This document shows positions 1 to 64,000 of a DNA stretch of 64,000 nucleotides, piece by piece. How positions within the stretch are numbered: the stretch's first letter is position 1; every line of letters begins with the position of its first letter. The stretch spans positions 124,001-188,000 of the forward strand of contig JACPUC010000029.1 in NCBI GenBank assembly GCA_016192455.1, written 5' to 3'. A model generated the notes under the pieces. That model was not told the origin of the DNA. It worked only from the letters and a program-made list of their open reading frames with translations, and made no database searches. Both the position numbers and the translations under genes were made by a program. The stretch is from Candidatus Tectimicrobiota bacterium. GTDB lineage: Bacteria; JACPUC01.

Positions 1-94
1 ACGACCGCGTGCTGGTCTCCTCACCTGTCGGGGCCACGCCAGGGAGACCCCCGCGGGCCTGCCCGGTCCGCGCGCCGGCGCCGCGCCGCCGCGC

Positions 95-745
95 TCAGGC
101 TGCGGCGGGGCTGGCCAGGGCCTCGAGCGCCGCGGCATGCCCGCGGCGGAAGGCCGCAAGGTTGCGCTCCGCCGAGCCCTTCGGCGCCCGCTGCGCCACG
201 ATGGTCTCGATCTCCTCCGCCGCCACCTCGAGCCCGCCGCAGGCGGCCAGCGCTCCCAGCATGACGACGTTCATCGACATGTGGTGCCCCACCTCCTCGG
301 CGCGCGCCGTGGCATCGAAGGCCACCACCCCGGCGCCGAGCTGCCGCAGGTAGTCGATGATCCAGGGTGTCTCGGGGTAGCCCAGGGGGCGCGGCTCGGG
401 CGAGAAGATGTCGCGGCCCAGCGTCTCGAAGGTGGGCATGACGCGCCGCGTGTTCATGATCACCCTGCCGCCGCGCTTGGCGTAGAGCGCCCCCAGGCGC
501 AGCGTCTCCAGCGGCTCGAAGCCGACGAGGAGGTCCGCGCCGCCGTAAGGGATGAAGTTCGTGAACTCCTCCTGGTCGGCGGAGTAGCGGATTTCGGTGA
601 TCACCAGGGTGGCGCGATGGGCGGTCCCCAGGCAGTCCTTGGTGGAGATGGCGTATCCCTTGGAGGCCAACAGATCGGCCAAGATGCGGCTGAAGAGCAG
701 GATGCCGGAGCCGGAGAGGCCGGTGACGAGCACGTTGGTGATCAT
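95..745 (-). CDS. iorB: indolepyruvate ferredoxin oxidoreductase, beta subunit (IorB)
   Basis: A 216-residue cytoplasmic protein starting MITNVLVTGLSGSG, the Rossmann-like opening of the 2-oxoacid:ferredoxin oxidoreductase gamma/beta family. With IorA it would oxidatively decarboxylate aryl-pyruvates (indolepyruvate, phenylpyruvate) to aryl-acyl-CoA and pass electrons to ferredoxin. Seen here: the GxxGxG-like start, a GGADLLVGFEPLET segment and a C-terminal helical part typical of IorB. The ATG at 743-745 follows a GAGGGAGA ribosome site and lies 14 bases after the iorA stop, so the two genes are co-transcribed. Length matches the family (about 190-220). It is the last gene of a five-gene minus-strand operon. 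The family call is firm; the exact 2-oxoacid is not known. Confidence 0.9.
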   Translation of the reverse strand: MITNVLVTGLSGSGILLFSRILADLLASKGYAISTKDCLGTAHRATLVITEIRYSADQEEFTNFIPYGGADLLVGFEPLETLRLGALYAKRGGRVIMNTRRVMPTFETLGRDIFSPEPRPLGYPETPWIIDYLRQLGAGVVAFDATARAEEVGHHMSMNVVMLGALAACGGLEVAAEEIETIVAQRAPKGSAERNLAAFRRGHAAALEALASPAAA

Positions 746-759
746 GCTGGGTCTCCCTC

Positions 760-1959
760 TCAGGCGTCCGCGGGGTGGATGGCGTGCGGCCCGCACACTT
801 GCTCGCAGAGGCCGCAGCCGTTGCAGAAGGTCGGGTCGATGGAAAGGAGGTGATCGTCGCGCATGATGGCCAGGCAGCCGAGGGTGTCGAAGCACTCGCG
901 GCACTTGCCGTTGCGCATGTAGGTGCAGAGCTGCGGGTCGATCTCGTAGGTGCTGAAGTTGACCTTGCCGCGTCCCCCCAGGGCGCGCTCGGCGAGGATC
1001 GAGCAGGCCCGCCGGGTGATGACCATGGAGACGCCCTCGGCCGCCAGGGCGCGTTCGAGGGCCTTGCGCGTCGCCTTCAGGTCGAAGGGATCGACGACCT
1101 CGATGGGCTCGATGCCGATGGCCGCCGCGATCTTCTCGATGCTCAGGATGCCGGTCGTGTCTCGCTTGGCGGTGAGGCCGAAGGCGCCCGGATGCGGCTG
1201 CTGCCCGGTGGCGCCGATGCACTGGTTGTCGTAGAGGACGACGGTGAAGGAGGAGCCGTTGTAGACGGCATTGATCAGCTCGGGCAGGGCGGCGTGGAAG
1301 AAGGTGCCGTCGCCCATCTGCACCACCTGCTTGTCGCCCAGCTTCACGCGGTACATGCCGTGCGCCAGGCCGGGGCCGGCGCCCATGCAGATGATCGTGT
1401 GCATGGCGTCCCAGGGCGGGTAGATGGCGCGCTCGTAGCAGCCGATGTCGCCGTGCGACACGAAGTCCTCCTTGCAGACCCGGCGCAGGGCGCGCGTCAA
1501 GGCGTACATCGTCCCCATCTCCGGGCAGCCGGGGCAGAGCGCCCCTTGGGGACGCTTGGTGATCTGCTCGGCAACGAACGTCATCGCCTGCCGGCTGCGC
1601 TCCGGGGCAAGGAGCGGCGCGAAGGTCCGGCCGGTGAGCTGGGCCAACGGCTCGGCGACGTGCTCGGCGCTCAGCTCGTCGGTGGCCGGCAGGTGGCCGG
1701 TCTTCTTGCCGAGGATGCGGGCGTGCCGGTCGAGGTCCGCCGACAGGTCGCGCACGAAGGTCTCGATCACCGGCTCGATCTCTTCCACCACCAGCACCGT
1801 TTCGAGGCTCTTCAGCATGGCCTCGACCTTGCCGCGCGGCAGGGGGTTGGCGGCGCAGAGCTTCAGGGTGGCGACCTCGTCCGCCACGCCGAGCTGGGCG
1901 ATGGCCTCGGCGGCCGCCTGGTAGGCCATGCCGGAGCCGATGATCCCCAGCCGCTCGTG
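760..1959 (-). CDS. iorA: indolepyruvate ferredoxin oxidoreductase, alpha subunit, C-terminal part (after in-frame TGA)
   Basis: This is the second part of iorA. It continues the reading frame directly after a TGA at 1960-1962 with HERLGIIGSGMAYQAAAEA, a segment conserved in the middle of IorA; the first ATG after the stop is at 1927-1929. It holds the thiamine diphosphate-binding region (GDGTFFHAALPELINAVYN) and, at the C-terminus, cysteine motifs for two 4Fe-4S clusters (CRECFDTLGC, then CNGCGLCEQVC). Because the frame is unchanged across the stop and homology continues on both sides, the two parts are one gene interrupted by a single nonsense codon, a sequencing error, or read-through. On its own this piece lacks the pyrimidine-binding domain and should not be active. 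Restart at 1929 is possible but no good ribosome site precedes it. Confidence 0.85.
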   Translation of the reverse strand, partial: HERLGIIGSGMAYQAAAEAIAQLGVADEVATLKLCAANPLPRGKVEAMLKSLETVLVVEEIEPVIETFVRDLSADLDRHARILGKKTGHLPATDELSAEHVAEPLAQLTGRTFAPLLAPERSRQAMTFVAEQITKRPQGALCPGCPEMGTMYALTRALRRVCKEDFVSHGDIGCYERAIYPPWDAMHTIICMGAGPGLAHGMYRVKLGDKQVVQMGDGTFFHAALPELINAVYNGSSFTVVLYDNQCIGATGQQPHPGAFGLTAKRDTTGILSIEKIAAAIGIEPIEVVDPFDLKATRKALERALAAEGVSMVITRRACSILAERALGGRGKVNFSTYEIDPQLCTYMRNGKCRECFDTLGCLAIMRDDHLLSIDPTFCNGCGLCEQVCGPHAIHPADA

Positions 1960-2769
1960 TCAGTTGAGCTTCAGGCGGTGGTGCGGCATGGCGTCGATGG
2001 CCGTCTGCAGCTTCGGCAAGGTCTCGGCGTGGTACTTCTGGTGCCGCATCAAAACGGTGTTCTCCCAGCGCGGCCCCATCTCGGCGGACCACAGGAGGGG
2101 GTTCTTCTCGAAGCGCGGCTGGCGTTTCCAGGGGGCGGAATCGATCGGCCCCAGCGTCACGAGGCCGCGGCCATAGAGGAGCTGCCGCACCAGGCGCAGC
2201 ATCACCGGCGCCTGCACCTCTTCGGAGAGGGCGAAGGCGTAGCAGGCGAGGTCCTTGGCGTCCTGGTAGCTCGCCGGTTCGAGGACGGCCATCTCGGCGG
2301 CCACGCCGAGCCAGCGCGCATCCCCTTCGCTCGACGAGGTGTTGGCGCCCGGGTCGTCCCCCACCGCCAGCACCAGACCTCCGGGCGTGCGCATGGTGTA
2401 GGAGCAGAGGAGGGGGTCCATGACCCAGTTCATGCCGTTGTTCTTGAAGATCGCCATGGCGCGCACGCCGCACATGGCCGCCCCCAGGGCCGCCTCGAAG
2501 GCGACCTTCTCGTTGCTGGACCATTCGGCGTGGAAGTCGTAGGCGCGGGCCGCCTGGGCGAGGTTCTCGAGGATGTAGGTGGCGGGCGAGCCGGGGTAGG
2601 AGGTAGCGAGGCCGATGCCCGCTTCAAGAGCGCCGCGGGCCACCGCTTCGCAGCCGCTGAGGAGGACCGTGTCGCCGGGCTGGCCGCCGATGACCGCGTG
2701 GCTCTCCCACTTCTTGTTGGTCTTCTCGGCGTACTGTCCCTGCCCGGCGCGAATGGAACTCTTGCTCAC
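1960..2769 (-). CDS. iorA: indolepyruvate ferredoxin oxidoreductase, alpha subunit, N-terminal part
   Basis: This is the first part of iorA, about 269 residues, ending in KLN then TGA. It carries the pyruvate:ferredoxin oxidoreductase domain I hallmarks: TSYPGSPATYILE near the start, EWSSNEKVAFEAALGAA and the GDDPGANTSSSEGD loop. The start is taken as GTG at 2767-2769 because AGGAGAGG lies just before it; an in-frame ATG at 2793 is also possible. An intact IorA is 600-700 residues with TPP and two 4Fe-4S clusters; here those sit in the following segment. About 170 bases separate it from the upstream 2Fe-2S subunit gene on the same strand, so it is probably in the same transcript. See the separate finding on the TGA codon. 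Confidence 0.85.
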   Translation of the reverse strand: MSKSSIRAGQGQYAEKTNKKWESHAVIGGQPGDTVLLSGCEAVARGALEAGIGLATSYPGSPATYILENLAQAARAYDFHAEWSSNEKVAFEAALGAAMCGVRAMAIFKNNGMNWVMDPLLCSYTMRTPGGLVLAVGDDPGANTSSSEGDARWLGVAAEMAVLEPASYQDAKDLACYAFALSEEVQAPVMLRLVRQLLYGRGLVTLGPIDSAPWKRQPRFEKNPLLWSAEMGPRWENTVLMRHQKYHAETLPKLQTAIDAMPHHRLKLN

Positions 2770-2939
2770 GACCCCTCTCCTTGCTCTATCCAAACTGCGC
2801 GCACGGCGCCCGCCTGCATCGCAAAGCCTCCTGCGACCGGCAACGCCGTTCCCCTCCCCGCCACACTCCGAGCTTCTTCAGATCGAGCCGCGCGCGGCGC
2901 GCGACCATGTGGGTCCGGGCCGGGGCGGCGCCTCGCCGC

Positions 2940-3473
2940 TCAGTGACCCGACGCGGCGGCGGGCGCGGGCTGCGGCGCGCCGCTGTTCGCGGCCAGCAGA
3001 ATGGCCTCGATGATCTTCATGTAGCCGGTGCAGCGGCAGAGCGTGCCGGAGATGGCCTCGCGCACCTGGACCTCGCTCGGCCGCGGTACGCGCTCGAGGA
3101 AGGCCTTGGCGGTAAGGATCATGCCGGGGGTGCAGATGCCGCACTGGGTGGCGCCGGCTTGAATCCAGGCCTCCTGGAGAGGATGCAGCACGGCTCCCCT
3201 GGCCAAGCCCTCGATGGTGGTGATGTCGCGCCCGCCGCAGCGCGCCGCGAACATCAGGCAGGCGTACATCGCCTCGCCGTCGACAAGCACGGTGCAGAGG
3301 CCGCAGTCGCCGTTCGTGCAGCCCGCCTTGGTGCCGGTGAGCAGGAGCCGCTCGCGGATGACGGTGAGCAAGGTGTCGTGGCCGCGCACCGCCAGGGTGT
3401 GCTCCTCCCCATTCACCCGCAGGGTGAGGGGCGCCTCGGGGGCGCGCTCGATACCGTCGCCGGCTGGCGTCAT
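2940..3473 (-). CDS. molybdenum hydroxylase small subunit, two 2Fe-2S clusters (4-hydroxybenzoyl-CoA reductase gamma-like)
   Basis: A 177-residue iron-sulfur subunit of the xanthine dehydrogenase family. An N-terminal plant-type ferredoxin domain shows the motif GCTNGDCGLCTVL with a further cysteine in YACLMF; the C-terminal helical domain shows CGICTPGM and CRCTGY, which bind the second 2Fe-2S cluster near the molybdopterin. It shuttles electrons between the FAD subunit and the molybdenum subunit. Start ATG at 3471-3473 is preceded by GGGAGGGAG. It lies about 107 bases downstream of the FAD subunit gene. The C-terminal tail is Ala/Pro-rich and not conserved. Family assignment is certain; substrate depends on the partner subunits. 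Confidence 0.93.
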   Translation of the reverse strand: MTPAGDGIERAPEAPLTLRVNGEEHTLAVRGHDTLLTVIRERLLLTGTKAGCTNGDCGLCTVLVDGEAMYACLMFAARCGGRDITTIEGLARGAVLHPLQEAWIQAGATQCGICTPGMILTAKAFLERVPRPSEVQVREAISGTLCRCTGYMKIIEAILLAANSGAPQPAPAAASGH

Positions 3474-3580
3474 GCTCTCCCTCCCGTCGCCTGGTCGTTC
3501 ATCGTGATCCGCTCTCCCGCGGCCCCTCCCGGAGAAGAAGAGGAGAGACCCTGGAATGGAAAAGTTTAGGCCGAGGAGGC

Positions 3581-4582
3581 TCAGCCTGAAGAAGCCCGCC
3601 GCCGCGCCAGCAGGTCGCCCAGGAGGCGACGCGCCAGCACCTTGGCGATGTGCCGGCGGTAGGCGGGCGCGCCGAAACTCACGTTGCGCACCGGCTTGGC
3701 GTGCTTGGCCACCAGGGCGGCGGCTTCGGCAACGCTCCTCTCCCCCGCCCCGGCGGCTTCCAGCAGGGCTTCCGCCTCGGGCACGCGGATGGGCATGCCG
3801 CTCACCGCTCCCAGGACGATGCGCAGGCGCCCCGCGGCGCCGTTCGTCCATCCCCGCGCCGCCACGGCGAGGGAGACGAGGGGGTAATCGATGGACCGGC
3901 GGTGCGCATGCTTGGCGAAGGCGGCAACGTCGCCCTCGCCGAGTGGCCGCACAAGCACGGCGCTGATCAGCTCCCCCGCGGCGAGGGTGAAGGGGAAGGC
4001 CGCATCGCCGGAGTAGAGCTCGTCGATTCCCATGCGGCGCTCGCCCTGCCTCCCCTGCACGATGAGCTCCGCCTCCAAGCTCATCAGGATGGGGGCGAGA
4101 TCGCTGCGGTAGGCGGCGTAGCAGACGGCCTCCTGATCCACCACGTGGCAGAGGCTGCCGCCGGCCTTGTAGCAGGGCTCCTTGGCCTGGCGCCAGAGCG
4201 CCGTGCGGTTGTACCACCAGCACATCGTCTCCTGGCAGAGGTTGCCGCCCAGGCTGCCCATGTTGCGGATTTGCGGCGCCCCGACGCGCTGCGCCGCCTC
4301 GGCCAGCACCGGCGCCGCCTCCGCCACCAGCGGCGAGCGCTCGAGGGCGCTGATCGTCACCGCCGCGCCGAGGCGCAGCGTGCCATCGGCCAGGCGCTCG
4401 ATCTGGCGCATGCCCGGCAGGTCGGTGAGGTCGACGAGGGAGCGCGGCGTCGCCACGCCCTGCTTCATGCGCAGGTAGAGCTCCGTGCCGCCGGCGATGG
4501 GGGCCGCCTGCCGCTCGTGCAGCAGGGCGCAGGCCTCCTGGTACTCCCGCGGGCGCACGTGCCGCACACCTGGTGAGATCAT
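3581..4582 (-). CDS. molybdenum hydroxylase FAD subunit with extra 4Fe-4S insertion (4-hydroxybenzoyl-CoA reductase beta-like)
   Basis: A 333-residue FAD-binding subunit (CoxM/PCMH type). AGGTELYLRMKQG and GSLGGNLCQETM are the two flavin-binding loops. Directly after the second loop is an insertion with four well-spaced cysteines (GGNLC, ETMC, EPCYKAGGSLC, EAVCYA). In this superfamily such an insertion is known from the beta subunit of 4-hydroxybenzoyl-CoA reductase (HcrB), where it binds an additional 4Fe-4S cluster so that ferredoxin can drive substrate reduction. Its ATG overlaps the stop of the large-subunit gene by four bases (ATGA), showing translational coupling. The HBCR-like class is well supported by the insertion; whether the substrate is 4-hydroxybenzoyl-CoA is inferred only. 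Confidence 0.88.
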   Translation of the reverse strand: MISPGVRHVRPREYQEACALLHERQAAPIAGGTELYLRMKQGVATPRSLVDLTDLPGMRQIERLADGTLRLGAAVTISALERSPLVAEAAPVLAEAAQRVGAPQIRNMGSLGGNLCQETMCWWYNRTALWRQAKEPCYKAGGSLCHVVDQEAVCYAAYRSDLAPILMSLEAELIVQGRQGERRMGIDELYSGDAAFPFTLAAGELISAVLVRPLGEGDVAAFAKHAHRRSIDYPLVSLAVAARGWTNGAAGRLRIVLGAVSGMPIRVPEAEALLEAAGAGERSVAEAAALVAKHAKPVRNVSFGAPAYRRHIAKVLARRLLGDLLARRRASSG

Positions 4583-6990
4583 GCGCGCTCCTCCCGCCGC
4601 GAGCGGCCGTTGCCGCGCCCGTCCGCCCCTCCGGACCGCCGACGCGCCGCGGGGTCGTTGAAGAAGGGATGGTCGAGGTAGTTCGCGCCGTACGTCTCTT
4701 GCAGCGCCTTGACGACCTTGTCGGGCGTAATCGGCAGGTGACGGAACCAGATGCCCGTGGCGTCGTAAATGGCGTTGACGATGGAGGGGAGGGTGGAAAT
4801 CTGCGTCCCCTCGCCGGACTCCTTGGCGCCGTACGGGCCGAACTGGTCATCCGTCTCGATGTGGAAGTGCTCCGAGCGCTGCGGCGACTCCATGGAGGTG
4901 GGGAGGCCGTAGTCGGTGAAGTTGGGCGTGAGGAGCAGGCCGTCCACGGTCTCCAGGTTCTCGAATAACGCCTGCCCCAGGCCGCCGGCCACCGAGCCGT
5001 CAAGCTGCCCCTCGACAAGGGTGGGGTTGATCGGGTAGCCGCAGTCGTGCGCCGAGGCGAAGTGCAGCACGCTGATCTCGCCGGTCTCCAGATCGACCTC
5101 GACTTCCGATCCCTGGGTGGTGAAGGAGTAGGAGCCGGAGAGGTTGCCATAGCCGGAGGTGAGCTGCTTCGGGTCGCCGAAGTGGGCGGTGAACTCGGCC
5201 GGCGTGGCGGAGCCGTGGGCCATGAGGGGTTTCGTCTCCTTGTAGTAGCAGAGGCGCACGCCGTGCAGGAACGACACGCCGCGGTCCTCGTTCCCCCGCA
5301 CCACGATGCGGCCCTCCTTGCAGATGAGGTCGCCGGGGGCGCATTCGATCTCCTTCGAGACGGCCTCGAAGAGCTGGCGGCGGATTTCGGCGGCGGCGGT
5401 GCGCACCGCTGCTCCCGTGGTGAAGGTGACGCGGCTGCCATAGGTGCCGGGGTCGAAGATAAGGAAATCGCTGTCCTGCAGGGTGGTCTGGATGTCGTCC
5501 ATGGTGAGGCCGAGCTCCTCGGCGAGAATCTGGGCCAGCACGGTGTTCGACCCCTGCCCCACGTCGGGGGAGCCGTGCAGCAGGTGCACCTTGCCGTCCT
5601 CGTGCACGCGGATGACGGCGGTGGAGGCGTCGTGACCGCCCATGCGGCTGCCGGAGCTGAGCGAGCCGCAGCCGAGGCCGATGCCGCGCACCTTCGCGCC
5701 CCGGCGCCGCAGGGTGCCGTGGGTATGCGTCCAGTCCACCGCCTCGGCGGCGAGCTCGAGGCTCTCGGTCAGGCCGCAGCTCGTCACCACGAAGCCGTTG
5801 GCAAGCTTGTCGCCCTGCCGCACCCTGTTGCGCATGCGGATGTCCAGCGGGTCGAGGCCCAGGTCGCGGCCCAGGGCATCAAGCTGGCTCTCGGCGGCGA
5901 AGCGCATCTGCGGGATGCCATGACCGCGCAGGGCGCCGGAGAACGGCTTGTTGGTGTACACCCGGTCGGCGTCGTAGCGCAGGTTGGGCACCTTGAAGGG
6001 GAGGCTGAGGAAGGCGCCGGCTAGGTAGATGCTCATGTGGCCGACGCCCGCGTAGGCGCCGCCATCGGCGATCAGACGGCAGCGGTAGCCGAGGAGCGTG
6101 CCGTCCCGGCGGGCGGCGACGGCGAGGCGGATGCGCATGGGGTGGCGCCGGTAGGCCGACAGGAAGACCTCCTCCATGTCGCAGGTGATCTTCACCGGCT
6201 TGCCCGTCATCTTGGACAGCATGACCGCCGAGAAGTCGAGGTCGAAGGGCTCGTGCTTGCCGCCGAAGCCGCCGCCCACGTGCGGCTGGATGATGCGGAG
6301 CTGACTCGGCTTCATGCCGAGGCCGCGCGCCAGGTTGCGATAGATGATGTAGGGGCTCTGCTTGGCGGCCCACAGCGTCGCCCGATCGGTCACCACCTCG
6401 TAGCGCGCCACGATGGCGAACGGCTCGAGGTAGCCGTGCATGATGGCCTGGGTGCTGAAGGAATCCTCGCGCACGTGGTCGGCGACGCGAAAGGCCTCCT
6501 CGATGTCGCCGAAGTTGAAGCGGCAGATGGCGCTGACGTTGTTCTCGGCATGCTCGTGCAGGCGGGGCGCGCCGGGTTTCATCGCCTCCTCGGGGTCGAA
6601 GACCGCCGGCAGCTCCTCATAGTCGATCCGCACGAGGTCCGCCGCCTCGGCCGCCAGGTCCTTGTCGGTTGCGGCAACCGCCGCCACCCCCTCGCCGATG
6701 TAGCGCACCTTGTCGATCGGCAGGGCGCGCCGATCCTGGGTGGGCTTCGTGAAGCCGAACTTCACATCGGGGAAATCGCGGCCCGTCACCACGGCCTTCA
6801 CCCCGCGCCGCCGCAGGGCCGCGCCGGCGTCGATGTGGACGATGCGCGCGTGGGCGTGGGGGCTGCGAATGACCTTGCCGTAGAGCATGCCCGGCAGGAT
6901 CACGTCATCGGCGTAGAGGGCGTGCCCCGTCACCTTCTCGCGCGCATCAATGCGCGCCACGCGCTGGCCAACGACACGGTACGCTCTCAT
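4579..6990 (-). CDS. molybdenum hydroxylase large subunit, molybdopterin-binding (4-hydroxybenzoyl-CoA reductase alpha-like)
   Basis: An 803-residue catalytic subunit of the xanthine dehydrogenase/CO dehydrogenase family. It opens with the a/b hammerhead domain (VTGHALYADDVILPGMLYGKV style) and shows the molybdopterin motifs GGGFGGKHEP, SGALRGHGIPQ, GSPDVGQGSNTV and, near the C-terminus, GAKESGEGTQI, whose glutamate is the family's catalytic base. The CO-dehydrogenase signature loop AYRCSFR is absent, so it is not a form I CO dehydrogenase. Together with the FAD subunit insertion this favours a 4-hydroxybenzoyl-CoA reductase or related aromatic-CoA dehydroxylase/hydroxylase. ATG at 6988-6990 follows GGGAGAGGG. 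It is the first gene of the operon that continues into iorAB. Confidence 0.88.
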   Translation of the reverse strand: MRAYRVVGQRVARIDAREKVTGHALYADDVILPGMLYGKVIRSPHAHARIVHIDAGAALRRRGVKAVVTGRDFPDVKFGFTKPTQDRRALPIDKVRYIGEGVAAVAATDKDLAAEAADLVRIDYEELPAVFDPEEAMKPGAPRLHEHAENNVSAICRFNFGDIEEAFRVADHVREDSFSTQAIMHGYLEPFAIVARYEVVTDRATLWAAKQSPYIIYRNLARGLGMKPSQLRIIQPHVGGGFGGKHEPFDLDFSAVMLSKMTGKPVKITCDMEEVFLSAYRRHPMRIRLAVAARRDGTLLGYRCRLIADGGAYAGVGHMSIYLAGAFLSLPFKVPNLRYDADRVYTNKPFSGALRGHGIPQMRFAAESQLDALGRDLGLDPLDIRMRNRVRQGDKLANGFVVTSCGLTESLELAAEAVDWTHTHGTLRRRGAKVRGIGLGCGSLSSGSRMGGHDASTAVIRVHEDGKVHLLHGSPDVGQGSNTVLAQILAEELGLTMDDIQTTLQDSDFLIFDPGTYGSRVTFTTGAAVRTAAAEIRRQLFEAVSKEIECAPGDLICKEGRIVVRGNEDRGVSFLHGVRLCYYKETKPLMAHGSATPAEFTAHFGDPKQLTSGYGNLSGSYSFTTQGSEVEVDLETGEISVLHFASAHDCGYPINPTLVEGQLDGSVAGGLGQALFENLETVDGLLLTPNFTDYGLPTSMESPQRSEHFHIETDDQFGPYGAKESGEGTQISTLPSIVNAIYDATGIWFRHLPITPDKVVKALQETYGANYLDHPFFNDPAARRRSGGADGRGNGRSRREERA

Positions 6991-7610
6991 CGTCTGCCCT
7001 CTCCCGCCTCAGCCGGCGCCGCGGGGACCCGCCAGGTCCGGGCAGCCGCCGGTGGTCTCTGGAGTGCCGCGATCCGTCGGGCAACCGCCGCCCCGGTCCC
7101 ACCTCGGGGTCCGCGCGCCGCCCGGCGCTGCGCCGCTTGCCAGGCGGCCCCGATCTCTCTCCGTCTCCGTGGTCCAACCGGCCCGCTGCGGCCAATTGCC
7201 GGCGCGCGGTCAGCTCACCGCGGGCGCGGCATCCTCCCCCTCGGCGCGCAGCAGGTGCGGCGTATCTGAAGACTCAACGCCTTCCGTCGCATGAGAGCAT
7301 GCTCGAGAGCGCCGCGCGGTCAGAGTAGCATGGAGAGGCGGGACCGGAAGTCTGTAAGGTGTAGGATCAGGGATGAGCCAGGATTGTTCATTGATGGAGA
7401 TCAAGGCTTGGAAAGAATTTTTACAGGGCTTAGCGGTTTATGGCCTGAAGAAGACCCACAGTTGTCAGGTAACTTGTTGTAAAGAAAGGGTTTGCGACAC
7501 CACGGGGCGGCGGTGCCGGAAGCGCAGGCGAGCGCCCTTGAAGCCCAGCTCCGGCAGCGGCGCGGCGACGCCATGCGCACGGGGGCGCGGATGCGGCGAC
7601 GCTGCGTTGT
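6991..7610. other. intergenic region without a recognisable gene
   Basis: About 620 bases separate the start of the molybdenum hydroxylase operon from the 3' end of the histidine kinase gene. Open frames here are short and have no family features. The part at about 7370-7500 is clearly AT-richer than the surroundings and is the likely site of the operon promoter (reading leftward), but no convincing -35/-10 or sigma-54 motif could be picked out. Confidence 0.5.
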
Positions 7611-9656
7611 TCAACACGCAGCCCGCTGCCATTCCTGATCGACGAGCCGCACGAGCACCTCTTTCGTGAATGGTTTCTGCAAGACGACGCAGCCGGCCTC
7701 CTGAAGAAACGCCTGGGTGGCTTCGTTGATGATCTCGCCGGTGGAGAAGATGATGCGGTTGCAGAGGTGCGGCTTTTCGGCCTTCAGGGTCTCATACAAC
7801 TGCCGGCCCGGCACAGCGGTGGCCCAGAGGTCGAAGATCACCAAGTCGTAGTCCCCCTCCCGGAGTTTCTTCAGGCCATGATCCCCAGCGTAGACGGCAT
7901 CAACGCGATACCCCTCCCTCTTGAGGATGACGGAGATGAGCTCGTTGATGTTCTCCTCTTCCTCAACGACCAGAATCCTCGCTGCGCCGCTTTTCTCCGC
8001 GGGAGCGGCCGGTTGCTCCCCTTCGCTGAGCTGTGGCTGTCCGGTCAGCAACGGCAGTTCAACAAAGAAGGAGGCTCCTCCCTCCCCGTTGTTCCTGGCG
8101 TAGATCGTCCCCCCATGAGCCTGCACGATGCCGTACGAGATGCTCAAGCCCAAGCCGGTTCCCTTGCCCTTCTCTTTCGTGGTGAAGAAGGGATTGAAGA
8201 TGCGCTCCATGTTCTCGGCCGAGATGCCGCCTCCGGTGTCGGCGATCTCCACTTGCAGCCGGTCTTCCTCCAGCCGCGACCTCACCGTGATCCGGTGCAG
8301 CCCATCTTTCTCCGCCAGCTCCTGGAGTGAGTTGTTCATCACGTTCAGCAGCACCTGCTGGATCTGGTGCGCGTCGACCAAGATGGCCGGTGCCGCCTCG
8401 GAGAGGTCCATGACCAGCTCGGTGTGGCTGACCCGCGCCTCGGCGGCGCAGAGATCGGCCACCTTGCGCAGGATCTCGTTGACGTCACAGAGGCGTTTCT
8501 CAGGTGGTTGCTGACGGGAGAAGGAGAGCAGATTCTGCACAATCTTCGCGGCCCGCTGCGCCTCGGTGAAGATCTTCTCAATATCGCGTTGCAAGTCATC
8601 AGGGACCTTGCTGGCGAGAAGCTGCGAGTACCCCATGACGGTGGTCAGCGGGTTGTTCAGCTCATGCGCCACCCCGGCCACGAGCTGCCCGATGGCGGAG
8701 AGTTTTGCCGCCTGCAGCACCTGCTGCTGGGTCTGGTCGAGCTGCAGGGTCTTCTCCTCGACAATGTGCTGGAGCTGCCGGGCCGCTTCGCGCGCTTCCT
8801 TGAGGAGGCGGGCGTTTTCCACCGCAAAGCCGATATGACTGAGCAGGGTGTTGATGAACTTCAGGTCCGACTCGCTGAAGGACGTCTGATTCCCCTTTTT
8901 CGCCAGGTTCAACACCCCGATGATCCGATCCTGAACCCGCAGCGGCATGCAGATGAAGGAGGAGGTCTCGTACTTCGGATCGTTGGATTTCGAGGTGCGA
9001 TCATCATGCTCCACATCCGCCACCAGCATCGGCTCGCCGGTCTGCGCGACTTTCCCCGCAATACCCTCGCCGAGACGCAGGGTCGTGGCCCTGACAACCT
9101 CCTCCGTGAGGCCCTGGGCGGCCGCGATTTGCAGCGTCTGCGAGCGCGCATCAAGCAACATGATCGAGCCGATGCGCGCTTGCACCGTGGTCATGGCGCG
9201 GCCCAGCACAACCTGCAACACGTCCTGGATGTTCGGAATGCGCGCCACCAGCTCCGTCAACTCACTCAAGGTGCCTAACTTGAAGATCAGGTTCTCAAGT
9301 TCCTTGGTGTTCGCCTTCAGTTCCTCCAGGATATGCCTGAAGGACTCCGCAATGCGCGCCATTTCGCTCAGTTCCTGGGGCGCATCGACCAGATTCAGCT
9401 CGGTGATCTCGCCGCTCTCCAGCTTCAGAAACTCTTCAGTGAGGTCGCTGATTTGCTTCACCATCTGGCGGAAAAAGACAAACCCGAGGAGGGCGATGAT
9501 GACGCTGATCCCAAAGATCATCCTGACGTCGCTGCTCTCCAGGAGGTTGTAGCCGTTCAGCACATAGATGAAGAGCAGGATGGGGATGACGGAGGTCAGC
9601 GCGAAGATGAGCGATGCTTTGTATCCCAGGCTTTCGTGTTTGGTTTTACTGCTCAC
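7611..9656 (-). CDS. membrane-anchored hybrid sensor histidine kinase (GAF, HisKA, HATPase, receiver)
   Basis: A 681-residue two-component sensor. Two membrane helices lie at about residues 13-33 and 43-62, followed by a HAMP-like/coiled-coil linker, a GAF domain (about 145-290), a HisKA dimerisation helix with the phospho-accepting histidine in GVAHELNNPL, an HATPase with the G1/G2 boxes DTGGGI and GKGTGLGLSI, and a C-terminal receiver (about 560-675). In the receiver the phosphorylatable aspartate is in LVIFDLW and the conserved lysine is in LQKPF, but the usual acidic pair reads EEEE rather than DD. Start is GTG at 9654-9656 after AAAGGGG. No response regulator or output gene is adjacent, so its target is unknown. 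Confidence 0.92.
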   Translation of the reverse strand: MSSKTKHESLGYKASLIFALTSVIPILLFIYVLNGYNLLESSDVRMIFGISVIIALLGFVFFRQMVKQISDLTEEFLKLESGEITELNLVDAPQELSEMARIAESFRHILEELKANTKELENLIFKLGTLSELTELVARIPNIQDVLQVVLGRAMTTVQARIGSIMLLDARSQTLQIAAAQGLTEEVVRATTLRLGEGIAGKVAQTGEPMLVADVEHDDRTSKSNDPKYETSSFICMPLRVQDRIIGVLNLAKKGNQTSFSESDLKFINTLLSHIGFAVENARLLKEAREAARQLQHIVEEKTLQLDQTQQQVLQAAKLSAIGQLVAGVAHELNNPLTTVMGYSQLLASKVPDDLQRDIEKIFTEAQRAAKIVQNLLSFSRQQPPEKRLCDVNEILRKVADLCAAEARVSHTELVMDLSEAAPAILVDAHQIQQVLLNVMNNSLQELAEKDGLHRITVRSRLEEDRLQVEIADTGGGISAENMERIFNPFFTTKEKGKGTGLGLSISYGIVQAHGGTIYARNNGEGGASFFVELPLLTGQPQLSEGEQPAAPAEKSGAARILVVEEEENINELISVILKREGYRVDAVYAGDHGLKKLREGDYDLVIFDLWATAVPGRQLYETLKAEKPHLCNRIIFSTGEIINEATQAFLQEAGCVVLQKPFTKEVLVRLVDQEWQRAAC

Positions 9657-10445
9657 GATGACCCCTTTCTCGCCACGCTCGCCTCCTCACTCGACCGCAC
9701 CGGCATCAAGAGGCAATCTCATACTCATGGCGCGCAGCGGAGCAGCGCGCCCAGCCGCTCAGTTCCAGCTCCTAGCGGGGACCAGCCGCCGCCGGCGGCG
9801 ATGGTAAGCCGCCTCGCACCCTCGTACCGTTGCGACGACAAGAACCGCCGCGCACGCACCCCCGGAAAACAACGGAGATTTCGCGCATAGCTCGTTATTG
9901 AAACATAATAACCGCTTCAGTTGGAAAAGTCAAACCTTGACCTGCCGCCGCAAACCGGGAGCCAAGCGATTGCGAGGCGCTTACCCGGGGGTGGTGACAT
10001 CCCATGTCATTCCTATCGACGGCTGCAATGGGAGTCTTGAGATCCCACCCTGGAGGCCGCCGCTGCACCGCTCACTCTTCAGGACCTGTCGCCTGTCCCA
10101 CCCGACGGGGGAAGGAGTGACCTTCGAAGAGCGTGACGGGAGGAGGTGCAGAATACTGTACCTCGCCGCGGGCGATCTTGACTAAAGCTGAGAAAGGCGG
10201 CGCTGTCAAGAGTTTTGTGTCGAAGCGCGTTTGAGAGGGCGTTTCGCCCGCCGGCGTTGAGGTGGCGCGCGCCGCTTGTCAGGCGCGCATTTGGCGGCTA
10301 GACTTGACTTCCAGGTCAGACCTGTTCTGGCCTCCTGGGTGCACGACCATGGTCCCTCGCCGGCAGGACTTGCCGCGCCTTCAGCAGCATCGCGCCGCCG
10401 CAGGCGCTCGCACGCGCCCCTGTCAGGGGGAGTGAAAGGTTCCTC
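9657..10445. other. intergenic region between divergent genes
   Basis: Nearly 790 bases lie between the divergently read kinase and radical SAM genes. No coding frame here looks real. An AT-rich spot at 9893-9912 contains a short inverted repeat (GTTATT, 7 bases, AATAAC) in the upstream region of the kinase and could be an operator; nothing else stands out. Confidence 0.4.
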
Positions 10446-12164
10446 ATGTTGCCAAGCTTTTCATCACTCGCCAGCCGCCTGAAGGGAGGCCTGGAACGCC
10501 GCGCCGCCGTTCCGCCCGCGCCGCCCCCCATTGCCGCGCCGCCGCGCCACCTGCGGACCAAGCATCGGAACCTGGAGACGGCCAAGGTCGCTTGCGGGAT
10601 CAAGGAAGTGGCGCTGACGCATCGCCCGCTCGAAGCCTACCTGGAGACGACGAACTACTGCAACCTACGCTGCCGCATGTGCGCCATCGTCTGGGACCCC
10701 AAGTTCAACCCGAAGGCGCCAACGACGGGGTTGCTCACCCTGGAGACCGTGCGGCGTCTCGAGCCGATCCTCCCCGCCGTGGCGCGCTGCTACCTCATGG
10801 GCACCGGCGAGCCGATGGTCAGCAAGTACTTCTTTGACATCGTCGCCTATTTGAAGCAGTTCGGCCCCGAGGTGCACTTCAACAGCAACGCCACGCTGAT
10901 GACGCGTGAAAAGGCCGAACGCCTGCTGGACCTCAGGGTGGACTCGATCACTTACTCCATCGACGGCGCCACGCCCGCCACCTACGAGGCGATCCGCGTC
11001 AACGCGCACTTCGACCGCGTCATGGCCAACATCGCCGAGATGAGCCGCTTGCAGCGCCAGCGCGGCCTGCTGCGCCCCTACACCACGATGGCGATGGTGG
11101 TGATGGCGAACAACGTGCACGAGGTGGGCGCCATGGTTGAACTGGCGGCGGAGCTGGGGGTGCCGCACGTCCACTACGAGCCGCTCATCTACCAGGAGTA
11201 CGACGCCTACCGGGAGTTTTACAACAGGCACTCGCTGGGCGTCCTGCCGCGCCAGCAGGTGGCGGAGTACTTCGCCGCGGCCCGGGAAGCGGCGCAGCGC
11301 CTCGGCGTCGCCATCACCTCGCAGTTCTTCGGCAAGGAGGGGAGCTTCGACTACCCCGAGCTGCTGCGGCAGGAGCAGGAGCGCGCGGCGCGGCTGCCGG
11401 GGCTGGTGGCGCTTGAGGTTCGGCCGCCAGGCTCGCCCAGCGAGCAACCGAGGAGCGCCGCCGCCGGCCCCGCCACGCAGCAGGCCGAGGCTCCCGCGGC
11501 GTCGGGAAAGGCGACAGGAGACGCCGACGAGGCGGCCGCCGCGGCGGGCGGGCATGACCGCGAGATCACGCTTGCCGTCTCGCCCCTGCGCGTCACCACG
11601 CCCTACGCCTTCAACCTGGAGCTGCAGGCGCGCCTGCCCGGCGGGCGCGGCAACGTCGCCAGCGAAGAGCTTACCCTCAACGGCCAGGCCCTCCCCCTCT
11701 CGCTCCTTGACCTGCTCAGCTTCGCGGGGGATGGCGTCGGGCGCGGGGTCTTCGTGAACCACCGCTTCACGCCAGAGCACAACGGCACCTTCGTCTGGAC
11801 GATCACCAGCCGCGATGGGCGCCGCGCCAGCGCCAGCCTGGAGATCGCCATCCCCGCCGATTTCGTGCGCTTGGTGGCGCGTGGGGAAGCCCTCCTCTGC
11901 ACCGAGCCCTGGACCACCATCTTCATGACCTGGGACGGCGACATCCAGACCTGCTGCGCCAGCCCCTTCGTGTTCGGCAACGTGCGCGCCGCGCCAATCG
12001 AGGAAATCTGGAACTCCCCGGCCTACCACGAGGTGCGTGCCCACTTCAGCAGCGACTCGATCCCCGCCATGTGCGCGACCTGCGTGAAGAACGGACGCAT
12101 GCGCCACATCATCCCGGAGATTGAACATATTCTCAGCCAGCCCGGCGAGGGGGAGCGCGCCTGA
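10446..12164 (+). CDS. radical SAM/SPASM protein with an inserted immunoglobulin-like beta domain
   Basis: A 572-residue protein. The radical SAM core starts at about residue 60 and binds its 4Fe-4S cluster with C72, C76 and C79 (YCNLRCRMC); GTGEPM and SITYSIDGATPATYEAIR follow as usual for SPASM enzymes that modify peptides or cofactors. At about residue 335 an Ala/Pro/Gln-rich linker begins, leading to a roughly 115-residue beta-strand-rich segment (about 375-490). The SPASM-type C-terminus then resumes with LLCTEPW, IQTCCASP, FGNVRAAPIEEIWNSP and MCATC. The insertion between core and SPASM domain is unusual. ATG at 10446 is preceded by AAAGG. No precursor peptide gene was seen nearby, so the substrate is unknown; MoaA-like and peptide-maturase roles are both possible. 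Confidence 0.88.
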   Translation: MLPSFSSLASRLKGGLERRAAVPPAPPPIAAPPRHLRTKHRNLETAKVACGIKEVALTHRPLEAYLETTNYCNLRCRMCAIVWDPKFNPKAPTTGLLTLETVRRLEPILPAVARCYLMGTGEPMVSKYFFDIVAYLKQFGPEVHFNSNATLMTREKAERLLDLRVDSITYSIDGATPATYEAIRVNAHFDRVMANIAEMSRLQRQRGLLRPYTTMAMVVMANNVHEVGAMVELAAELGVPHVHYEPLIYQEYDAYREFYNRHSLGVLPRQQVAEYFAAAREAAQRLGVAITSQFFGKEGSFDYPELLRQEQERAARLPGLVALEVRPPGSPSEQPRSAAAGPATQQAEAPAASGKATGDADEAAAAAGGHDREITLAVSPLRVTTPYAFNLELQARLPGGRGNVASEELTLNGQALPLSLLDLLSFAGDGVGRGVFVNHRFTPEHNGTFVWTITSRDGRRASASLEIAIPADFVRLVARGEALLCTEPWTTIFMTWDGDIQTCCASPFVFGNVRAAPIEEIWNSPAYHEVRAHFSSDSIPAMCATCVKNGRMRHIIPEIEHILSQPGEGERA

Positions 12165-12278
12165 GGAGCGGACGCGGCTGGGGAGCAGGCGGGCGCGGGT
12201 CGGCATGGCGGCGGGATGCCGCGCGCACCGTGGGCGGGTGCGCTGTCGAGGACCTGAGGGCGGCGTGCGCTTCGCGGT

Positions 12279-13175
12279 TCACTTCTTCAGGAGGTCGCGC
12301 AGGGCCTCCTCGAGATCGGGGTGGCGGAAGGCGTAGCCGGTGGCCAGGAGCCGCGCGGGTTCGACGCGGGTGCTCGCCAGCAAGAGCGCATCGGCCATCT
12401 CACCGAACATGAGCCGCACCGCAAACGCCGGCAGAGGAAAGAACGTGGGGCGCGACAAGACCCGCCCGAGCGTCTTCGTGAACTCCGCGTTGGTCACCGG
12501 TTGGGGCGCCACGGCATTCACGGGGCCGCGCAGGGCATGCGTCGTCAGCGCATGCTGGATGACCCTCACCGCATCGTCAATCGAAATCCAACTCACGTAC
12601 TGCTTGCCCGGGCCGATGACTCCCCCAACGCCCATCTTGAAGGGCAGGAGCATTCTCGGGAAGGCGCCGCCCGCCGCGCTCAAGACGAAGCCGAAGCGCA
12701 GGTGCACGACTCGCAGCCCTGCCTGCAGCGCCGCCTGGGCCGCCGCCTCCCAGGCCTGGCTCACCTCGGCGAGGAATCCCCTCCCCGCCGGGCTTGCTTC
12801 CGTCATCGTCTCCTCGCCGCGGTCGCCGTAGTAGCCGATGGCGGAGGCGCACACCAGGACCCGCGGCCGCGGCTCCAAGCGCGCCAGGGCTTCGCTGAGG
12901 AGGCGCGTGCCCTGCACGCGGCTTGCCTTGATGCGCTCCTTCTTCTGCGGCGTCCATTTGCCCTCGCCGATACTCTCACCCGCCAGGTGCACGACTCCCT
13001 CCACCCCTGCCAGCCCCGCCGTATCGACGCTGCCGGCGCCAGGGTCCCAGGCAACCTCGGCGGGCGCCTTCGCCTGCCCGCGCACCAGCCGCACGACCTC
13101 ATCCCCGGCGCGCGCCAGCAGTGGCACGAGAGCCGATCCAATGAGTCCTGTTGAACCGGAAACCGCTACCTTCAT
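12279..13175 (-). CDS. TIGR01777-family NAD(P)-dependent epimerase (YfcH-like)
   Basis: A 298-residue short-chain dehydrogenase/epimerase. The N-terminus MKVAVSGSTGLIGSALVPLL is the NAD(P)-binding Rossmann motif (GxTGxIG); HLAGESI, CASAIGYYGDRG (the tyrosine region of the family) and VSWISIDDAVRVIQHAL are the signature stretches of the TIGR01777 group, which in many species is annotated as a SulA-like/YfcH epimerase. A C-terminal DUF1731 part ends the protein (VEPARLLATGYAFRHPDLEEAL). Length matches the family. The physiological substrate of this family is not established. It is transcribed convergently with the radical SAM gene and stands alone. Confidence 0.93.
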   Translation of the reverse strand: MKVAVSGSTGLIGSALVPLLARAGDEVVRLVRGQAKAPAEVAWDPGAGSVDTAGLAGVEGVVHLAGESIGEGKWTPQKKERIKASRVQGTRLLSEALARLEPRPRVLVCASAIGYYGDRGEETMTEASPAGRGFLAEVSQAWEAAAQAALQAGLRVVHLRFGFVLSAAGGAFPRMLLPFKMGVGGVIGPGKQYVSWISIDDAVRVIQHALTTHALRGPVNAVAPQPVTNAEFTKTLGRVLSRPTFFPLPAFAVRLMFGEMADALLLASTRVEPARLLATGYAFRHPDLEEALRDLLKK

Positions 13176-13237
13176 GGCTTTTCGTTCCCCTCCCCTGCCC
13201 GCCGGCCGCGCACTGCTTTTTCACCACAAAGAACCTG

Positions 13238-13850
13238 CTTAGAACAGAGAACCTCGAAGTGGTTGATTTGACGTGATGGGGCGGCTGACGTTCGCGCGGC
13301 CGGTGTCCTTCACCTCTGCGCCCTCTGCGCCTCCGCGGTTCAATGGAGTGCACCGCGGAGACGCAGATGACGCGGAGAAGGTGGGGGAAGGAATCACCGC
13401 TCGACACAGATGCCCACGGATATCCGCCTCCCTGCACGGTTTCTTGCATGCCGATGGTAGGGGCGGTTCGCGAACCGCCCCGACGGTCGATGGCATGGAC
13501 GCCTGCTGAGAAAGAAGTGTCCGCTTATTTTCATGACCTTGCGCGTGGGCCGCAGGCCCATGGGAACTGCCTCGAAAAGAGAACCCCTAAGTGGTTGATT
13601 TCCCGACATAGCAGGTGTGCCGCCGTGCGTCTTACAGCGGACGGGATGTGCAGAGCCGCAGGGGCGGGGCTTGCCCCGCCCTCCGAGCCGCACTCTCCCA
13701 GCCGCCACGCTGGGGCGCGGCAAGCGGCGCCCCTACACGGAATGCCGAACCCTTCGACATGAAAGACGATCGCTCCCTGTAGCCCCCATTTTCATCCCCT
13801 CGCGGGTGGACCGCAGGCCCATGGGGAACTGCTTCCTCTCTCATGTTTAG
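13238..13850. repeat. dispersed mosaic of palindromic repeats, copy A
   Basis: A non-coding block of about 600 bases made of several short palindromic modules in fixed order. They include a leader AGTGGTTGATTT (occurring twice, near 13258 and 13590), a quasi-palindrome around CCTCTGCGCC...CCGCGGTTCAATGGAGTGC and its complement-like arm, a perfect palindrome GGGGCGGTTCGCGAACCGCCCC near 13462, a GGGGCGGGGCTTGCCCCGCCC hairpin near 13663 and a GCCCATGGGGAACTGC tail. The same modules in the same order make up the block at 19.97-20.5 kb. It resembles REP/MITE-type dispersed elements; no transposase is present. Confidence 0.85.
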
Positions 13851-14045
13851 TATGTGTCCATGCTGCCTTAATGCACCACGCGCTTGAGTGAACACCGGGA
13901 ACCGCAGCGTGCCGCGGCGCGGCTGCGCAGGCTGGCGGAGCGCTGCGGGCGCGGCCGGCATTGACCGCCGCCACGGCACGCGCCCGCGGGACGAAGCCAC
14001 GGCCGCCCTCCCCGGCCTGCGCGCGAACCGTTTGCGGCGTTTCGT

Positions 14046-14074
14046 TTGACGCTGCACTAGACACTCCGTATAAT
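14046..14074 (+). promoter_or_regulatory. consensus sigma-70 promoter for the ParA-like gene
   Basis: TTGACG at 14046-14051, a 17-base spacer, then a perfect TATAAT at 14069-14074. Transcription would begin near 14081 and give a leader of about 135 bases before the ATG at 14216. It is the best sigma-70 match upstream of any protein gene in the window, and it points at a single gene. Confidence 0.75.
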
Positions 14075-14215
14075 GAATCCATTGCCTCGCTCGCGCTCAG
14101 CACGTTCGTCGCTGCTCGTAGTCCCCCCTCGGAAGAGGTACGCCGAGGAAGAGGGGTGGCGTGGGCCCCGCAGGCGGCGCGGGGCTGCTGAACGTTGAGG
14201 GTGGAGTGCAGCGCC

Positions 14216-15292
14216 ATGGCCAGCGGAATTGTCATCTCCGCGAAGGGCGGAACGGGGAAAACGACCTTTGCCATCAATCTCGCGAAGGCCCTCGCCGATG
14301 CCACGGAGCAGCGTGGCCTGCGGCAGAAGCAGGGGGTCCTCTACCTCGACCTCGATATCTGTGATCCGAACGGCGCCCTACGCCTTGATCAGGTCGGCGC
14401 CGCGAGCTTCTATGAGCTCTTCAAGAGCTACGAAACAGGCGCCCGGAGGGGCGATCTCAAATCCCTCTGTCAGGTGCTGAAGAACGATAACTTCTCGATT
14501 CTGGGATGCGAGGTGCTGGGAGCCCGGCAGCGCGAGGAGCTCAGTCAGCTCTTCACGTTGCAAACGTACGCCTCTCTCTTCTTCCGCGACCTTGAACGTC
14601 TCATCAGCCAGTACGACCACTGCATTATCGACACGCCGGGCGGCGGCCTCGTCAGCTTCCTGCCCCTCCTCCTCGGCAGCGACTTCGTTTACAACGTCTT
14701 CGATCTGCGGGACGAAACCTCGATCCGCTCGAGTGAAAAGGTGCTCATCGACTTCTTCTATTTCTGTCACAAATACCGGTCCATCAAGAACACTGGGACA
14801 AAGATGATCCAAGTCCTCTTCAGCTTTTACGACGACGGCAAGCTGAAGAAGTACCGCAATGCCATCACGCAGCGCCTCGAGGATTGGCTGGTCTGGAACC
14901 TCGAGGAAGGCGATCGATCCCCCATCGATCCCTGGATCCCCGAGAACTTTGAGTGGTGGCGCGCGCAGCACCATAAGAGACGGCGGCACTCGGTGCGCAC
15001 CTTCATCGAGACCTACTTGTCGGAGCGGCTCCGCTTCCTGGAGGGGTTACCGAAGAGCGATAAGATCGAACGGGCCAACGATCGGGGACGCCTCTACATC
15101 GGCAGCCGTTTCGAGAACCTCTTCCGCGACGGGGTGCGCAACATCATGAATGCCTCCGAGCTCTTTTTGCGCGAGGCGGAGTTCCTCGAGGGTTGGCGCC
15201 AGCGCGGGGCGCTTGCGGAAATCAGCGATTTCCTCACCGCGCGGGTTTCCCCGTCGCCCAGGCCACGCAAGGGCGCGGCGGTCACCACCTGA
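14216..15292 (+). CDS. orphan ParA/MinD-family ATPase
   Basis: A 358-residue P-loop ATPase of the SIMIBI class. It begins MASGIVISAKGGTGKTTFAINLAKAL with the deviant Walker A motif KGGTGKTT, followed by the Walker A' segment YLDLDICDPNGAL and the Walker B-like CIIDTPGGGL. The nucleotide-binding core occupies about 230 residues; the remaining 120 (YDDGKLKKYRNAI onward) are charged and do not match ParA, MinD or NifH ends that I recognise. No ParB, MinE or DNA-binding partner flanks it, so a role in chromosome partition is not supported; cellular positioning of another cargo is an alternative. ATG at 14216 is chosen over an in-frame TTG at 14195. A strong promoter lies 140 bases upstream. Confidence 0.85.
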   Translation: MASGIVISAKGGTGKTTFAINLAKALADATEQRGLRQKQGVLYLDLDICDPNGALRLDQVGAASFYELFKSYETGARRGDLKSLCQVLKNDNFSILGCEVLGARQREELSQLFTLQTYASLFFRDLERLISQYDHCIIDTPGGGLVSFLPLLLGSDFVYNVFDLRDETSIRSSEKVLIDFFYFCHKYRSIKNTGTKMIQVLFSFYDDGKLKKYRNAITQRLEDWLVWNLEEGDRSPIDPWIPENFEWWRAQHHKRRRHSVRTFIETYLSERLRFLEGLPKSDKIERANDRGRLYIGSRFENLFRDGVRNIMNASELFLREAEFLEGWRQRGALAEISDFLTARVSPSPRPRKGAAVTT

Positions 15293-15455
15293 TCCGCGGT
15301 CGCGCCCTAGGCTTCCGCCGCGATCCTCGAAGTCCCGGCAGGCGCAACGCTCCGGCGTGCGCCGCACGGTTCCCGCCGCGAATCGTTTCGTCGTTGACCG
15401 GCGGCGTGAATCCTTGTAGGTTTACTCCTGGCGCAGGAACCCCAGGTAACCATGT

Positions 15456-15890
15456 ATGACGTTTCACCTTGCTGCAGACACTGGATTTCTCATCCACCGC
15501 GCCAGCCGGCTGCTGCAGGTGGAACTGCAGAAGGTGCTCGAGCCCTACGACCTGACCCGTGAACAATGGCCGGTCTTGGCGATGCTCTGGGACGAGGAAG
15601 GTGTCTCGCAGAATAAGATCGGCGGCTACTTGTGCAAAGATCAGCCCACCGTCACGCGCATCATCGACCGCCTGGAGAAGAAACGGCTGGTGAAGCGCGT
15701 GACGAACACCCGCGATCGCCGCGCCTATCGCATCGTTCTCACCGAAGAGGGAAGAGAGCTCAAGGAGGTTCTCCCGAAGCTGGTCGACGATCTGCTGCAA
15801 CGAGCCCAGGCGGGGCTCACCGAGGAGCAGGTGGCGGCTCTCAGGCAAGATTTGCTGACGATCGCCGGGAACCTGGAAGGCGACGGCTGA
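15456..15890 (+). CDS. MarR-family transcriptional regulator
   Basis: A 144-residue winged-helix repressor. The family pattern is clear: an N-terminal dimerisation helix (TGFLIHRASRLLQVELQKVL), LTREQWPVLAMLWDEEGVSQNKIG, the recognition helix in KDQPTVTRIIDRLEKKRLVKR and the wing NTRDRRAYRIVLTEEG. MarR proteins usually control efflux, aromatic catabolism or oxidative-stress genes and often their own promoter; no adjacent target is evident. ATG is at 15456; an overlapping ATG four bases earlier is out of frame. It lies 163 bases after the ParA-like gene on the same strand. Confidence 0.95.
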   Translation: MTFHLAADTGFLIHRASRLLQVELQKVLEPYDLTREQWPVLAMLWDEEGVSQNKIGGYLCKDQPTVTRIIDRLEKKRLVKRVTNTRDRRAYRIVLTEEGRELKEVLPKLVDDLLQRAQAGLTEEQVAALRQDLLTIAGNLEGDG

Positions 15891-16021
15891 AGCGTGCCGA
15901 TGCGGCGCCGCCTCTCGCGGCATCAACCCCCGGCGGCAAGGCGGCGCCGGACGAACCGGGATGACGGAGCGCGGTTCTCCTCGCCGAGGCTGCCCGCCGT
16001 GTTCAGCTCCTAGGCGGTTCC

Positions 16022-16504
16022 ATGATGCCCATCTCAACAGAACGTGTTCAGCGCCTTTCTCACCTTGCGCTTCTCCTCACCGCCCTCCTCTTCGCCGGCG
16101 CGTGCCTCTCCACCTCGCCGGCGCTCGCCGCCAGGCGGGTGATGGTGAAGGACAAAGCCAACATCCGCAGCGGTCCAGGGCTGAAGAACGACGTCCTCTG
16201 GACCGCTTTCAAGTACTACCCCCTGGAGGTCATCGGCGAGCAAGACCAGTGGCTGAAGGTGCGCGACTTCGAAGGCGACGAAGGCTGGGTGGCGCTGAGC
16301 TTGGTGGAGGAACAGCAAGCGGTGGTCGTGAAGGTGGCGCTGGCGAATATCCGCTCCAGCCCCGCGGCCACCTCCAAGGTTGCCTTCCAGGCAAAGAAGG
16401 GCGTGGCGTTCAAGGTGCTCGGCGCGCAGGGAGACTGGCTCAACGTGGAGCACGCCGATGGCGAGAAGGGCTGGGTTCACAGCTCCATCGTTTGGGGACG
16501 GTAG
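16022..16504 (+). CDS. secreted protein with two bacterial SH3 domains
   Basis: A 160-residue exported protein. Residues 1-36 form a signal peptide (LALLLTALLFAGA core, predicted cleavage after ALA). Two SH3-type repeats follow, each with the NIRSGPG/NIRSSPA motif, a WLKV/WLNV strand and an EGWV/KGWV end (about 38-97 and 103-158). SH3 domains of this type bind peptidoglycan or mediate envelope protein contacts. Nothing catalytic is attached, so it is probably an envelope-binding or adaptor protein. The function in this organism is unknown. Confidence 0.85.
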   Translation: MMPISTERVQRLSHLALLLTALLFAGACLSTSPALAARRVMVKDKANIRSGPGLKNDVLWTAFKYYPLEVIGEQDQWLKVRDFEGDEGWVALSLVEEQQAVVVKVALANIRSSPAATSKVAFQAKKGVAFKVLGAQGDWLNVEHADGEKGWVHSSIVWGR

Positions 16505-16813
16505 GCTAGCGCGCCGCGGTGACGCCGGCCGTGTCGGGGAGTGATGCGGCGTTTGGGGTCCGCGTGCGAGAAGGCTCCCTCCTTCTCCTCCTCAGGGTGT
16601 GCGCCCCGCCGCCGGCTCACAGGTAAGCGCTGCCGCCTCCTTCTGGGTTTGACCACCATCCGTCCCGGCGCCGCGGCCCTGCGGCCGGCCGGCGTTGCGC
16701 CGCGTCGTCATCCCGCCCGGGTGCGTTCACCCCCCCCGCCGAGAGTTGGTCTCAGCTCCGCCTGGAACGCGGCGGCGTCCGCCCGCCCACCTCCCGGCGC
16801 TTCACCAGCGCTG
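16505..16813. other. intergenic region without a recognisable gene
   Basis: About 310 bases between the SH3 protein gene and the convergent zinc-ribbon gene. Only short GC-rich frames without family features were seen, and no clear terminator hairpin with a T-run. Confidence 0.4.
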
Positions 16814-17167
16814 TCAGGAGGCAGGCTTGAGGTGCACAACCTCTTTCAGCCTTCCCAGCCGACTGTTCCCCAGCTCGAAGTCGCTGAGGCTATCGAGGAG
16901 CGTGGTGAGCTGCTGCCGGCGCTCCTCCTGCAAGGGGATGTCGGTATGCCCGAAGCCGCACTCCTGCTTAAACTTCTCGGCGCAGGCGGGGCAGAGCATC
17001 TCGAACCTGCGGGTGACGCCCGGCTCCTGGTAGAGCTTCTCGATGAGCTCGACGCCGCGCTCCTCGCCGCACCAGCCGCAGCTCGCCAGGCTCTTCGGCA
17101 GATCCTGGCGCGGCTTGTCGGGTTCCTGCCGTTTCTTGCGCTTGCCGAAAATCCACATCTCGGTCAT
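16814..17167 (-). CDS. small zinc-ribbon-like protein, unknown function
   Basis: A 117-residue basic protein with two CxxC pairs (SCGWCGEE at about residue 30 and MLCPACAEKF at about 59), a spacing that suggests one structural zinc site. The N-terminus MWIFGKRKKRQEP is positively charged and there is no signal peptide. The second methionine (17158) has a better-placed GAAGGA than the first (17167), so the protein may start three residues later. I recognise no named family. Third-position GC and compact cysteine spacing support it as a real gene. Confidence 0.7.
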   Translation of the reverse strand: MTEMWIFGKRKKRQEPDKPRQDLPKSLASCGWCGEERGVELIEKLYQEPGVTRRFEMLCPACAEKFKQECGFGHTDIPLQEERRQQLTTLLDSLSDFELGNSRLGRLKEVVHLKPAS

Positions 17168-17613
17168 CCTTCCAGGGGGGAAGATGGATGCGGTGGCCGG
17201 CGGGGCCGCGGCGGTGGCGCGGCGCAGAGCCGGTAAGCCCTGTCGCGGCGATGAGCACCACGCACCTCATGGCAGGCGCCCGCGCTCTCTGCGCGACCGG
17301 CAGGGGTGACGCCCTCGCCGTCGGGTCCCCCCCGGAGCTGAGCTGGCCTCCTGGGGCACGGCGCGCGAAGATGCCGCGAACTCGCGGCAGGCGGCGGCGA
17401 ACCTCTCCCCGCGCCACGATTCGGGGCGCGCCACGAGCGCAGGTATTGTACACCAAGCGGCGCGCCGCGCGCAGCCGCCCGGCGCGGATCGTTCGGCACC
17501 GGCGCCCGGCCGCCGAGTGGCAGGCCTGGCTGACGAGGCAGGCTTTTCCGGTCCCACCCGGTCAGGGCGGAGCGTGTGATGCGCGCACCGGAACAGGGAG
17601 AGAATGGCACACC
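17168..17613. other. intergenic region without a recognisable gene
   Basis: About 445 bases between divergent genes. Long frames in several phases run through it, as is usual in very GC-rich DNA, but none has family features or a ribosome site. It presumably holds the promoters for the zinc-ribbon gene and the acetyltransferase gene. Confidence 0.4.
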
Positions 17614-18081
17614 ATGGAATGGCGACGTGATGGCTACCTCATCAGCACCGACCCCGCACTCCTGGATATCAATGTGATCCATGCCTTTCTCACCACCTCG
17701 TACTGGGCCACCGGCATCTCGCACGCCAAGGTGGCGCAGTCGATCGCCTACACCCCTATCGTGTTCGGGCTCTATGAGCATGATTCCGCCGCGGCGAGGC
17801 TCGGTCGCCAGGTCGGCTTTGCGCGCGCCATCACCGATAAGACGACCTTCGCTTACCTGGCCGATGTCTTCGTCCTAGCGGAGCACCGTGGCAAGGGGTT
17901 AGGGAAGTGGCTCGTGGAGTGTTTCCTCACCCACCCCGACCTGCAGTGGGTGCGGTTCTGGACCCTCGTCACGGATGACGCGCACGGCCTTTACGAGCGT
18001 TATGGGTTCCAGCACACTCCTCATCCGGAGTGGTGGATGGAGATCATCGGCAAGCCGCCCAAAGGCCCCTTCCCCCCTTAG
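17614..18081 (+). CDS. GNAT-family N-acetyltransferase
   Basis: A 155-residue acetyltransferase of the compact YjdJ/GCN5-like type. It begins MEWRRDGYLISTDPALLDIN and contains the acetyl-CoA loop VLAEHRGKGLGKWLVE (R/QxxGxG/A motif), the preceding strand FAYLADVFV and the C-terminal YERYGFQ typical of GNATs. The start at 17614 is chosen because the family's N-terminus begins there; the open frame extends upstream without homology. Substrate unknown: such proteins acetylate amino groups of small molecules, antibiotics or peptides. It is a single gene flanked by repeat-rich DNA downstream. Confidence 0.9.
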   Translation: MEWRRDGYLISTDPALLDINVIHAFLTTSYWATGISHAKVAQSIAYTPIVFGLYEHDSAAARLGRQVGFARAITDKTTFAYLADVFVLAEHRGKGLGKWLVECFLTHPDLQWVRFWTLVTDDAHGLYERYGFQHTPHPEWWMEIIGKPPKGPFPP

Positions 18082-18218
18082 GATGCGCGGCAAGCGCGCT
18101 CTCGAGGCAAACGGAGCGGCGAGGCGGCCCGCCGCGCCAGACTCCCCCGCAACCAGCAAGGAGGGAGGAACGCCAGCGGCATGGCGGAGGCTTGAGCCGC
18201 CGCGGCCGCGGGCGGCGC

Positions 18219-18405
18219 ATTGCCAGGCAGTTCCCCATGGGCCTTCGGCCCATCCGCGAAGCGATGAAAATGGGGGAGGCTTGGCGGTACTGTTGGCGGA
18301 ATGACGTCGACCGTCCCTTTGTACGTGCCGGTCTGGCGAAGTGGCAGAACCGTGGATGATGATCGTTGGTAGGGGCGGTTCGCGAACCGCCCCTACGGGA
18401 TGACC
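18219..18405. repeat. inverted fragments of the mosaic palindromic repeat, copy C
   Basis: At 18229-18275 a segment including CAGTTCCCCATGGGCC is the reverse complement of the tail module found at the ends of the blocks at 13.2-13.85 and 19.97-20.5 kb. About 90 bases further on, near 18370-18400, a perfect palindrome GGGGCGGTTCGCGAACCGCCCC repeats another module of those blocks. The order and orientation differ, so the modules move or decay separately. Confidence 0.75.
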
Positions 18406-18560
18406 GCGTGCTTTCGTAGTTCCCATCGCTATCACGCCTTCCGGCGGCCTAGATTCAACGCTAGGAGTCCAGATCCATTCTCCTGGAAGATCAACCACAT
18501 ACGGGTCTTTTTTCTAAGCAGAGGCCGCGGCGAGAACCTGCGCGCCGCGGGGATTCTTCC

Positions 18561-18589
18561 TTGACATAGCATCGACTTTGGCAATATCA
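18561..18589 (+). promoter_or_regulatory. candidate sigma-70 promoter for the LivK-type binding protein gene
   Basis: A perfect -35 TTGACA at 18561-18566 is followed after 17 bases by ATATCA at 18584-18589 (TATCAA if the spacer is 18). The -10 match is only moderate. The gene begins about 93 bases downstream. A GGAGGAG ribosome site lies before the ATG at 18682. Confidence 0.45.
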
Positions 18590-18681
18590 AGATCAGTATC
18601 CTACGGGAGCGAAGCAATCACGTCAGGGGAGGGCGCGCAACGCCCGCGCTCCTGGTCAGCTTTCTGGGAGGAGGAGAGGCA

Positions 18682-19845
18682 ATGCGGAGGATTCTTCTCG
18701 GTTTGGTTGTTGCCGCCGCGTGCGCCGCGCTGCTGCCCGGCATCGGCGCGGCGGCTCAGCTCGCCGGCTCGGAGGTGAAGATCGGCTACCTCACACCCCT
18801 GTCGGGTTACGGCGCCGGCGTGGGCAGCGATGAGCAGCACGGGGTGTTCATCGCGCGGGATGAAATCAACGCCGCGGGCGGCATCGGCGGGCTGCCCGTG
18901 AAGATCATCCAGTACGACGATGCCAGCAAGGGGGAGGAGGCCATCAACCTGATCAAGAAGCTGGCATTGCGGGACAAGGCGTTGGTCATCATGGGGCCTT
19001 TCCTGAGCAACAGCGTCCAGGTGGCCTTTCCCGCCGCCAACATCGTCAAGACCGCCGTCATCTCCTCAGCCTCGGTGGCGCCTGGGATCGCGGCGCGCAA
19101 CCGCCCCTGGACGTTCCGCAACATCACCACCAGCGAGCACCTTCTGGAACCGGCGCTGATCAAGTACCTCGAGATCCATCCCCAGGTGAAGAAGGTGGCG
19201 ATCATTTACGACAACAAGGACTTCGTCTCCAAGATCGAGGCCGCGAACGTCTTCCCGCCGCTGCTGAAAAAGCACGGGGTCGAGATCATTGACAGCGTCA
19301 CCTTCGTCACCGGCGACATCGACTTCAGCCCGCAGGTCACCCGCATCAAGCAGCAGAAGCCGGATGGCATCGTGATGGCTGCGGTCTACCAGGAGGGCTC
19401 GAACCTGGTGCGCGAGCTGCGGCGCCAGGGCATGAATCAGCCCATCCTCTCCGGCATCGGCATCTCCTCGAACGACTTCATGCGGCTGGCGGGCGCGGCC
19501 GCCGAGGGCGCCATCAATGCCCAGCCGTTCTGGGCCGGCAACCCCGAGCCGCGGGTGCAGAAGTTCGTCGCGGAGTACCGCAAGCGCACCGGCAAGCAAG
19601 CGCCGAACTACGCCGCCTCGAGCTACGACACCCTCTACATCCTGAAGCAGATCATCGAAACCACCGGCGTCACGAATAAGCCGGAGAACCTTGACGAGGA
19701 TCGTGTGAAGATCCGGGATGGGCTGGCAACCATCAAAGATTTCAAGGGCATCACCGGCAACACCTCGATGGGGCCGGACGGCGATGCGATCAAGGAAAAG
19801 TACGTGCTGATCGTCAAGAATGGCGAGTTCACGCGCCTAAAGTGA
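18682..19845 (+). CDS. ABC transporter substrate-binding protein, LivK-type (branched-chain amino acid/aromatic acid class)
   Basis: A 387-residue periplasmic binding protein. Residues 1-25 form a signal peptide ending in GIGAAA. The mature start (EVKIGYLTPLSGYGAGVGSD) and INAAGGIGGLPVKIIQYDDAS are typical of the family that binds branched-chain amino acids, amides or aromatic carboxylates; PNYAASSYDTLYILKQ near the C-terminus is also conserved. No permease or ATPase gene is adjacent, so it must use a transporter encoded elsewhere. It is paralogous to the binding protein at 58.6-59.8 kb, sharing the mature start and the AAGGIGGLPxKI motif. Substrate cannot be read from sequence; aromatic acids fit the gene content of the window. 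Confidence 0.93.
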   Translation: MRRILLGLVVAAACAALLPGIGAAAQLAGSEVKIGYLTPLSGYGAGVGSDEQHGVFIARDEINAAGGIGGLPVKIIQYDDASKGEEAINLIKKLALRDKALVIMGPFLSNSVQVAFPAANIVKTAVISSASVAPGIAARNRPWTFRNITTSEHLLEPALIKYLEIHPQVKKVAIIYDNKDFVSKIEAANVFPPLLKKHGVEIIDSVTFVTGDIDFSPQVTRIKQQKPDGIVMAAVYQEGSNLVRELRRQGMNQPILSGIGISSNDFMRLAGAAAEGAINAQPFWAGNPEPRVQKFVAEYRKRTGKQAPNYAASSYDTLYILKQIIETTGVTNKPENLDEDRVKIRDGLATIKDFKGITGNTSMGPDGDAIKEKYVLIVKNGEFTRLK

Positions 19846-19965
19846 GGCTGCGGCGCAGGGGGATGGCTCCGTAGGGAATTCGGGCGTGCCGCACCTGCTT
19901 GTGCGGGCAACGCGCCGGCAGGCACGGGGGCACGGCTCCCTGGCGCCTCAACCCCCTGCCGCGAA

Positions 19966-20505
19966 ATAGGCGTCTACGTGGTTGATTTTACGCGATGGTG
20001 AGGCTGATGGTGGTGCGGCAGCGTCCTTCACCTCTGCGCTCTCTGCGCCTCCGCGGTTCAATGGAGTGCACCGCCGAGACGCAGAGGGCGCGGAGAAGGT
20101 AGGGGAAGGAACCAGAGATGGACGCGGAGGCGCACCGAGGTCCGCCTACCTCCACGGTTCCTTGCATGCCGATGGCAGGGGCGGTTCGCGAACCGCCCCT
20201 ACGAGTGCCTGCTGCCTCCAGAAAAAGCGTCTACGTGGTCGATTTCACGATATTGCAGGGTTGCCATCGTGCGTCTTACAGCGGACGGGATGTTAAGAGC
20301 CGTAGGGGCGGGGCTTGCCCCGCCCTTCGAGCCGTCCCCCGCTGAACCGCCCCCTCCCAGCCGCCACGCCGGGGCGCGGCAAGCGGCGCCCCTACACCCA
20401 GAATGCCGAACCCTTCGACATGAGAGACGGTCGCTCCCTATAAACCCCATCTTCACCCCTTCGCGCGTGGGCCGAAGGCCCATGGGGAACTGCTCGGTAA
20501 CGAGG
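19966..20505. repeat. dispersed mosaic of palindromic repeats, copy B
   Basis: A non-coding block of about 540 bases with the same modules in the same order as the block at 13.2-13.85 kb. These are GTGGTTGATTTTACG, the CTCTGCGCC/CCGCGGTTCAATGGAGTGC quasi-palindrome, the GGGGCGGTTCGCGAACCGCCCC palindrome (about 20179), a second GTGGTCGATTTCACG leader, GCGTCTTACAGCGGACGGGATG, a GGGGCGGGGCTTGCCCCGCCC hairpin and the GCCCATGGGGAACTGC tail. By eye the two copies are mostly identical, with scattered substitutions and small indels. It sits between the binding-protein gene and the end of the convergent beta-domain protein gene. Confidence 0.85.
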
Positions 20506-20539
20506 TTAGCGAAGGTTCACGAATTCCGGGGAGGCGAGT

Positions 20540-22837
20540 CTAGTTGTTGCTCCCCGGCGTTTCGCCACCTTGTTCGGCCGGCGTAAGCGTGCTTGAGTCC
20601 GGCGCGCTGCGCGCCGTGGGCTCCGGGAGGCGGCGGAAGAGGCGCAGGTTCGGCCACTCCGCCGTCTCCCCGGCTTCATCCGTCGCTATGATGCGCAGCC
20701 CTGGCAGGTGGAACAGCCCCTCCGTGAAGCTCTGCGCCGCCAGGTTCGGCACTCGAAACTCGTAGAGGAACCCCTCCCCCGAGGCCGTCAGCTCTATCTC
20801 CTCAAAGCCGAGAATATCGGTGTGCCCTGTCACTCGCAGCGACCCCTGCCCCCCCGCCGCCAGCGCCCAGAGTGAAAGCTCCCCACCTTCATCCGCCGAA
20901 AGCTGCGCCGTCGTGCCGCCAAATCCCGCCATCAGGATGAGGGGCACAGGACTGCTCTCCGCCGACACCGGCACGGCAGGCTGGCGACGCCCGGGTACGG
21001 CATAGCCCGCATTGCTGCGCGGAATCGCCGGGTCGGGCCAAAGGGAGACATTGCCGTCGGCGTCGACGCCCCGGATGAGAAGACCGCGCATCGAGTTGAC
21101 CCCGGCGACGAGATTCTGCGTCGAGCGCACGGGGAACCGCAGGCGATAGACGCCGCTGTCATCAGGACCGAGCATGGTCCCCAGGATAGCCTCGATCGGC
21201 CGACCGAAGGGGTTCAAACTGACGAAGGCAGCCGTCACGCGCAGAGGGGCGACTCCCCCCAGGACCTGCGCCTGCAGGGTCAGTTCGCCGCCGCCGCCGA
21301 CCTCGAACGTCAGGGGACTGGTGCTGAACCCCGCCATGGTGATAAGGGGTCGCGTCGGTTGAGGCAGCTCGACCTCCGGCGCCGAGGCCGTTGCGGCGCG
21401 AGCAGCCGGCTGGCTGCCCGGCACGTCGAGCGCCGGGAAGTGCGCCTCATTTCCCACCGCGTCCGTGGCGGTGATGGCAAGCCCGGGAATCGTCAGGGGA
21501 CCCGGCGGCAGCGCGCCTTCGGGGAAGACCTCGATGCTCAGGAGGTAACTCCCATCCCCATCCGCGTCGGTGAGTTGGCCCAAGGGAGTCGGCACCGTGA
21601 GGCCGAGGGGGGTCGCCACCTCGTAGGTGGCCTCCACGGCGAGGGGAGGGACGCCGCCCCGCACCTCCGCAACCAGGGTCACCGTGCCGCTGCCATCGTC
21701 GTTCAGCAGCACCGGCGAAAATCCAAAACCGGCCGAAAGGATGATGAGGCGATCGATCTGTGGATCGAGGGCGAAGTTAAGGGTCCCTTGATTCGAGGTG
21801 AACTGGATGCCGCTGGTCTTGGGGAGGAAGCCATCGGCCTCGGCCGTCGCCAGGGCCAGGGTGGTCTTGATCTCGTTCACCGTGTAGGCGCCGGAGGAGT
21901 TCGTGAGCGCCACCACGTCGCCCACGCGGACCCGCGCGCCCTCCACCGGCAATCCCGTGCTGCGGGCCGTCACCCGGCCCTGCAGGGTGCGATTCTCCGC
22001 CACGGGCCGCAGGGAGATGAAGAGCTGCGAGGTGCTCCCCGCCTCCAGAGTCAATTCGACGCGCTCGGTGATAAAGTTGTCTTTGCTGAAAATGATGCTC
22101 AGCGGGCCGGGAGCGATCTCCTCCACCCTGAACTCGCCGGTGCCGAGGCTGCGCTCGCGCACCGTTCCCGCCTGAATGAGCACCTCCGGCAGCGGCTCGC
22201 CGGTTTGGGCATGCCGGACCACGCCGGTAACCAGCGCCGTCGTCCGCACCGCCTGCAGCGCCACGTCCAGCCGCGAGACCTGGCCCAGGCGCACATCAAC
22301 CGACAGGGTGCGGGTGGTGAACCCCTCGGCTAAGAAGGTGATGGCGAGATTCGTGGCCGGTTCCACGTCGGTGAACGTGTAGAGCCCCTCGGCATCGGTC
22401 GTGGCCCGCCGCTCTCCCAGGGTGACCAGCACGCCACCGATCGGCGCGTTGCTCGCGGCGTTGCTGACGATGCCGGTGATATCCCCCGTGGAGAGGGGAT
22501 TCAGGGTGAAGTCGATACTGGGCGGGATATCTCCAGGGTTGATGGTTCTGACCGCTTCGCCGCGGTTGAAGCCTGACACCTGCACCACAACGGTGAAGGT
22601 GCCGGTCGGGACGTTCTCAATCCTGTACAGCCCGCTTTCATCGGTGGTGGCGCTGAGGTCGCCGATGGTGACCGTCGCCCCGGCAAGGGGCCTGCCGCTC
22701 CCCTCCCCGGCAACGTCCCGTCCCAGCACGAAGCCGCTGATGGTGACGGGCGATTGGGCCTGCGCGAGCCGCGCCGCTCCAAGGCTGGCCACGAGAACCA
22801 ACAGCACGAGCCCGCGACGTAGGGCGCGCTGGCGCAT
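20540..22837 (-). CDS. secreted multi-domain protein with carboxypeptidase-regulatory-like (beta-sandwich) repeats
   Basis: A 765-residue exported protein. A signal peptide occupies residues 1-26 (LVLLVLVASLGAARLAQA). Four carboxypeptidase regulatory-like domains follow (each about 80-90 residues, with motifs such as ATVTIGDLSATTDESGLYRIENVPTG, cut here as the GLYRIENVP/GLYTFTDVE type). The C-terminal half has three copies of a different module beginning (I/L)xxxAGFxxSP and continuing GGxLxLxAxVxGGVxPLxV, near residues 365, 510 and 655. Such proteins are usually surface or outer-membrane-associated binding or structural proteins. ATG at 22835-22837 follows GAGAGG; the open frame extends upstream without signal features. 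No catalytic motif seen. Confidence 0.85.
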   Translation of the reverse strand: MRQRALRRGLVLLVLVASLGAARLAQAQSPVTISGFVLGRDVAGEGSGRPLAGATVTIGDLSATTDESGLYRIENVPTGTFTVVVQVSGFNRGEAVRTINPGDIPPSIDFTLNPLSTGDITGIVSNAASNAPIGGVLVTLGERRATTDAEGLYTFTDVEPATNLAITFLAEGFTTRTLSVDVRLGQVSRLDVALQAVRTTALVTGVVRHAQTGEPLPEVLIQAGTVRERSLGTGEFRVEEIAPGPLSIIFSKDNFITERVELTLEAGSTSQLFISLRPVAENRTLQGRVTARSTGLPVEGARVRVGDVVALTNSSGAYTVNEIKTTLALATAEADGFLPKTSGIQFTSNQGTLNFALDPQIDRLIILSAGFGFSPVLLNDDGSGTVTLVAEVRGGVPPLAVEATYEVATPLGLTVPTPLGQLTDADGDGSYLLSIEVFPEGALPPGPLTIPGLAITATDAVGNEAHFPALDVPGSQPAARAATASAPEVELPQPTRPLITMAGFSTSPLTFEVGGGGELTLQAQVLGGVAPLRVTAAFVSLNPFGRPIEAILGTMLGPDDSGVYRLRFPVRSTQNLVAGVNSMRGLLIRGVDADGNVSLWPDPAIPRSNAGYAVPGRRQPAVPVSAESSPVPLILMAGFGGTTAQLSADEGGELSLWALAAGGQGSLRVTGHTDILGFEEIELTASGEGFLYEFRVPNLAAQSFTEGLFHLPGLRIIATDEAGETAEWPNLRLFRRLPEPTARSAPDSSTLTPAEQGGETPGSNN

Positions 22838-23167
22838 CGCTGAACCTCTCCCCTGCTTGGAGTCCGTCGGGCGAATCTTCCCGTCAGCGCCGACAATCAG
22901 CCGCGCGAGCCGTACGCGCACCCCTCACGAGCGCCTGACAAGCACCTGAACCGAAGCGCTCCCGACGCAGGACGCCTCGAGCCGCCGGGAAAGTTTGCGA
23001 CCATGACGCACCACGGTGAGGCAGGACAGGAGCGCCGCCTGCGTGACGCGGCTAGCTTACACACCATGCCGGGAAGAGTGCAACAGCCGAGACGGGAGCG
23101 GTCCGACGCGAGAGGCGCAGTGTTGCCTCGTGGCGGGCCATGACCAGGGCCGCGCGGCCCGACGCGG
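22838..23167. other. intergenic region without a recognisable gene
   Basis: About 330 bases between the beta-domain protein gene and the end of nagZ, both on the minus strand. No coding frame with family features and no obvious terminator were seen. Confidence 0.4.
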
Positions 23168-24277
23168 CTACGTCGGCCCCGCCGTGCCGGCGCGTTGCGC
23201 CAGCTCGGCAACCACCGCGGCGGCGCCGCTGGCGGCGATGGCTTGCCGCAGCCGCGCCGCCGGCGGCGCAACCTGATCAAACAGGAACGTTTCCTTCAAC
23301 CGCAGAAGCCGCCGCCAGGACTCCTCGACCCGCGTTTCCCGCAGCGCGCCGGAGCGCACCCCCTCCGTCACCTGCGCCAGCATCGCGGCAGCCGCCGCAA
23401 CCCCGGCGCAGACGAGGAGCACGTCGGCGCCCGCCCGCAGGGAGAGCAGCGGCGCCTCGGCGGCGAAATGCCGGGCAATCGCCTGCATCTGGAGATCATC
23501 GGTGATCACGAGGCCATCGTAGCCCCAGGCGCCGCGCAGCAGGTCGCCGAGGATGGCCGGGGAGAGCGTGGCGGGGAGGGCCGCATCAAGGGCCGGGAAG
23601 AGGACGTGCGCGGTCATCAGCGCCGGCAGGCCGGCAGCGCAGGCGGCGCGGAAGGGCGCCAGCTCGAGGCGCTCGAGGTCGGCGCGGGGTCGCTCCACGA
23701 TGGGAAGCTCGAAGTGCGAGTCGGTGGCGGTGTCTCCATGGCCGGGAAAGTGCTTGCCCACCGGCGCCACGCCGGCGCTCATCGTCCCCTCGATGAAGGC
23801 GCCGCCGAGCCGCGCCACGACCTCCGGGTCGCGGGAGAAGGAGCGGTCGCCGATGACGGGGTTGGCGGGGTTGCTATCGACATCGAGCACCGGCGCGAAA
23901 TTCATCGAGATGCCGGCCGCGCGCAGCTCGGCGGCCATGCCTGCCGCCAGCCGCCGCGTCAGGTCGGCGTCGCCAAGCTCGCCGAGGCGTCGCATCGGCG
24001 GCACCTGCGTGAAGGGAGGGCCGAGCCGGGCGACACGCCCGCCTTCCTGATCGATGGCGATGAACGGCGGCACGCCGACCTGCTCCAGGCAGACGGCGCG
24101 CAGCTCCGCGCAGAGATCGGCGAGCTGTTCAGGGGCGCCGATGTTCTCCTTGAAGAGGACGAACCCGCCCGGCACCCACCCAGCCAGGGCGCGCCGCAGC
24201 TCGGCGCTGACGCCCTGGCCGGCGATCCCCACGAACAGGAGCTGGCCAAGCTGCTGCTGGAGGGTGAGGCGCGGCAT
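23168..24277 (-). CDS. nagZ: beta-N-acetylhexosaminidase, glycoside hydrolase family 3 (NagZ)
   Basis: A 369-residue GH3 enzyme. It contains the NagZ signature KHFPGHGDTATDSH, in which the histidine/aspartate loop carries the catalytic acid-base, and the nucleophile aspartate in VITDDLQMQAI. IAIDQEGGRVARL is also characteristic. NagZ removes N-acetylglucosamine from muropeptides during cell-wall recycling in the cytoplasm; no signal peptide is visible. Start is ATG at 24275-24277 (MPRLTLQQQLGQL). The C-terminal extension (about 40 residues) is longer than in E. coli NagZ. It diverges from kdsD, with about 150 bases between them for the promoters. Confidence 0.92.
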   Translation of the reverse strand: MPRLTLQQQLGQLLFVGIAGQGVSAELRRALAGWVPGGFVLFKENIGAPEQLADLCAELRAVCLEQVGVPPFIAIDQEGGRVARLGPPFTQVPPMRRLGELGDADLTRRLAAGMAAELRAAGISMNFAPVLDVDSNPANPVIGDRSFSRDPEVVARLGGAFIEGTMSAGVAPVGKHFPGHGDTATDSHFELPIVERPRADLERLELAPFRAACAAGLPALMTAHVLFPALDAALPATLSPAILGDLLRGAWGYDGLVITDDLQMQAIARHFAAEAPLLSLRAGADVLLVCAGVAAAAAMLAQVTEGVRSGALRETRVEESWRRLLRLKETFLFDQVAPPAARLRQAIAASGAAAVVAELAQRAGTAGPT

Positions 24278-24426
24278 GCGGCTGGCTCCCTTCCTGCCTG
24301 AACGGCGGCTCTCCTCCCACCCGACGCCATCGCCGCGGGGCCGGCGAGAGGACCTGCGTTGACTTGCTCGAGGCAGTATGATAGCACTCGCACATCTGCG
24401 AATCACCCTCGGCGGGAGAGCTCCTC

Positions 24427-25386
24427 ATGGTGCTGCGGCGCGCCCGCATGGTTCTGGAGATCGAGAGCAACGCCATCGCCGCGCTCATCTCCAGGCTCGA
24501 CAGCTCCTTCGAGCGCGCGGTGACGATGCTCCTGGAGCTGCGCGGTCGCCTGATCCTCACCGGCATCGGCAAGTCCGGCATCATCGCCCAGAAGATCGCC
24601 GCCACCTTCACCAGCGTCGGCACGCCGGCGCACTTCCTGCATCCAGTCGAGGGGCTGCACGGAGATGTGGGCATCCTGAGCCGCACGGACCTCGCCATGG
24701 CGGTGTCGCGCAGCGGCGAGACCGATGAGCTGCTGCGCCTGCTGCCGATCTTCAAGCGCTTCGGCGTACCCATCATCGCCCTGAACGGCAACCCCAGCTC
24801 CTCCCTGGCGCGGCACAGCGATGTGGTGCTCGACGTGGCCGTCGCGGCGGAGGCCTGTCCCCTCGGGCTGGTGCCGACGGCAAGCACCACCGCGGCCCTG
24901 GCCATGGGAGACGCCCTGGCCATGGCCGTGCTGGAGCAGCGCCACTTCAGCAGGGAGGACTTCGCGCTCCTGCACCCGGGCGGTTCGCTGGGAAACCGCC
25001 TCACCCTCACCGTGCGCGACCTCATGCACACCGGCGACGCCATCCCACGGGTGGCGGACGACGCCTCCTTCAAGGAGATCATCCTGGAAATCTCGTCGAA
25101 GAAGCTCGGCCATGCCTGTGTGCTGGATCGAAGCGGACGCCTCCTCGGCATCATCACCGACGGCGATCTGCGCCGCCTCTTCGAGAAGACCGAGAACGTT
25201 TTCAGCATGCGGGCGCGCGACTTCATGACCGTCGATCCGAAGGTGATCGGCGCCGACGAGCTGGCCGCCAAGGCGGTGCAGATCATGGAAGCGCACTCCA
25301 TCACCGCGCTCGTCGTCATCGACGAGGCGAAGAGCGTGCAGGGGTTCCTCCACCTTCACAGCGTCCTCGCCGCCGGGGTGGTGTAA
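24427..25386 (+). CDS. kdsD: D-arabinose 5-phosphate isomerase (KdsD/KpsF family)
   Basis: A 319-residue isomerase interconverting D-ribulose 5-phosphate and D-arabinose 5-phosphate, the first step to KDO for lipopolysaccharide. An N-terminal SIS sugar-phosphate domain shows LTGIGKSGIIAQKIAATFTS and AVSRSGETDELL; the conserved LGLVPTASTTAALAMGDALA and FALLHPGGSLG follow. Two CBS domains make up the C-terminal third (DLMHTGDAIPRV and DFMTVDPKVI). Domain order and length match E. coli KdsD/KpsF. It implies a Gram-negative outer membrane. A strong hairpin terminator lies 58 bases after the stop. Confidence 0.95.
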   Translation: MVLRRARMVLEIESNAIAALISRLDSSFERAVTMLLELRGRLILTGIGKSGIIAQKIAATFTSVGTPAHFLHPVEGLHGDVGILSRTDLAMAVSRSGETDELLRLLPIFKRFGVPIIALNGNPSSSLARHSDVVLDVAVAAEACPLGLVPTASTTAALAMGDALAMAVLEQRHFSREDFALLHPGGSLGNRLTLTVRDLMHTGDAIPRVADDASFKEIILEISSKKLGHACVLDRSGRLLGIITDGDLRRLFEKTENVFSMRARDFMTVDPKVIGADELAAKAVQIMEAHSITALVVIDEAKSVQGFLHLHSVLAAGVV

Positions 25387-25443
25387 CCCCCCTCGCCGCG
25401 CCCCACCCCGCCGATTCCCCCACCTCCGCCGCGCCGCCCGCAA

Positions 25444-25480
25444 CGCGGAAAGCCCCTGGCAGGCTCAGGGGCTTTCCGCG
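25444..25480. terminator. bidirectional hairpin terminator between kdsD and the cyclophilin gene
   Basis: A perfect 15-base-pair stem (CGCGGAAAGCCCCTG at 25444-25458 with its complement at 25466-25480) and a 7-base loop. The two genes converge on it, so it can stop transcription from both sides, although there is no long T-run on either side. Confidence 0.8.
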
Positions 25481-25532
25481 GCAGAGTGCCGCCAAGCTGC
25501 TCGTACGAGAGGGGGCGTCGGCCGCCGCGGGC

Positions 25533-26150
25533 TTACTTCTCTCCCTTCTCCTCCTTCGGCTTCTTGCCTTCCGAGACGATGGTGATCTCGTTCATCACGT
25601 CACCCGCCCGCAACTTCTTCACCACGTCCATGCCCTGGGTGACGCGCCCAAAGACGGTGTACTGGTTATCAAGCTGGTGCGCCGGCGCGAGGGTGAGGTA
25701 GAACTGGCTGCCGGCGCTGTTGGGGCGGTTTGAGCGGGCCATCGCCAGGGCCCCTTCGATGTGCGTCAGGCCGTTGTCGTGCTCATCCTTGATGGTCCAG
25801 CCGGGACCGCCAGTGCCGTCCCCTTTCGGATCCCCCCCTTGGATGACAAAGTTCGGCACGTAGCGATGGAAGGTGAGGCCCTTGTAGAAGGCACTCTTCA
25901 CCAGCTTAAGGAAGTTCGCGACAGTGATGGGGGCCATGTCGGGGTAGAGCGCGATGCGGATGTCGCCCTTGTTCGTCTTGATGATGCCTACCACGATAGT
26001 CGTCCCTTCCGGCGCCTCTGCCTGTACCGGCGGCGTCTCCCAGCCGGCCCAGGTGATGGCAAGCGCCACCAGCAGCCCGAGAAGGGTCACCCCAAGTCTA
26101 GCTGCGCTCCCTGTCGTCAGCTTGATCCCCTGTTGAAGCGTGTCGTGCAT
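25533..26150 (-). CDS. peptidyl-prolyl cis-trans isomerase, cyclophilin type, membrane-anchored or periplasmic
   Basis: A 205-residue cyclophilin. Residues 17-35 form a hydrophobic signal or anchor (LGVTLLGLLVALAITWAG). The catalytic domain has the family motifs FHRYVPNFVIQGGDPKGDG, with the active-site arginine in FHR, then SAGSQFYLTLAP and YTVFGRVTQGMDVV. It ends in a Lys/Glu-rich tail. It catalyses proline isomerisation during folding, probably in the periplasm. The start is placed at ATG 26148-26150; a GTG two codons earlier is possible. It is the last gene of the tmk-holB-ricT-metG-tatD run and ends at the shared terminator. Confidence 0.93.
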   Translation of the reverse strand: MHDTLQQGIKLTTGSAARLGVTLLGLLVALAITWAGWETPPVQAEAPEGTTIVVGIIKTNKGDIRIALYPDMAPITVANFLKLVKSAFYKGLTFHRYVPNFVIQGGDPKGDGTGGPGWTIKDEHDNGLTHIEGALAMARSNRPNSAGSQFYLTLAPAHQLDNQYTVFGRVTQGMDVVKKLRAGDVMNEITIVSEGKKPKEEKGEK

Positions 26151-26231
26151 GTCCACGATTCCCGCCTAGCAGCTCTGCGTTCCACCCACGCGTCCGCCTC
26201 CCCGCTGAACCGTCGCGAGGCTGGGCTTTCG

Positions 26232-27635
26232 TCAGCCGACGCGATCGTACTCCCGGACGCGAAACTCAACCCCCAGTTCCACCTCGGCGAGCCGCCGGCA
26301 CGCTTCAATATCGACGGGGGCGCCGGGGATGCCGCGCACCGCCGTGGCAATCACCCGCGGCAGAGCGTCGCGGCAGCGCCGGATGAACTCCAGCACGGCG
26401 TCGTACGCCCGCGGGCCGAACCGCGGCCGGCAGACGGCGACGTAGCCCTGCGGCGTCTCGGCATTCAAGCTCACACTCACGGCATCAATGAGCCCCACCA
26501 GCTCCGGCACGATGTCCCGCTTGTGGATAAGGTTGCCGTGGCCGTTGGTGTTGAGCCGCACCGGCAGACCATGCGCCTTGCAGTAGCGTGCCACGTCAAG
26601 CAAGACAGTCAAGCGAAGTGTTGGTTCCCCATAACCGCAAAAGACGATTTCCTCGATGCCCTCGCTGCCGGCCGCTAGATGCTCCGCCACGGCGCCGCAC
26701 AGCGCCTCCGTCGTCGGCTCTTCCCGCAAGCCAAGGAAGTGGCCCTTCACGCTGGGGTCGAGCTCGCGGGCGCAGAAGCTGCAATCGCTGGTGCAGCGGT
26801 TGGTGATGTTCAGGTAGAGACTGCGGCGGATGCGGTAGGCAATGGCGCCCTGCCGCTCTGGGCCGCCGCCGTCGAGCCGGAAAAGACGGCGGGCGTTGAA
26901 GCTCGTGATGCGCGCCAGGTCGGCGACGGTGAGCCCATGCAGCTCGGCCAGCCTGGCGGCCGTGTGCAGCACGAAGCTCGGCTCGTTGCGCTTGCCGCGC
27001 CGCGGCGCGGGGGCAAGGTACGGGCAGTCGGTCTCCACCATGAGGCGGTCCACGGGCAGGGCCTTGGCGACGCCGCGCAGGGACTCGGCATTGGCGAAGG
27101 TGAGCTGGCCGGCGAAGGAGATGAAGAAGCCGAGTTCCAGGCAGGTCTCGGCAAGGGCCTGGCTGCCGCTGAAGCAGTGCATGACGCCGCCGCGCTCCTC
27201 GGCATGCTCCTCGCGCAGGATGGCGAGGAGGTCGTCCCCGGCATCGCGGCAGTGGATGACCACGGGCTTGCGCACCTGCCGCGCCAAGCGGAGCTGCCGG
27301 CGGAAGACTCGCCGCTGCGCCTCGATGGGCGCGTAGGCCTTGAAGTAGTCGAGGCCCGTCTCCCCCACCGCCACCACCTCGGGCCGGCGCGCGAGCTCCT
27401 CGAGCCGCGCCCAGCTTTCCTCATCCACCCCTTCGGCGTCGTGCGGGTGGATGCCGGCGGTGGGGTGGAGCCGCGGGTGCCGCGCCGCCAGCTCAATGGC
27501 GGCGAGGCTCGAGGCCACGTCCGTCCCCACCACGATGATCGCCTCGATCCCCGCGCCGAGGGCGCGCTCGATGACGGCCTCGCGGTCGGCGTCGAAGTGC
27601 TCCATGGTGAGATGGGCGTGGGAGTCGATGTACAT
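26232..27635 (-). CDS. TatD-family deoxyribonuclease fused to a radical SAM domain
   Basis: A 467-residue fusion. Residues 1-255 form a TatD metal-dependent hydrolase: the HxH of DSHAHLTMEHF, the glutamate in VGETGLDYF, VIHCRDAGDD, MHCFSGS and ETDCPYLAP. Residues about 265-467 form a radical SAM enzyme with the cluster motif CTSDCSFC and GYGEPTLRL. This TatD-linked radical SAM architecture is a known family (TIGR04038-like), usually found in anaerobes and deltaproteobacteria, but its radical reaction has not been established. The start codon lies 8 bases after the metG stop, so it is translated from the same message. TatD itself has 3'-5' exonuclease activity in other bacteria. Confidence 0.9.
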   Translation of the reverse strand: MYIDSHAHLTMEHFDADREAVIERALGAGIEAIIVVGTDVASSLAAIELAARHPRLHPTAGIHPHDAEGVDEESWARLEELARRPEVVAVGETGLDYFKAYAPIEAQRRVFRRQLRLARQVRKPVVIHCRDAGDDLLAILREEHAEERGGVMHCFSGSQALAETCLELGFFISFAGQLTFANAESLRGVAKALPVDRLMVETDCPYLAPAPRRGKRNEPSFVLHTAARLAELHGLTVADLARITSFNARRLFRLDGGGPERQGAIAYRIRRSLYLNITNRCTSDCSFCARELDPSVKGHFLGLREEPTTEALCGAVAEHLAAGSEGIEEIVFCGYGEPTLRLTVLLDVARYCKAHGLPVRLNTNGHGNLIHKRDIVPELVGLIDAVSVSLNAETPQGYVAVCRPRFGPRAYDAVLEFIRRCRDALPRVIATAVRGIPGAPVDIEACRRLAEVELGVEFRVREYDRVG

Positions 27636-27643
27636 GCCGGGCC

Positions 27644-29620
27644 TCAGCGCACCTTGCTGCCGGGGGGAATCTCGCCATCGAGGCCGACAAGGACCAGCCG
27701 GGAGCCCCCCTCGGCGGCCAGGACCATGCCGTTCGACTCGACTCCCATGAGCTTGGCCGGCCGCAGGTTCGCCACCAGGATGATCTGCTTGCCGAGCAGC
27801 TCCTGCGGAGTGTAGTGCTCGGCGATGCCGGCGACAACCTGACGCACTTCGTCCCCAAGATCAACCTGGAGCTTCAGGAGCTTCTTCGAGCTCCTGATCG
27901 GTTCGGCGGCCCGAATCCGGCCCACCCGCAGATCGAGGCGCTGGAACTCGTCGATGCTGATCGTCGCGGCGCTCCCCGCGGCCGGTGGTCCCGCCTGGGC
28001 TGCTTCTTGTCGCCCCGCTTCCTTCGCGGGGCCGGCGGTGGACGACGCTGCGCCGGCCGCCGTCGCGGGCGTCTCCTCGAGGCGCGGGAAGAGCTGCTCG
28101 CCGCGCGCGATGCGGCTGCCGGGGCGCAGCCCGCCCCAGCGCCGCCAGTCCCCGCCGGCGGGCGCCTCGAGACCCTCCTCCATACCGAGCTGCCGCGCCA
28201 GCTCGCGCGCTTTCCCCGGCATGAAGGGACTGATCAGGAACGCCACCAGGCGCAGCGCTTCGAGGCAGGTCGCAAGCACGCCATCGAGCCGCGGCGCCTG
28301 TTCCTTGGCGAGCTTCCACGGCGCGGCCGCATCGACGTAACGGTTCAGATGCGCCAGGAACTCCCACACCCGCGCCAGCGCCCGGTGGAACGCCAGGGTC
28401 TCCATCGCTTCCGTGAAGCCCCGCACGGCCGCCGCCGCCGCTCCCCGCACCTGCTCCTCCTCGGCGGTGGGCGCCGTGCAGGGAGGGATGACGCCGCCGC
28501 GATAGCGCTCCACCATGGTGAGGACGCGGCTCACCAGGTTGCCGAGGTCATTCGCCAGGTCGGCGTTGAGGCGCTGCACGAGGGCGGCTTCGGAGAAATC
28601 GCCGTCGAGGCCGAAGCTCACCTCGCGCAGCAGGAAGAAGCGCAGCGGATCAGGGCCGTAGCGCTCCACGAGCAGGTTCGGATCGACGACGTTGCCGAGC
28701 GACTTCGACATCTTGCGCCCCTCGTGCGTCCACCAGCCATGGGCGAAAACCTGGGTCGGCAACGCCTCGCCGCCGGCCATGAGGAAGGCCGGCCAGTAGA
28801 CGGCGTGGAAGCGCAGGATGTCCTTGCCGATGAGGTGGATGACGCGGCCGTCCTGGGGGCGCTCGCTCCAGTACGCCCGGTAGGCCGCCTCGTCGGGGCT
28901 GAGGAAGCCGAGGACGGAGAGGTAGTTGAGGAGCGCATCGAGCCAGACGTAGACCACGTGAGGCGGCGCGGGGACCACCGGCACGCCCCAGGAGAAGCTG
29001 GTGCGGCTGACGCTCAGGTCGCGCAGGCCGCCGCGCACAAAGGAGATGATCTCGTTGCGCCGCGACTCGGGCTGGATGAACCGCGGGTTCTCCTGGTAGT
29101 GCCGCAGCAGCCGCTCCTGGTACGCCGAGAGGCGGAAGAAGAAGCTCGCCTCCTTGAGCTTCTCCGTGGGCCGCCCGCAGTCGGGACAGGCGCCGCTGAC
29201 CAGTTGCAGCTCGGTCCAGTAGGTCTCGCAGGGGGTGCAGTACCAGTCCTCGTACTCGCCGAGGTAGATGTCGCCGGAGTCGAGGAGGCGTTGGAAGTAC
29301 TGCTGCACCGCCGTGATATGGCGCGGCTCGGTGGTGCGGATGAAGTCGGTGTTGGAAATCTGCAGCTTCTGCCACAGGCTCTGGAAGCGCGTGACGACGC
29401 GGTCGGCGAGCTGCTGCGGTGTCTCCCCGCTTGCCGTCGCCGCCTTCGCCACCTTCTGGCCGTGCTCGTCCGTGCCGGTGAGGAAGAAGACGTCCGCGCC
29501 GCAGAGGCGCTGGTAGCGTGCCAGAACGTCGGCGGCGATGGTCGAGTAGGCGTGCCCGAGGTGGGGGACGTCGTTCACGTAGTAGATCGGGGTGGTGACG
29601 TAGAAGGTGGGACGACTCAT
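27644..29620 (-). CDS. metG: methionyl-tRNA synthetase
   Basis: A 658-residue class I synthetase that charges tRNA-Met. The ATP-binding motifs are HLGH at residues 20-23 (HIGH) and KMSKS in EGRKMSKSLGN. A zinc knuckle is visible as CTPCETYW and ACPDCGRP. The anticodon-binding helical domain follows, then an Ala/Gly/Gln-rich linker (about residues 500-545) and a C-terminal EMAP/Trbp111-type tRNA-binding domain (FQRLDLRVGRIRAAEPI to the end), which dimerises the enzyme. The low-complexity linker is longer than in most species. It is in a conserved cluster with tatD, ricT and holB. Confidence 0.97.
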   Translation of the reverse strand: MSRPTFYVTTPIYYVNDVPHLGHAYSTIAADVLARYQRLCGADVFFLTGTDEHGQKVAKAATASGETPQQLADRVVTRFQSLWQKLQISNTDFIRTTEPRHITAVQQYFQRLLDSGDIYLGEYEDWYCTPCETYWTELQLVSGACPDCGRPTEKLKEASFFFRLSAYQERLLRHYQENPRFIQPESRRNEIISFVRGGLRDLSVSRTSFSWGVPVVPAPPHVVYVWLDALLNYLSVLGFLSPDEAAYRAYWSERPQDGRVIHLIGKDILRFHAVYWPAFLMAGGEALPTQVFAHGWWTHEGRKMSKSLGNVVDPNLLVERYGPDPLRFFLLREVSFGLDGDFSEAALVQRLNADLANDLGNLVSRVLTMVERYRGGVIPPCTAPTAEEEQVRGAAAAAVRGFTEAMETLAFHRALARVWEFLAHLNRYVDAAAPWKLAKEQAPRLDGVLATCLEALRLVAFLISPFMPGKARELARQLGMEEGLEAPAGGDWRRWGGLRPGSRIARGEQLFPRLEETPATAAGAASSTAGPAKEAGRQEAAQAGPPAAGSAATISIDEFQRLDLRVGRIRAAEPIRSSKKLLKLQVDLGDEVRQVVAGIAEHYTPQELLGKQIILVANLRPAKLMGVESNGMVLAAEGGSRLVLVGLDGEIPPGSKVR

Positions 29621-29816
29621 GGGAGCTGCGTGATCCTAACGGGGTGCGCCGGAGAACGCGGCGGAGGGAGAGCCGGAGACGACCGCATGAGAAGATCGCG
29701 CCGACGCAGCCTCCGGCGGCATCATGCCGCGCGCGGCCGCCCTGACGCCTGGCCAGGCGGGAACGCCCTGGCCTTGCTCCAGATCGGCCACGCTGCCTCG
29801 CCTTGACGGATTGAGC

Positions 29817-30536
29817 CTACTCGGCGGGGATCTCAAGCTCGGCGACGGTCTCGGCGGCGTCCGGCGTCTTCTCCTCCTCCTGGTCGGAGTGCTTCTGAGC
29901 GGCAGGGTTGAACTCGAAGGCGACGCAGCACTTCAGGCGACCGCACATGCCGGTGAGCTTGTTGACATTCATCGACAGGTTCTGCTTCTTCGCCATCTTG
30001 ATCGAGACCGGCTTGAAGGAGGTGAGGAACGTCGTGCAGCAGAGGGAGCGGCCGCACGGTCCGAAGCCTCCGAGCAGACGCGACTTGTCTCGTACGCCGA
30101 TCTGCTTCATCTCGATGCGGGTGCGGTAGCGGCGCGCCAGATCGCGCACCAGGGCGCGAAAATCGACCCGAGCATCGGCGGTGAAGTAGAAGTACGCTTT
30201 CCGGCCGTCGTAGAGGAACTCCGTCATCACCAGCTTCATCGGCAGCTCGTGCTTGCGGATGCGCTCGAGGCAGAAGGCGAACGCCTCCCGCTCGCGCCGC
30301 TCGAGGTACGCCAGGTGATCGAGGTCCTCCTTGGAGATCCGGCGCGCGACGCGCGGCAAGGTGCGGTGCAGAAGCTGTTCGCCCATGGCGCGCGAGCCAA
30401 GGGTGACCATGCCCACGTCCGGGCCTTCGGGCAACTCGACGATGCATTGCTCCCCGGCTTCGAGAGCGAGGTCGCCGGCATCGCACTGCCTGATGCTATT
30501 GCGGTTGCGCAACACGAGATCAACGACGACACGCAT
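29817..30536 (-). CDS. ricT: PSP1/RicT-family protein (YaaT-like)
   Basis: A 239-residue cytoplasmic protein of the PSP1 C-terminal domain family. Characteristic are the cysteine motifs GPCGRSLCCTTF and MCGRLKCC, which in Bacillus RicT help bind 4Fe-4S clusters in the YaaT-YmcA-YlbF complex that assists RNase Y, and KLVMTEFLYDGRKAYFYF. ATG at 30534-30536 lies inside the end of holB (overlap of 17 bases), so the two are translationally coupled. The longer reading frame upstream of this ATG has no homology. An Asp/Glu-rich C-terminal tail follows the domain. The gene order holB-ricT-metG-tatD is common in Firmicutes and Deltaproteobacteria. Confidence 0.92.
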   Translation of the reverse strand: MRVVVDLVLRNRNSIRQCDAGDLALEAGEQCIVELPEGPDVGMVTLGSRAMGEQLLHRTLPRVARRISKEDLDHLAYLERREREAFAFCLERIRKHELPMKLVMTEFLYDGRKAYFYFTADARVDFRALVRDLARRYRTRIEMKQIGVRDKSRLLGGFGPCGRSLCCTTFLTSFKPVSIKMAKKQNLSMNVNKLTGMCGRLKCCVAFEFNPAAQKHSDQEEEKTPDAAETVAELEIPAE

Positions 30537-31569
30537 GACAATACTCTGCGAGGGCCTGGAGATCTGCCCCAGCCGTGAGCAGGAGGTCGAGGGTGAGCTG
30601 GGCGTGGACGTTCCGGCGAATTGCATGCGACGCTGCCAGAATCCCCGCTAATATAGCCTCCACCTGCTCATTTCTCAAGCGTGCCGCGATCTCTCCCAGC
30701 TCCGCGGCGGCGTCGGCGTTGAGCAGGAAGCGGCGGAGCGCGCTCTCCGGCTCCCCAGCGCTCCTCTCCCGGCTGCCGCAGAGGAGGAGCAGGTCGCGCG
30801 CCACCAGGGCGAGGAGGTCAACGAACTCCAGGACCTCCTCGCGGGCGCGCCCCCGCGTGAGCTGCTCGCTGAACTCGAAGCAGGGCAGGGCCCCCCCATC
30901 GAGCCCAAGCCGCAGGAAAGCCACGGCAAGGCGCCGCAGATCGCGCAGCCGCTCGATGTCCACCGCCAGCGCCTGGCCGGGACACCCTGCCGACAGGCCA
31001 GCGACGAGGCGCGCCGTGGCGGCGTCAAACTGCCGGCGCTGCCGCAGGAGCTGCGCCACGTGCTCCGCCGCCAGGGTGCCGAAGCGCACGACCTGGCAGC
31101 GGGAGACCACCGTCAGCGGCAGCGCCGCCAGGTTCTGGCAGACAAGGATGAAATGCGTCGCCTCGGGGGGCTCCTCAAGGGTCTTCAGGAATGCCGCGGC
31201 CGCCTCGGTGCCGAGGCGGTCCGCCTCGTCGAGCACGGCCACCTTGGCGCCGCCGCAGAAGGCCCGCAGCCCTAGGCGATCCTGGAGGATGCGGATCTGC
31301 TCGATCTTGATCTGCTGCCCGTCGGGGGCGACGACGTGGAAATCGGGGTGAGCGCCGCGCGCGCAGCGGCGGCAGGCGTCGCACCTGCCGCAGCCGAGGC
31401 TGCCGCGTTCTTCGCAGAGGAGGGCCTGCCCCATGGCCAGGGCGGTGGCGTGCTTGCCGACGCCGCGCGCGCCGACGAAGAGATAGGCATGCGGCACCCG
31501 GCGGGTGCGCAGCGCCGCTTCCAGGAGCTGCTTGACGTGTTCGTGCCCAAGAATCGTCTCGAACGCCAC
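30520..31569 (-). CDS. holB: DNA polymerase III, delta' subunit (HolB)
   Basis: A 349-residue AAA+ clamp-loader subunit. It begins with FETILGHEHVKQLLEAAL and PHAYLFVGARGVGKHATAL; the P-loop has GVGKH, with histidine in place of the usual Ser/Thr, consistent with delta' proteins not hydrolysing ATP. A zinc module shows CGRCDACRRCARG, and VAVLDEADRLGTEAAAAFLKTLEEPPE is the Walker B/sensor region. The C-terminal collar domain is weakly conserved. Start is GTG at 31567-31569 after AAAGGGA. It is preceded by tmk and overlaps ricT, the usual order. Confidence 0.93.
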   Translation of the reverse strand: MAFETILGHEHVKQLLEAALRTRRVPHAYLFVGARGVGKHATALAMGQALLCEERGSLGCGRCDACRRCARGAHPDFHVVAPDGQQIKIEQIRILQDRLGLRAFCGGAKVAVLDEADRLGTEAAAAFLKTLEEPPEATHFILVCQNLAALPLTVVSRCQVVRFGTLAAEHVAQLLRQRRQFDAATARLVAGLSAGCPGQALAVDIERLRDLRRLAVAFLRLGLDGGALPCFEFSEQLTRGRAREEVLEFVDLLALVARDLLLLCGSRERSAGEPESALRRFLLNADAAAELGEIAARLRNEQVEAILAGILAASHAIRRNVHAQLTLDLLLTAGADLQALAEYCHACRR

Positions 31570-31713
31570 GCGTCCCTTTTCTCCTCACCGGTCGGGCCGG
31601 GCCGCGCGGCACGGCACACCGCCGTGTTCCGGCGGCCGCAGGCCAAGAGGGAGCCGATCGCCCCGCCGGCTGGCTTGCGCTCCGTCACCGCATGGATGGC
31701 CGCCGGGCGCGCC

Positions 31714-32370
31714 TCAGGCTGACGCTCCGGCCGCGGGGGGAAGTCGAGCCCGGACGACGCCCAGCACCGCCGCCCGCACCTCTTCGACACCGCCATCTGC
31801 CAGGATCACCGCGATGCGCCGCGGCTCCGCCGCCGCGATGGCCAAGTAGCCGCGCCGCACGCGCTGGTGAAAGGCAAGGTTCTCCCGCTCCAGGCGATCG
31901 GCCCCTGCGCTCGCAACCGCGCCGCGCTCAGCCAGCCGCCGCAGGCCGACCTCCACGGGCAGGTCGAGGAGGAGCGTCAGGTCAGGCACCAGCCCCCCTC
32001 CCGCCACGCTGTTGAGTTGGCGGAGAAGCTCGCGATCATGCCCGCGTCCGTCCCCCTGGTAGGCGAGGGTGGAGTCGGTGAAGCGGTCGCAGAGGACCAC
32101 CCTGCCGGCCGCGAGGGCCGGGCGCAGCACCTCCTCGACATGCTGCGCGCGGTCCGCCAGGTAGAGTAGCAGCTCGGCGAGCGAGGTGATCGCAGCCCCG
32201 GGAGCGTGCAGGAGCAGCTCGCGGATGCGTTCTCCGAGAGGGGTGCCGCCTGGCTCGCGGCTGACGACGCAGGCATGGCCGGCCTGGCGCAACGCCTCGG
32301 CCAAAAGCCGACACTGCGTCGACTTGCCGCTCCCTTCAACCCCCTCGAAGGTGATGAAGTAACCAGGCAT
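31714..32370 (-). CDS. tmk: thymidylate kinase
   Basis: A 218-residue enzyme phosphorylating dTMP to dTDP. Key motifs are the P-loop FEGVEGSGKSTQ, SREPGGTPLGERIRELLL (the DR/EP substrate loop), and LCDRFTDSTLAYQGDGRG. The LID region lies around LRRLAERG. Length matches bacterial Tmk with a short Ala-rich tail. It is the first gene of the minus-strand housekeeping cluster, with about 145 bases before holB. Confidence 0.97.
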   Translation of the reverse strand: MPGYFITFEGVEGSGKSTQCRLLAEALRQAGHACVVSREPGGTPLGERIRELLLHAPGAAITSLAELLLYLADRAQHVEEVLRPALAAGRVVLCDRFTDSTLAYQGDGRGHDRELLRQLNSVAGGGLVPDLTLLLDLPVEVGLRRLAERGAVASAGADRLERENLAFHQRVRRGYLAIAAAEPRRIAVILADGGVEEVRAAVLGVVRARLPPAAGASA

Positions 32371-32647
32371 GGCGCCACTCGGTTAGGCGTCCGGCGCGCG
32401 GCTCGCCACGTTCGCCCGCGCCGGCTCGGGCGCGCCCGCTCTCCCACCTCGTGTCGCTCCGCGGAGGCAGGGCGCCTGCAGACTTCCGCCCCCTCTTCCC
32501 GGCAAGCGCGCCATGTCGATGAAGAGTTGCGGTGCGACCGAACCCGGCGCGGCGCTCCCCACGTCGGCGGCTGGGGCGGCTGCTCGACCTCGGCTCCCGC
32601 CGCGCGCCTGGACGAAGGCGACGGTCGCCATCCCGGTCGCCGCCACC

Positions 32648-33799
32648 TCAATGTCCGGCATCGTGATGCCACTCCGGCAGCAGGACAATGCTGTTGGGAT
32701 TGTACCCCTGCTTCTTCAGCGTATCCATGCTCGCCACTACTTTCTCCTGCTGAAGGTCGATCACGGTGACCGACCCGTCGTTCATCCCGGGCAGGTTCAA
32801 GAGGCTGTTCTGCACGAAGGCGTAACGCTCATCCGGCGTGAAGGCCACGTGGTGCGCACCCGGCGCGGCCGGAATCGTCTTCACGAGCTTCGGGCTGCCG
32901 GGCTCCTTGCCGAGGTCGAAGATGTGCAGGGCGCCGGGCTTCGCCGTGGTGACGTAGAGGCGATCCCTTTTCCTGTTCACGTACATCTCCAGCGGCACAC
33001 CGGCGTTCTGAGGGGCGAAGTTAAAGGCCTCCCTGGCCTCGAACGCCTTCTTGGCTCCATCCCAGCGGGCGGTCCACAAGGTGTTGCCGTACATATTGGT
33101 GATGAAAGAGAGGGGCGGATTCGAACCCGGCAGCGGCAGGACCTCAACCGGCGCCACGCCGGAGGGCGACGCCTTCGCGGAGACTTTCAGCGGCGCGAGG
33201 AGCTCGCCCGTGCTGGTTTTGACGACGCTCAGCGTCTCGCCGGCGTCCCCCAGGTCGGAGGGGCGCACCGTGTTCGTGACCAGCATGCGATCAATGCCCG
33301 CCAGCACGGCGATCCCATGCGGGTAGGTGCCGGGGACCGAAATGGCCTTCATCGGTTTATCCGTCCGCGCGTCGCCCATGATCACGTTGGCGGATCCGAG
33401 GCAGGTCAGGTACCACGTCGCGTTGTCCTCGGAGAAGACAATATCCTCGCCCCCCTTGCAGTCTGGCACCGGCACCCGTTTGATGCGGTAGGGAAAGCGC
33501 TTCATGTCCAGAACGAGCACCTCGCTCTTGCCAAGCGCCGTCACGTACGCTTTGCTGACATCCTTGTTGTAAAAGATGTGGTGCGCCACCAGGTCCGGCG
33601 GCAAGGGGATGTCCAGGAGAATCTTGCCGAAGCTGTCGGACGTGGGGTCCACGTCGATGATCGCGATGCCTTCGCGCCGGGCGGTTTGCTCTGGCTTGCT
33701 CTCGTAGTTGAACATCGCCAGGATCTCCGCGCGCACGCCGAGCGGCAAAGCCGCGAGCACGAGCACGCTGACGAGCAGGAGTACGCTTACCCTCTTCAT
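32648..33799 (-). CDS. secreted beta-propeller (YncE/lactonase-like) protein
   Basis: A 383-residue exported protein. Signal peptide residues 1-24 (VLLLVSVLVLAALPLGVRA). The rest consists of blades with repeats such as SKAYVTALGKSEVLVLDM, RDRLYVTTAKPGALHIFDL and ERYAFVQNSLLNLPGMNDGSVTVIDL, the pattern of seven-bladed YncE-type propellers. No lactonase catalytic residues can be assigned with confidence. Such proteins bind DNA, metals or redox partners in the periplasm, or act in electron-transfer complexes. It has its own candidate promoter upstream and no operon partners. Confidence 0.85.
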   Translation of the reverse strand: MKRVSVLLLVSVLVLAALPLGVRAEILAMFNYESKPEQTARREGIAIIDVDPTSDSFGKILLDIPLPPDLVAHHIFYNKDVSKAYVTALGKSEVLVLDMKRFPYRIKRVPVPDCKGGEDIVFSEDNATWYLTCLGSANVIMGDARTDKPMKAISVPGTYPHGIAVLAGIDRMLVTNTVRPSDLGDAGETLSVVKTSTGELLAPLKVSAKASPSGVAPVEVLPLPGSNPPLSFITNMYGNTLWTARWDGAKKAFEAREAFNFAPQNAGVPLEMYVNRKRDRLYVTTAKPGALHIFDLGKEPGSPKLVKTIPAAPGAHHVAFTPDERYAFVQNSLLNLPGMNDGSVTVIDLQQEKVVASMDTLKKQGYNPNSIVLLPEWHHDAGH

Positions 33800-34049
33800 T
33801 GGTATCCCCCCTCTGCGCCGCCGGAGCGACGCTGGAACTCTTGCGCAAACTGGGATGCACCCGCCGCCGGCGCACCCGTGGGCCCGGCGGCGGGCCGCCG
33901 GTTGAAACCAGGCGCCTGGCAGGCGCGCGGAGCGCCACCCCGTGGGCCCATCATCGTTGCCGCGTAGATAGACGCGCGAGAGCTCGGGTTGCGTGCGGCG
34001 CGGGAGCGCTCAACCGTCGAGTGAGAAACACGGAATTGTGATGCGGAGG

Positions 34050-34078
34050 AAGGTAGCAAAGGCAAAAAAGCAAGTCAA
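34050..34078 (-). promoter_or_regulatory. candidate sigma-70 promoter for the beta-propeller gene
   Basis: On the minus strand, TTGACT (34073-34078), a 17-base spacer and TACCTT (34050-34055) lie about 250 bases upstream of the start codon at 33799. The surrounding bases are AT-rich relative to the window. The rest of the 33800-34132 interval holds no gene. Confidence 0.45.
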
Positions 34079-34132
34079 CGCGAGGCAAAGGCGGCGCGAG
34101 CCGGCTTATCATCTGCTGCAGGGACCGGCCCT

Positions 34133-35494
34133 TTAGCCGCCACCCACCGCGAGCCCGCTCACCAGGAGGCTGGGGGAGCCGACGGAGGTGGCGCCGCCGG
34201 GAGGACCGAACTCGAGGTCGTCGCCGAGCGCCACCACCTCACGCAACAGCCGCAGGAAGTTTCCCGCGATGGTGAACTGCTGAAGGGGGTAGCAAATCTC
34301 GCCCTTCTCGAAGTAGTAACCGTGAGCCGCCAGGGAGAAATCACCCGACACCGGGTTGGCGCCGCTGTGCAAACCGTCGAGCTGCACCACCAGGATGCCC
34401 TTCGCCGCCTGCCCCAGAAGCTGTTCGCGCCGCTGGTGCCCGCGCTCGAGGTAGAGGTTCGAGGGGGCCACCTCCACCGCGGACTTGACAGAGGGGCGCG
34501 CTGCGTTCCCGGTCGACTGGGTGCCGTCCTTGTCGGCCGTGTAGGCGTTGTGGAGGACGTTCTGCAGCACCCCGTCCTTGATGAGCACGGTGTTGCGCGA
34601 GGGGACCCCCTCGGCATCGAAGGGCCGGGTCGCGAAGCCGCCCGGCAACAGCGCATTATCCCGCAGCACGAGGCCGGACGCCGCAATAGTCTCCCCGAGA
34701 CGGCCTTTCAGCAGCGACAGCCCCTCCTGGATGCGCTTGGCCGAGAAGATGCCGGCGAAGGTGGCGAGCAGGCTGCGCGCGGTGCGCGGATCGAAGAGGA
34801 GAGGGTAGGCCCCTGATTTCACCGCCTTGGCGTCCAGGCGGCGGACGCTCTCCTCGGCGGCAAGACGAGCCACCTCGCGGGCCGAGAGGCGGTCGGCACT
34901 CTTCGCGTAACGCACCTCGAAGGCGCTCTCCACCCGCTTGCCGCGCCGTGCCATGACCCCCGCGGTGACGTAGCCGCCATTGGCGCGGTAGTGCAGGTCG
35001 AGGCCTGAGCTGGTGGCGAGCGCAACATCCACCATGCCCTCCCCGTAGCTCGCCTGCGGCACATTGACGACGAGCTTGTGGTACTCCTTGGCGGCCTGCT
35101 CGATCTGCTTCGCCATGGCGATCTTCGCCTCGTGGTCAAGCGCCACGAAGCTGTCATCGTAAAGGGTGAGGCTGGGGTACGGCTGCGCCGGCGCCTCCGG
35201 CAGGCGCTGGTGCGGATCGACGGGCAGGAGCGCACTCACCTCGGCGGCGCGCCGCAGGGTTTTGCGCAGCGCCTCCGGGCTGACCTCCTCCGTGTAGGCG
35301 TAACCGCAGCGGCCATCGCGGAAGAGGCGCACCCCCACGCCCATGGTCTGCGAAAAGCTGAACGAGTCCACCTCGCCTTGGAAGACCTTGATGGAGAGCG
35401 AGGCTTGCTCGGCGCCGACGAGCTCGACATCGCCGAGCTTCAGCCGGCGGGCCTCGTCGATCCCCTCCTGGAGGAGCGTTCGCACGTTCGTCAT
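34133..35494 (-). CDS. pmbA: TldE/PmbA-family metalloprotease subunit
   Basis: A 453-residue member of the TldD/PmbA family, non-catalytic partner type (TldE). It has the family N-terminal domain (FQGEVDSFSFSQTMGVGVRLF) and the C-terminal motifs FDPRTARSLLATF and GVPSRNTVLIKDGVLQNVLHN, followed by YYFEKGEICYPLQQFTIAGNFLRLL. It lacks HExxxH, as expected of TldE, whose partner TldD carries the zinc. TldD/TldE form a heterodimeric protease that trims leader peptides of microcins and acts on unfolded peptides. ATG at 35494 follows AGGAG; tldD lies 69 bases upstream on the same strand. Confidence 0.95.
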   Translation of the reverse strand: MTNVRTLLQEGIDEARRLKLGDVELVGAEQASLSIKVFQGEVDSFSFSQTMGVGVRLFRDGRCGYAYTEEVSPEALRKTLRRAAEVSALLPVDPHQRLPEAPAQPYPSLTLYDDSFVALDHEAKIAMAKQIEQAAKEYHKLVVNVPQASYGEGMVDVALATSSGLDLHYRANGGYVTAGVMARRGKRVESAFEVRYAKSADRLSAREVARLAAEESVRRLDAKAVKSGAYPLLFDPRTARSLLATFAGIFSAKRIQEGLSLLKGRLGETIAASGLVLRDNALLPGGFATRPFDAEGVPSRNTVLIKDGVLQNVLHNAYTADKDGTQSTGNAARPSVKSAVEVAPSNLYLERGHQRREQLLGQAAKGILVVQLDGLHSGANPVSGDFSLAAHGYYFEKGEICYPLQQFTIAGNFLRLLREVVALGDDLEFGPPGGATSVGSPSLLVSGLAVGGG

Positions 35495-35563
35495 CGGTGG
35501 CTCCTGCTTGGTCGCGCGCGCCGCGCGGCGCCGCTTCGTGCCGGGACGCGCCGCAGCGGCGTC

Positions 35564-36949
35564 CTACTCGCCGCGGCCGCCGACGAGGAGGTCGCGCACG
35601 CGGATGGAGGGCTGGCCGACGTTCACGGGGATGGCGCCGCTGGACGCGCCGCACATGCCGGGGGCGAGCTGCAGATCATTCCCGACCATGTCGATGTTCC
35701 GCAGGATGACCGCCCCGTTGCCGATGAGCGAGGCGCCGCGCACCGGGCGGGTGATCTTCCCCTTCTCGATCAGGTAGCCCTCCTGCACGGCGAAGTTGAA
35801 GTCGCCCGTCGCGGGGTTGACGCTGCCGCCGCCCATCTTCTTGGCGAAGAGACCGTACTCGGTGGCGGCGATCATCTCCTCCTGCGTGCGCTCGCCGGGA
35901 AGAATGTAGGTGTTGCGCATGCGCGAGACGGGGGCATAGCGGTAGGACTCGCGACGACCGCTGCCCGTCTCGGTGAGACCGAGCTTGCGTGCCGAGAGCT
36001 TGTCGACCAGCCACGACTTCAGGATGCCGTTCTCGATGAGGAGGGTGCGCTGCGTGAGGTTGCCCTCGTCGTCGTACGTCTGCGATCCCCACTCGTGCGG
36101 CAGGGTGCCGTCATCGACGGCGCTCACCACCTTCGAGGCGATCGCCTTCCCCATGCGATCACCGAAAATCGAGGCCTTCCTGGCCACCGCATAGGCCTCG
36201 AGGCCGTGGCCGCTGGCTTCATGGAAGATCACCCCGCCGAAGGCGTTGTTGAGCACCACCACCATCTTGCCGGTGGGGGCGTAGGCCGCCCTTACCATGC
36301 GCACCGCCGTCTCGGCGGCCTCGCGGGCATGGGCCTCCACGTCGAGATCGTCGTAGAACTCGAAGCCGCGGCAGGCGCCGGGGCTGGCGGCGCCGACCTG
36401 CTTCTCGCCGGCGAGGCTGGCCACCGCGCTGATCGACAGGCGGGTGCGCACGCGGCGGTCCTCGACGAACGTGCCCTCGCTGTTGGCGACGAGCACCCGC
36501 TGGTCTTCATCGACATACGTGATGTTCACCTGGTCGATGAGGCTGTCGTGGGAACGCGCCGCCTCGTTGGCCCGGCGCAGCAGCTCCGCCTTGCGCGCCA
36601 GCTCGACGGACGAGGGGTCGATGCGGCAGGCGTGGAGCAGCGGCTGCTGCCGGTCCTGCCAGCGCAAGCTCCCCCGGGAGGGCGCCCGCGCCTCGAGCGC
36701 GGCCGCGGAGCGCGCCACGGTCATGAGGCCGTCGCGGCTCACATCGTTGGTGTAGGTGTAGACGGAGTTGGTGCCGTAGAAGAGGCGCAGACCCGCCCCG
36801 AAGTCGGTGCCGACGACGGCGCGCTCCACCTCGTTGCTCGCGAAGTGGAGGGTGGTGCGATCCTTCTCCTCCAGGAAAAGCTCCGCGAAATCAGCGCCGC
36901 GCTCGAGGCAGTACTCAAGCACGGTGTTGGCAAGATTTCTCTCAATCAT
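35564..36949 (-). CDS. tldD: TldD-family metalloprotease, catalytic subunit
   Basis: A 461-residue protease. The zinc motif is visible as FHEASGHGLEA (HExxxH), preceded by VVVLNNAFGGVI, with the C-terminal elements SGRRESYRYAPVSRMRNTYI and LQLAPGMCGASSGAIPVNVGQPSI, all typical of TldD. With TldE it forms the active heterodimer. ATG at 36947-36949 follows AGAGGGA. Like most bacteria with this pair, the two genes are adjacent and co-directional, 69 bases apart. A palindromic repeat lies just upstream. Confidence 0.96.
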   Translation of the reverse strand: MIERNLANTVLEYCLERGADFAELFLEEKDRTTLHFASNEVERAVVGTDFGAGLRLFYGTNSVYTYTNDVSRDGLMTVARSAAALEARAPSRGSLRWQDRQQPLLHACRIDPSSVELARKAELLRRANEAARSHDSLIDQVNITYVDEDQRVLVANSEGTFVEDRRVRTRLSISAVASLAGEKQVGAASPGACRGFEFYDDLDVEAHAREAAETAVRMVRAAYAPTGKMVVVLNNAFGGVIFHEASGHGLEAYAVARKASIFGDRMGKAIASKVVSAVDDGTLPHEWGSQTYDDEGNLTQRTLLIENGILKSWLVDKLSARKLGLTETGSGRRESYRYAPVSRMRNTYILPGERTQEEMIAATEYGLFAKKMGGGSVNPATGDFNFAVQEGYLIEKGKITRPVRGASLIGNGAVILRNIDMVGNDLQLAPGMCGASSGAIPVNVGQPSIRVRDLLVGGRGE

Positions 36950-37004
36950 CGAGGGTATCCCTCTGCGTCGCCTGGCGTGGTGGTTCCTCGATCCCCCATG
37001 TCCT

Positions 37005-37055
37005 TACCCTCACCCGTTCCCTCTCCCACTGGGAGAGGGGCCAGAGGCGAGGGGC
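37005..37055. repeat. short GGGAGAGGG palindromic element
   Basis: CCCTCTCCCA (37019-37028) and TGGGAGAGGG (37030-37039) form a perfect 10-base inverted repeat with one base between, flanked by TACCCTCACCC and GAGGCGAGGGG. This type of dispersed palindrome occurs in many proteobacterial genomes. It lies in the upstream region of tldD and could act as a transcript end for the next gene or be neutral. Confidence 0.6.
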
Positions 37056-37125
37056 ACTGCTCCTCGTACTCCTCTCGAACAGAATCAACAACCATGGTCA
37101 TGGATTAAATTCGCAGGAGAAACCT

Positions 37126-37653
37126 CTATGACCGCTCCTCCAGGGCCTTGATGATCTCGCGGCAAAACGCGGGCAGATCATCCGGCACGCGCGAGGTGAT
37201 GAGGTTGCCGTCCACCACCACCTCCTTGTCAACGTACTCCGCGCCGGCGTTCACCACGTCGTCCTTGATCGAGAAGAAGCAGGTGGCCTTCTTGCCGCGC
37301 AGGATGCCGGCGGAGCAGAGCATCCAGGCGGCGTGACAGATGGCCGCCACCACCTTCCCTTGGGCATGCATCCGGCGCACCAGTTCAACCATGGGCTGAT
37401 GGCGGCGCATGAGGTCGGGCGCGTAGCCGCCGGGGATGATCAGCGCATCGAGGTCCTCCGCGTGCACCTTGTCCGCCGTGGTGTCCACGCGCACCGGGTA
37501 GCCGTGCTTGCTCTCGTACTGTTGCTTGCTCCCCGTCCCCACGACGAGCACCTGAGCTCCTTCTTCCCGCAAGCGCAGGAGCGGGTACCACAACTCCTGA
37601 TCCTGATACTGATCCTCGGCCAGGATGGCGACCTGCTTGGTGCTGAGACGCAT
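37126..37653 (-). CDS. DJ-1/PfpI-family protein (YhbO/PfpI-like)
   Basis: A 175-residue DJ-1/PfpI superfamily protein. The nucleophile cysteine lies in the elbow AAICHAAWML with the adjacent histidine, as in PfpI proteases and YhbO; the partner glutamate is in AEDQYQDQELWYPLLRL, and LIIPGGYAPDLMRR is the oxyanion loop. Members are described as stress-induced proteases or deglycases acting on glyoxal-damaged proteins. ATG at 37653 follows AAGGAGAT. It is monocistronic. Confidence 0.93.
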   Translation of the reverse strand: MRLSTKQVAILAEDQYQDQELWYPLLRLREEGAQVLVVGTGSKQQYESKHGYPVRVDTTADKVHAEDLDALIIPGGYAPDLMRRHQPMVELVRRMHAQGKVVAAICHAAWMLCSAGILRGKKATCFFSIKDDVVNAGAEYVDKEVVVDGNLITSRVPDDLPAFCREIIKALEERS

Positions 37654-38023
37654 GGCTCATCTCCTTGGGCAGCTCTCTGCTGGGAGCTCGCTGCCGCGAG
37701 AACCGTGAGTGCTCGGCCGCCCGCCGAGCCGTAACGCCGGCCGGCGCGGCCCGCGGCGAGCTGAGTCCCCGAACCTTGGCAACTCCTCGTCAGGCCAGTG
37801 TTACATACTAGAGCGCGGGACTCTCCGCGCCACCACAATCGGCGCAGGGGCATCCTGCCCAGCGGACGCCCCTCCACCTCGGCACGGCGCGGGCGGTGGA
37901 AGCAGGAAGGGGGAACCCGCTCTGGATTCCCCCCGACATGCCTCGCTTGGCGGTTCCGCACCTCCATCAAGCGCGGGTCTGAAGAGCGCCCCGACGCGGC
38001 CACCGCGGCGCTTCACCGGATCT
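37654..38023. other. intergenic region without a recognisable gene
   Basis: About 370 bases between two minus-strand genes. Frames here have no family features and no strong promoter or terminator was recognised. Confidence 0.35.
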
Positions 38024-38938
38024 TCACTGGATATAGTCGAGCCAGTGCTTGTAGCGGCTGTCTTCGCCATGCACGACGGCGAAGAAGGTGTCCTGCAGCG
38101 CCGTGGTGACGGGACCGCGCGTGCCGCCGCTGATGGTGCGACCATCCACCTCGCGGATCGGCGTCAGCTCCGCCGCCGTGCCGGTGAGGAAGACCTCGGA
38201 GGCGGTGTAGAGCTCGTCGCGCGAGAAGTTCTGCTCGATGACGGTGTGACCCTGATCGCGGGCGATCTGCATGAGCGAGTCGCGGGTGATGCCTTCGAGG
38301 ATGTTGGTGATCGGCGGGGTCTTGATGACGCCGCGGCGCACCATGAAGAGGTTCTCCCCCGTCCCCTCGACGACGTTCCCCTGCGGGTCGAGCATGAGGG
38401 CCTCATCGAAGCCGTCGCGCACCGCCTCGAGCTTGGCGAGCTGGGAGTTGGCGTAGTTGCCGCAGACCTTCGCCTTCGTCATGCTGATGTTGATGTGGTG
38501 CCGCGTGAAGGAGGAGGTGCGCACGCGGATGCCGTGCTCCATGCCCTCCTCGCCGAGGTAGGCTCCCCACGGCCAGACGGCGATGGAGACGTTGACCGGC
38601 GCGCCGGTCGAGTTCAAGCCCATGACGCCGTAGCCGAAGTAGACGATGGGCCGGATGTAGCAGGCGTCCAGCTCGTTGGCGCGGATGGTCTCCTTGATGG
38701 CGGCCTTGATCTGCTGCGGGGTGAACGGGATTTTCATGCCGACGATGTGGGCCGAGCCGAAGAGACGCTCGATATGCTCATCGTGGCGAAAGACAGCCGA
38801 CCCATCCTTCGTGGCGTAGCAGCGGATGCCTTCGAACACGCCAAGGCCGTAGTGCAAGGTGTGGGTGAGGATGTGCACCTTGGCGTCCGCCCAGTCCACC
38901 AGCTTCCCATCCATCCAGATTTTCTTCACTTCCTGCAT
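38024..38938 (-). CDS. ilvE: branched-chain amino acid aminotransferase
   Basis: A 304-residue PLP-dependent fold-type IV transaminase that converts 2-oxo acids to valine, leucine and isoleucine (and the reverse). Motifs: [16 protein letters not shown] near the start, [19 protein letters not shown] containing the PLP lysine, [23 protein letters not shown], and [14 protein letters not shown]. Start is the ATG at 38936-38938 ([16 protein letters not shown]), matching family N-termini; the upstream in-frame extension is not homologous. Monocistronic. Confidence 0.96.
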
Positions 38939-39129
38939 CGCACCAGTCCCTCTTCCCGTGCCCCCACTGCCCCTTGCAACGCTGACCACCCCGCCGCGAG
39001 CCGCCCGGCACCCCCGCCGCTCGCCTCAGCCATCCTATACCACGCCCGATGCGCCGGGGCAACCGGAAGCGCTGCCAGGCCTGAGGCGCGGGTCGCCTGA
39101 GGAGGGCGCACGCAGCGCCTCCTTCATCG

Positions 39130-39170
39130 CCAGCCGCAGGGTAACCCCGATGAGCTTTTTTTGCGGCTGG
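39130..39170 (-). terminator. hairpin directly after the TOPRIM-protein gene
   Basis: A perfect 9-base inverted repeat, CCAGCCGCA (39130-39138) and TGCGGCTGG (39162-39170), begins at the base next to the stop codon of the TOPRIM gene. The 23-base loop contains a run of seven T (A on the minus strand). Placement suggests a transcript end or a boundary of the inserted module; the loop is long for an intrinsic terminator. Confidence 0.4.
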
Positions 39171-39779
39171 CTATGGAGGACTTCCCAAAAGTTCGCTGAG
39201 GCGTTGGCGGCAGCGTCTCAAACTGTCGGAGCGCCTGGCGGCCATGCCCGGCCTCCAATGCTGGGCGGCGAACTCGCTGAGGTAGGAGGTATAGAGAGGA
39301 CCCACCTTGCGGCCGCTTCCGAGGCGGGGGGGCAGGTGCTCGCGCACGTCCTTGCGACGCGACTTCCGGGCAAGCTGAACGACGGTTTCCTTGGGATTCT
39401 CAAGTTGCTCCGGCCTTTGGGGGATCGTTGATCCCGCCACGCCGAAAAAAGCAGCGAACTCCTCCATGTCGGCAAGGAGCCACGCCTCCACCGCGCGGAC
39501 GGCAACGCGGAAGCACATGTGCCGCGCCGGATCAGGCAGGTGGCGGACGCGAAACGGCGGGGCGCAGTCTGCATCCCCATTGAGATCAACCAAGACGAGC
39601 CATCTGCCGTGTTGTGCGGCCTGGTTATACCCCCGAAGCTTCTGCAAGAGATGCGGCTTGCCATTCTTGCCATACACGGAACCGGTCTTCGCCCCTGCGC
39701 TTGCAAAAAGGCGGCGCAGCACGACTTCATCCACAATTCCTTCCACCACGCAGTTTACGAGGATGCCAGACTCAGCCAC
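39171..39779 (-). CDS. DUF4276-like TOPRIM protein, partner of the upstream ATPase
   Basis: A 202-residue protein with the features of the DUF4276/TOPRIM-like family. An early glutamate lies in NCVVEGIVDEVVLRRLF (TOPRIM strand 1 plus E), followed by the acidic DxD-like motif WLVLVDLNGDADC and RVAVRAVEAWLLADMEEFAAFFG, a conserved helix of the family. TOPRIM domains in OLD, GajA and AriB are metal-dependent nucleases or nucleases-like effectors. Start is GTG at 39777-39779, 6 bases after the ATPase stop, so the two form an operon. Less GC-rich than neighbours. The nuclease role is inference; DUF4276 activity is not firmly established. Confidence 0.75.
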   Translation of the reverse strand: MAESGILVNCVVEGIVDEVVLRRLFASAGAKTGSVYGKNGKPHLLQKLRGYNQAAQHGRWLVLVDLNGDADCAPPFRVRHLPDPARHMCFRVAVRAVEAWLLADMEEFAAFFGVAGSTIPQRPEQLENPKETVVQLARKSRRKDVREHLPPRLGSGRKVGPLYTSYLSEFAAQHWRPGMAARRSDSLRRCRQRLSELLGSPP

Positions 39780-39785
39780 AATCGT

Positions 39786-40946
39786 TCAAGCTCCAAACAT
39801 CGAGAGGTTTTCAGCACGCTCGGGTCGGGTGCGGGGCATGACTGCTTCACCAAGGTGGTGTCCGCCATCAAGCAGGTCCATAATTTCGTCGAACGCGCTT
39901 GCCGGCCGAACGGCCGTTCCTTCGTGCTGCGGCATGAAGAGCAGGGCCTCGTCGAGGCCGATTCCCGGATCGGTCAGGAGATCGGCGGAATGGGTGCTGA
40001 GAATGATCTGCCGCCCTGAATCACGCTGGATGCGGGCGAACATCTGGGGGATGTATCTCACCACCTCCGGATGCAGGGAGAGCTCCGGCTCCTCGAGCAG
40101 GAGTGGTCCGGACCCATCGAGCAAAGCCCAGAGCAAGCCCATAAGCCGCAATGTGCCATCGGAAAACTGCTCCTCACTTTGCCAAGCGCCACGGTGGCGC
40201 CAGTGCTCGTACTTTCCACGTAGGTGAGGGGTGCCTCGTACATCCCGATGGAGCTCAAGACCACTCAATTGCGGCACAGCCACACGTAATGCATCCAGGA
40301 TGCGCCGGAGCCGTGAGGCTTGGGTTTTCTCCGGAGCACGGGCAATCTGCTCGATAAAATCTCCACCATAGGGATCGTGCTGCCTACCAATGGAACGATC
40401 TGGTTCGCGTACCAGTTGAGGGACAACGTGCAGGTAGCGGATCGAGCCAAAAAAATCAACCAACTCACGAAACTTTTGATTGGCGTAAACCTGTTCGAGA
40501 TGGGTTTGCGTCAGCCTTTCAGGATCACGTCGGTCATTCCCGTCCGGCCTCTTCAAGATGATGTCGTCATTCTTAATCACCAGTTCTTCTTTAATCATTG
40601 GTCTCTGACGGTTGTCCTGGCTGAAGCGCAGACTGTATTCCCATGTTTCTGCTTCTTCTTCGGGGCCAACTTCCACATTGATGAGAAGATCAGAATACCG
40701 ACGAGCTGCCAAGCAACGGAGACGCGAGACGCCATCCCTTTTCCGAACAGCTTCTTGAAAGCCTCCACCCACAGAAACGATGTCCCGAAGGAAACGGAAC
40801 ACATCGAGAAAGTTCGACTTCCCGGAGGCATTCGGACCGACGAGGAAGACGCGGCGCTGAAGAACTAGATCAACGTCTGCGAAGTTGCGCCAGTTTGCGA
40901 GCTTTAGCGCTGCAACGCGGAGCGCCTTTTTCGCTGCTCGTTTCAC
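39786..40946 (-). CDS. AAA family ATPase (ABC/OLD-like, AAA_21 type) of a putative defence pair
   Basis: A 386-residue SMC/RecF-like ATPase. After KLANWRNFADVDLVL comes the Walker A motif FLVGPNASGKSNFLD, then a helical/coil insertion, and near the C-terminus the ABC-type signature EEQFSDGTLRLMGLLWALL, Walker B LLLEEPELSLHPEV and H-loop IILSTHSADLL. These are the marks of the AAA_15/AAA_21 ATPases of OLD-class systems such as PARIS AriA. GTG at 40944-40946 is preferred because GGAGGT lies 6 bases before it; a GTG at 40970 is in frame upstream. Followed by the TOPRIM protein gene. Base composition is lower in GC than the flanks, suggesting transfer. Confidence 0.85.
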   Translation of the reverse strand: MKRAAKKALRVAALKLANWRNFADVDLVLQRRVFLVGPNASGKSNFLDVFRFLRDIVSVGGGFQEAVRKRDGVSRLRCLAARRYSDLLINVEVGPEEEAETWEYSLRFSQDNRQRPMIKEELVIKNDDIILKRPDGNDRRDPERLTQTHLEQVYANQKFRELVDFFGSIRYLHVVPQLVREPDRSIGRQHDPYGGDFIEQIARAPEKTQASRLRRILDALRVAVPQLSGLELHRDVRGTPHLRGKYEHWRHRGAWQSEEQFSDGTLRLMGLLWALLDGSGPLLLEEPELSLHPEVVRYIPQMFARIQRDSGRQIILSTHSADLLTDPGIGLDEALLFMPQHEGTAVRPASAFDEIMDLLDGGHHLGEAVMPRTRPERAENLSMFGA

Positions 40947-41193
40947 TTGCGTACCTCCGCTTGATGCCACAGTTCAGAAAAAACGTCGTTCACGCTCGTA
41001 ACCGCAATATCCAGCTCGCCTTGGAAAGGTTGGCGAAGGTGGCGCGCCTCGGAGCCGTCGTCGTCCACGCGCGCAAGGGGAGATGGCGACTACGCACCAC
41101 CTGCCCATCTTCCTACACCACTTTCCCCAGCTCGCAGCAACCGCGAAGCGTCCCGGCGTCGCGGCCCCCCCTCCTCAGCGGATTTCCGCCCCC

Positions 41194-41499
41194 TCAGCCG
41201 CTCGGCATCGAGGGGATGACGGCGGAGCTGTAGTCCCCCTTCTTGGCGGCCGCCTGGCCGTTGCCGCCGCCGGGGGCGAGGCCGTACTTCGCCAGGTTGA
41301 TCTGCTCGTAGCCGGGAACGCGCACGCGCTCGGGGAACTCCCGGCCGAGGGGCTTGGTGGCGTTGCGGATGTTGATGAAGCCCGACTCGACGCGCGGCAC
41401 CATGGCGGTGTGGCAGATGGGGTCGCGCCGCGAGGTAATCGCCTGCGCCTCGAGGCAGGGACACGGGCCGGCCGGAAAGGCGCGACGCGCGACGCCGCC
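41194..41499 (-). pseudogene. coding fragment with no usable start, unknown family
   Basis: The frame from 41499 down to the stop at 41194 is open for about 100 residues, and nearly every codon ends in G or C, as in real genes of this genome; the other frames look like shadows of it. The only ATG is at 41403, without a ribosome site, and homology-like sequence (LEAQAITSRRDPICHTA) continues upstream of it to a TGA at 41500. The C-terminal part contains VPGYEQINLAKYGLAPGGG. A loose likeness of ITSRRDPI to UbiD-type decarboxylases was noted but the rest does not fit. Most likely the 3' end of a gene truncated by the neighbouring insertion. Confidence 0.4.
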
Positions 41500-41507
41500 T
41501 CACCGCT

Positions 41508-42020
41508 CTATGACGGCTTGGCGACGTCGCCTTCGGCAACGAGACCGGAGACGCGCAGCGGCTCGATCTTGTAAATGACGCGGCGCTCGGGCTTGCGATA
41601 GGGGAACTTGTCGACGCCGAGGTTCTTGAAGGGGTAGACATCGAGGCCGAGGTACTTCTTCGCCAGCTTGTCGATGTGCTCGTCCGCCCCCTCTTCGGTG
41701 ATCTCCACCACGCGGCCGCGTATCTCGAAGCGGGTGTACGGATTGTCCGGATCGATGCAGGAGAGCGCCACCTCCGGGCGGCGGCGGATGTTGCGGTCCT
41801 TCAGGCGGCCGACGGCGGAGTTGACGATCACGTACGCGCCGTCAAAGTCGCACCACACCGGCGACACCTGCGGGCTGCCGTCGGCCATCGCCGTGGCCAG
41901 GTGGACGAAGGCCCGCTTCTTCAAAATCTCCTGGCACCACTCGGGTATCGCAACCGCCACCTTCGCCTCCCCGTCGCGCCCGCGCGGCGCGTGTCGTGTG
42001 GATTCTCTCCTGCCTTCCAT
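41508..42020 (-). CDS. PPOX-class flavin/F420-dependent oxidoreductase (pyridoxamine 5'-phosphate oxidase-like)
   Basis: A 170-residue split-barrel flavoprotein. HLATAMADGSPQVSPVWCDFDGAYVIVNSA and DRNIRRRPEVALSCID are the typical cofactor-binding strands of the TIGR03618-like PPOX group, followed by FEIRGRVVEITEEGADEHIDKLAKKYLG. Members use FMN, FAD, haem or F420; which one cannot be decided here. ATG at 42018-42020 is preceded by GGAGGAG. Substrates of this group include small electrophiles and quinones. Single gene, minus strand. Confidence 0.92.
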   Translation of the reverse strand: MEGRRESTRHAPRGRDGEAKVAVAIPEWCQEILKKRAFVHLATAMADGSPQVSPVWCDFDGAYVIVNSAVGRLKDRNIRRRPEVALSCIDPDNPYTRFEIRGRVVEITEEGADEHIDKLAKKYLGLDVYPFKNLGVDKFPYRKPERRVIYKIEPLRVSGLVAEGDVAKPS

Positions 42021-42264
42021 CGCCTCCTCCGCGAGGGAGCAATGCCCCCTCGCTCACCCCGCCACGCGAGCCGCGTCGCGGCGCGCGGGAGTCCGATTGG
42101 GAGCACTTCCTTTGTAACGTAGAGCGTCCGGGGTGTCAAGCTTTCCCCGCCGCAGCCAGCGTCGGGCTTTTCCAAGCGTAGAGGGCGAGGCGAAGGGAAG
42201 GTCGCGGCCCCCGGGAAAAGGACATCAACGAGTCATCAGAAGGTTCTCAGTGCCCACCAGTACC

Positions 42265-42484
42265 AAAAGAAGCCCCCAACTCTTGAGTTGGGGGCTTCTA
42301 GGCCCCTCAGTGGGACTGCGACCCACTGCCGACTTCTGAACCGGTCGGGGGTAGGCAATTGGCGTGTTACTTCATTCGGCAGTATCGTGCGCTTCTAGGC
42401 CTTGGGTTCCTTTGCCGACTCTAACGGCGCCTACCTAACGGAAATGTGCAATATCGCCTTCAAGGCGGCATCACCTCCCTTCAA
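42265..42484 (-). ncRNA. structured small RNA with own promoter and terminator, possibly 6S RNA
   Basis: The minus strand here has every sign of a small RNA gene: a consensus promoter, about 185 bases of non-coding, base-paired sequence, then an intrinsic terminator. GGTAGGC pairs with GCCTACC about 90 bases later, closing a long stem; directly 3' of it is a small hairpin CCGAC/GTCGG containing GTTCAG; CAGTGGG pairs with CCCACTG further on; the 5' part contains GGCGATATT. A long terminal stem followed at once by a small 3' hairpin, with GCGATATT on the 5' side, is the layout of 6S RNA, which binds sigma-70 RNA polymerase. A convincing 5'-3' closing stem is missing, so the 6S call is tentative; the RNA gene itself is well supported. 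Confidence 0.65.
42268..42299 (-). terminator. intrinsic terminator of the small RNA
   Basis: A 14-base-pair stem (AGAAGCCCCCAACT at 42268-42281 with its complement at 42286-42299) and a 4-base loop, followed on the minus strand by TTTTGG (42262-42267 read leftward). The stem is GC-rich with a U-run after it only on the minus strand, so it ends leftward transcription. Confidence 0.9.
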
Positions 42485-42489
42485 AGTGC

Positions 42490-42517
42490 ATTATACGTAG
42501 TTTTTACATTCAGTCAA
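42490..42517 (-). promoter_or_regulatory. consensus sigma-70 promoter of the small RNA
   Basis: TTGACT at 42512-42517 and a perfect TATAAT at 42490-42495 on the minus strand, separated by 16 AT-rich bases. Initiation would be near 42483. It reads into non-coding structured sequence, not a protein gene. Confidence 0.85.
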
Positions 42518-42706
42518 GCATCTAAACCAGAAGGGAGATGATAATCCAAAAGCCCAAAGGATATACTTCAAAACGATCAACCAACATGTGCAAATCGAGC
42601 AGGAAGAAGTCTATTCAGGGTCGCACCCGTTCAGGTAGAATGGTCTAAGCATGCCTGCAGGGAGAACTTTCCTCACCGCCCACCTCGCCCCCAAGGAGAT
42701 GCCCCG

Positions 42707-43804
42707 ATGCTCCGACCCTACTCCGCCACCTGCGTGCAGTCGATCATCCGCAAGGTGAAGAGCAAGGCCTCGAAGGAGGCCACCATGCGCGAGAACCTCT
42801 ACCGCAACCTCTCCCTCATCGACAACCTGACGAACCTCGGCTGGGCGCCGCCGAAGCTCTTCGCTTTCCCGGAGTTTTTCCTGCAGGGCTTCCCGTCGGG
42901 CGAGAGCCTGGCGGAGTGGCTCGAGGTCGCCATCCGCATCCCCGGCGCGGAGACCGACGTGCTGGCCGCCTGCGCCAGGGCCAAGGGCATCTACCTCGCG
43001 GCCCACGCCTACGAGGTGGACGAGGAGTGGCCGGGGCGCGTCTTCAACACCGCCTTCATCATCGACCCGCGGGGCGACATCATCCTGCGCTACCGCAAGC
43101 TCAACAGCCCCGTCACCACCACGCCGGGGGACGTCTTCACAGAGTACCTCGAGCGCTACGGCATCGAGGGCGTCTTCCCGGTGGCCGACACACCCATCGG
43201 CAAGCTGGCCTGCATGATCTGCTACGACGTGAACTTCCCCGAGGTGGCGCGCTGCCTGGCGATGCGCGGCGCCGAGGTCATCCTGCACCTCACCGGCGAG
43301 CCCCACGGGAGCTACCGCGACGCCTGGGACTGCGCCAAGCGCGCCCGCGCCTACGAGAACCTCGTTTACATCGTCTCGCCGAACCACGGCATGTACCTGT
43401 CGCCGCTTGACGACGAGCGCTTCGCCGACGCCTCGGGCCTCCTCTTCCAGGACCGCCAGGCGCACCCCATCGCGCCGATGTTCCGCTCCTACGGCCACTC
43501 GAAGATCATCGGCCCGGACGGCAAGATTCTCGCCGAGGTGAACGGCCCCGGCGAGGCGGTCATTTCCGCCCCCATCGACATCGAGGCGCTGCGCTACCGG
43601 CGCGCCCAGCCGGGCATGAACTTCCTCGCCCAGGTACGCACCGGCCTCTTCGCCAAGGTCTACGAGCAGACCGAGCTCTACCCCCTCGACACCTTCGCCA
43701 AGGAACCGATGCAGACCCTCTGGCAGGAGAACAGCGCCATCACGCGGCAGACCATCGCGGGGATGATCGAGCGGGGTATCTACGCGGCGCCAAGCGGGCC
43801 ATAG
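42707..43804 (+). CDS. carbon-nitrogen hydrolase, nitrilase superfamily (amidase-like)
   Basis: A 365-residue enzyme with the complete Glu-Lys-Cys triad: E56 in FPEFF, K131 in RYRKLN and C172 in ACMICYDVNFPE. The active-site surroundings and length resemble aliphatic amidases and formamidases rather than nitrilases; the C-terminal 80 residues are longer than in N-carbamoyl hydrolases. It would hydrolyse an amide or nitrile in the cytoplasm to an acid and ammonia. The start ATG follows AAGGAGAT. It lies beside the small RNA gene, divergent from it, and has no operon partner. Confidence 0.92.
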   Translation: MLRPYSATCVQSIIRKVKSKASKEATMRENLYRNLSLIDNLTNLGWAPPKLFAFPEFFLQGFPSGESLAEWLEVAIRIPGAETDVLAACARAKGIYLAAHAYEVDEEWPGRVFNTAFIIDPRGDIILRYRKLNSPVTTTPGDVFTEYLERYGIEGVFPVADTPIGKLACMICYDVNFPEVARCLAMRGAEVILHLTGEPHGSYRDAWDCAKRARAYENLVYIVSPNHGMYLSPLDDERFADASGLLFQDRQAHPIAPMFRSYGHSKIIGPDGKILAEVNGPGEAVISAPIDIEALRYRRAQPGMNFLAQVRTGLFAKVYEQTELYPLDTFAKEPMQTLWQENSAITRQTIAGMIERGIYAAPSGP

Positions 43805-44097
43805 CTCAAAGAAGTCCGAGCATATCTGCAGCATAGCAATCACATCCGTAGACAGACGGCGCAGCCCTCACCTATCTTCACACGCAAAGGAGTTGGCGCC
43901 CCGCCGAGTATCAGCCGCAACTTTCCTTGCATCGCTTCGCGGCAAGAAGCCTCAGCACCTCCCAGATAGAAAGAAGGCTCTTTGGGCGAGCCTCTTGTCA
44001 AGTAAAGTTCCTAAGGCTCGTGTAATTCGAGACGCAGGGGAAGGCGTTTTTCTACGTACAGACAATAGCGTCTCACATATGTTCGAAGTTAACAGAT
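43805..44097. other. AT-rich intergenic region
   Basis: About 290 bases, clearly AT-richer than the window average. An 80-codon frame on the plus strand has no family features or ribosome site. It joins the AT-rich channel gene and probably came in with it. Confidence 0.4.
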
Positions 44098-45336
44098 CTA
44101 CTCCCTACGAGCAAACTTATTGGCGAAGATACTAACCATCCCCCCTAGCATTAGATAGCCAATGACCACTTCAAGTGTCACAAAAAGTTGGCCAGATAAA
44201 TTGCAAGGTCGAATATCCCCAAAGCCGAGAGTCGTAAACGTAACAACGCTGAAATACCACGGAGTAAACCACGTCTTGGCACTTTGTATCACTATACAGG
44301 GATCGCCTACTTCCCGCAACCAACTTTGTAAATCCGGCCACCTCTCAAACCAGTGAGTGAAACCGAGGTTAGAATATAAGAACCCGAATATCAATGCAAT
44401 AACGGCTTCTGTCGCACACCATCTTTTAAAGTTTCGGCCGTAATCTGATGTGACACCCCAAAGAAAATGAAGCAATGAACGTATCCCCCACCTCGGTTGA
44501 AAGAATGCATATTTGCTTGCTAGGCACAGTTTTCGTATTCCTTTTCCCGCTTCTAAATTAGTCCGCCGATTTGTGGATAACCAAGAGAGAATTTCGCGTT
44601 CACGCTGTCCTAAGAAGATCTCGTCATACAGATGACGCTTGAAACTTGGATGGTGGTCTAATGTTGGCTGGCCATATAGCCTCAGACCACGCAGTCGAGT
44701 CTTGCCATTGAAGTTAACTTCTGTAATATCGGCAAAAAATGTAGACCCTGAAAGAATTGCTGAGGAAATATTTGCTCTTGTCAAGTTCGTCTGGATAAGC
44801 TCCGCCTGGTGAAGATTAGCGCCCTCGAGATTAGCGTCAGTCAAGTCTGCATTAAAGAGATTAGCCAGTGTAAGGTCGGCACCAAGGAATGAAGCATATG
44901 AGAGCTTAGCTTCTCGTAAATCAGCACATCGCATTTTGGCCTTGCTGAAGTTTACTCCTATAAGTCTTGCTCCAAAGAGATGGGCTAGAAAAAGACTTGC
45001 TCCCTGGAGAGATGACCCAGTAAGATCAGCGCTTCCAAGCTGAACCTCATTAAGCTCAGCACCATCGAACGCCGTGAGATGAAACCTCGTCCGACGAAGA
45101 TCTAATTTGCTTAGAATTGCACTACAGAGATTTGCATGGTCGAATGAGGCATCTTCGAGTTTTGCATCACTTAGGTTGGCCTTTCTAAGATTGGCTCTGT
45201 CAAAATTTGCCCCTCTGAGATCGAGTCCAGTTAGATCGGTCGAACTCAAGTCCGGATTCTGAGAATCCTCTTCCCTCCATTTGTTCCATTTCTTAACGCC
45301 TTGGTTGAGCTTCTCCAGATGCTCTTTGTTTGCCAT
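44098..45336 (-). CDS. pentapeptide-repeat protein fused to a two-helix potassium channel pore
   Basis: A 412-residue protein. Residues about 30-215 are pentapeptide repeats (A(D/N)LxxA type: LRGANFDRANLRKANLSDAK and many more), forming a right-handed beta-helix. After a linker, two membrane helices (about 309-328 and 382-402) flank a pore loop with the filter TTLGFGD at 368-374, a TxGFGD variant of the K+-channel signature. So the repeat domain would be the cytoplasmic sensing or assembly part of an ion channel. ATG at 45334-45336. Codon use is AT-rich, very unlike all neighbours, a sign of recent transfer. The family exists in cyanobacteria and others; ligand unknown. Confidence 0.9.
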   Translation of the reverse strand: MANKEHLEKLNQGVKKWNKWREEDSQNPDLSSTDLTGLDLRGANFDRANLRKANLSDAKLEDASFDHANLCSAILSKLDLRRTRFHLTAFDGAELNEVQLGSADLTGSSLQGASLFLAHLFGARLIGVNFSKAKMRCADLREAKLSYASFLGADLTLANLFNADLTDANLEGANLHQAELIQTNLTRANISSAILSGSTFFADITEVNFNGKTRLRGLRLYGQPTLDHHPSFKRHLYDEIFLGQREREILSWLSTNRRTNLEAGKGIRKLCLASKYAFFQPRWGIRSLLHFLWGVTSDYGRNFKRWCATEAVIALIFGFLYSNLGFTHWFERWPDLQSWLREVGDPCIVIQSAKTWFTPWYFSVVTFTTLGFGDIRPCNLSGQLFVTLEVVIGYLMLGGMVSIFANKFARRE

Positions 45337-45504
45337 ATTCCTTGACTCCGCGAGGCGATAACCGTTGGGGACTGAAGTATTATGCTGTGCTAGTCGCTAT
45401 GCTCTCCCCACCTGGGCGATTCTTGCCTCGAATAGGAGCGATTGGCTCAACCGTTCTTTCACCCCCTCTCGGCGCGAGCTGCGCGGCACCTCGCGTAAAT
45501 GGGG

Positions 45505-45540
45505 GGTGCGCCTGCCTGTCCGGCAGGCAGGCGAGGGGAC
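45505..45540. repeat. CCTGCCTG palindromic element
   Basis: CCTGCCTG (45511-45518) and CAGGCAGG (45524-45531) make a perfect 8-base inverted repeat around TCCGG. Related CCTGTCGGCGGACAGG-type sequences occur near 53.85 kb. It lies between the end of the CoA ligase gene and the start of the channel gene and may act as a transcription end. Confidence 0.5.
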
Positions 45541-45586
45541 GAGGGACCCTCGCACGCATCTGCACGCAGCGATCTGAAAGCCGCCC

Positions 45587-47224
45587 TCAGCTCTTCTGTC
45601 CCGCCGCCTCTTGTTCCTTCTTGCGCAGCTCGACGCGGCGCACCTTGCCGGTCTCGGTGCGCGGCAGGGCGGTGACGTACTCGATCTCGCGCGGGTACTT
45701 GTACGGCGCGAGCTGCTGCTTCACGAAGTCCTGCAGCTCCTTCGTCAGCGCCTCGCCGCCGCTGCGGCCGGCCGCCGGCACGACGAACGCCTTGACGATG
45801 GAGCCGCGCTTCTCATCCGGTTTGCCCACCACTGCCACCTCGGCGACGGCGGGGTGCTCGAGCATGACGTTCTCCACCTCCGGTCCGGCGATGTTGTAGC
45901 CGGAGCTGATGATCATGTCGTCGTTGCGGCACTGGTACCAGAAGTAGCCCTCCTCGTCCTGGACATAGATGTCGCCCGGCAGGTTCCAGCCCTGGTGGAT
46001 GTAGCCCGCCTGGCGCTCCGGCTTGCGCCAATAGCGGCAGCCCGTCGGCCCGCGCAGGGCCAGCAGCCCCGGCGTGCCGCGCGGCGCCTCGGCGAAGTTC
46101 TCGTCCACCACCTTCGCCTCGTACCCCGGCACCGGCACGCCGGTGGAGCCGGGCTTCACCTGCCCGGCGCGCTCCGAGATGAAGATGTGCAGAATCTCCG
46201 TGGCGCCGATGCCGTCGAGCAGCTCCACGCCGGTCCCCTCGACCCACTGCTTGTAGGTGATGGCCGGCAGCACCTCGCCGGCGCTCACGCCCAGCCGCAG
46301 GCTGGCGACATCGGCGCGCACGTCGCGGCCCGGCATGTTCACCAGCAGCTTGTAGACCGTCGGCGCGGTGAACAGCAGCGTCATCTTGTAGCGCTTCACC
46401 GCCTCGAGGAGGAGCTCCGGCGTGAAGGCGTCCATGAGCACGGCGGCGGCGCCGACGCGGAACGGAAAGACCATCAGCGCCCCCAGGCCGAAGGTGAAGG
46501 CCATCGTGGGGTTGCCGCCGAAGATGTCCCGCGGTGTGGGCTTCAGGATGTGCCTGGCGTAGCTGTCGGCGATCGCCAGGACGTCGTTGTGGAAGTGGAT
46601 GCACCCCTTGGGCACGCCGGTGCTGCCGGAGGTGTAGGCGATGAGGGCCACGTCATCGGCCGTGGTGGGGTGCGCCGCCAGAGACTCGGGTTGCTCGGCG
46701 GTGAGGTCGCTGATGGCGAGCGCCCCCGCCGGCGCCTCGCCGTGCACCAGGACGTGCCGCACCGTGGACATCTTCGGGCGCGCCTGGCCGATCTCCTGGT
46801 AGAGGCTCCCCTCGACGATGACGATTTTCGCTTCGCTATCGTTGGCGATGTACTCCAGTTCGCGCGCCCGCAGCAGCGGCATGGTGGCGACGACGACGGC
46901 GCCGATCTTCACCGTCGCCAGCCAGCTCTCGATGAAGCTGGGGCGGTTCGGGGTGCGCAGCACGACGCGGTCGCCGGGACCGACGCCGAGCGCCTTCATG
47001 GCGTTGCCGAGGCGGTTGACGCGCCGCGCCAGCGCGCCGTAGGTGATGACCTCATCGCGGAAGTAGATGGCGGGGCGGTCGGCGCGGCGCTCGCCCGCTT
47101 CGCCCTCGACCAGGAGCTGCGCGGCATTGAGCTGCTGGGGGTAGTTCAGCTCGGCAAGCAGGCGGGTGCGTTCCGGCCAGAGATTCGGCGCAGGCAGGTA
47201 TTCAGCAGGGATAGACGTGCTCAT
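45587..47224 (-). CDS. aromatic acid-CoA ligase, 2-aminobenzoate/benzoate type
   Basis: A 545-residue acyl-adenylate-forming enzyme. The AMP-binding P-loop is YTSGSTGVPKGC, followed by IHFHNDVLAIADSYARHILKP and AFTFGLGALMVFPF, a stretch that closely resembles 2-aminobenzoate-CoA ligases; GIGATEILHIF is the A5 motif, GDIYVQDEEGYFWYQ and RNDDMIISSGYNI the A7/A8 region, and RTETGKVRR the catalytic lysine. It would activate an aromatic acid (aminobenzoate, benzoate or similar) to its CoA ester. ATG at 47222-47224 follows GGAGG. A thioesterase-like gene precedes it on the same strand. Exact substrate is inferred. Confidence 0.88.
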   Translation of the reverse strand: MSTSIPAEYLPAPNLWPERTRLLAELNYPQQLNAAQLLVEGEAGERRADRPAIYFRDEVITYGALARRVNRLGNAMKALGVGPGDRVVLRTPNRPSFIESWLATVKIGAVVVATMPLLRARELEYIANDSEAKIVIVEGSLYQEIGQARPKMSTVRHVLVHGEAPAGALAISDLTAEQPESLAAHPTTADDVALIAYTSGSTGVPKGCIHFHNDVLAIADSYARHILKPTPRDIFGGNPTMAFTFGLGALMVFPFRVGAAAVLMDAFTPELLLEAVKRYKMTLLFTAPTVYKLLVNMPGRDVRADVASLRLGVSAGEVLPAITYKQWVEGTGVELLDGIGATEILHIFISERAGQVKPGSTGVPVPGYEAKVVDENFAEAPRGTPGLLALRGPTGCRYWRKPERQAGYIHQGWNLPGDIYVQDEEGYFWYQCRNDDMIISSGYNIAGPEVENVMLEHPAVAEVAVVGKPDEKRGSIVKAFVVPAAGRSGGEALTKELQDFVKQQLAPYKYPREIEYVTALPRTETGKVRRVELRKKEQEAAGQKS

Positions 47225-47381
47225 TGGACCTCCGTCATACCTTCCGTTCATGGGATGCAGCCGTGGGCGCCGCAACCACGCGACATTGAACAAGGCGAGG
47301 CGCCGTGCGCTCCGCGCCGCTTGATCGCTTCGTCGGCTCCGTTCGCCGCGGCCGTGGTGCAGCCGCGCCGCCGGAGCCGCA

Positions 47382-48110
47382 TCATACGGGCTGGAGGTAG
47401 CGCGCCAGCAGCTCGTAGATCGGCTCCGGGAAACGGACGAAGCCGCTCCAGGGCCGTTCCCAAAGGTCGAGCATCGACCGAGGAGCAGCCTGCGTTGAGG
47501 AGGCGGAGCCGGAGCGCGACAGCTCTTGGGATGCGGCCGCCGCGCGCTCGGGCCCAGGCGCCTGGCGTTGGGGGGGCGCGGCGCGCCCTGACGCCGGCAG
47601 GGGATTGGCGCCCGACCGCGCCCTGCCGCCAAGCACGGCATGCGGAGAGGAGGACGCTCCACCCCAGCTCACCGCGCAGACCTTGATCTCGCAGCGGGCC
47701 GCGCGCCTTCCCGTGCGGCGCCGCCAGATTTCACCGCGCAGCGTGTAGCTGCGGGAGACGAGCCGCGCCACCCACAGCCGCACCTCGATCTCATCCTCCA
47801 GCGCGAGTGGCGCGTCGTAGTGGTTCACCACCGCCAGCCGCGGCAGCACGATGCCGAAGCGCTTGGTGATCTCCGACTCCTTGATGCCGCCCCGGCGGAA
47901 CATCTCGTTCTCGGCGACGGCGTAGTAGCGCCAGTAGGTCTGCGGCGCCACGCCGCCGGAAAGATCGCAGTCGATCGGCCGCACCCGCAGGTCAACGGAC
48001 AGCACGGGCGGCTGCCCGCCCCCTTCCCGCCCCGCCCCATCGCTGGAGACTTCCGCTCTCGCCGCACCGGGGCGAGCCGAGCCCTCCTCTCTCTTCGCCG
48101 CCCCTTGCAT
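47382..48110 (-). CDS. acyl-CoA thioesterase-like hotdog protein with a low-complexity insertion
   Basis: A 242-residue protein. Residues about 37-145 fit a 4-hydroxybenzoyl-CoA thioesterase-type hotdog fold (YWRYYAVAENEMFRR, PRLAVVNHYDAPLALEDEIEVRLWVARLVSRSYTL, cut as separate stretches). The domain is then interrupted by about 70 Ala/Pro/Gln/Ser-rich residues before a conserved-looking C-terminus (LWERPWSGFVRFPEPIYELL). The N-terminal 35 residues are also low complexity. ATG at 48108-48110 is chosen as the nearest start to the domain. It lies 157 bases upstream of the aromatic CoA ligase gene, with which it may act on the same CoA ester. Medium confidence in function. Confidence 0.7.
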   Translation of the reverse strand: MQGAAKREEGSARPGAARAEVSSDGAGREGGGQPPVLSVDLRVRPIDCDLSGGVAPQTYWRYYAVAENEMFRRGGIKESEITKRFGIVLPRLAVVNHYDAPLALEDEIEVRLWVARLVSRSYTLRGEIWRRRTGRRAARCEIKVCAVSWGGASSSPHAVLGGRARSGANPLPASGRAAPPQRQAPGPERAAAASQELSRSGSASSTQAAPRSMLDLWERPWSGFVRFPEPIYELLARYLQPV

Positions 48111-48219
48111 AGCCGCCCCACGCTCCCTATGCTGATCTCCGCCTCGCGCGGCGAGGCGGCGCCGTTTCCCTTGCGCCGCCGGCCATGCCCCATGGAGACG
48201 CCTCACCCCGGATCGCCCT

Positions 48220-49509
48220 GTGGACGTTCCCCCTCTCGTCGCCTCGGCGCTGCTCAGCGCCGCCGCCCTCGGCGCCATCACCGCCTGGCTCTGCGTCTAC
48301 CTGCGGGTGGCGCGCGACTACCGCGCGCACCGCATCGACGCGCGCGCTCCCGAGCTGCCGGAGCCCCCGGCCTGGCCCGCTGTCTCCATCATCGTGCCGG
48401 CGCGCAACGAAGCGGAAAACATCATCCCCTGCCTCGAGACGCTCCTGGCGCAGGAGTATCCCCCCGCCGCGCCCCAGCCCTCCGCCTCACGTTCACCAAG
48501 GCAGGGCGGAGCCGCTCCGCAGCTTGAAATCATCGTCGTCGATGACGGCTCCACGGACGCCACCGCAGACCGCGCCCGTACCCGCATGGGCGGCCCCCTT
48601 CCCCTCGCGGTAGTGCGCGGCGAGGAGCCGCCCCCCGGCTGGATGGGCAAGCAGGCCGCCTGCATGCGCGGCGCCGCGGGCGCCCGGGGCGCCTGGCTCC
48701 TGTTCGTGGATGCCGATGCCCGCCTCCATCCGCAGGCGCTGCGCCGCGGCCTCGCCCTCTGCGCCGCGCGCCGCCTCAGCCTGCTGAGCTTCTCCCCCCG
48801 GCAGCGCTGCGCCAGCTTCTGGGAGCACCTTGTGCAGTCGCTCGTGTACCGCTTCCTGAATGTACGGTACAGCTACACGAAGGTCAATGATCCGGCCTCG
48901 CGCCAGGCCGCCGCCCACGGCGCGTTCCTCCTCATCGAGCGGCGCGCCTTCGAGGAGGTGGGCGGCTTCGCGCCGGCGCGCCACACGACCATCGATGACG
49001 CGGTGCTGGCGCAAACCGTGAAGGAGGCCGGGTTCGCAATCGGCTTCGCGCCGACTCTTGATCTCGTGGCGGTGCGCATGTACGCCGGCGCCCGCGCCCT
49101 CTGGAAGGGCTGGCCGAAGACCGCCTTCGCCTTCCTCGGCGAGCGCGCCGGCGCCCTCCTGGGCTACTCCCTCCTCATGATCGCCACCCACCTCCTGCCG
49201 AGCCTCCTCCTGGCGGCGTTCATGGCGCAGCTCCTCTCCGGCGGCGCCCGCCTCGTGAGCCTCGGTCCGGCGGCCCTGCCGCCCTTCCTGGCGCTCGCCG
49301 CGTTCCTCTTCTCCCTCGGCTGCGACGTGAGGCTGCGGCGCCGTGAGGGATTTGCGGCGTGGCCGGCGCTCCTCAACCCGCTCGGCGCCCTCTGCTGGCT
49401 GGCGCTCTTCTGGCAGGCCGCGCTGCGCCGCTGGCTCGGTTGCCCCGCCGTCTGGCGCGGTCGCCGCTATCCCGCCGCCAGCCAACCCGACTCTCAATCA
49501 AGAGCCTGA
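48220..49509 (+). CDS. membrane-bound family 2 glycosyltransferase (HpnB/CrtQ-like)
   Basis: A 429-residue enzyme with an N-terminal membrane helix (residues 7-29), a GT2 catalytic domain (VSIIVPARNEAENI, IIVVDDGSTDATA, FVDADARLHPQALRR as the DxD site, and the TIDDAVLAQTVKEAG acceptor motif ahead of the membrane part), and three or four C-terminal membrane helices. The layout matches hopene-associated HpnB and related glycosyltransferases that modify lipids. A proline/serine-rich insertion sits between the first two catalytic strands. The start is GTG at 48220. It diverges from the thioesterase gene and stands alone; hopanoid genes are not in the window. Confidence 0.88.
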   Translation: MDVPPLVASALLSAAALGAITAWLCVYLRVARDYRAHRIDARAPELPEPPAWPAVSIIVPARNEAENIIPCLETLLAQEYPPAAPQPSASRSPRQGGAAPQLEIIVVDDGSTDATADRARTRMGGPLPLAVVRGEEPPPGWMGKQAACMRGAAGARGAWLLFVDADARLHPQALRRGLALCAARRLSLLSFSPRQRCASFWEHLVQSLVYRFLNVRYSYTKVNDPASRQAAAHGAFLLIERRAFEEVGGFAPARHTTIDDAVLAQTVKEAGFAIGFAPTLDLVAVRMYAGARALWKGWPKTAFAFLGERAGALLGYSLLMIATHLLPSLLLAAFMAQLLSGGARLVSLGPAALPPFLALAAFLFSLGCDVRLRRREGFAAWPALLNPLGALCWLALFWQAALRRWLGCPAVWRGRRYPAASQPDSQSRA

Positions 49510-49654
49510 GGGAACCTCCCGACCTGGTCAGCCCCGCTGCCTGATGGGGATGATCTTCGGCTTGGATAGCGATAGACTCTACATTGTGTTACAATACCAT
49601 GTAATGCTTGTATCCAGGTTTTCATCTCTTGTTCATGGTCTTTGGGAGGTTGCC

Positions 49655-50329
49655 ATGCAAAAAATGCTTGCTGGAGTTTTTGCGCTCATGCTAGCTATAG
49701 GATCAGCCGCCGGGCTTGCTGCCGCCGAGGGGAGCGTTCCTGGCGCGGCAGCCCCGGCGCCCGCCGGCCTGCAAGCCGCGACGGCAACCCGCGTGATCGA
49801 CGGCGACACCGTTGTCCTGGAGAGCGGCGAGCGCGTCCGCCTCCTGGGCATCGACGCGCCGGAACGCGGTGAGGCGGGGGCCGCGGCGGCCACGGCGCAG
49901 CTCTGGGCCTTCTTGCAGGAGGCGGAGCGCCATGCTCGCGGGCGCTTCCCCGATCCGGCTCAGGGCCATCCCGGGGAAGCGGTAGGCGACGGCGCGCCCC
50001 CAGCCGAGGGGCTGCGGGCGCCTCTCTGGCTGCGCTTCGAGGGACGCCGCCGCGACCGCTACCGGCGCCTATTGGCCTACCTCATTCGGGCGGACGGGGC
50101 CTGTCTCAACGCGGCCCTGGTGCGGCGAGGCGTCGTGCGCGTGCTGCGGCGCTATCCCTTCCAGGGGATGGAGGAGTTCCTGCGCCTGGAGGCCGAGGCC
50201 CAGGCAGAGCGCGTGGGGCTGTGGCGCGACGCTGAGCCGTCGCCGCAGCCCCGCCGGAGCGCCGCCGGCAGCCGCCTCCTGGCCCGCGGCCAGCCATCGC
50301 GGCGTAGCGTTCCCGCGGCATTGAAGTAG
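49655..50329 (+). CDS. secreted thermonuclease (staphylococcal nuclease family)
   Basis: A 224-residue exported nuclease. Signal peptide residues 1-24 (FALMLAIGSAAGLAAA). The SNase domain has RVIDGDTVVL, VRLLGIDAPERGE and RYRRLLAYLIRADG, giving the calcium-binding aspartates and catalytic Arg/Glu residues. A roughly 25-residue acidic, Pro/Gly-rich insertion separates the first and second halves. It cleaves DNA and RNA outside the cytoplasm. ATG at 49655 follows GGGAGG. It ends 6 bases before the RlpA start, so the two are one transcript. Confidence 0.92.
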   Translation: MQKMLAGVFALMLAIGSAAGLAAAEGSVPGAAAPAPAGLQAATATRVIDGDTVVLESGERVRLLGIDAPERGEAGAAAATAQLWAFLQEAERHARGRFPDPAQGHPGEAVGDGAPPAEGLRAPLWLRFEGRRRDRYRRLLAYLIRADGACLNAALVRRGVVRVLRRYPFQGMEEFLRLEAEAQAERVGLWRDAEPSPQPRRSAAGSRLLARGQPSRRSVPAALK

Positions 50330-50335
50330 GTGGCT

Positions 50336-51019
50336 ATGCCCTGCTCACTTCCCAGGCGTCGCCGCGCCGCCCTGCATTGGCTGCTGCTGGTGGTGCTTAC
50401 CGGGCTGGCGGGGTGCGGCGTGGCGCCCCAGCGGCTGCTCCACCCATTTCGGCCCCCGGCCGGGTACTGGGAAGAGGGCGTGGCCTCGTGGTATGGACCC
50501 CCGTTCCATGGCCGGCAGACCGCGAATGGGGAAGTCTACAACATGGACGGTCTTACCGCCGCTCATCGCACCCTGCCGCTCGGCGTTTGGGCCGACGTGA
50601 CGCATCTCGGCAACGGCCGCAGCGTGCGCGTCTGGGTGAATGACCGCGGCCCCTTCGTGCGCGGCCGCCTCATCGATCTCTCCCGCGGCGCGGCCCGCCA
50701 GCTCGGCATTCTCGACGATGGTCTGGCGCCGGTGCGCGTCGTCGTCAGCACCACGCACATGCAGCGCGCGCTGGAGCGGCTCCCCGAGCAACCCGTCTAC
50801 ACCCTCCAGGTCGGCTCCTTCCGCAGCGAGCGCAACGCCCGGCTGCTCCTCGAAAAGCTCCGCCCCCGCTACGACGACGTCTTCGTGCAAAAGCATGACG
50901 AGCGCGACCTGACATTCTACCGCGTGCGCGTCGGCAAGTTCCCCAGCGACACTTCCGCGCGGAGCGTGGAGCGGCGCCTGGAGGGCGACGGCTATGAGCC
51001 GCTGTTGACGGCGCAGTGA
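50336..51019 (+). CDS. rlpA: septal ring lytic transglycosylase, lipoprotein RlpA
   Basis: A 227-residue outer-membrane lipoprotein. The signal peptide ends in a lipobox TGLAGC. A double-psi beta-barrel domain follows (GVASWYGPPFHGRQTANGE, MDGLTAAHRTLPLG, WVNDRGPFVRGRLIDLS), with the catalytic aspartate in NDRGPF, and a C-terminal SPOR domain (VYTLQVGSFRSERNAR, RVRVGKFPSDTSARSVE) that binds denuded peptidoglycan at the septum. It cuts naked glycan strands during division. ATG at 50336 is preferred over a GTG six bases earlier. Cotranscribed with the thermonuclease. Confidence 0.95.
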   Translation: MPCSLPRRRRAALHWLLLVVLTGLAGCGVAPQRLLHPFRPPAGYWEEGVASWYGPPFHGRQTANGEVYNMDGLTAAHRTLPLGVWADVTHLGNGRSVRVWVNDRGPFVRGRLIDLSRGAARQLGILDDGLAPVRVVVSTTHMQRALERLPEQPVYTLQVGSFRSERNARLLLEKLRPRYDDVFVQKHDERDLTFYRVRVGKFPSDTSARSVERRLEGDGYEPLLTAQ

Positions 51020-51181
51020 GCGATCCGCCGCGGCATCGTTCCCCTCGACACCGGCGGCGGCGCTGACCATATTCGTTGCAGGAGCAGCTTCCCCGCCCTG
51101 GGAGGGAGTAAGAGTATGGCCGGGCCGTGACCGCACGGCACGGGGAAGAGGCGCGCTTCGAGAGGACCTCCGCGAAACCTT

Positions 51182-52135
51182 ATGGACACCATCACCCACG
51201 GGCTCGTCGGCGTGGTCGGTTCAAGGATGGGGGTGCGCGAGCACTTCGGCACACCCGTGGGGCGACTCTTCGTGCTCAGCACCATCCTGCCGGACATCGA
51301 CAACGTGGCGCGGCTCGCCGGGCCGCTCAGCTCGCTGGCGCATCACCGCGGCATCACCCACTCCATCTTCGGCGCCGCCGCGATCGCCCTGCTGCTTGCC
51401 GCGCTGGCGCGCTGGCGCTGGAGCACGCAGGCCTGGTGGAAACTCTGGGTCGTCTTCTACCTCGGGCTCCTCTCCCACATCCTGCTCGATCTGCTGACCT
51501 CGTTCGGCACCCTGATCTTCACCCCCTTCTCCTCGGCCCGCTACAGCCTTGACGCGCTCTTCATCATCGATCTCAGTTTCACCGGCATCTGCGTCGCCAC
51601 CTTGCTGCTGACGCGCCGGCGCCACGGGCCGCAGCGCAGCCTGCGCCGGGCCCGCCTCGGCGGCCTCGTCCTGGCGGGCTACGTGGCGGTGGCCCTGGTG
51701 AACCACCAGCTTGCCGTGCTGCGCGTGCGGGACGCCCACCCGCTGGGGAAGCAGCTCGAAGTGGCCGCGCAGCCCTTCTACCCCACCTTCCTCAACTGGC
51801 GCGGCTTCGTCAAGACAGCGGATGGCTACGATGTGGCGTCCCTCTTCCTCCTTGATCCCCGGCCGCTCTCCTTCGAGCACGTCACCTCCGAGCAGGACAC
51901 CCCGCACGCGCGCCTGGCGGGCAACCTCAGCCTGGTGAAGCTCTACTACTGGTTCGCTCGCTTCCCCGTGGTGCGGGTGTCGAGCGGCGCGGAGGGGACC
52001 GAGGTGAAGCTCTACGACCTCCGCTTCACGGGCCTGCTGCGGCGCGAGCCGCCGTTCGTGATGCGGGTGCACATCACCCCCAGCGGCCGCGCCAGCGCCA
52101 TTCTCTTCGGGGACCACATCTACCCGGTCGAGTAG
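51182..52135 (+). CDS. YdjM-family membrane-bound metal-dependent hydrolase-like protein
   Basis: A 317-residue inner-membrane protein of the YdjM/DUF457 family. It begins MDTITHGLVGVVGSRMG and shows LSTILPDIDN, HHRGITHSIF and GLLSHILLDLLTSFGT, the His/Asp motifs of the family, within four membrane helices up to about residue 170. A soluble C-terminal half (residues about 180-317) is less conserved. In E. coli YdjM belongs to the LexA regulon; the enzymatic activity is not established. It follows rlpA by about 160 bases and has no partners. Confidence 0.88.
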   Translation: MDTITHGLVGVVGSRMGVREHFGTPVGRLFVLSTILPDIDNVARLAGPLSSLAHHRGITHSIFGAAAIALLLAALARWRWSTQAWWKLWVVFYLGLLSHILLDLLTSFGTLIFTPFSSARYSLDALFIIDLSFTGICVATLLLTRRRHGPQRSLRRARLGGLVLAGYVAVALVNHQLAVLRVRDAHPLGKQLEVAAQPFYPTFLNWRGFVKTADGYDVASLFLLDPRPLSFEHVTSEQDTPHARLAGNLSLVKLYYWFARFPVVRVSSGAEGTEVKLYDLRFTGLLRREPPFVMRVHITPSGRASAILFGDHIYPVE

Positions 52136-52252
52136 GGCGGGCGCAGCCGCCGCTCCGCGGCGCCCCCCAGCGTCCGGCTCGGCTTCCCTGCCACGTCGGC
52201 ATCGACCCGGGGGGAGTTGCGTGTCGAGCTGGGCGCGCGACCGTGCTCCTGC

Positions 52253-52281
52253 TTGAAATCAGCGCCACGATCAGCTATGTT
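52253..52281 (+). promoter_or_regulatory. candidate sigma-70 promoter for the tRNA-Arg gene
   Basis: TTGAAA at 52253-52258, a 17-base spacer and TATGTT at 52276-52281. Transcription would begin near 52288, about 120 bases before the mature tRNA. Confidence 0.4.
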
Positions 52282-52407
52282 TGTGCCTAGCGCATGGTGT
52301 GGTGGTCCCATACCCCAGGTTCACGGTTTGATTCCAACTGTCGTGCTCTGAGCCTGCAACGCTCTCCACAACGTTCTTTGCAGGGGAGAACCCCCTCCTC
52401 ACGCGGT

Positions 52408-52482
52408 GCCCCCGTAGCTCAGGGGATAGAGCAGTGGACTCCGGATCCATGTGCGCAGGTTCGACTCCTGCCGGGGGTACCA
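52408..52482 (+). tRNA. tRNA-Arg (anticodon CCG)
   Basis: A complete cloverleaf of 75 bases with encoded CCA. The acceptor stem GCCCCCG pairs with CGGGGGT, the D-arm shows GCTC/GAGC, the anticodon loop CTCCGGA gives the anticodon CCG (codon CGG), and the T-arm CAGGTTCGACTCCTG is canonical. The long protein-like frames across it on both strands are artefacts. Confidence 0.96.
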
Positions 52483-52554
52483 TGTTTCCCTTTTGAAGCC
52501 CTGCCTCCAGGCGCCCGGCCTTCGTCATCAGCGGGGCGCGCTGTCGGCGCGGCG

Positions 52555-53637
52555 GTGTTCCCGGCCACGCCGCGGCCGAGGTGTGGCCGCGGCAGTCGCG
52601 CCACCGCCGGGCTGGCGCGCTGGAGTGCGGCGCTGCTGCTGTTTCTTGCCAGCCTCCTGGCCGGGCCCGAGGCAGGGGGCGCAGCGCCGACCTCCCCCTG
52701 GCTCAGCAGGGAAACCGCGCACTTCACGGTCCGCTACACCAAGGTTGATGCGTACATCACGGAGACGCTCGTCGCCATCGCGGAGTCAAGCTATGCCGAG
52801 GTGGCCACGGCCTTGGGCGTGGCCGAGGCGTTCCGCGCGGACCTCTACGTGGCGCCCGACGAGGCCACCTTCGAGCAGCTCCTGCGCGGCGCGGCGCGCC
52901 TTCCCGAGTGGGTCGCCGGAGTGGCCGTGCCGCAGCGGCGGCTCATCCTCCTCAAGTCGCCACGCCTGCTGAAAGGCCTCGAGCCTCACTACCCCTCCCT
53001 CCTGCCGCACGAGCTGAGCCATCTCCTCCTGGCGCAACGTCTGGGCGCGTGCGACGAGGCGCCGAGCTGGCTTGATGAAGGCTTGGCGCAGTACCTGGCG
53101 CAGGAATGGGACATGGGCAAGCGGGCCACCCTGCTGAAGGCATCGCTGACCGGCAGCTTCCTGCCCTTGGGGGAGATCACCGCCGGCTTTCCACGCCAGC
53201 GGGAGCTGGCGGAGCTCGCCTATGCCGAAGGCCTCAGCTTCGTCAGCTACCTCATCCGGGTGCAAGGATGGTCGGGCATTCAGCGACTGCTCACGGCGCT
53301 GCGCGCCAGGTGCGACTTCGAGCCGGCCTTCAGGGAGGCCTACGCGGCCAGCCTGCGCAGCTACGAAGCGGCCTGGCTGGCGCGCCTGAAGGAGCGCTAC
53401 ACCTGGCTGCCCGTCCTCACCGGCGGCGGCTCCCTCTTCTTCCTCGGGGCGCTCCTGGTGGTGACCGGTTACGTGCGCAAGCGGCGCGCCACGAAAGCGA
53501 AGCTGCGGCAGTGGGAGGAGGAGGAGCAGGCGGCGCGGATGTCCGCTGCGGTGCGCGTGCTGCGCCACTCGCGCCCTCGCCCCGCCGCCCGGCAGGGGGA
53601 CGCCGAGCCCGGCCCGGATGACCCGGAACGACACTAG
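52555..53637 (+). CDS. membrane-anchored metalloprotease, peptidase MA-like (gluzincin)
   Basis: About 360 residues. A hydrophobic stretch near the N-terminus (SAALLLFLASLLAG) is a signal or anchor; the peptidase MA-like domain has the zinc site HELSHLLLAQ and the downstream glutamate in PSWLDEGLAQYLA, the gluzincin pattern. A membrane helix (LTGGGSLFFLGALLVVTGYV) near residue 300 is followed by a basic cytoplasmic tail. The frame stays open upstream through the tRNA, so the start must lie after 52482. There is no ATG, and GTG at 52555 is a guess. Function unknown; likely faces the periplasm. Confidence 0.8.
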   Translation: MFPATPRPRCGRGSRATAGLARWSAALLLFLASLLAGPEAGGAAPTSPWLSRETAHFTVRYTKVDAYITETLVAIAESSYAEVATALGVAEAFRADLYVAPDEATFEQLLRGAARLPEWVAGVAVPQRRLILLKSPRLLKGLEPHYPSLLPHELSHLLLAQRLGACDEAPSWLDEGLAQYLAQEWDMGKRATLLKASLTGSFLPLGEITAGFPRQRELAELAYAEGLSFVSYLIRVQGWSGIQRLLTALRARCDFEPAFREAYAASLRSYEAAWLARLKERYTWLPVLTGGGSLFFLGALLVVTGYVRKRRATKAKLRQWEEEEQAARMSAAVRVLRHSRPRPAARQGDAEPGPDDPERH

Positions 53638-53927
53638 CTCGGCGGACGGTCCTGGGCGCCCGCTCCAGGCGGCGCAGGCGCAGTCCCGGCGTGCTCGTGT
53701 CCAAGCGCAGGAGACTTCCCGCGGCCCCCCCTTTGTTTGCGGTCTCCGCTTCTCCTTGAGCCGCACTCCTCGAACCACCGGCAGCCGGCGATGAAGCCCG
53801 CGGCGCCGACCCGTGCCCCGAAGGACGCGCGTCGCCGCCGACCTGCCTGTCGGCGGACAGGGGCGCGGCGGGAGCCAGCGCGCCCGCCGATGTCCTCCTG
53901 TCGGCGGCAGGGAAATGAGGACGGATC

Positions 53928-54542
53928 ATGCCAGACGGCTGGTGGTCGATCATCGTGCTCCCCTTCATCAGTGCGGTCATCGGCTGGATCACCAATCTGC
54001 TGGCCATTACCATGCTCTTCCGGCCGCGCACCCCGCGGCGGATTCTGTGGTGGACCCTCTGGGGGCTGCTGCCGCGGCGGCAGGCGGAGCTGGCGCGCAG
54101 CATCGCCGCGGTGGTCTCCGATGAGCTGCTGTCGCAGCGGGATGTCGCCGAATTCCTGAAACAGAGCGCCGCTCATAAGCACCTGCGCACGGTCCTCCAG
54201 GAGCGCCTCGACGCCGTCCTGGAGGAGAAGCTCGGCGCGCTCCTCCCCATCATCATCAGGTACCTGTCGTCGGACTTTCATAGCAAGATCAAGGAGGCCA
54301 TCGGCGAGGTGGTCGATCCGGTCATCTCTTGGTTCATCACCAAGGCGGCCGAGAACTTCGAGGAGGTGGTCGATTTCCGCGCCATCGTGGAGGAGAAGGT
54401 GAACACCTTCGACCTGGCTGACCTCGAGCGCCTGGTGCGCCAGGTTGCCGGCCGGGAGCTGCGCTCGATCGAATACTTCGGGGGTGTCCTGGGTTTCCTC
54501 ATCGGCTGGGTGCAGGTGCTGGTGCTGGCGCTGTCGCGCTGA
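53928..54542 (+). CDS. DUF445-family membrane protein (YheB-like)
   Basis: A 204-residue protein. The N-terminal membrane helix WWSIIVLPFISAVIGWITNLLAITMLFRP contains the DUF445 motif GWxTNxLAIxMLF (quoted here in two parts), followed by a long amphipathic helical middle (AEFLKQSAAHKHLRTVLQ) and a C-terminal membrane helix (GVLGFLIGWVQVLVLALS). This is the two-ended membrane topology of the DUF445/YheB group. Function of the family is unknown. It is preceded by about 290 bases with CCTGTC palindromes and no gene. ATG at 53928. Confidence 0.88.
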   Translation: MPDGWWSIIVLPFISAVIGWITNLLAITMLFRPRTPRRILWWTLWGLLPRRQAELARSIAAVVSDELLSQRDVAEFLKQSAAHKHLRTVLQERLDAVLEEKLGALLPIIIRYLSSDFHSKIKEAIGEVVDPVISWFITKAAENFEEVVDFRAIVEEKVNTFDLADLERLVRQVAGRELRSIEYFGGVLGFLIGWVQVLVLALSR

Positions 54543-54838
54543 GCCATTCGCCATGGAGTCGGTGATCGGGACCCTGGGCCGCCGCGCCGCGCCCCGCCGA
54601 GGCTGGCCACGGAGAAGCTCTCGATGGTAGGATGGGAGACCGCGCTGCCGCAGTCCCCCCAGTCTCTCCATGCCGCGCGGAGACCGCGGGACGGTCGGCG
54701 CTGCCGCGCGCTGAGGACGCCCCCTTCGCGCCGCGCCTGCAGCCGAGACCCTCGAAGGCGGCGGCCGCTTGGTTCGGCGAACAACGCCGCGACGCACTTG
54801 GAACCCTCGTTGCCTGCTGGTGCAAGGAGAAACGAACG

Positions 54839-56410
54839 ATGCTCCTCGGTGATATCCTGGCGCGGCACAGCCGCGTCATGCCGGCGAAGGTGGCGCTCAT
54901 CTGCGGCGAAGACCGGGTGACGTGGGGGGAGCTTGAGCAGCGCACGACGAAGCTGGCCCAGGGGCTGCTGCAGGCGGGGTTCCGGCGCGGCGACAAGATT
55001 GCCATCGTGCTGCGCAACCGCATCGAATACCTCGAAACCCTCTACGCGCTTGCCAAGGCCGGCATGGTGGCGGTGATCCCCAACAGCAAGCTGAGCGCCG
55101 CCGAGCTCTGCCACCTGTTGAACGAGGCGGAGGCGCTGGCCGTGGTGACGGAGCCGAGCTTCGACGCGAAGGTCGCCGAGATGCGCCCGGGTTTTCGGAC
55201 CATCGAGACGATCATCGGCGTCGATGGCGCCGGCGGCGCGGAGCGCGAGTTGGGCGAGCTGCGGGCGCGCGCGCCGGAGGGACCGCTGCCCTATCGCCCC
55301 AACGAGAACGACCACCTGCTCCTGCCGTTCACCAGCGGCACCACCGGGCTGCCCAAGGGCGTCATCCTCACCCACAAGAACGCCTGCGCCGGGGCGATGA
55401 CCCAGCTCATCGCCAAGGGGTTCCGGGCCGATGACCTGGGCTTCCTCGTCAGCCCCCTCTTCTTCGTTGGGCCGCTCTGCGGCAGCGTCGGCGCCCTGAT
55501 GCTGCGCGGCTGCACGCTGATCCTCCTCGACTTCGAGGTGCAGCGTCTTCTCGAAACCATCCAGCGGCACGGCGCCACCACGGGGTCCCTCGTGCCGAGC
55601 ATACTGCGGCGCGTGGTGCTGCATCCCGCCGTAGGTCGGTATAACCTCGGCAGCTTGCGCTCCGTCTTCACCTCAGGGTCGCCGGTTCCCCTCGACATGC
55701 TGCGCCACGCCCTGGAGGTGCTGGGGCCGAAGATTCAAACCGGCATGGGGATGACGGAGACGAGCTCGAACGGCGCCCTGCTCACGGAGGAGGAGGTCGT
55801 CGAGGCCACCCGCCAGCGCGGACCCGACGCACCCTCCCTCTGCGCCATCGGCGCGCCGATGTGCGGCATGGAGGCGACCCTCCTGAAGGACTCGGGGGAA
55901 GAGATTCCCTTCGGCAGCGACGAGGTGGGGGAGATCGCCTTGCGCGGCGACAGCGTCATGGTGGGCTACTGGAAGCAGCCGGAGGCGACCGCGGAGGTCC
56001 TCAGCCCCGACGGCTGGCTGCGCAGCGGCGACCTTGCGTTTCGCGATGCGCGCGGCTGGCTGCACATTGTGGACCGCAAGAAAGACATCATCATCAGCGG
56101 CGGCATCAACATCACCCCGAGCGAGATCGAGATGTGCCTCGCCGAGCACGAGGCGGTGGATGAGGCCGTGGTGATCGGCGTGCCGGACGAGCGCTGGGGC
56201 GAGACAATCAAGGCCATTGTGGTGCGCAAACCCGGCGCCCACTGCACCGCCGAGGACCTCATCGACTTCTGCCGCCGGCGCCTGGCCTCCTACAAGAAAC
56301 CGACCTCCGTCGACTTCACCGATGAACTGCCGCGCAGCGCCACCGGCAAGGTGCTGAAGCGCACCCTGCGGGAACGCTACTGGGGCAGCCGCCGCGAGCA
56401 GGTGTCGTAG
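54839..56410 (+). CDS. acyl-CoA synthetase (AMP-forming; long-chain/aromatic acid type)
   Basis: A 523-residue adenylate-forming ligase: PFTSGTTGLPKGVILTH (P-loop), GMGMTETSS (A5), GEIALRGDSVMVGYWKQ, GWLRSGDLAFRD and DRKKDIIISGGINITPSEIE (A7/A8), and PRSATGKVLKR with the catalytic lysine. It resembles the broad fatty-acyl/aryl-CoA ligase group (4-coumarate-CoA ligase-like) and differs from the ligase at 45.6-47.2 kb. It activates a carboxylic acid to its CoA ester; the acid is not determinable. ATG at 54839 is preceded by AAGGAG. Monocistronic on the plus strand. Confidence 0.92.
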   Translation: MLLGDILARHSRVMPAKVALICGEDRVTWGELEQRTTKLAQGLLQAGFRRGDKIAIVLRNRIEYLETLYALAKAGMVAVIPNSKLSAAELCHLLNEAEALAVVTEPSFDAKVAEMRPGFRTIETIIGVDGAGGAERELGELRARAPEGPLPYRPNENDHLLLPFTSGTTGLPKGVILTHKNACAGAMTQLIAKGFRADDLGFLVSPLFFVGPLCGSVGALMLRGCTLILLDFEVQRLLETIQRHGATTGSLVPSILRRVVLHPAVGRYNLGSLRSVFTSGSPVPLDMLRHALEVLGPKIQTGMGMTETSSNGALLTEEEVVEATRQRGPDAPSLCAIGAPMCGMEATLLKDSGEEIPFGSDEVGEIALRGDSVMVGYWKQPEATAEVLSPDGWLRSGDLAFRDARGWLHIVDRKKDIIISGGINITPSEIEMCLAEHEAVDEAVVIGVPDERWGETIKAIVVRKPGAHCTAEDLIDFCRRRLASYKKPTSVDFTDELPRSATGKVLKRTLRERYWGSRREQVS

Positions 56411-56506
56411 CGCTGGGTCACCCGAGGCCCCCGCGCCGCCCCCGCGTCACCGGCGAGCCGCGCGCGAGGTTGGTGCACGGGAGCCGTTTGCCGCCGGGGG
56501 GAATCT

Positions 56507-57490
56507 CTACGCCGCGCTCTCCAGCTTCAGAAGCCTGGCGGCGGTCCCACCCAAGATATTGTGCAGCACGGTGGGCCCCAGGGAGAGCCCGGAGATCGCC
56601 TGGATATAGCCGCGGATGCCCTCGCCGCTGGTGATCTCCTGGGGATAGTCGGAGCCGAAGAGGAGGCGCTCCGGCGGCATGGTGAGGAGAAAACTCAGGA
56701 GCGCATTCATCCAGCCGAAGAAGCCGCCGGCGTCGAAGTAGAGACGGCTGATTCCGTCTCGGAACTGCTCCACCTTGGAGGGCTCATCGAGGCCGAAGAA
56801 GCTCTTCTCCTGGTAGCGCTCGATGCGCCCGGCGAGGGTGGTGAGGCCGCCGCCAAAGTGAGCGATGACGAGGTTCAGGCGCGGGTGGCGCTCCAGGACG
56901 CCACCCAGAATGAGCCGCACGATCGCCACCACCAGGTCGAACTCCCGGCCGATACAGCGCGCCAGATCATAGTCGTTCAAGAGGGCATAGCCTTTCGGCG
57001 CCGCGGGAGGGTGTACGAAAACCGGCACGTCGAGCTCTTCGACAAGGCTGTAGAACTCCTCGAGCTCCGGCGCGTCCAGTGAAGCCAGCCGCTCGCCGAC
57101 CACCACTTGCGAGACGATCGAAACGCCGCGCAGACCGTTGCGAACGCTCCGCTCCAATTCCCGCAGGCCCTCGCTCCCCCCTGCCGGCGGCAGATGCGCC
57201 AACCCCACCATGCGGCGCGGATAGCGCTGCTGCAGCTCAGCCAGCTCTTCATTAACCAGCCGACACATCGCCAGCGACGCATTCCAGCCGAGCGGCGACG
57301 AGAGCACGGCGGTGTCGAGACCGGCGCGCTCCATGTCCTCGAGGCGCAGCTCCATGTTGTACTGCTTCTCGCGCGCAGTGAAGCGCGGCTGGCCATCGCG
57401 GTCGTAGACGACCGCCTGCGTCTGGCCGGGTTTGAGGTGCTCGCGCAGCAGGGCGAGGGGCATGAAGTGGGAGTGGAAATCGATGCGCAT
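56507..57490 (-). CDS. amidohydrolase, ACMSD (aminocarboxymuconate-semialdehyde decarboxylase) family
   Basis: A 327-residue metal-dependent amidohydrolase-fold enzyme. The zinc site shows HxH in DFHSHFMP, VFVHPPAAP, LVIAHFGGGL and the aspartate in LLFGSDYPQE, the pattern of ACMSD and gamma-resorcylate/5-carboxyvanillate type decarboxylases. These remove a carboxyl group from aromatic or muconate semialdehyde compounds without oxygen. ATG at 57490. It shares the minus strand with the downstream cluster of aromatic-type genes but is not tightly coupled. The decarboxylase role is likely; the substrate is inferred. Confidence 0.88.
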   Translation of the reverse strand: MRIDFHSHFMPLALLREHLKPGQTQAVVYDRDGQPRFTAREKQYNMELRLEDMERAGLDTAVLSSPLGWNASLAMCRLVNEELAELQQRYPRRMVGLAHLPPAGGSEGLRELERSVRNGLRGVSIVSQVVVGERLASLDAPELEEFYSLVEELDVPVFVHPPAAPKGYALLNDYDLARCIGREFDLVVAIVRLILGGVLERHPRLNLVIAHFGGGLTTLAGRIERYQEKSFFGLDEPSKVEQFRDGISRLYFDAGGFFGWMNALLSFLLTMPPERLLFGSDYPQEITSGEGIRGYIQAISGLSLGPTVLHNILGGTAARLLKLESAA

Positions 57491-57598
57491 GAGCCTTGGC
57501 CTTCGTGGCGACGCGGTCGTTGAGCGCCGCGACCGGCGCGGCTCCGCGCCGCCAGCCGCGCGGCGGACTCGGCGGCGACGGCATCCGCCGGGGAATCG

Positions 57599-58291
57599 TC
57601 ACTCGCCCTCGAGGAGCACCCGCAGCGCCCGCGGGTCGAGCAGGCGCACGCGGCCCTGCGCATCTTCGATCAGGCCGCTGTCGCGCAGCACGCTGAAGGT
57701 GCGGGACAACGTCTCGCTGGTGATGGAGAGCTGCGCGGCAAGGAGCTTCTTTTTTGTCGGCAGGCGCACCGTCGCGCCCGCCGCCGCCTCGTCACCCGCG
57801 AGGCTGAGGAGGTAGGCCGCGAGGCGCGCCCGGGCGTCGCGCAGGGTGAGGTTCTCGACCATGGTGGCGAGACGCCGCGCCCATTGGGAGATGGAGGCTA
57901 GGAGGCGCAGGAGAAGTTCGGGCCGGGCTTGCAAGGTCTTGAGGAAGGGAATGCGGCGCATGAAGACGAGCCGCGCATCATCCAGCACGAACGCCGTCGC
58001 GGGGTAGTCGCCGCCGGCGAAGAGCGCCACCTCGGCGAAGGAGTCGCCGGCGCGCACGACGTGGAGTACCTGCTCGCGGCCGGCGGGGGACATCTTGGAA
58101 ATCTTCACGGTGCCGCGATCGACGATGTAGAACCCTTCACACCGGTCGCCCTCCGAAAAGAGAACGGCGCCATGCGGGTGCTCCTGCAGGAGGGCGGCGG
58201 CGGCGAGTTCCCGCAGCTCCTCTTCCCTCAAGCTGCTGAACATGGGGCAGCGGGAGAGGATGCCGACGATCTCCTCAGCCTTGGTTGCCAT
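57599..58291 (-). CDS. Crp/Fnr-family transcriptional regulator
   Basis: A 230-residue regulator. The cyclic-nucleotide-type sensor fold occupies residues 1-120 (HPHGAVLFSEGDRCEGFYIVDRGTVKIS, GDSFAEVALFAGG), then a dimerisation helix and a winged helix (LPTKKKLLAAQLSITSETLSRTFSVLRDSGLI). It has no N-terminal cysteine cluster, so it is not an oxygen-sensing FNR; it fits the DNR/Dnr-like or CooA-like subgroups that sense NO or haem ligands, or an unknown effector. It precedes the minus-strand amidohydrolase gene by 108 bases and may regulate the nearby catabolic genes (inference). Confidence 0.92.
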   Translation of the reverse strand: MATKAEEIVGILSRCPMFSSLREEELRELAAAALLQEHPHGAVLFSEGDRCEGFYIVDRGTVKISKMSPAGREQVLHVVRAGDSFAEVALFAGGDYPATAFVLDDARLVFMRRIPFLKTLQARPELLLRLLASISQWARRLATMVENLTLRDARARLAAYLLSLAGDEAAAGATVRLPTKKKLLAAQLSITSETLSRTFSVLRDSGLIEDAQGRVRLLDPRALRVLLEGE

Positions 58292-58628
58292 GCTGCCAGC
58301 TTATCGGGGCTGGGCAGTCTCCCCCACAGCCCCTTGCTCATCCCACCTCGCATGGGGAAAACGGCTGCCGCTGACTGCCGCTCCTCTTCCATGCTTGCTT
58401 TCCTGATCCCGATCCACGGCCCCCCAGCCTGGCTCGCAGGGGGGAGAGCCTGCCCCTGCCGGCCTCCGGATCACTCTCCCCGGCAGGCGCCACGCATCCC
58501 GCTGCCTTCGCCGGCCGCCCCCCGTGCGCGCACCGGGGCAGCGCACAAGCTGCTGACCTGCGGCCCCCCTCCGCAACCGCAGGTCAGCGCGCTCCACCGC
58601 GGCGCCACGTCGCGCCGCGGGCACGGGT
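58292..58628. other. intergenic region with a perfect inverted repeat
   Basis: About 335 bases, no gene. A perfect 12-base inverted repeat (GCTGACCTGCGG at 58552-58563, complement at 58577-58588) begins 40 bases after the binding-protein stop on the minus strand and is probably its transcription terminator, though without a T-run. Confidence 0.55.
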
Positions 58629-59798
58629 CTACTTCTTCAGATTCGTCCACTCGCCGTTCTTCACCTCCATGATGTAGATTTCCTTCGCCATGTCGCCGTT
58701 CGGCTGCATGCTGCTCATGCCGGACACGCCCTTGTAATCCTTCAGGTTCGTCCACCAGTCACGAATCTTGGCGCGATCCTCGGCCAGCTTGGCGGGGTCG
58801 TTCGTCACGCCGTTCTTCTCGATCGCATCCTTCATGATGAAGAGGTTGTCGTAGATGTTGGCCGAGTAGTGCGGCGGCACCTTGCCCGCGGCTCTCTCCT
58901 TGTAACGCTTCACGAAGGACTGGACGCGCGGGTCCGGGTTGTCCGGCCAGAAGGATTGGGCGGCCATGGTCCCCTCCACCGCCGCCTTGCCAAGCCGCGT
59001 ATAGGCCGGGGAGATCGAGCCGATGCCGACGTAGAGCGGCACCTTGACCTCGATGCGGCGCAGCTCCCGCGCCATGTTCGAGGCCTCGTAGTGCAGCGCC
59101 GGCATCACTACTCCCTCGGCGTTTGACGCCTTGATGGCGACTCCTTGAGGGGAGAAATCGAGGTTGCCGGTCTGGAAGGTCTGCTGCGTCACGACCTCGA
59201 CGCCGTACTTCTTGAAGATACCAGGGAAGACCGTTGTCGCCTCGGTCTTGGAGAGGAAATCCGCGCTGTCATAGGCCATCGCCAGCCGCTTGATGTTGTA
59301 GCGCTCGATCCAGGACTTGAAGGCTGGTTCGTGGAGACGCTCGCTGGTCAGGACGTTGCGGAAGGTCCAGGGGCGATTGCGCTCGGTGATGCCCGGCGCG
59401 GCCGAGGCGGAGGAGACGGCCACGATGCCGATGCGGTTGGCCACCGGGAAGGCGACCTCGCAGAGGGCGCTGATGTACGGACCGAGGACGCCCAGCACCT
59501 TGTCGCTGTTGGCCACGCGACGCATGAGGTTGATCGCCTGCTCCTGGCGGCTGGCGTCATCGTACTTGAAGATCTTCAGGGGCAACCCGCCGATGCCGCC
59601 GGCGGCGTTGATATCCTCCATGGCGAGCTCGACGGCGATCTCGTTATCCTTGCCGAGCGGCGAGCCCCAACCGGTGAACGGGTTTATGTAGCCGATCTTG
59701 ACCTCCGTGCCCATCAGCTTGGCGGCGGCGCTGTGAGCGCTCATCATCAGAGCGACGACGGCAAGGATCACCACCATGAAACGGAACTTCTGCTGCAT
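58629..59798 (-). CDS. ABC transporter substrate-binding protein, LivK-type, second copy
   Basis: A 389-residue periplasmic binding protein. Signal peptide residues 1-26 (FMVVILAVVALMMSAHSAAA). The mature part starts EVKIGYINPFTGWGSPLGKD and includes INAAGGIGGLPLKIFKYDDAS, the same stretch as in the 18.7 kb paralogue, plus SASAAPGITERNRPWTFRNV. ATG at 59796-59798 follows AGGAGGA. No permease or ATPase genes flank it. It belongs to the family importing branched-chain amino acids, urea, or aromatic carboxylates; the surrounding catabolic genes favour an aromatic or amino-acid-like ligand. A 12-base inverted repeat follows the stop. Confidence 0.93.
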   Translation of the reverse strand: MQQKFRFMVVILAVVALMMSAHSAAAKLMGTEVKIGYINPFTGWGSPLGKDNEIAVELAMEDINAAGGIGGLPLKIFKYDDASRQEQAINLMRRVANSDKVLGVLGPYISALCEVAFPVANRIGIVAVSSASAAPGITERNRPWTFRNVLTSERLHEPAFKSWIERYNIKRLAMAYDSADFLSKTEATTVFPGIFKKYGVEVVTQQTFQTGNLDFSPQGVAIKASNAEGVVMPALHYEASNMARELRRIEVKVPLYVGIGSISPAYTRLGKAAVEGTMAAQSFWPDNPDPRVQSFVKRYKERAAGKVPPHYSANIYDNLFIMKDAIEKNGVTNDPAKLAEDRAKIRDWWTNLKDYKGVSGMSSMQPNGDMAKEIYIMEVKNGEWTNLKK

Positions 59799-60274
59799 CT
59801 GGTTTCCTCCTGCTGCAGAGCTCAAGAATGCGACGTCCGCTGCGGCTGCGGAACGTTCTCGCAGACCATCGGACTCGCTGCCGAGGCGCCTTGCAACCGC
59901 TCGCCGCGCGCGTTCTCCGCGAAGGTGGCGCGAACAGAGCACGGCGAGCATACCACGCTTTCAGGCTCTAGACTAGCCGCGGCCCGCCGACCACGCGTCG
60001 GCAGCTCCAGGATGCCATGGTCGAGGTCGCCAGGCGCGCCTCTTGCCACGCCAGCGGCTCTCTCCCAACCGCGCATCCCTTCGTTCGCCGCGCCGGCCGC
60101 TCCCTTCGAGCGCGCGACCCCGGCGCAGGAAACGCTGCGCCTCTTCACTATACAGTATCTTTGTCAACGTGGGAATCGTGGAGGGACGGCAACGCGGCGG
60201 GGAGCGCGCCGCGGAGGCATCTCCACCGGAGACAGACCTGGGCGGCAGTTTCCCGCCGTGGGGAAGTGCTGTCC

Positions 60275-61297
60275 CTACGACGCATCGCGGCGAGAGGGCT
60301 GCGCCTCGTCGATCACGAGCCTGCCTGCATCAAGCACCTGGCAGCCGTCCAGCCAGAGCGAGCAGCGCCGCATCGGCATGTCGAGGTGGCAGGGGGTATG
60401 GCGGCTGCCGCCGGCATCGGTGTTGGGTCCCGTGGAGAACTGGAAGTTGCCGAGGAAGGAGCGGGAGTCCATGCCGCGCGTCGTCGGCTCCAGATTGAGG
60501 GCGTTCCAGACGGCGCGCTCGTCGAGCCCCCAGCCGAGGTGGGAGACGGCGTAGCCTTCCGGGTCGTTCCAGCTTCGCAGGTAGGCGTCGAGGAGCTCGG
60601 CGTCGGGCCCGCCCTCGATGGCGCGGAGGTACCCTTTCTCGATCCGCAGGCTGACGGGGTGCGCGAGGTAGCGCCGCAGCGGCCAGACGAGGTCGCCGGT
60701 GTCGAGGACGACCGTGCCTTCGGCGTCGCCTTCATTCGGCCAGGTGTAGAGGAAGGTGGAGGGCCAGTGATCCCAGCGCCCCGGCTGATCGGTGTAGCCG
60801 TACTGCGTAATGACCGGATACTGGGTGATGGCGGCGCGGAAATCGGTGCCCGCCTCCGAGGCGAGGCGCAGCTCCTTCGCCTGCCGCAAGAGTTCCGCGC
60901 CTTGCTCCACGCGGCGCCGCTGCCGGGGGGTCGGGAAGAGGCGGCTGAGGATTTCGGGCGGCTCAAGGATGAGGAGCATGCGCGCGCCGGCCTGTAAAAT
61001 CTCCACTTGCTCGGGCGAGTGCAGGATGAAGTGGTGATCGATGACCATATCGGCCCGTTTCAGCGTCTCGACGACGAGGGGAAGATGGGCGAGGGGGCGG
61101 CCGGGAAGCGCCCCGCCTCCCTCCGGCAGGACCACCTGGAAGACGCGCGCCCCGAGCGCTTGCGCCGCGGTCAGGGAGGCCTCGACGTAGGCCGGGTTGC
61201 TGCGGGGCCCGGCAACCACCACCACGGACTCCTCCAGCCGCATCCGGCAGAGCTCGAACTCCGCCTGGAACAGGCGATGGAGCTGCTCTTGATTCAT
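60275..61297 (-). CDS. NicX-like dioxygenase (2,5-dihydroxypyridine 5,6-dioxygenase / M29-fold family)
   Basis: A 340-residue protein of the leucyl aminopeptidase (M29)-like fold that includes 2,5-dihydroxypyridine dioxygenase (NicX). Visible family features: VVVVAGPRSNPAYVEAS near the start, MVIDHHFILHSPEQV, VSHLGWGLDERAVW and GSRHTPCHLDMPMR; the histidines and aspartate of the last two stretches match the iron ligands reported for NicX (His...His-x-Asp). NicX opens the ring of 2,5-dihydroxypyridine in nicotinate breakdown. ATG at 61297 follows GGAGG. It lies 27 bases after a diiron-fold gene on the same strand. M29 peptidase activity is the alternative. Confidence 0.8.
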   Translation of the reverse strand: MNQEQLHRLFQAEFELCRMRLEESVVVVAGPRSNPAYVEASLTAAQALGARVFQVVLPEGGGALPGRPLAHLPLVVETLKRADMVIDHHFILHSPEQVEILQAGARMLLILEPPEILSRLFPTPRQRRRVEQGAELLRQAKELRLASEAGTDFRAAITQYPVITQYGYTDQPGRWDHWPSTFLYTWPNEGDAEGTVVLDTGDLVWPLRRYLAHPVSLRIEKGYLRAIEGGPDAELLDAYLRSWNDPEGYAVSHLGWGLDERAVWNALNLEPTTRGMDSRSFLGNFQFSTGPNTDAGGSRHTPCHLDMPMRRCSLWLDGCQVLDAGRLVIDEAQPSRRDAS

Positions 61298-61324
61298 GCA
61301 CCCTCCGGCGTCGCGGCGGCCCCT

Positions 61325-61987
61325 TCACAAGCGGGTCGCGGGCTCCGCGGCGGCATGCTCCGCGGCGAGGCGGTTGAACGCCTGGCGCGAGCGCTCGTGC
61401 AGATCGAGCACCTTGAACACGGTCCGGCGCACGCGCTGCTGGCTCGCCGCATCGTTCGCAAAGAGCTGGATGGCTGTCCGCCCCAGCCTCACATGGAACT
61501 CCTCGTCAGGATGGAACTCCTCGAAGAGGTCCTTCCACGCGCCGCCGAGGCGATGCCGGTAGTGCTTCTGGTTCTCGATGGCCACGAGCTCGCTGGCGAA
61601 GTTGTGGCCGGACAGCCGATCCAGGAAATCGCCCAGCTCCTCGATGTAGCGGTAGACGTTCCGCCACTCCGCATAGGGCGCGTAGTCCTCCTGGTACTCC
61701 CCTTCCGTCTGCAGGAGGCTGCGGATGCGCAGGAAGTGCTTCGCCTCGTCGGCCACCTGGCGGGCCACCCCCATGCGCAGGTTCGTGTCGGGAATGGTCT
61801 CCAGCCAGGAGCCGAGCACCGGCACCGACCACGCCTCGGTCCAGCAGGAGCGGCGCAGGCGCTCATACTTCTCCCACGCCTGCGGCGCCTGGTCCGGCGT
61901 CAGACGCTGCGCATCACGCTGACGCCATCCTGCCATGCGTTCCAGGCATTCCTCTTCAAGCTGCCGGAGGAACTCGGTGCCGTTCAT
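61325..61987 (-). CDS. TenA/haem-oxygenase-fold (diiron) protein 1
   Basis: A 220-residue all-helical protein. It begins NGTEFLRQLEEECLERMAGW and contains two acidic-histidine helices (VADEAKHFLRIRSLL and HPDEEFHVRLGRTAI), the placement of metal ligands in ferritin-like or haem-oxygenase-like diiron enzymes. It resembles its neighbour (MTGNEFASEMEEK) in the start and in both ligand helices. Members of the HDO family oxidise C-N or C-C bonds using iron and oxygen. The exact reaction is unknown. ATG at 61987. Followed by the NicX-like gene after 27 bases. Confidence 0.65.
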   Translation of the reverse strand: MNGTEFLRQLEEECLERMAGWRQRDAQRLTPDQAPQAWEKYERLRRSCWTEAWSVPVLGSWLETIPDTNLRMGVARQVADEAKHFLRIRSLLQTEGEYQEDYAPYAEWRNVYRYIEELGDFLDRLSGHNFASELVAIENQKHYRHRLGGAWKDLFEEFHPDEEFHVRLGRTAIQLFANDAASQQRVRRTVFKVLDLHERSRQAFNRLAAEHAAAEPATRL

Positions 61988-62205
61988 ACGAGCCTCTCTT
62001 TCTCATCGCTGCTTCACCGCGCAGGGTGAAGCGAGGGGGAAGAAACCTCAGCGCGCAAGGGAATCCCACAGACCGGCGGCGGCGCTCCTCCCTGCCGCGC
62101 GCGGCCGCGCGCGGCGGTTGATGCCTGCACGCCAGCAGCCTCTGATGCAACCTGACCGGCTCCTCGTCAAATCCCGCCCAGGCTGCCCCCGCCCAGGCTA
62201 CCTGC

Positions 62206-62862
62206 TCAGCTTGTGCGGGGCGCCGGCAAGCCCAGGCGTTCATTCAGCTCGCGCATCGCGTCGACCGAGAGTTTCTGCTGCAAGGCGGAGATGTCCCGCA
62301 AGCGCTGCTGAACCTCCGGTGTGGTGGCGTACTTCTCCAGGATGGCGCGCCCGAACTCGTGGTGCTCCTCTTCGTCTTCAATCTGGGGAGCGGCGATGTC
62401 CCGCAGATGGGGATCGGCGCCGTTCGCCGCCAGCTTGAAGAAGAGCACGGCCTTCGGCTCGCCGCCGTAGTTCTCCGCGGCAATTTTCTCCAGCGCCGTG
62501 GGGGCATTCTCCTGGTTATCGAAGTAGCGCTTCCAGGAGGGGACCGGCGTGTAGGCCGCGGGGTCGAAGTCCACCCCCAACTCCAGGAGCTTGCGCCGCT
62601 CGATCTCGTAGTGGCTCGCCTCCTCATGGCATTGCTCGGCCAGCCCCAGCTTCAGGTCCCACTGCTGCATGGGCGTGTTGAGGAAGTGCTTGGCGTTGTG
62701 CAGGCAGCTCCGCCACTCCGCGTAGGCGTAATGCTTCAGCACCTCGATGAGCTGCTGGCGCGGCCACACCTTGTTGGCCCAGGCTTCGCTCAATGGACGC
62801 GCCGCCTCGAGCAAGGCCGCCACCTTCTCCTCCATCTCCGACGCAAACTCGTTGCCAGTCAT
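62206..62862 (-). CDS. TenA/haem-oxygenase-fold (diiron) protein 2
   Basis: A 218-residue helical protein, related to the 61.3-62.0 kb gene. The helix pattern ANKVWPRQQLIEVLKHYAYAEW is like TenA/PqqC proteins; LAEQCHEEASHYEIERRKLL and QIEDEEEHHEFGRAIL carry paired Glu/His residues typical of haem-oxygenase-like diiron oxidases. ATG at 62862 follows GGGGGG. The pair may form a heteromer or have specialised after duplication. The neighbouring NicX-like gene and molybdoenzyme suggest a role in ring oxidation (inference). Confidence 0.68.
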   Translation of the reverse strand: MTGNEFASEMEEKVAALLEAARPLSEAWANKVWPRQQLIEVLKHYAYAEWRSCLHNAKHFLNTPMQQWDLKLGLAEQCHEEASHYEIERRKLLELGVDFDPAAYTPVPSWKRYFDNQENAPTALEKIAAENYGGEPKAVLFFKLAANGADPHLRDIAAPQIEDEEEHHEFGRAILEKYATTPEVQQRLRDISALQQKLSVDAMRELNERLGLPAPRTS

Positions 62863-63026
62863 GCTGGACCCCCCATGAACGTGTCACGAGCAGAGGCGAG
62901 CGCCTGCGGCTGGCGTGCCCGCTCAAGGAGGCTCGGAGTGCCAGCCATTGGCGCCCCCCCGGCTCCTCGCGGCGCCGGCTCGCAGGCATGGCTTAACGCG
63001 AGAAGCAAGGACCGGCCTGCATCTCC

Positions 63027-64000
63027 TCACGCCGCTTCCGCCAGGTTCTCCCTCGCCTCCTTGATTGCCCGCAGGATGCCCTCCGGCGTCAGAGGAGAGG
63101 AGCGCAGGCGGACGCCGAAGGGTGCCAGGGCATCCTCCACGGCCCCGAGGATGGCGCCGCACGCCCCGATCGTGCCTCCCTCCCCCGCCCCCTTCACCCC
63201 AAGCGGGCTGAGCGGCGACGGGGTCTCTTGGTGCAGGATGGCGACCGAGGGCACCTCGCACGCCGAGGGCATGGTGAAGTCCATCAGGCTGGCGGAGAGA
63301 TATTGCCCCTGTTCGTCGTAGACCATGCGCTCGTAGAGCGTCTCGCCGATGCCGTGCGCGATGCCCCCCATGACTTGCCCCTCGACGATCATCGGGTTCA
63401 GCATCACGCCGCAGTCGTGGACGGCGGCGTAGCGCAGCACGCGCACCTCCCCGCTTCCGGCATCAACCTCCACCACCGCCGCCTGCGCGCCGCTCGCCCA
63501 CGCCTCGTCCTGCGGCTCGTAGAAGGCTGTCTCCTCAAGCCCCGCCTGGGCGCGCACCAGACTCTCGATGCTCACCGAGCGCTGCGGGCTGCCGCGCACC
63601 CTGAAGCGCCGCTCGGTGAAGCGCTCCCGGGGGCGCGGATGCCTGGCGACGCCGTCCTCCTGGATCAGCTCCAGGTCCTCCGGGCGCGCCTCGAGCTGCG
63701 CCGCCGCCAGCTCGCCCAGCCGTCGCATAAGCTGCCGGCAGGCGAAGCTCGTGGCCGTGGCGGCGACGGTTGCAATACGGCTGGCGTAGGCGCCGGCCCC
63801 CTTGCTGATCATCGCCGTATCCCCGGCGACCACCGTGACGTCCTCGAACGGCATGTCGAGTTCGGCCGCGCAGACCTGGGCGAGGGTGGTGAGGGAACCC
63901 TGCCCCTGCGTCGCCGCGCCGGTGAAGACCGTGGCCTTGCCGGCGCTGTCGAGGACGAGGCGGGCGCCCTCATACGGGCCCATGCCGGTGGCTTCGACGC
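63027..64000 (-). CDS. molybdenum hydroxylase large subunit, 3' part (cut by window end)
   Basis: The C-terminal 324 residues of a second xanthine dehydrogenase/CO dehydrogenase-family large subunit. The frame is open to the window end (VEATGMGPYEGARL), so the gene starts beyond 64000. Visible motifs are VFTGAATQGQGSLTTLAQ, GDTAMISKGAGAYASR and GVKGAGEGGTIGA, with the catalytic glutamate. It differs from the 4.6-7.0 kb enzyme. Its partners (FAD and Fe-S subunits) must lie outside the window. Being just upstream of the diiron-fold and NicX-like genes on one strand, it may hydroxylate the same heteroaromatic ring. Confidence 0.88.
   Translation of the reverse strand, partial: VEATGMGPYEGARLVLDSAGKATVFTGAATQGQGSLTTLAQVCAAELDMPFEDVTVVAGDTAMISKGAGAYASRIATVAATATSFACRQLMRRLGELAAAQLEARPEDLELIQEDGVARHPRPRERFTERRFRVRGSPQRSVSIESLVRAQAGLEETAFYEPQDEAWASGAQAAVVEVDAGSGEVRVLRYAAVHDCGVMLNPMIVEGQVMGGIAHGIGETLYERMVYDEQGQYLSASLMDFTMPSACEVPSVAILHQETPSPLSPLGVKGAGEGGTIGACGAILGAVEDALAPFGVRLRSSPLTPEGILRAIKEARENLAEAA

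Follow-up and report, generated by a model that had tools for sequence, protein, structure and literature searches.

The closest described systems combine an ATPase with a TOPRIM domain, in one protein or in two. In PARIS, the hexameric AriA ATPase holds AriB until phage Ocr frees it; freed AriB dimerises and cleaves tRNA-Lys (PMC11455837), acting as a two-metal RNase (PMC12409363). OLD and GajA are fused ATPase-TOPRIM DNA nucleases (PMC10568477), and HEC-04/IbfA, an ATPase-TOPRIM fusion too, is reported to confer resistance to T4 and T5 (PMC12111858). HEC, short for "Hma-embedded candidate", names a set drawn from a preprint of 2024 (10.1101/2024.01.29.577857, cited by PMC12988326), and HEC systems from PADLOC have been counted in other surveys. 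In the literature covered, outside which the 2024 preprint's own tests fall, no experimental study of HEC-01 itself was found.

A gene pair and its family

The window analysed here, the whole stretch of 64,000 nucleotides from a contig of a Candidatus Tectimicrobiota bacterium, contains two adjacent genes that belong among these systems:

39786-40970, minus strand: ATPase gene, HEC-01A, 394 aa (PDLC04180 HEC-01A match, Pfam AAA_21, motif conservation)
39171-39779, minus strand: partner gene, HEC-01B, 202 aa (PDLC04194 match, 21-sequence alignment, model, DUF4435 profile match)

The ORF list places the ATPase gene upstream and the partner gene downstream with a 6-base gap, which recovers the two-gene, minus-strand layout described in an earlier, sequence-only reading of this DNA. 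The lower GC content claimed there is also borne out: the window as a whole has 67%, the ATPase gene 56% and the partner gene 63%, and GC3 of the two genes (0.58 and 0.71, respectively) lies below the 0.83-0.96 of the neighbouring conserved genes that were tested. The neighbours encode thymidylate kinase, a DNA polymerase III delta' type protein, TldD/PmbA, a DJ-1/PfpI protein, a class IV aminotransferase, a PNPOx-type protein and a nitrilase-type hydrolase. Being odd in composition among such ordinary genes, the pair is to be seen as a compositionally odd insert. A search of its own genome found no second HEC-01. The possibility that the window copy sits in a defence island was considered and rejected: when 9 neighbouring proteins were scanned against PADLOC there was no specific match, the sole one being that of a TatD/radical-SAM ORF to generic models.

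Both proteins are recognized over their full length by the HEC-01 models of PADLOC-DB. HEC-01A (PDLC04180) matches the ATPase at 517.6 bits (E 5e-156), with residues 18-391 of 394 aligned to positions 2-380 of 382 of the model, and HEC-01B (PDLC04194) matches the partner at 200.8 bits over residues 6-197 of 202. Relatives of the pair give similar scores with the two models. Because of these full-length matches, the pair is to be placed in a catalogued candidate family rather than presented as something new. It is almost certainly an intact HEC-01 system, full-length in both genes, and it adds to the family a copy from a phylum with one genome in the collection. Gene order is that of HEC-01, and there is no difference of kind: the window copy has DLN for DLD and sits outside any defence island, while one relative is Hma-embedded. 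The proposal that the pair represents an undescribed branch of PARIS finds no support here, since the best AriA model reaches 114 bits on the ATPase, against 517.6 for HEC-01A, and HEC-01 is already catalogued with sub-models of its own. That AriA model (length 304) gives nearly the same match as the generic Pfam AAA_21. No AriB model matched, so that a comparison with the AriA and AriB profiles finds the first and not the second, with HEC-01 scoring far higher.

The ATPase

Pfam AAA_21 matches the ATPase with E=6e-34. The complete set of ABC motifs that had been noticed from the sequence is intact: Walker A (GPNASGKS, residues 45-52), an ABC-signature-like motif (SDGTLRL, 270-276), Walker B (LLLEEPE, 290-296) and the H-loop (STHS, 325-328). 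The protein is predicted to be an AAA_21/ABC-type ATPase serving as sensor and restrainer. Its matches in the PDB are to 6p74 (E=4.9e-6), GajA (4e-5 to 8.5e-5) and AriA (0.002), and an hhalign comparison with the ATPases that lie beside DUF4435 proteins aligned 66 columns, around Walker B and the H-loop. A model of the ATPase built from two sequences came out too poor to use (pLDDT 37). The AAA ATPase Mad3 of MADS is also related, at 74.6 bits on the window protein, but this is far below the family cut-off of 420 and there is no MADS operon around the pair.

The partner protein

The partner scores 18.0 bits with Pfam DUF4276 (PF14103), below the gathering cut-off of 30.2. In 19 of 21 close family members, the window copy included, DUF4276 is nevertheless matched at E<=0.01 (best, 1.8e-8), and there is no DUF4435 or AriB match for the partner at any reported level in Pfam, PADLOC or NCBIfam; its assignment to DUF4276 and not to DUF4435 stands. 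Searches of the PDB with phmmer and with profiles yielded no believable match, and no paper was found when the literature was searched for DUF4276 by name.

Alignment of the 21 close family sequences shows E13, G40, D65, C72, E98 and W100, along with other residues, to be invariant. Two residues past D65, Asp occurs in 15 sequences, Asn in 5 (among them the window copy) and Glu in 1. The TOPRIM-like acidic motifs that were originally pointed out are thus upheld in part: E13 and D65 are invariant in 21/21, but DLNGDAD departs from DxD, its second acid being replaced by Asn. DUF4435 proteins beside AriA-like ATPases share with the partner the succession of E, G, DxD and E, and profile-profile alignment of the partner with DUF4435/AriB sets the first E over E and DxD over DxD. 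The E-value of the alignment with DUF4435 is 0.00098 with 10 sequences and 0.0019 with 21. None of 100 column shuffles did as well (shuffle maximum, 17.6; real score, 29.6), the reversed-profile control scored 11.5, and the match is confined to the N-terminal third. What the window pair has in common with PARIS, then, is the order of an ATPase followed by a TOPRIM protein and, by profile alignment, the E/G/DxD motifs. It differs in having a DUF4276-like partner of ~200 aa, where the DUF4435 proteins seen here have ~280-335 aa, and an ATPase that belongs to HEC-01A, not AriA.

A model of the partner, made with 2 sequences, is of low confidence (mean pLDDT 64, pTM 0.60). Its strands (residues 7-11, 31-36, 60-65 and 86-91), with helices between, have the TOPRIM order, and E13 follows strand 1 while D65 ends strand 3. 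The alignment of the model with the C-terminal TOPRIM structures 6nk8, 6njw and 6njv, from two OLD proteins, spans 158-161 residues and has a VIA Z of 6.6-6.9 that is tied with unrelated Rossmann-like folds; the receiver domains among these ties align over ~90-100 residues, against 158-161 for OLD. No Foldseek match of the model passes E 0.001. (AriB is not among the structural matches listed for the model, but this carries no weight.) Since the strand order fits but the Z values are tied and Foldseek offers no significant match, the TOPRIM fold of the partner is likely rather than proven. There is good reason, all the same, to think that the partner is a TOPRIM-nuclease effector.

Relatives and their neighbourhoods

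In the phylum to which the Gammaproteobacteria relative belongs, a search with the HEC-01B model matched 45 of 398 genomes (6 above 150 bits); in a broad draw it matched 24 of 192 (15 above 140 bits, counting the window's own). Nearly all of the matches in the broad draw fall in separate families. One relative came from a scan of genome contigs, scans of viral contigs found no relative of the partner, and neither the ATPase nor the partner was found in plasmid and phage collections. Patchy presence in unrelated families and low GC3 are compatible with horizontal transfer.

The two genes keep company. At 43 of 44 loci inspected, the ATPase gene is directly upstream of the partner gene on the same strand, overlapping it or a few bases away, and at the remaining locus the partner gene is a fragment, broken off where its contig ends. 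Within the close subfamily (21 loci), the intergenic gap ranges from -23 to +9 bases. The identities of the two proteins co-vary (Mantel r 0.73 for 19 pairs, with 0/5000 permutations as high), as would be expected of genes that diverge together, but common descent alone would also yield this correlation.

In another genome (L085, 2926-14982) the pair lies in an intact Hma operon with the order HmaA-[HEC-01A-HEC-01B]-HmaB-HmaC, all on one strand; its Hma proteins score 1103-1647 bits. The finding, made in raw sequence, reproduces the observation behind the HEC name: one defence candidate is nested within another system. Of about 20 neighbourhoods, this is the one with Hma embedding, and the window's own copy lies outside Hma. 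At another locus (L089) a type I restriction gene is ~5 kb from the pair. The neighbourhoods of most relatives are made up of housekeeping genes such as recA/recX, pnp/rpsO and carB/greA (names judged from sequence), and a Pfam tally of 121 flanking ORFs, called mechanically and in part spurious, is not rich in defence families. HEC-01 pairs, it appears, travel mostly alone between housekeeping genes. The sequence-only reading had held that homologues lying mostly outside accessory regions would refute it; most do lie among housekeeping genes, but the Hma-embedded pair and the one near a restriction gene do not conform. Because relatives are usually found outside defence islands, the case for defence is weakened but not removed.

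Proposed function and its alternatives

The pair is, in our judgment, probably a defence module. It is best explained, with a probability of roughly 0.6, as an OLD/PARIS-like module whose ATPase restrains and triggers a TOPRIM nuclease, and the HEC-01 match and the paired order support the ATPase-first, TOPRIM-like-second arrangement with probable anti-phage function that had been suggested from the sequence. The parallels with PARIS, OLD/GajA and HEC-04/IbfA are the reason for proposing that the ATPase senses infection and restrains or gates the small TOPRIM nuclease; it is by these parallels, too, that nuclease activity and an abortive outcome are suggested. HEC-04/IbfA, with its reported phage resistance (PMC12111858), has the same pair of domain types and belongs to the same Hma-embedded class, but it is one fused protein where HEC-01 has two genes, and the two are likened by description, not by sequence.

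In outline, the ATPase would assemble into an ATP-bound complex in which the small TOPRIM protein is kept from acting. The ATPase would be altered by a phage product or by a DNA state that the phage brings about, and the TOPRIM protein, activated or released, would then cleave nucleic acid with the help of two metal ions; its target may be tRNA, like that of AriB, or DNA, like that of GajA and OLD. The infected cell would halt before phage maturation. Restraint and release in the particular manner of PARIS is given somewhat less than an even chance. If it were correct, the principle of an ATPase-restrained TOPRIM effector would extend to the DUF4276 family.

The principal alternative is a split DNA nuclease of the OLD/Gabija kind: the ATPase and the TOPRIM protein would form one lasting enzyme, ATP or the nucleotide state would gate its cleavage of phage DNA, and no toxin would be set free. 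The data at hand fit this reading and a PARIS-like mode alike. The ATPase does resemble OLD and GajA in the PDB (4.9e-6 for 6p74, 0.002 for AriA), it has ATPase motifs in common with them and its partner probably a TOPRIM-like fold, the OLD C-terminal TOPRIM aligns over those 158-161 residues of the partner model, and fusions of the two domains are known from related systems (HEC-04, PMC12111858). We think it unlikely nonetheless: GajA and OLD are single fused proteins, whereas the genes are separate in all relatives seen, that is, in all 43 HEC-01 pairs. No GajB-like helicase was found beside the window pair. PARIS itself, much diverged, is a far less probable identity. Agreement with the gene order of the DUF4435 pairs found here, acidic motifs that are alike by profile alignment and an AriA match of 114 bits have to be set against HEC-01 models that score 4-5 times as high, the lack of any DUF4435 or AriB match at reported levels and a DUF4435 profile match that is limited to the N-terminal third.

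It is also conceivable, but improbable, that the two genes serve addiction or maintenance, as a toxin-antitoxin module, or are an accessory to DNA repair, and have no role devoted to fighting phage. The position of most relatives, alone among genes like recA/recX, pnp/rpsO and carB/greA, and the scarcity of defence families in the flanking ORFs would suit such a function; insertion of a pair within an Hma operon would not, nor would the spread over unrelated families combined with absence from most genomes, nor membership in a family that is defined by Hma embedding. Returning to the ATPase-restrained TOPRIM nuclease, one may speculate, at rather long odds, that HEC-01 is a mechanistically distinct split ATPase-TOPRIM class, with a minimal DUF4276-like effector of ~200 aa, Asn tolerated at the second metal-binding Asp and a conserved ExW in the next helix. 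Its substrate may differ from those of AriB and GajA, and it may be a second line that fires on inhibition of Hma, as PARIS does for restriction systems.

Flanking sequences

One further feature adjoins the pair:

39120-39180, no strand assigned: imperfect inverted repeat, arms 39120-39138 and 39162-39180, 17/19 pairs, 23-nt spacer

The repeat was originally described as a perfect hairpin following the operon, a description that has to be corrected: its arms pair at 17 of 19 positions around the 23-nt spacer, it overlaps the stop codon of the partner gene and it has no T run. It folds only modestly better than shuffled sequences (z -2.1) and is absent from the list of the terminator scan; scans for terminators and promoters gave no signal above chance, and the sole Rfam match is a tRNA. 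The repeat may act to slow transcription or to terminate it. An orphan ORF of 69 aa (41194-41403, minus strand), formerly taken for a truncated gene, separates the pair from the PNPOx gene. Because it matches nothing in Pfam and occurs once in the genome, truncation cannot be demonstrated.

Elsewhere in the window, a single ORF (26232-27635) joins a TatD DNase domain (residues 3-253) to a radical SAM domain (275-433). A second and stronger low-GC island (43893-45336; 45% GC, GC3 0.42) holds a minus-strand gene (44098-45336) for a pentapeptide-repeat protein whose C-terminal domain is that of an ion channel (Ion_trans_2) and for which there is no PADLOC match. Beside one HEC-01 relative (L092, 7178-10576), two ORFs that adjoin on the same strand start near-identically (MPNPKPAPLNFNPDDPTGATWALPEGAIARIGKGY) and, to judge from this likeness, are probably a tandem duplicate. 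WD40/beta-propeller Pfam matches occur in two members of the flanking-ORF tally and were not traced to this duplicate. Small two-gene modules that have, to judge by their sequence, a toxin-antitoxin-like appearance lie near two other relatives (L038, 5636-6348; L039, 1878-2561).

Follow-up and report, generated by a model that had tools for sequence, protein, structure and literature searches.

A possible aromatic-ring catabolic cluster with paired ferritin-like diiron proteins and a NicX-family dioxygenase in a Candidatus Tectimicrobiota bacterium

Gene content and arrangement of the locus

The window, a 64,000-nucleotide stretch of DNA from a bacterium without a close relative in our genome collection, ends in four consecutive minus-strand open reading frames, as a preliminary description of the sequence had stated. 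They encode a molybdenum hydroxylase large subunit (MoL), two ferritin-like proteins designated FerA and FerB, and a relative of the ring-cleavage dioxygenase NicX (Table 1). The intergenic gap is 27 bp between FerB and NicX, 218 bp between FerA and FerB, and 164 bp between MoL and FerA; close spacing is therefore limited to FerB and NicX, and the two wider gaps weaken the argument for a single operon.

Table 1. Genes of the cluster and its flank, with positions in the window
Gene product	Position	Strand	Basis
MoL: Mo hydroxylase large (MoCo-binding) subunit, C-terminal part	63027..64000	-	MoCoBD_2 E 3e-69
FerA: ferritin-like diiron-carboxylate protein, 218 aa	62206..62862	-	ligand set; weak MiaE_2/Ferritin
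FerB: ferritin-like diiron-carboxylate protein, 220 aa, distant FerA paralog	61325..61987	-	same six ligand columns
NicX-family non-haem Fe(II) ring-cleavage dioxygenase, 340 aa	60275..61297	-	solved NicX 7cn3, E 6e-102
HAAT-type ABC transporter substrate-binding protein	58629..59951	-	Peripla_BP_6 E 2e-53; HAAT-family solved structures 6e-28
Crp/Fnr-family regulator	57599..58291	-	cNMP_binding + HTH_Crp_2
Amidohydrolase-2 family protein, ACMSD / gamma-resorcylate decarboxylase-like	56507..57490	-	Amidohydro_2 E 6e-31
Acyl-CoA synthetase	54632..56410	+	AMP-binding E 7e-75

Judging by position, the HAAT-type binding protein is a possible uptake partner and the Crp/Fnr-family protein a possible regulator of the cluster. 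The amidohydrolase belongs to a family with decarboxylase relatives, matching ACMSD (2e-22) and gamma-resorcylate decarboxylase (1e-16) among solved structures, and is possibly a ring-acid decarboxylase comparable to PicC. The acyl-CoA synthetase, on the opposite strand, probably lies outside the unit. With an assembly that is 88% complete, any absence from this genome is provisional.

The NicX-family dioxygenase

Identification of the last of the four genes as a NicX-like ring-opening dioxygenase is well founded, with 47% identity to Pseudomonas putida NicX across 335 positions. All four Fe ligands (H265, S302, H318 and D320) are kept, as they are in 80 of the 80 relatives compared, and so are the substrate-contact residues L104, H105 and H189; two substitutions are E177Q and E308D (residue roles for Fe ligands and for the substrate contacts Glu177, His189, Leu104 and His105 from PMC7910607). 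Glu177 of NicX contacts ring N1 and O1 (PMC7910607). Among the 80 relatives, Gln177 is common only to the window enzyme and to the enzymes of three other loci, L013, L020 and L082. A NicX query of 386 sampled genomes returned just two remote matches.

Because NicX and the metallo-aminopeptidases share a distant ancestry (PMC7356986), the protein might be taken for an M29-type metallopeptidase and the cluster for one unrelated to ring cleavage, a grouping that the preliminary description had itself raised as a challenge to its proposal. The sequence refutes that identity. The protein has no match in a Pfam search, Peptidase_M29 (PF02073) included; an M29 profile search of this genome found none either, while control genomes gave matches; and the NicX identity and the intact mononuclear Fe site make a peptidase highly improbable.

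The ferritin-like pair

FerA and FerB were previously described as two related proteins of TenA/haem-oxygenase fold with paired Glu and His residues. Their relatedness stands (26% identity over 121 aa, E 4e-10), and so do the metal ligands, whose loss had been named as evidence that would tell against the proposal: both proteins carry the full diiron set E, ExxH, E, ExxH (E49, E81, H84, E135, E164 and H167 in FerA numbering), and the six ligand columns are invariant in an alignment of 11 distant relatives. The fold assignment finds no support in the sequence. TenA gave no match in a Pfam search of FerA, FerB and their relatives, and Haem_oxygenas_2 matched weakly in 2 of 11 family members (best 0.0022). 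The family instead finds the ferritin-like superfamily, with matches to MiaE_2, Ferritin, DUF455 and Rubrerythrin, and to PaaA among solved structures, which points to ferritin-like rather than TenA/haem-oxygenase-like proteins. The Pfam matches of the pair fall below cut-off (MiaE_2, 20.1 bits vs 25.2; Ferritin, 16.7 vs 24.5), and PaaA, the nearest solved profile match, is reached weakly by FerB alone (0.075) and at 9e-6 by the family profile. Neither protein matched any Pfam or NCBIfam family of multi-component soluble diiron monooxygenases (HpdABCDE type).

AlphaFold models built from a two-row alignment were too poor for use (pLDDT 45.5 for FerA and 49.7 for FerB), and the diiron ligands were for that reason judged by sequence. 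The low-confidence FerA model matches rubrerythrin across just about 61 residues (Z 8), and the FerB model, whose alignments to PqqC, TenA and HO reach Z about 4-5, is too uncertain (pLDDT 50) for these to carry weight.

The pair is sparsely distributed. FerA has no ortholog in the 386 sampled genomes, which yielded relatives of about 27-37% identity, and a genome_contigs scan with FerA found no relative. The nearest relatives elsewhere are mostly solitary genes without catabolic context, and plasmid searches with FerA and with FerB led to the same two relatives, from Priestia and Staphylococcus, in a cluster that looks biosynthetic, not catabolic. At least four further ferritin-like paralogs occur in this genome, most without a Mo or NicX partner. 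One further ferritin-like gene lies near a Mo hydroxylase, about 4 kb away on contig C23; given about 32 Mo loci, the association within the genome is not clearly above chance.

The solitary relatives, the unpartnered paralogs and the failure of FerA and FerB to exceed any Pfam cut-off all suit an accessory role, in which the pair, merely near the dioxygenase, would handle iron or peroxide or act as an unrelated oxidase, while an unlinked enzyme hydroxylates the ring. We regard such a role as unlikely, since FerB lies so close to NicX, two diverged proteins stand in tandem between two catabolic genes, and the diiron signature is at least as close to oxygenases (PaaA) as to storage ferritins.

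The molybdenum hydroxylase subunit

The MoL gene runs off the end of the window. Its in-window open reading frame (63027-63998) encodes the C-terminus of a xanthine-dehydrogenase/CODH-family large subunit, and DNA beyond position 64000 supplied the complete frame of 848 codons (L001:7027-9573), which extends to C22:189573 with a likely start near C22:189390; the xanthine-dehydrogenase-type subunit first reported is thus confirmed. The full protein is equally similar to the CO dehydrogenase CoxL (8uem, 2e-147) and to quinoline 2-oxidoreductase (1t3q, 3e-147). It has the catalytic-Glu motif KGAGEGG, and RGAGRPP replaces the Cys-containing active-site loop CSFR of CO dehydrogenase, which does not fit a form I CoxL. 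No genes for FeS or FAD subunits were found beside MoL; the sole CoxS/CoxM matches on the stretch lie near window positions 3-6 kb, with another large subunit. The genome is rich in such enzymes, with about 32 large-subunit loci.

Comparison with NicX loci of other genomes

NicD is present in 77 and NicC in 57 of 80 NicX loci elsewhere. The pairing of a Mo hydroxylase with NicX is a familiar one: 26 of the 80 loci have a strongly similar Mo large subunit no more than 10 kb from NicX. Nearby NicC is also missing from thirteen NicX loci that have a strong MoL, so that its absence is not peculiar to this genome. Actinobacterial NicX clusters without NicC carry an HD-like protein. A ferritin-like neighbor is found at none of the 80, so the association of FerA and FerB with NicX is known from one genome only. 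Together with the lack of a FerA ortholog, this leaves the idea of conserved co-occurrence of the four families unsupported.

None of NicC, NicD, NicE and NicF was found in 116 kb around the cluster (the window plus L001-L003 and L136), and a complete cluster for catabolism of nicotinate or 2,5-dihydroxypyridine is thereby rejected at this locus. The best matches genome-wide are weak (NicD, 38% over 159 aa; NicE, 29%; NicF, 39%). A Cupriavidus NicC query, in a search run without a positive control, found nothing in this genome, whose single sizeable FAD_binding_3 match is weak (62 bits). NicD, NicF and NicE process the cleavage product of 2,5-dihydroxypyridine. The N-heteroaromatic substrate proposed earlier stays plausible and is less certain than claimed, because Glu177 is Gln and these three enzymes are not at the locus.

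Instead of plain 2,5-dihydroxypyridine, the NicX relative might open a dihydroxypyridine that bears a substituent, or a hydroquinone-like ring that is not a pyridine; FerA and FerB would then act on this substrate or on the chain left once its ring is open. The confinement of Gln177 to four enzymes favors another ring, as does L013, where NicX is followed by a lyase of the isocitrate-lyase/PEP-mutase type and a hydratase of the aconitase family, which suggest a substituted dicarboxylate product. At L020, searches for NicC, NicD, NicE and NicF found none, and an amidohydrolase homolog flanks NicX; Rieske and LigAB-like genes were recognized there by inspecting translated starts alone, without a profile search. 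However, L013 also carries NicC, NicD and NicF homologs with CoxMSL, and L082 has NicD and NicF; Gln177 can therefore accompany pyridine catabolism of the ordinary kind. We found no report of a Gln177 enzyme having been assayed. We rate a different ring as somewhat unlikely.

A proposed pathway

Our preferred reading, tentative and held at a little less than an even chance, is an aromatic-ring catabolic cluster whose diiron pair stands in for the flavin hydroxylase normally found ahead of NicX-type cleavage. The ring would most likely be a pyridine, carboxylated or otherwise substituted. The Mo hydroxylase subunit would place a water-derived hydroxyl adjacent to the ring nitrogen; FerA and FerB, replacing the flavin enzyme NicC, would use O2 to add a second hydroxyl at the position para to the first; the 2,5-dihydroxylated ring would then be cleaved, again with O2, by the NicX-family enzyme; and the ACMSD-like amidohydrolase, encoded further downstream, might remove a carboxyl group from a ring acid, in the manner of PicC in the degradation of picolinate. 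With co-localization seen in one genome and poor AlphaFold models, this mechanism is an inference, and so are the substrate, the reaction of FerA and FerB, their joint action and the order of steps.

Established by the sequence are the family identities, the conservation of the NicX iron site and of both diiron sites, and the same-strand adjacency (FerB immediately upstream of NicX); no NicC-like hydroxylase was found in the genome. The resemblance of MoL to quinoline 2-oxidoreductase, with the catalytic Glu and without the CODH Cys loop, is consistent with the pathway, and PaaA, nearest solved match of the FerA/FerB family, is a diiron aromatic-ring epoxidase. E177Q, the missing NicD, NicE and NicF, a MoL without FeS/FAD genes and the mostly solitary FerA relatives count against it.

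A more specific form is more doubtful: FerA and FerB as a minimal two-subunit ferritin-like diiron hydroxylase for rings of the pyridine type, a non-homologous replacement of NicC that feeds a Gln177-type NicX accepting a substituted ring. Should this hold, the hydroxylases of the pyridine ring would include small ferritin-like diiron proteins alongside flavin enzymes and multi-component diiron monooxygenases, and FerA and FerB would make a compact, testable enzyme pair. It would give a first substrate class to a mostly uncharacterized ferritin-like family of about 219 aa found in several sampled genomes, and a route by which a Mo-hydroxylase-rich bacterium could degrade N-heteroaromatics without NicC. 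Among the open-access papers searched, none linked ferritin-like diiron proteins to degradation of hydroxynicotinate or pyridine.

Relation to known systems

The closest enzymatic parallel is 2,5-dihydroxypyridine 5,6-dioxygenase (NicX, HpdF or PicD), with the same iron site; the window enzyme differs in Gln for Glu177 and Asp for Glu308, and in its lack of neighboring genes for NicC through NicF. With the nicotinate pathway (NicAB, NicC, NicX, NicD, NicE and NicF) the locus shares Mo hydroxylation and NicX cleavage, but it lacks the NicC-NicF enzymes and its Mo subunit is of CoxL/Qor type. Picolinate degradation employs the Mo dehydrogenase PicA, the monooxygenase PicB, the amidohydrolase decarboxylase PicC and the dioxygenase PicD (PMC10142695). 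Here, too, a Mo hydroxylase, a NicX-type dioxygenase and an amidohydrolase-2 protein occur within about 8 kb; unlike the pic system, the locus has no picE-, picF- or picG-like genes nearby (by NicD, NicF and NicE queries) and has diiron proteins instead, and the amidohydrolase, 28% identical to its L047 homolog, is nearer to ACMSD.

That a diiron hydroxylase can supply a NicX-type dioxygenase has a precedent in HpdABCDE, the 2-hydroxypyridine 5-monooxygenase that acts with HpdF and is described as a multi-component non-haem diiron enzyme (cited in PMC8313251 and PMC7356986). The putative diiron hydroxylase here would play the same part, although FerA and FerB are small and match no such multi-component family.

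The pair also recalls phenylacetyl-CoA epoxidase in being paired ferritin-like diiron proteins. The related ferritin-like proteins PaaA and PaaC of that enzyme work together on an aromatic ring. The relationship is very distant, and all ligands are kept in both FerA and FerB, whereas PaaC is the non-catalytic partner of PaaA.

Gene cluster and dioxygenase

From its sequence, the cluster is real and catabolic-looking: its NicX-family dioxygenase is intact, and two further proteins each have a complete predicted diiron site. All four minus-strand open reading frames named in the preliminary description were found in the window (C22:124001-188000 of a 4.46-Mb, 31-contig, 88% complete assembly whose phylum no other genome in the comparison collection represents). 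Intergenic gaps are 164 bp between the molybdenum hydroxylase large subunit (MoL) and FerA, 218 bp between FerA and FerB, and 27 bp between FerB and the NicX relative. No terminator-like site was seen on the gene strand of the cluster, and the overall number of such sites was below that in shuffled sequence. Upstream, just past the window end, an MtrB/PioB-like outer-membrane porin, several multihaem c-type cytochromes and a cytochrome b resemble an extracellular electron-transfer module; it adjoins the O2-dependent ring-cleavage genes and is probably separate from them.

Coordinates of features in the window and in extracted loci (L)
Feature	Location	Strand	Remark
MoL	63027-64000	minus	continues past window
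MoL, complete ORF	L001:7027-9573		
FerA	62206-62862	minus	
FerB	61325-61987	minus	
NicX relative	60275-61297	minus	
HAAT substrate-binding protein	downstream of NicX relative	same as cluster	
Crp-type regulator	downstream of NicX relative	same as cluster	
ACMSD-like amidohydrolase	downstream of NicX relative	same as cluster	
Porin and cytochromes	L001:9685-19998		
NicX, lyase, hydratase	L013:11060-13576		Cupriavidus necator A5-1
MoL paralog, UbiD-family gene	L118:2412-6240		contig C30
FerB relatives	L121:7857-8498; L122:6043-6693		Priestia and Staphylococcus plasmids
HD-like protein	L031:7777-8391; L044:7682-8383	plus	
HD-like protein	L029, L056, L058, L068, L083, L086		

Searched with phmmer against solved structures, the NicX relative matched P. 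putida NicX (7cn3) at E = 6e-102, with 47% identity on alignment. It retains every Fe ligand of that enzyme (H265, S302, H318, D320) and, among the reported substrate contacts, H189, H105 and L104 (PMC7910607); Gln replaces E177, which contacts N1 and O1 (PMC7910607), and Asp replaces E308. The NicX-like identity originally proposed is upheld against assignment to the M29 peptidases, for which the protein gave no Pfam match and the genome encodes no member. Among 80 NicX loci taken from a public genome collection, only three encode Gln177 (Cupriavidus L013, Chloroflexi L020, Acidimicrobiaceae L082), the first being the nearest relative of the window protein at 53%. Gln177-bearing sequences form long, early-branching rows in the tree, and their grouping is unsure. 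Behind the NicX gene of L013 come genes for a lyase of the PEP-mutase/isocitrate-lyase type and a hydratase of the aconitase family, which suggest that the product is a dicarboxylate with a substituent (e.g. a methyl group).

Molybdenum hydroxylase subunit

MoL, truncated by the window end, comprises 848 codons in the assembly; its start is likely a Met about 60 residues into the frame, since similarity to homologs begins near residue 55-71. It matches Pfam MoCoBD_2 (E = 3e-69), and the full-length protein is equally close to CoxL of CO dehydrogenase (8uem, 2e-147) and quinoline 2-oxidoreductase (1t3q, 3e-147). The KGAGEGG catalytic-Glu motif is present, whereas the CSFR loop found in true CO dehydrogenase is missing. 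No FeS or FAD subunit gene adjoining MoL was found at the locus, and the only CoxS/CoxM matches on the examined stretch lie near window 3-6 kb, with a different large subunit. Xanthine-dehydrogenase-family large subunits occur at about 32 separate loci in the genome (e.g. on C1, C2, C22, C23, C30 and C31), and several of the closest MoL paralogs likewise lack linked FeS/FAD subunits. The nearest, 65% identical, adjoins a UbiD-family decarboxylase gene, hinting at a related ring-acid route.

FerA and FerB

FerA and FerB share 26% identity over 121 aa. Because neither is appreciably closer to the other than to relatives elsewhere, their split looks like an old divergence rather than a recent duplication. 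The TenA/haem-oxygenase name first given to this pair is probably wrong: family matches are mainly to DUF455, MiaE_2, Ferritin and Rubrerythrin (FerA itself matching MiaE_2 and Ferritin below cut-off), and the best solved-structure match of the family profile is PaaA (9e-6). We infer a ferritin-like fold from sequence, AlphaFold models, built on two-row alignments only, having failed. The metal ligands, whose absence from structure models the preliminary description had named as a refuting result, form a complete set by alignment. In 11 relatives, which come from the source genome, two plasmids and five further genomes of the sample, E49, E81, H84, E135, E164 and H167 (FerA numbering) are among the positions that never vary; together they make up the canonical E / ExxH / E / ExxH signature of diiron-carboxylate proteins. 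The plasmid relatives of FerB lie within a conserved cluster of ketoacyl synthases, methyltransferases and an AMP-binding enzyme, with a salicylate synthase in Staphylococcus.

Comparison with other NicX loci and proposed route

Conserved co-occurrence of the four families was not borne out: four different queries found a ferritin-like gene near NicX at none of the 80 loci. The usual partners are NicD (77 loci), NicF (74), NicE (65) and NicC (57); a CoxS-like subunit occurs in 48, and a strongly similar Mo large subunit lies within 10 kb in 26. No NicC, NicD, NicE or NicF homolog was found in the 116 kb surrounding the cluster. In the whole 88% complete assembly, Cupriavidus NicC as query had no match, FAD_binding_3 gave one sizeable, weak match, and NicD, NicE and NicF gave weak candidates only. 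At L020, the sole other locus lacking NicD, NicE and NicF together, there is a gene homologous to that of the window amidohydrolase.

By analogy with the degradation of nicotinate, picolinate (PMC10142695) and 2-hydroxypyridine (HpdABCDE with HpdF; PMC8313251, PMC7356986), a NicX-type enzyme would require a twice-hydroxylated ring. Mo hydroxylases contribute one of the two oxygens, and a monooxygenase of flavin or diiron type contributes the other. As no NicC-like enzyme was found, FerA/FerB are, in this single genome, the strongest candidates at the locus to carry out the second hydroxylation. The N-heteroaromatic route first suggested is plausible; its substrate is less sure, because of Gln177 in the NicX relative and the missing lower-pathway genes.

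NicC is also missing from 13 of the 26 loci with a strong Mo subunit. Eight of these 13, all with a Mo subunit of CoxL type, share an HD-like protein of about 200-230 aa that none of the 57 NicC-bearing loci encodes. The protein has no Pfam match, shows by eye an H...HD...H...H...D pattern, and could be another NicC replacement.
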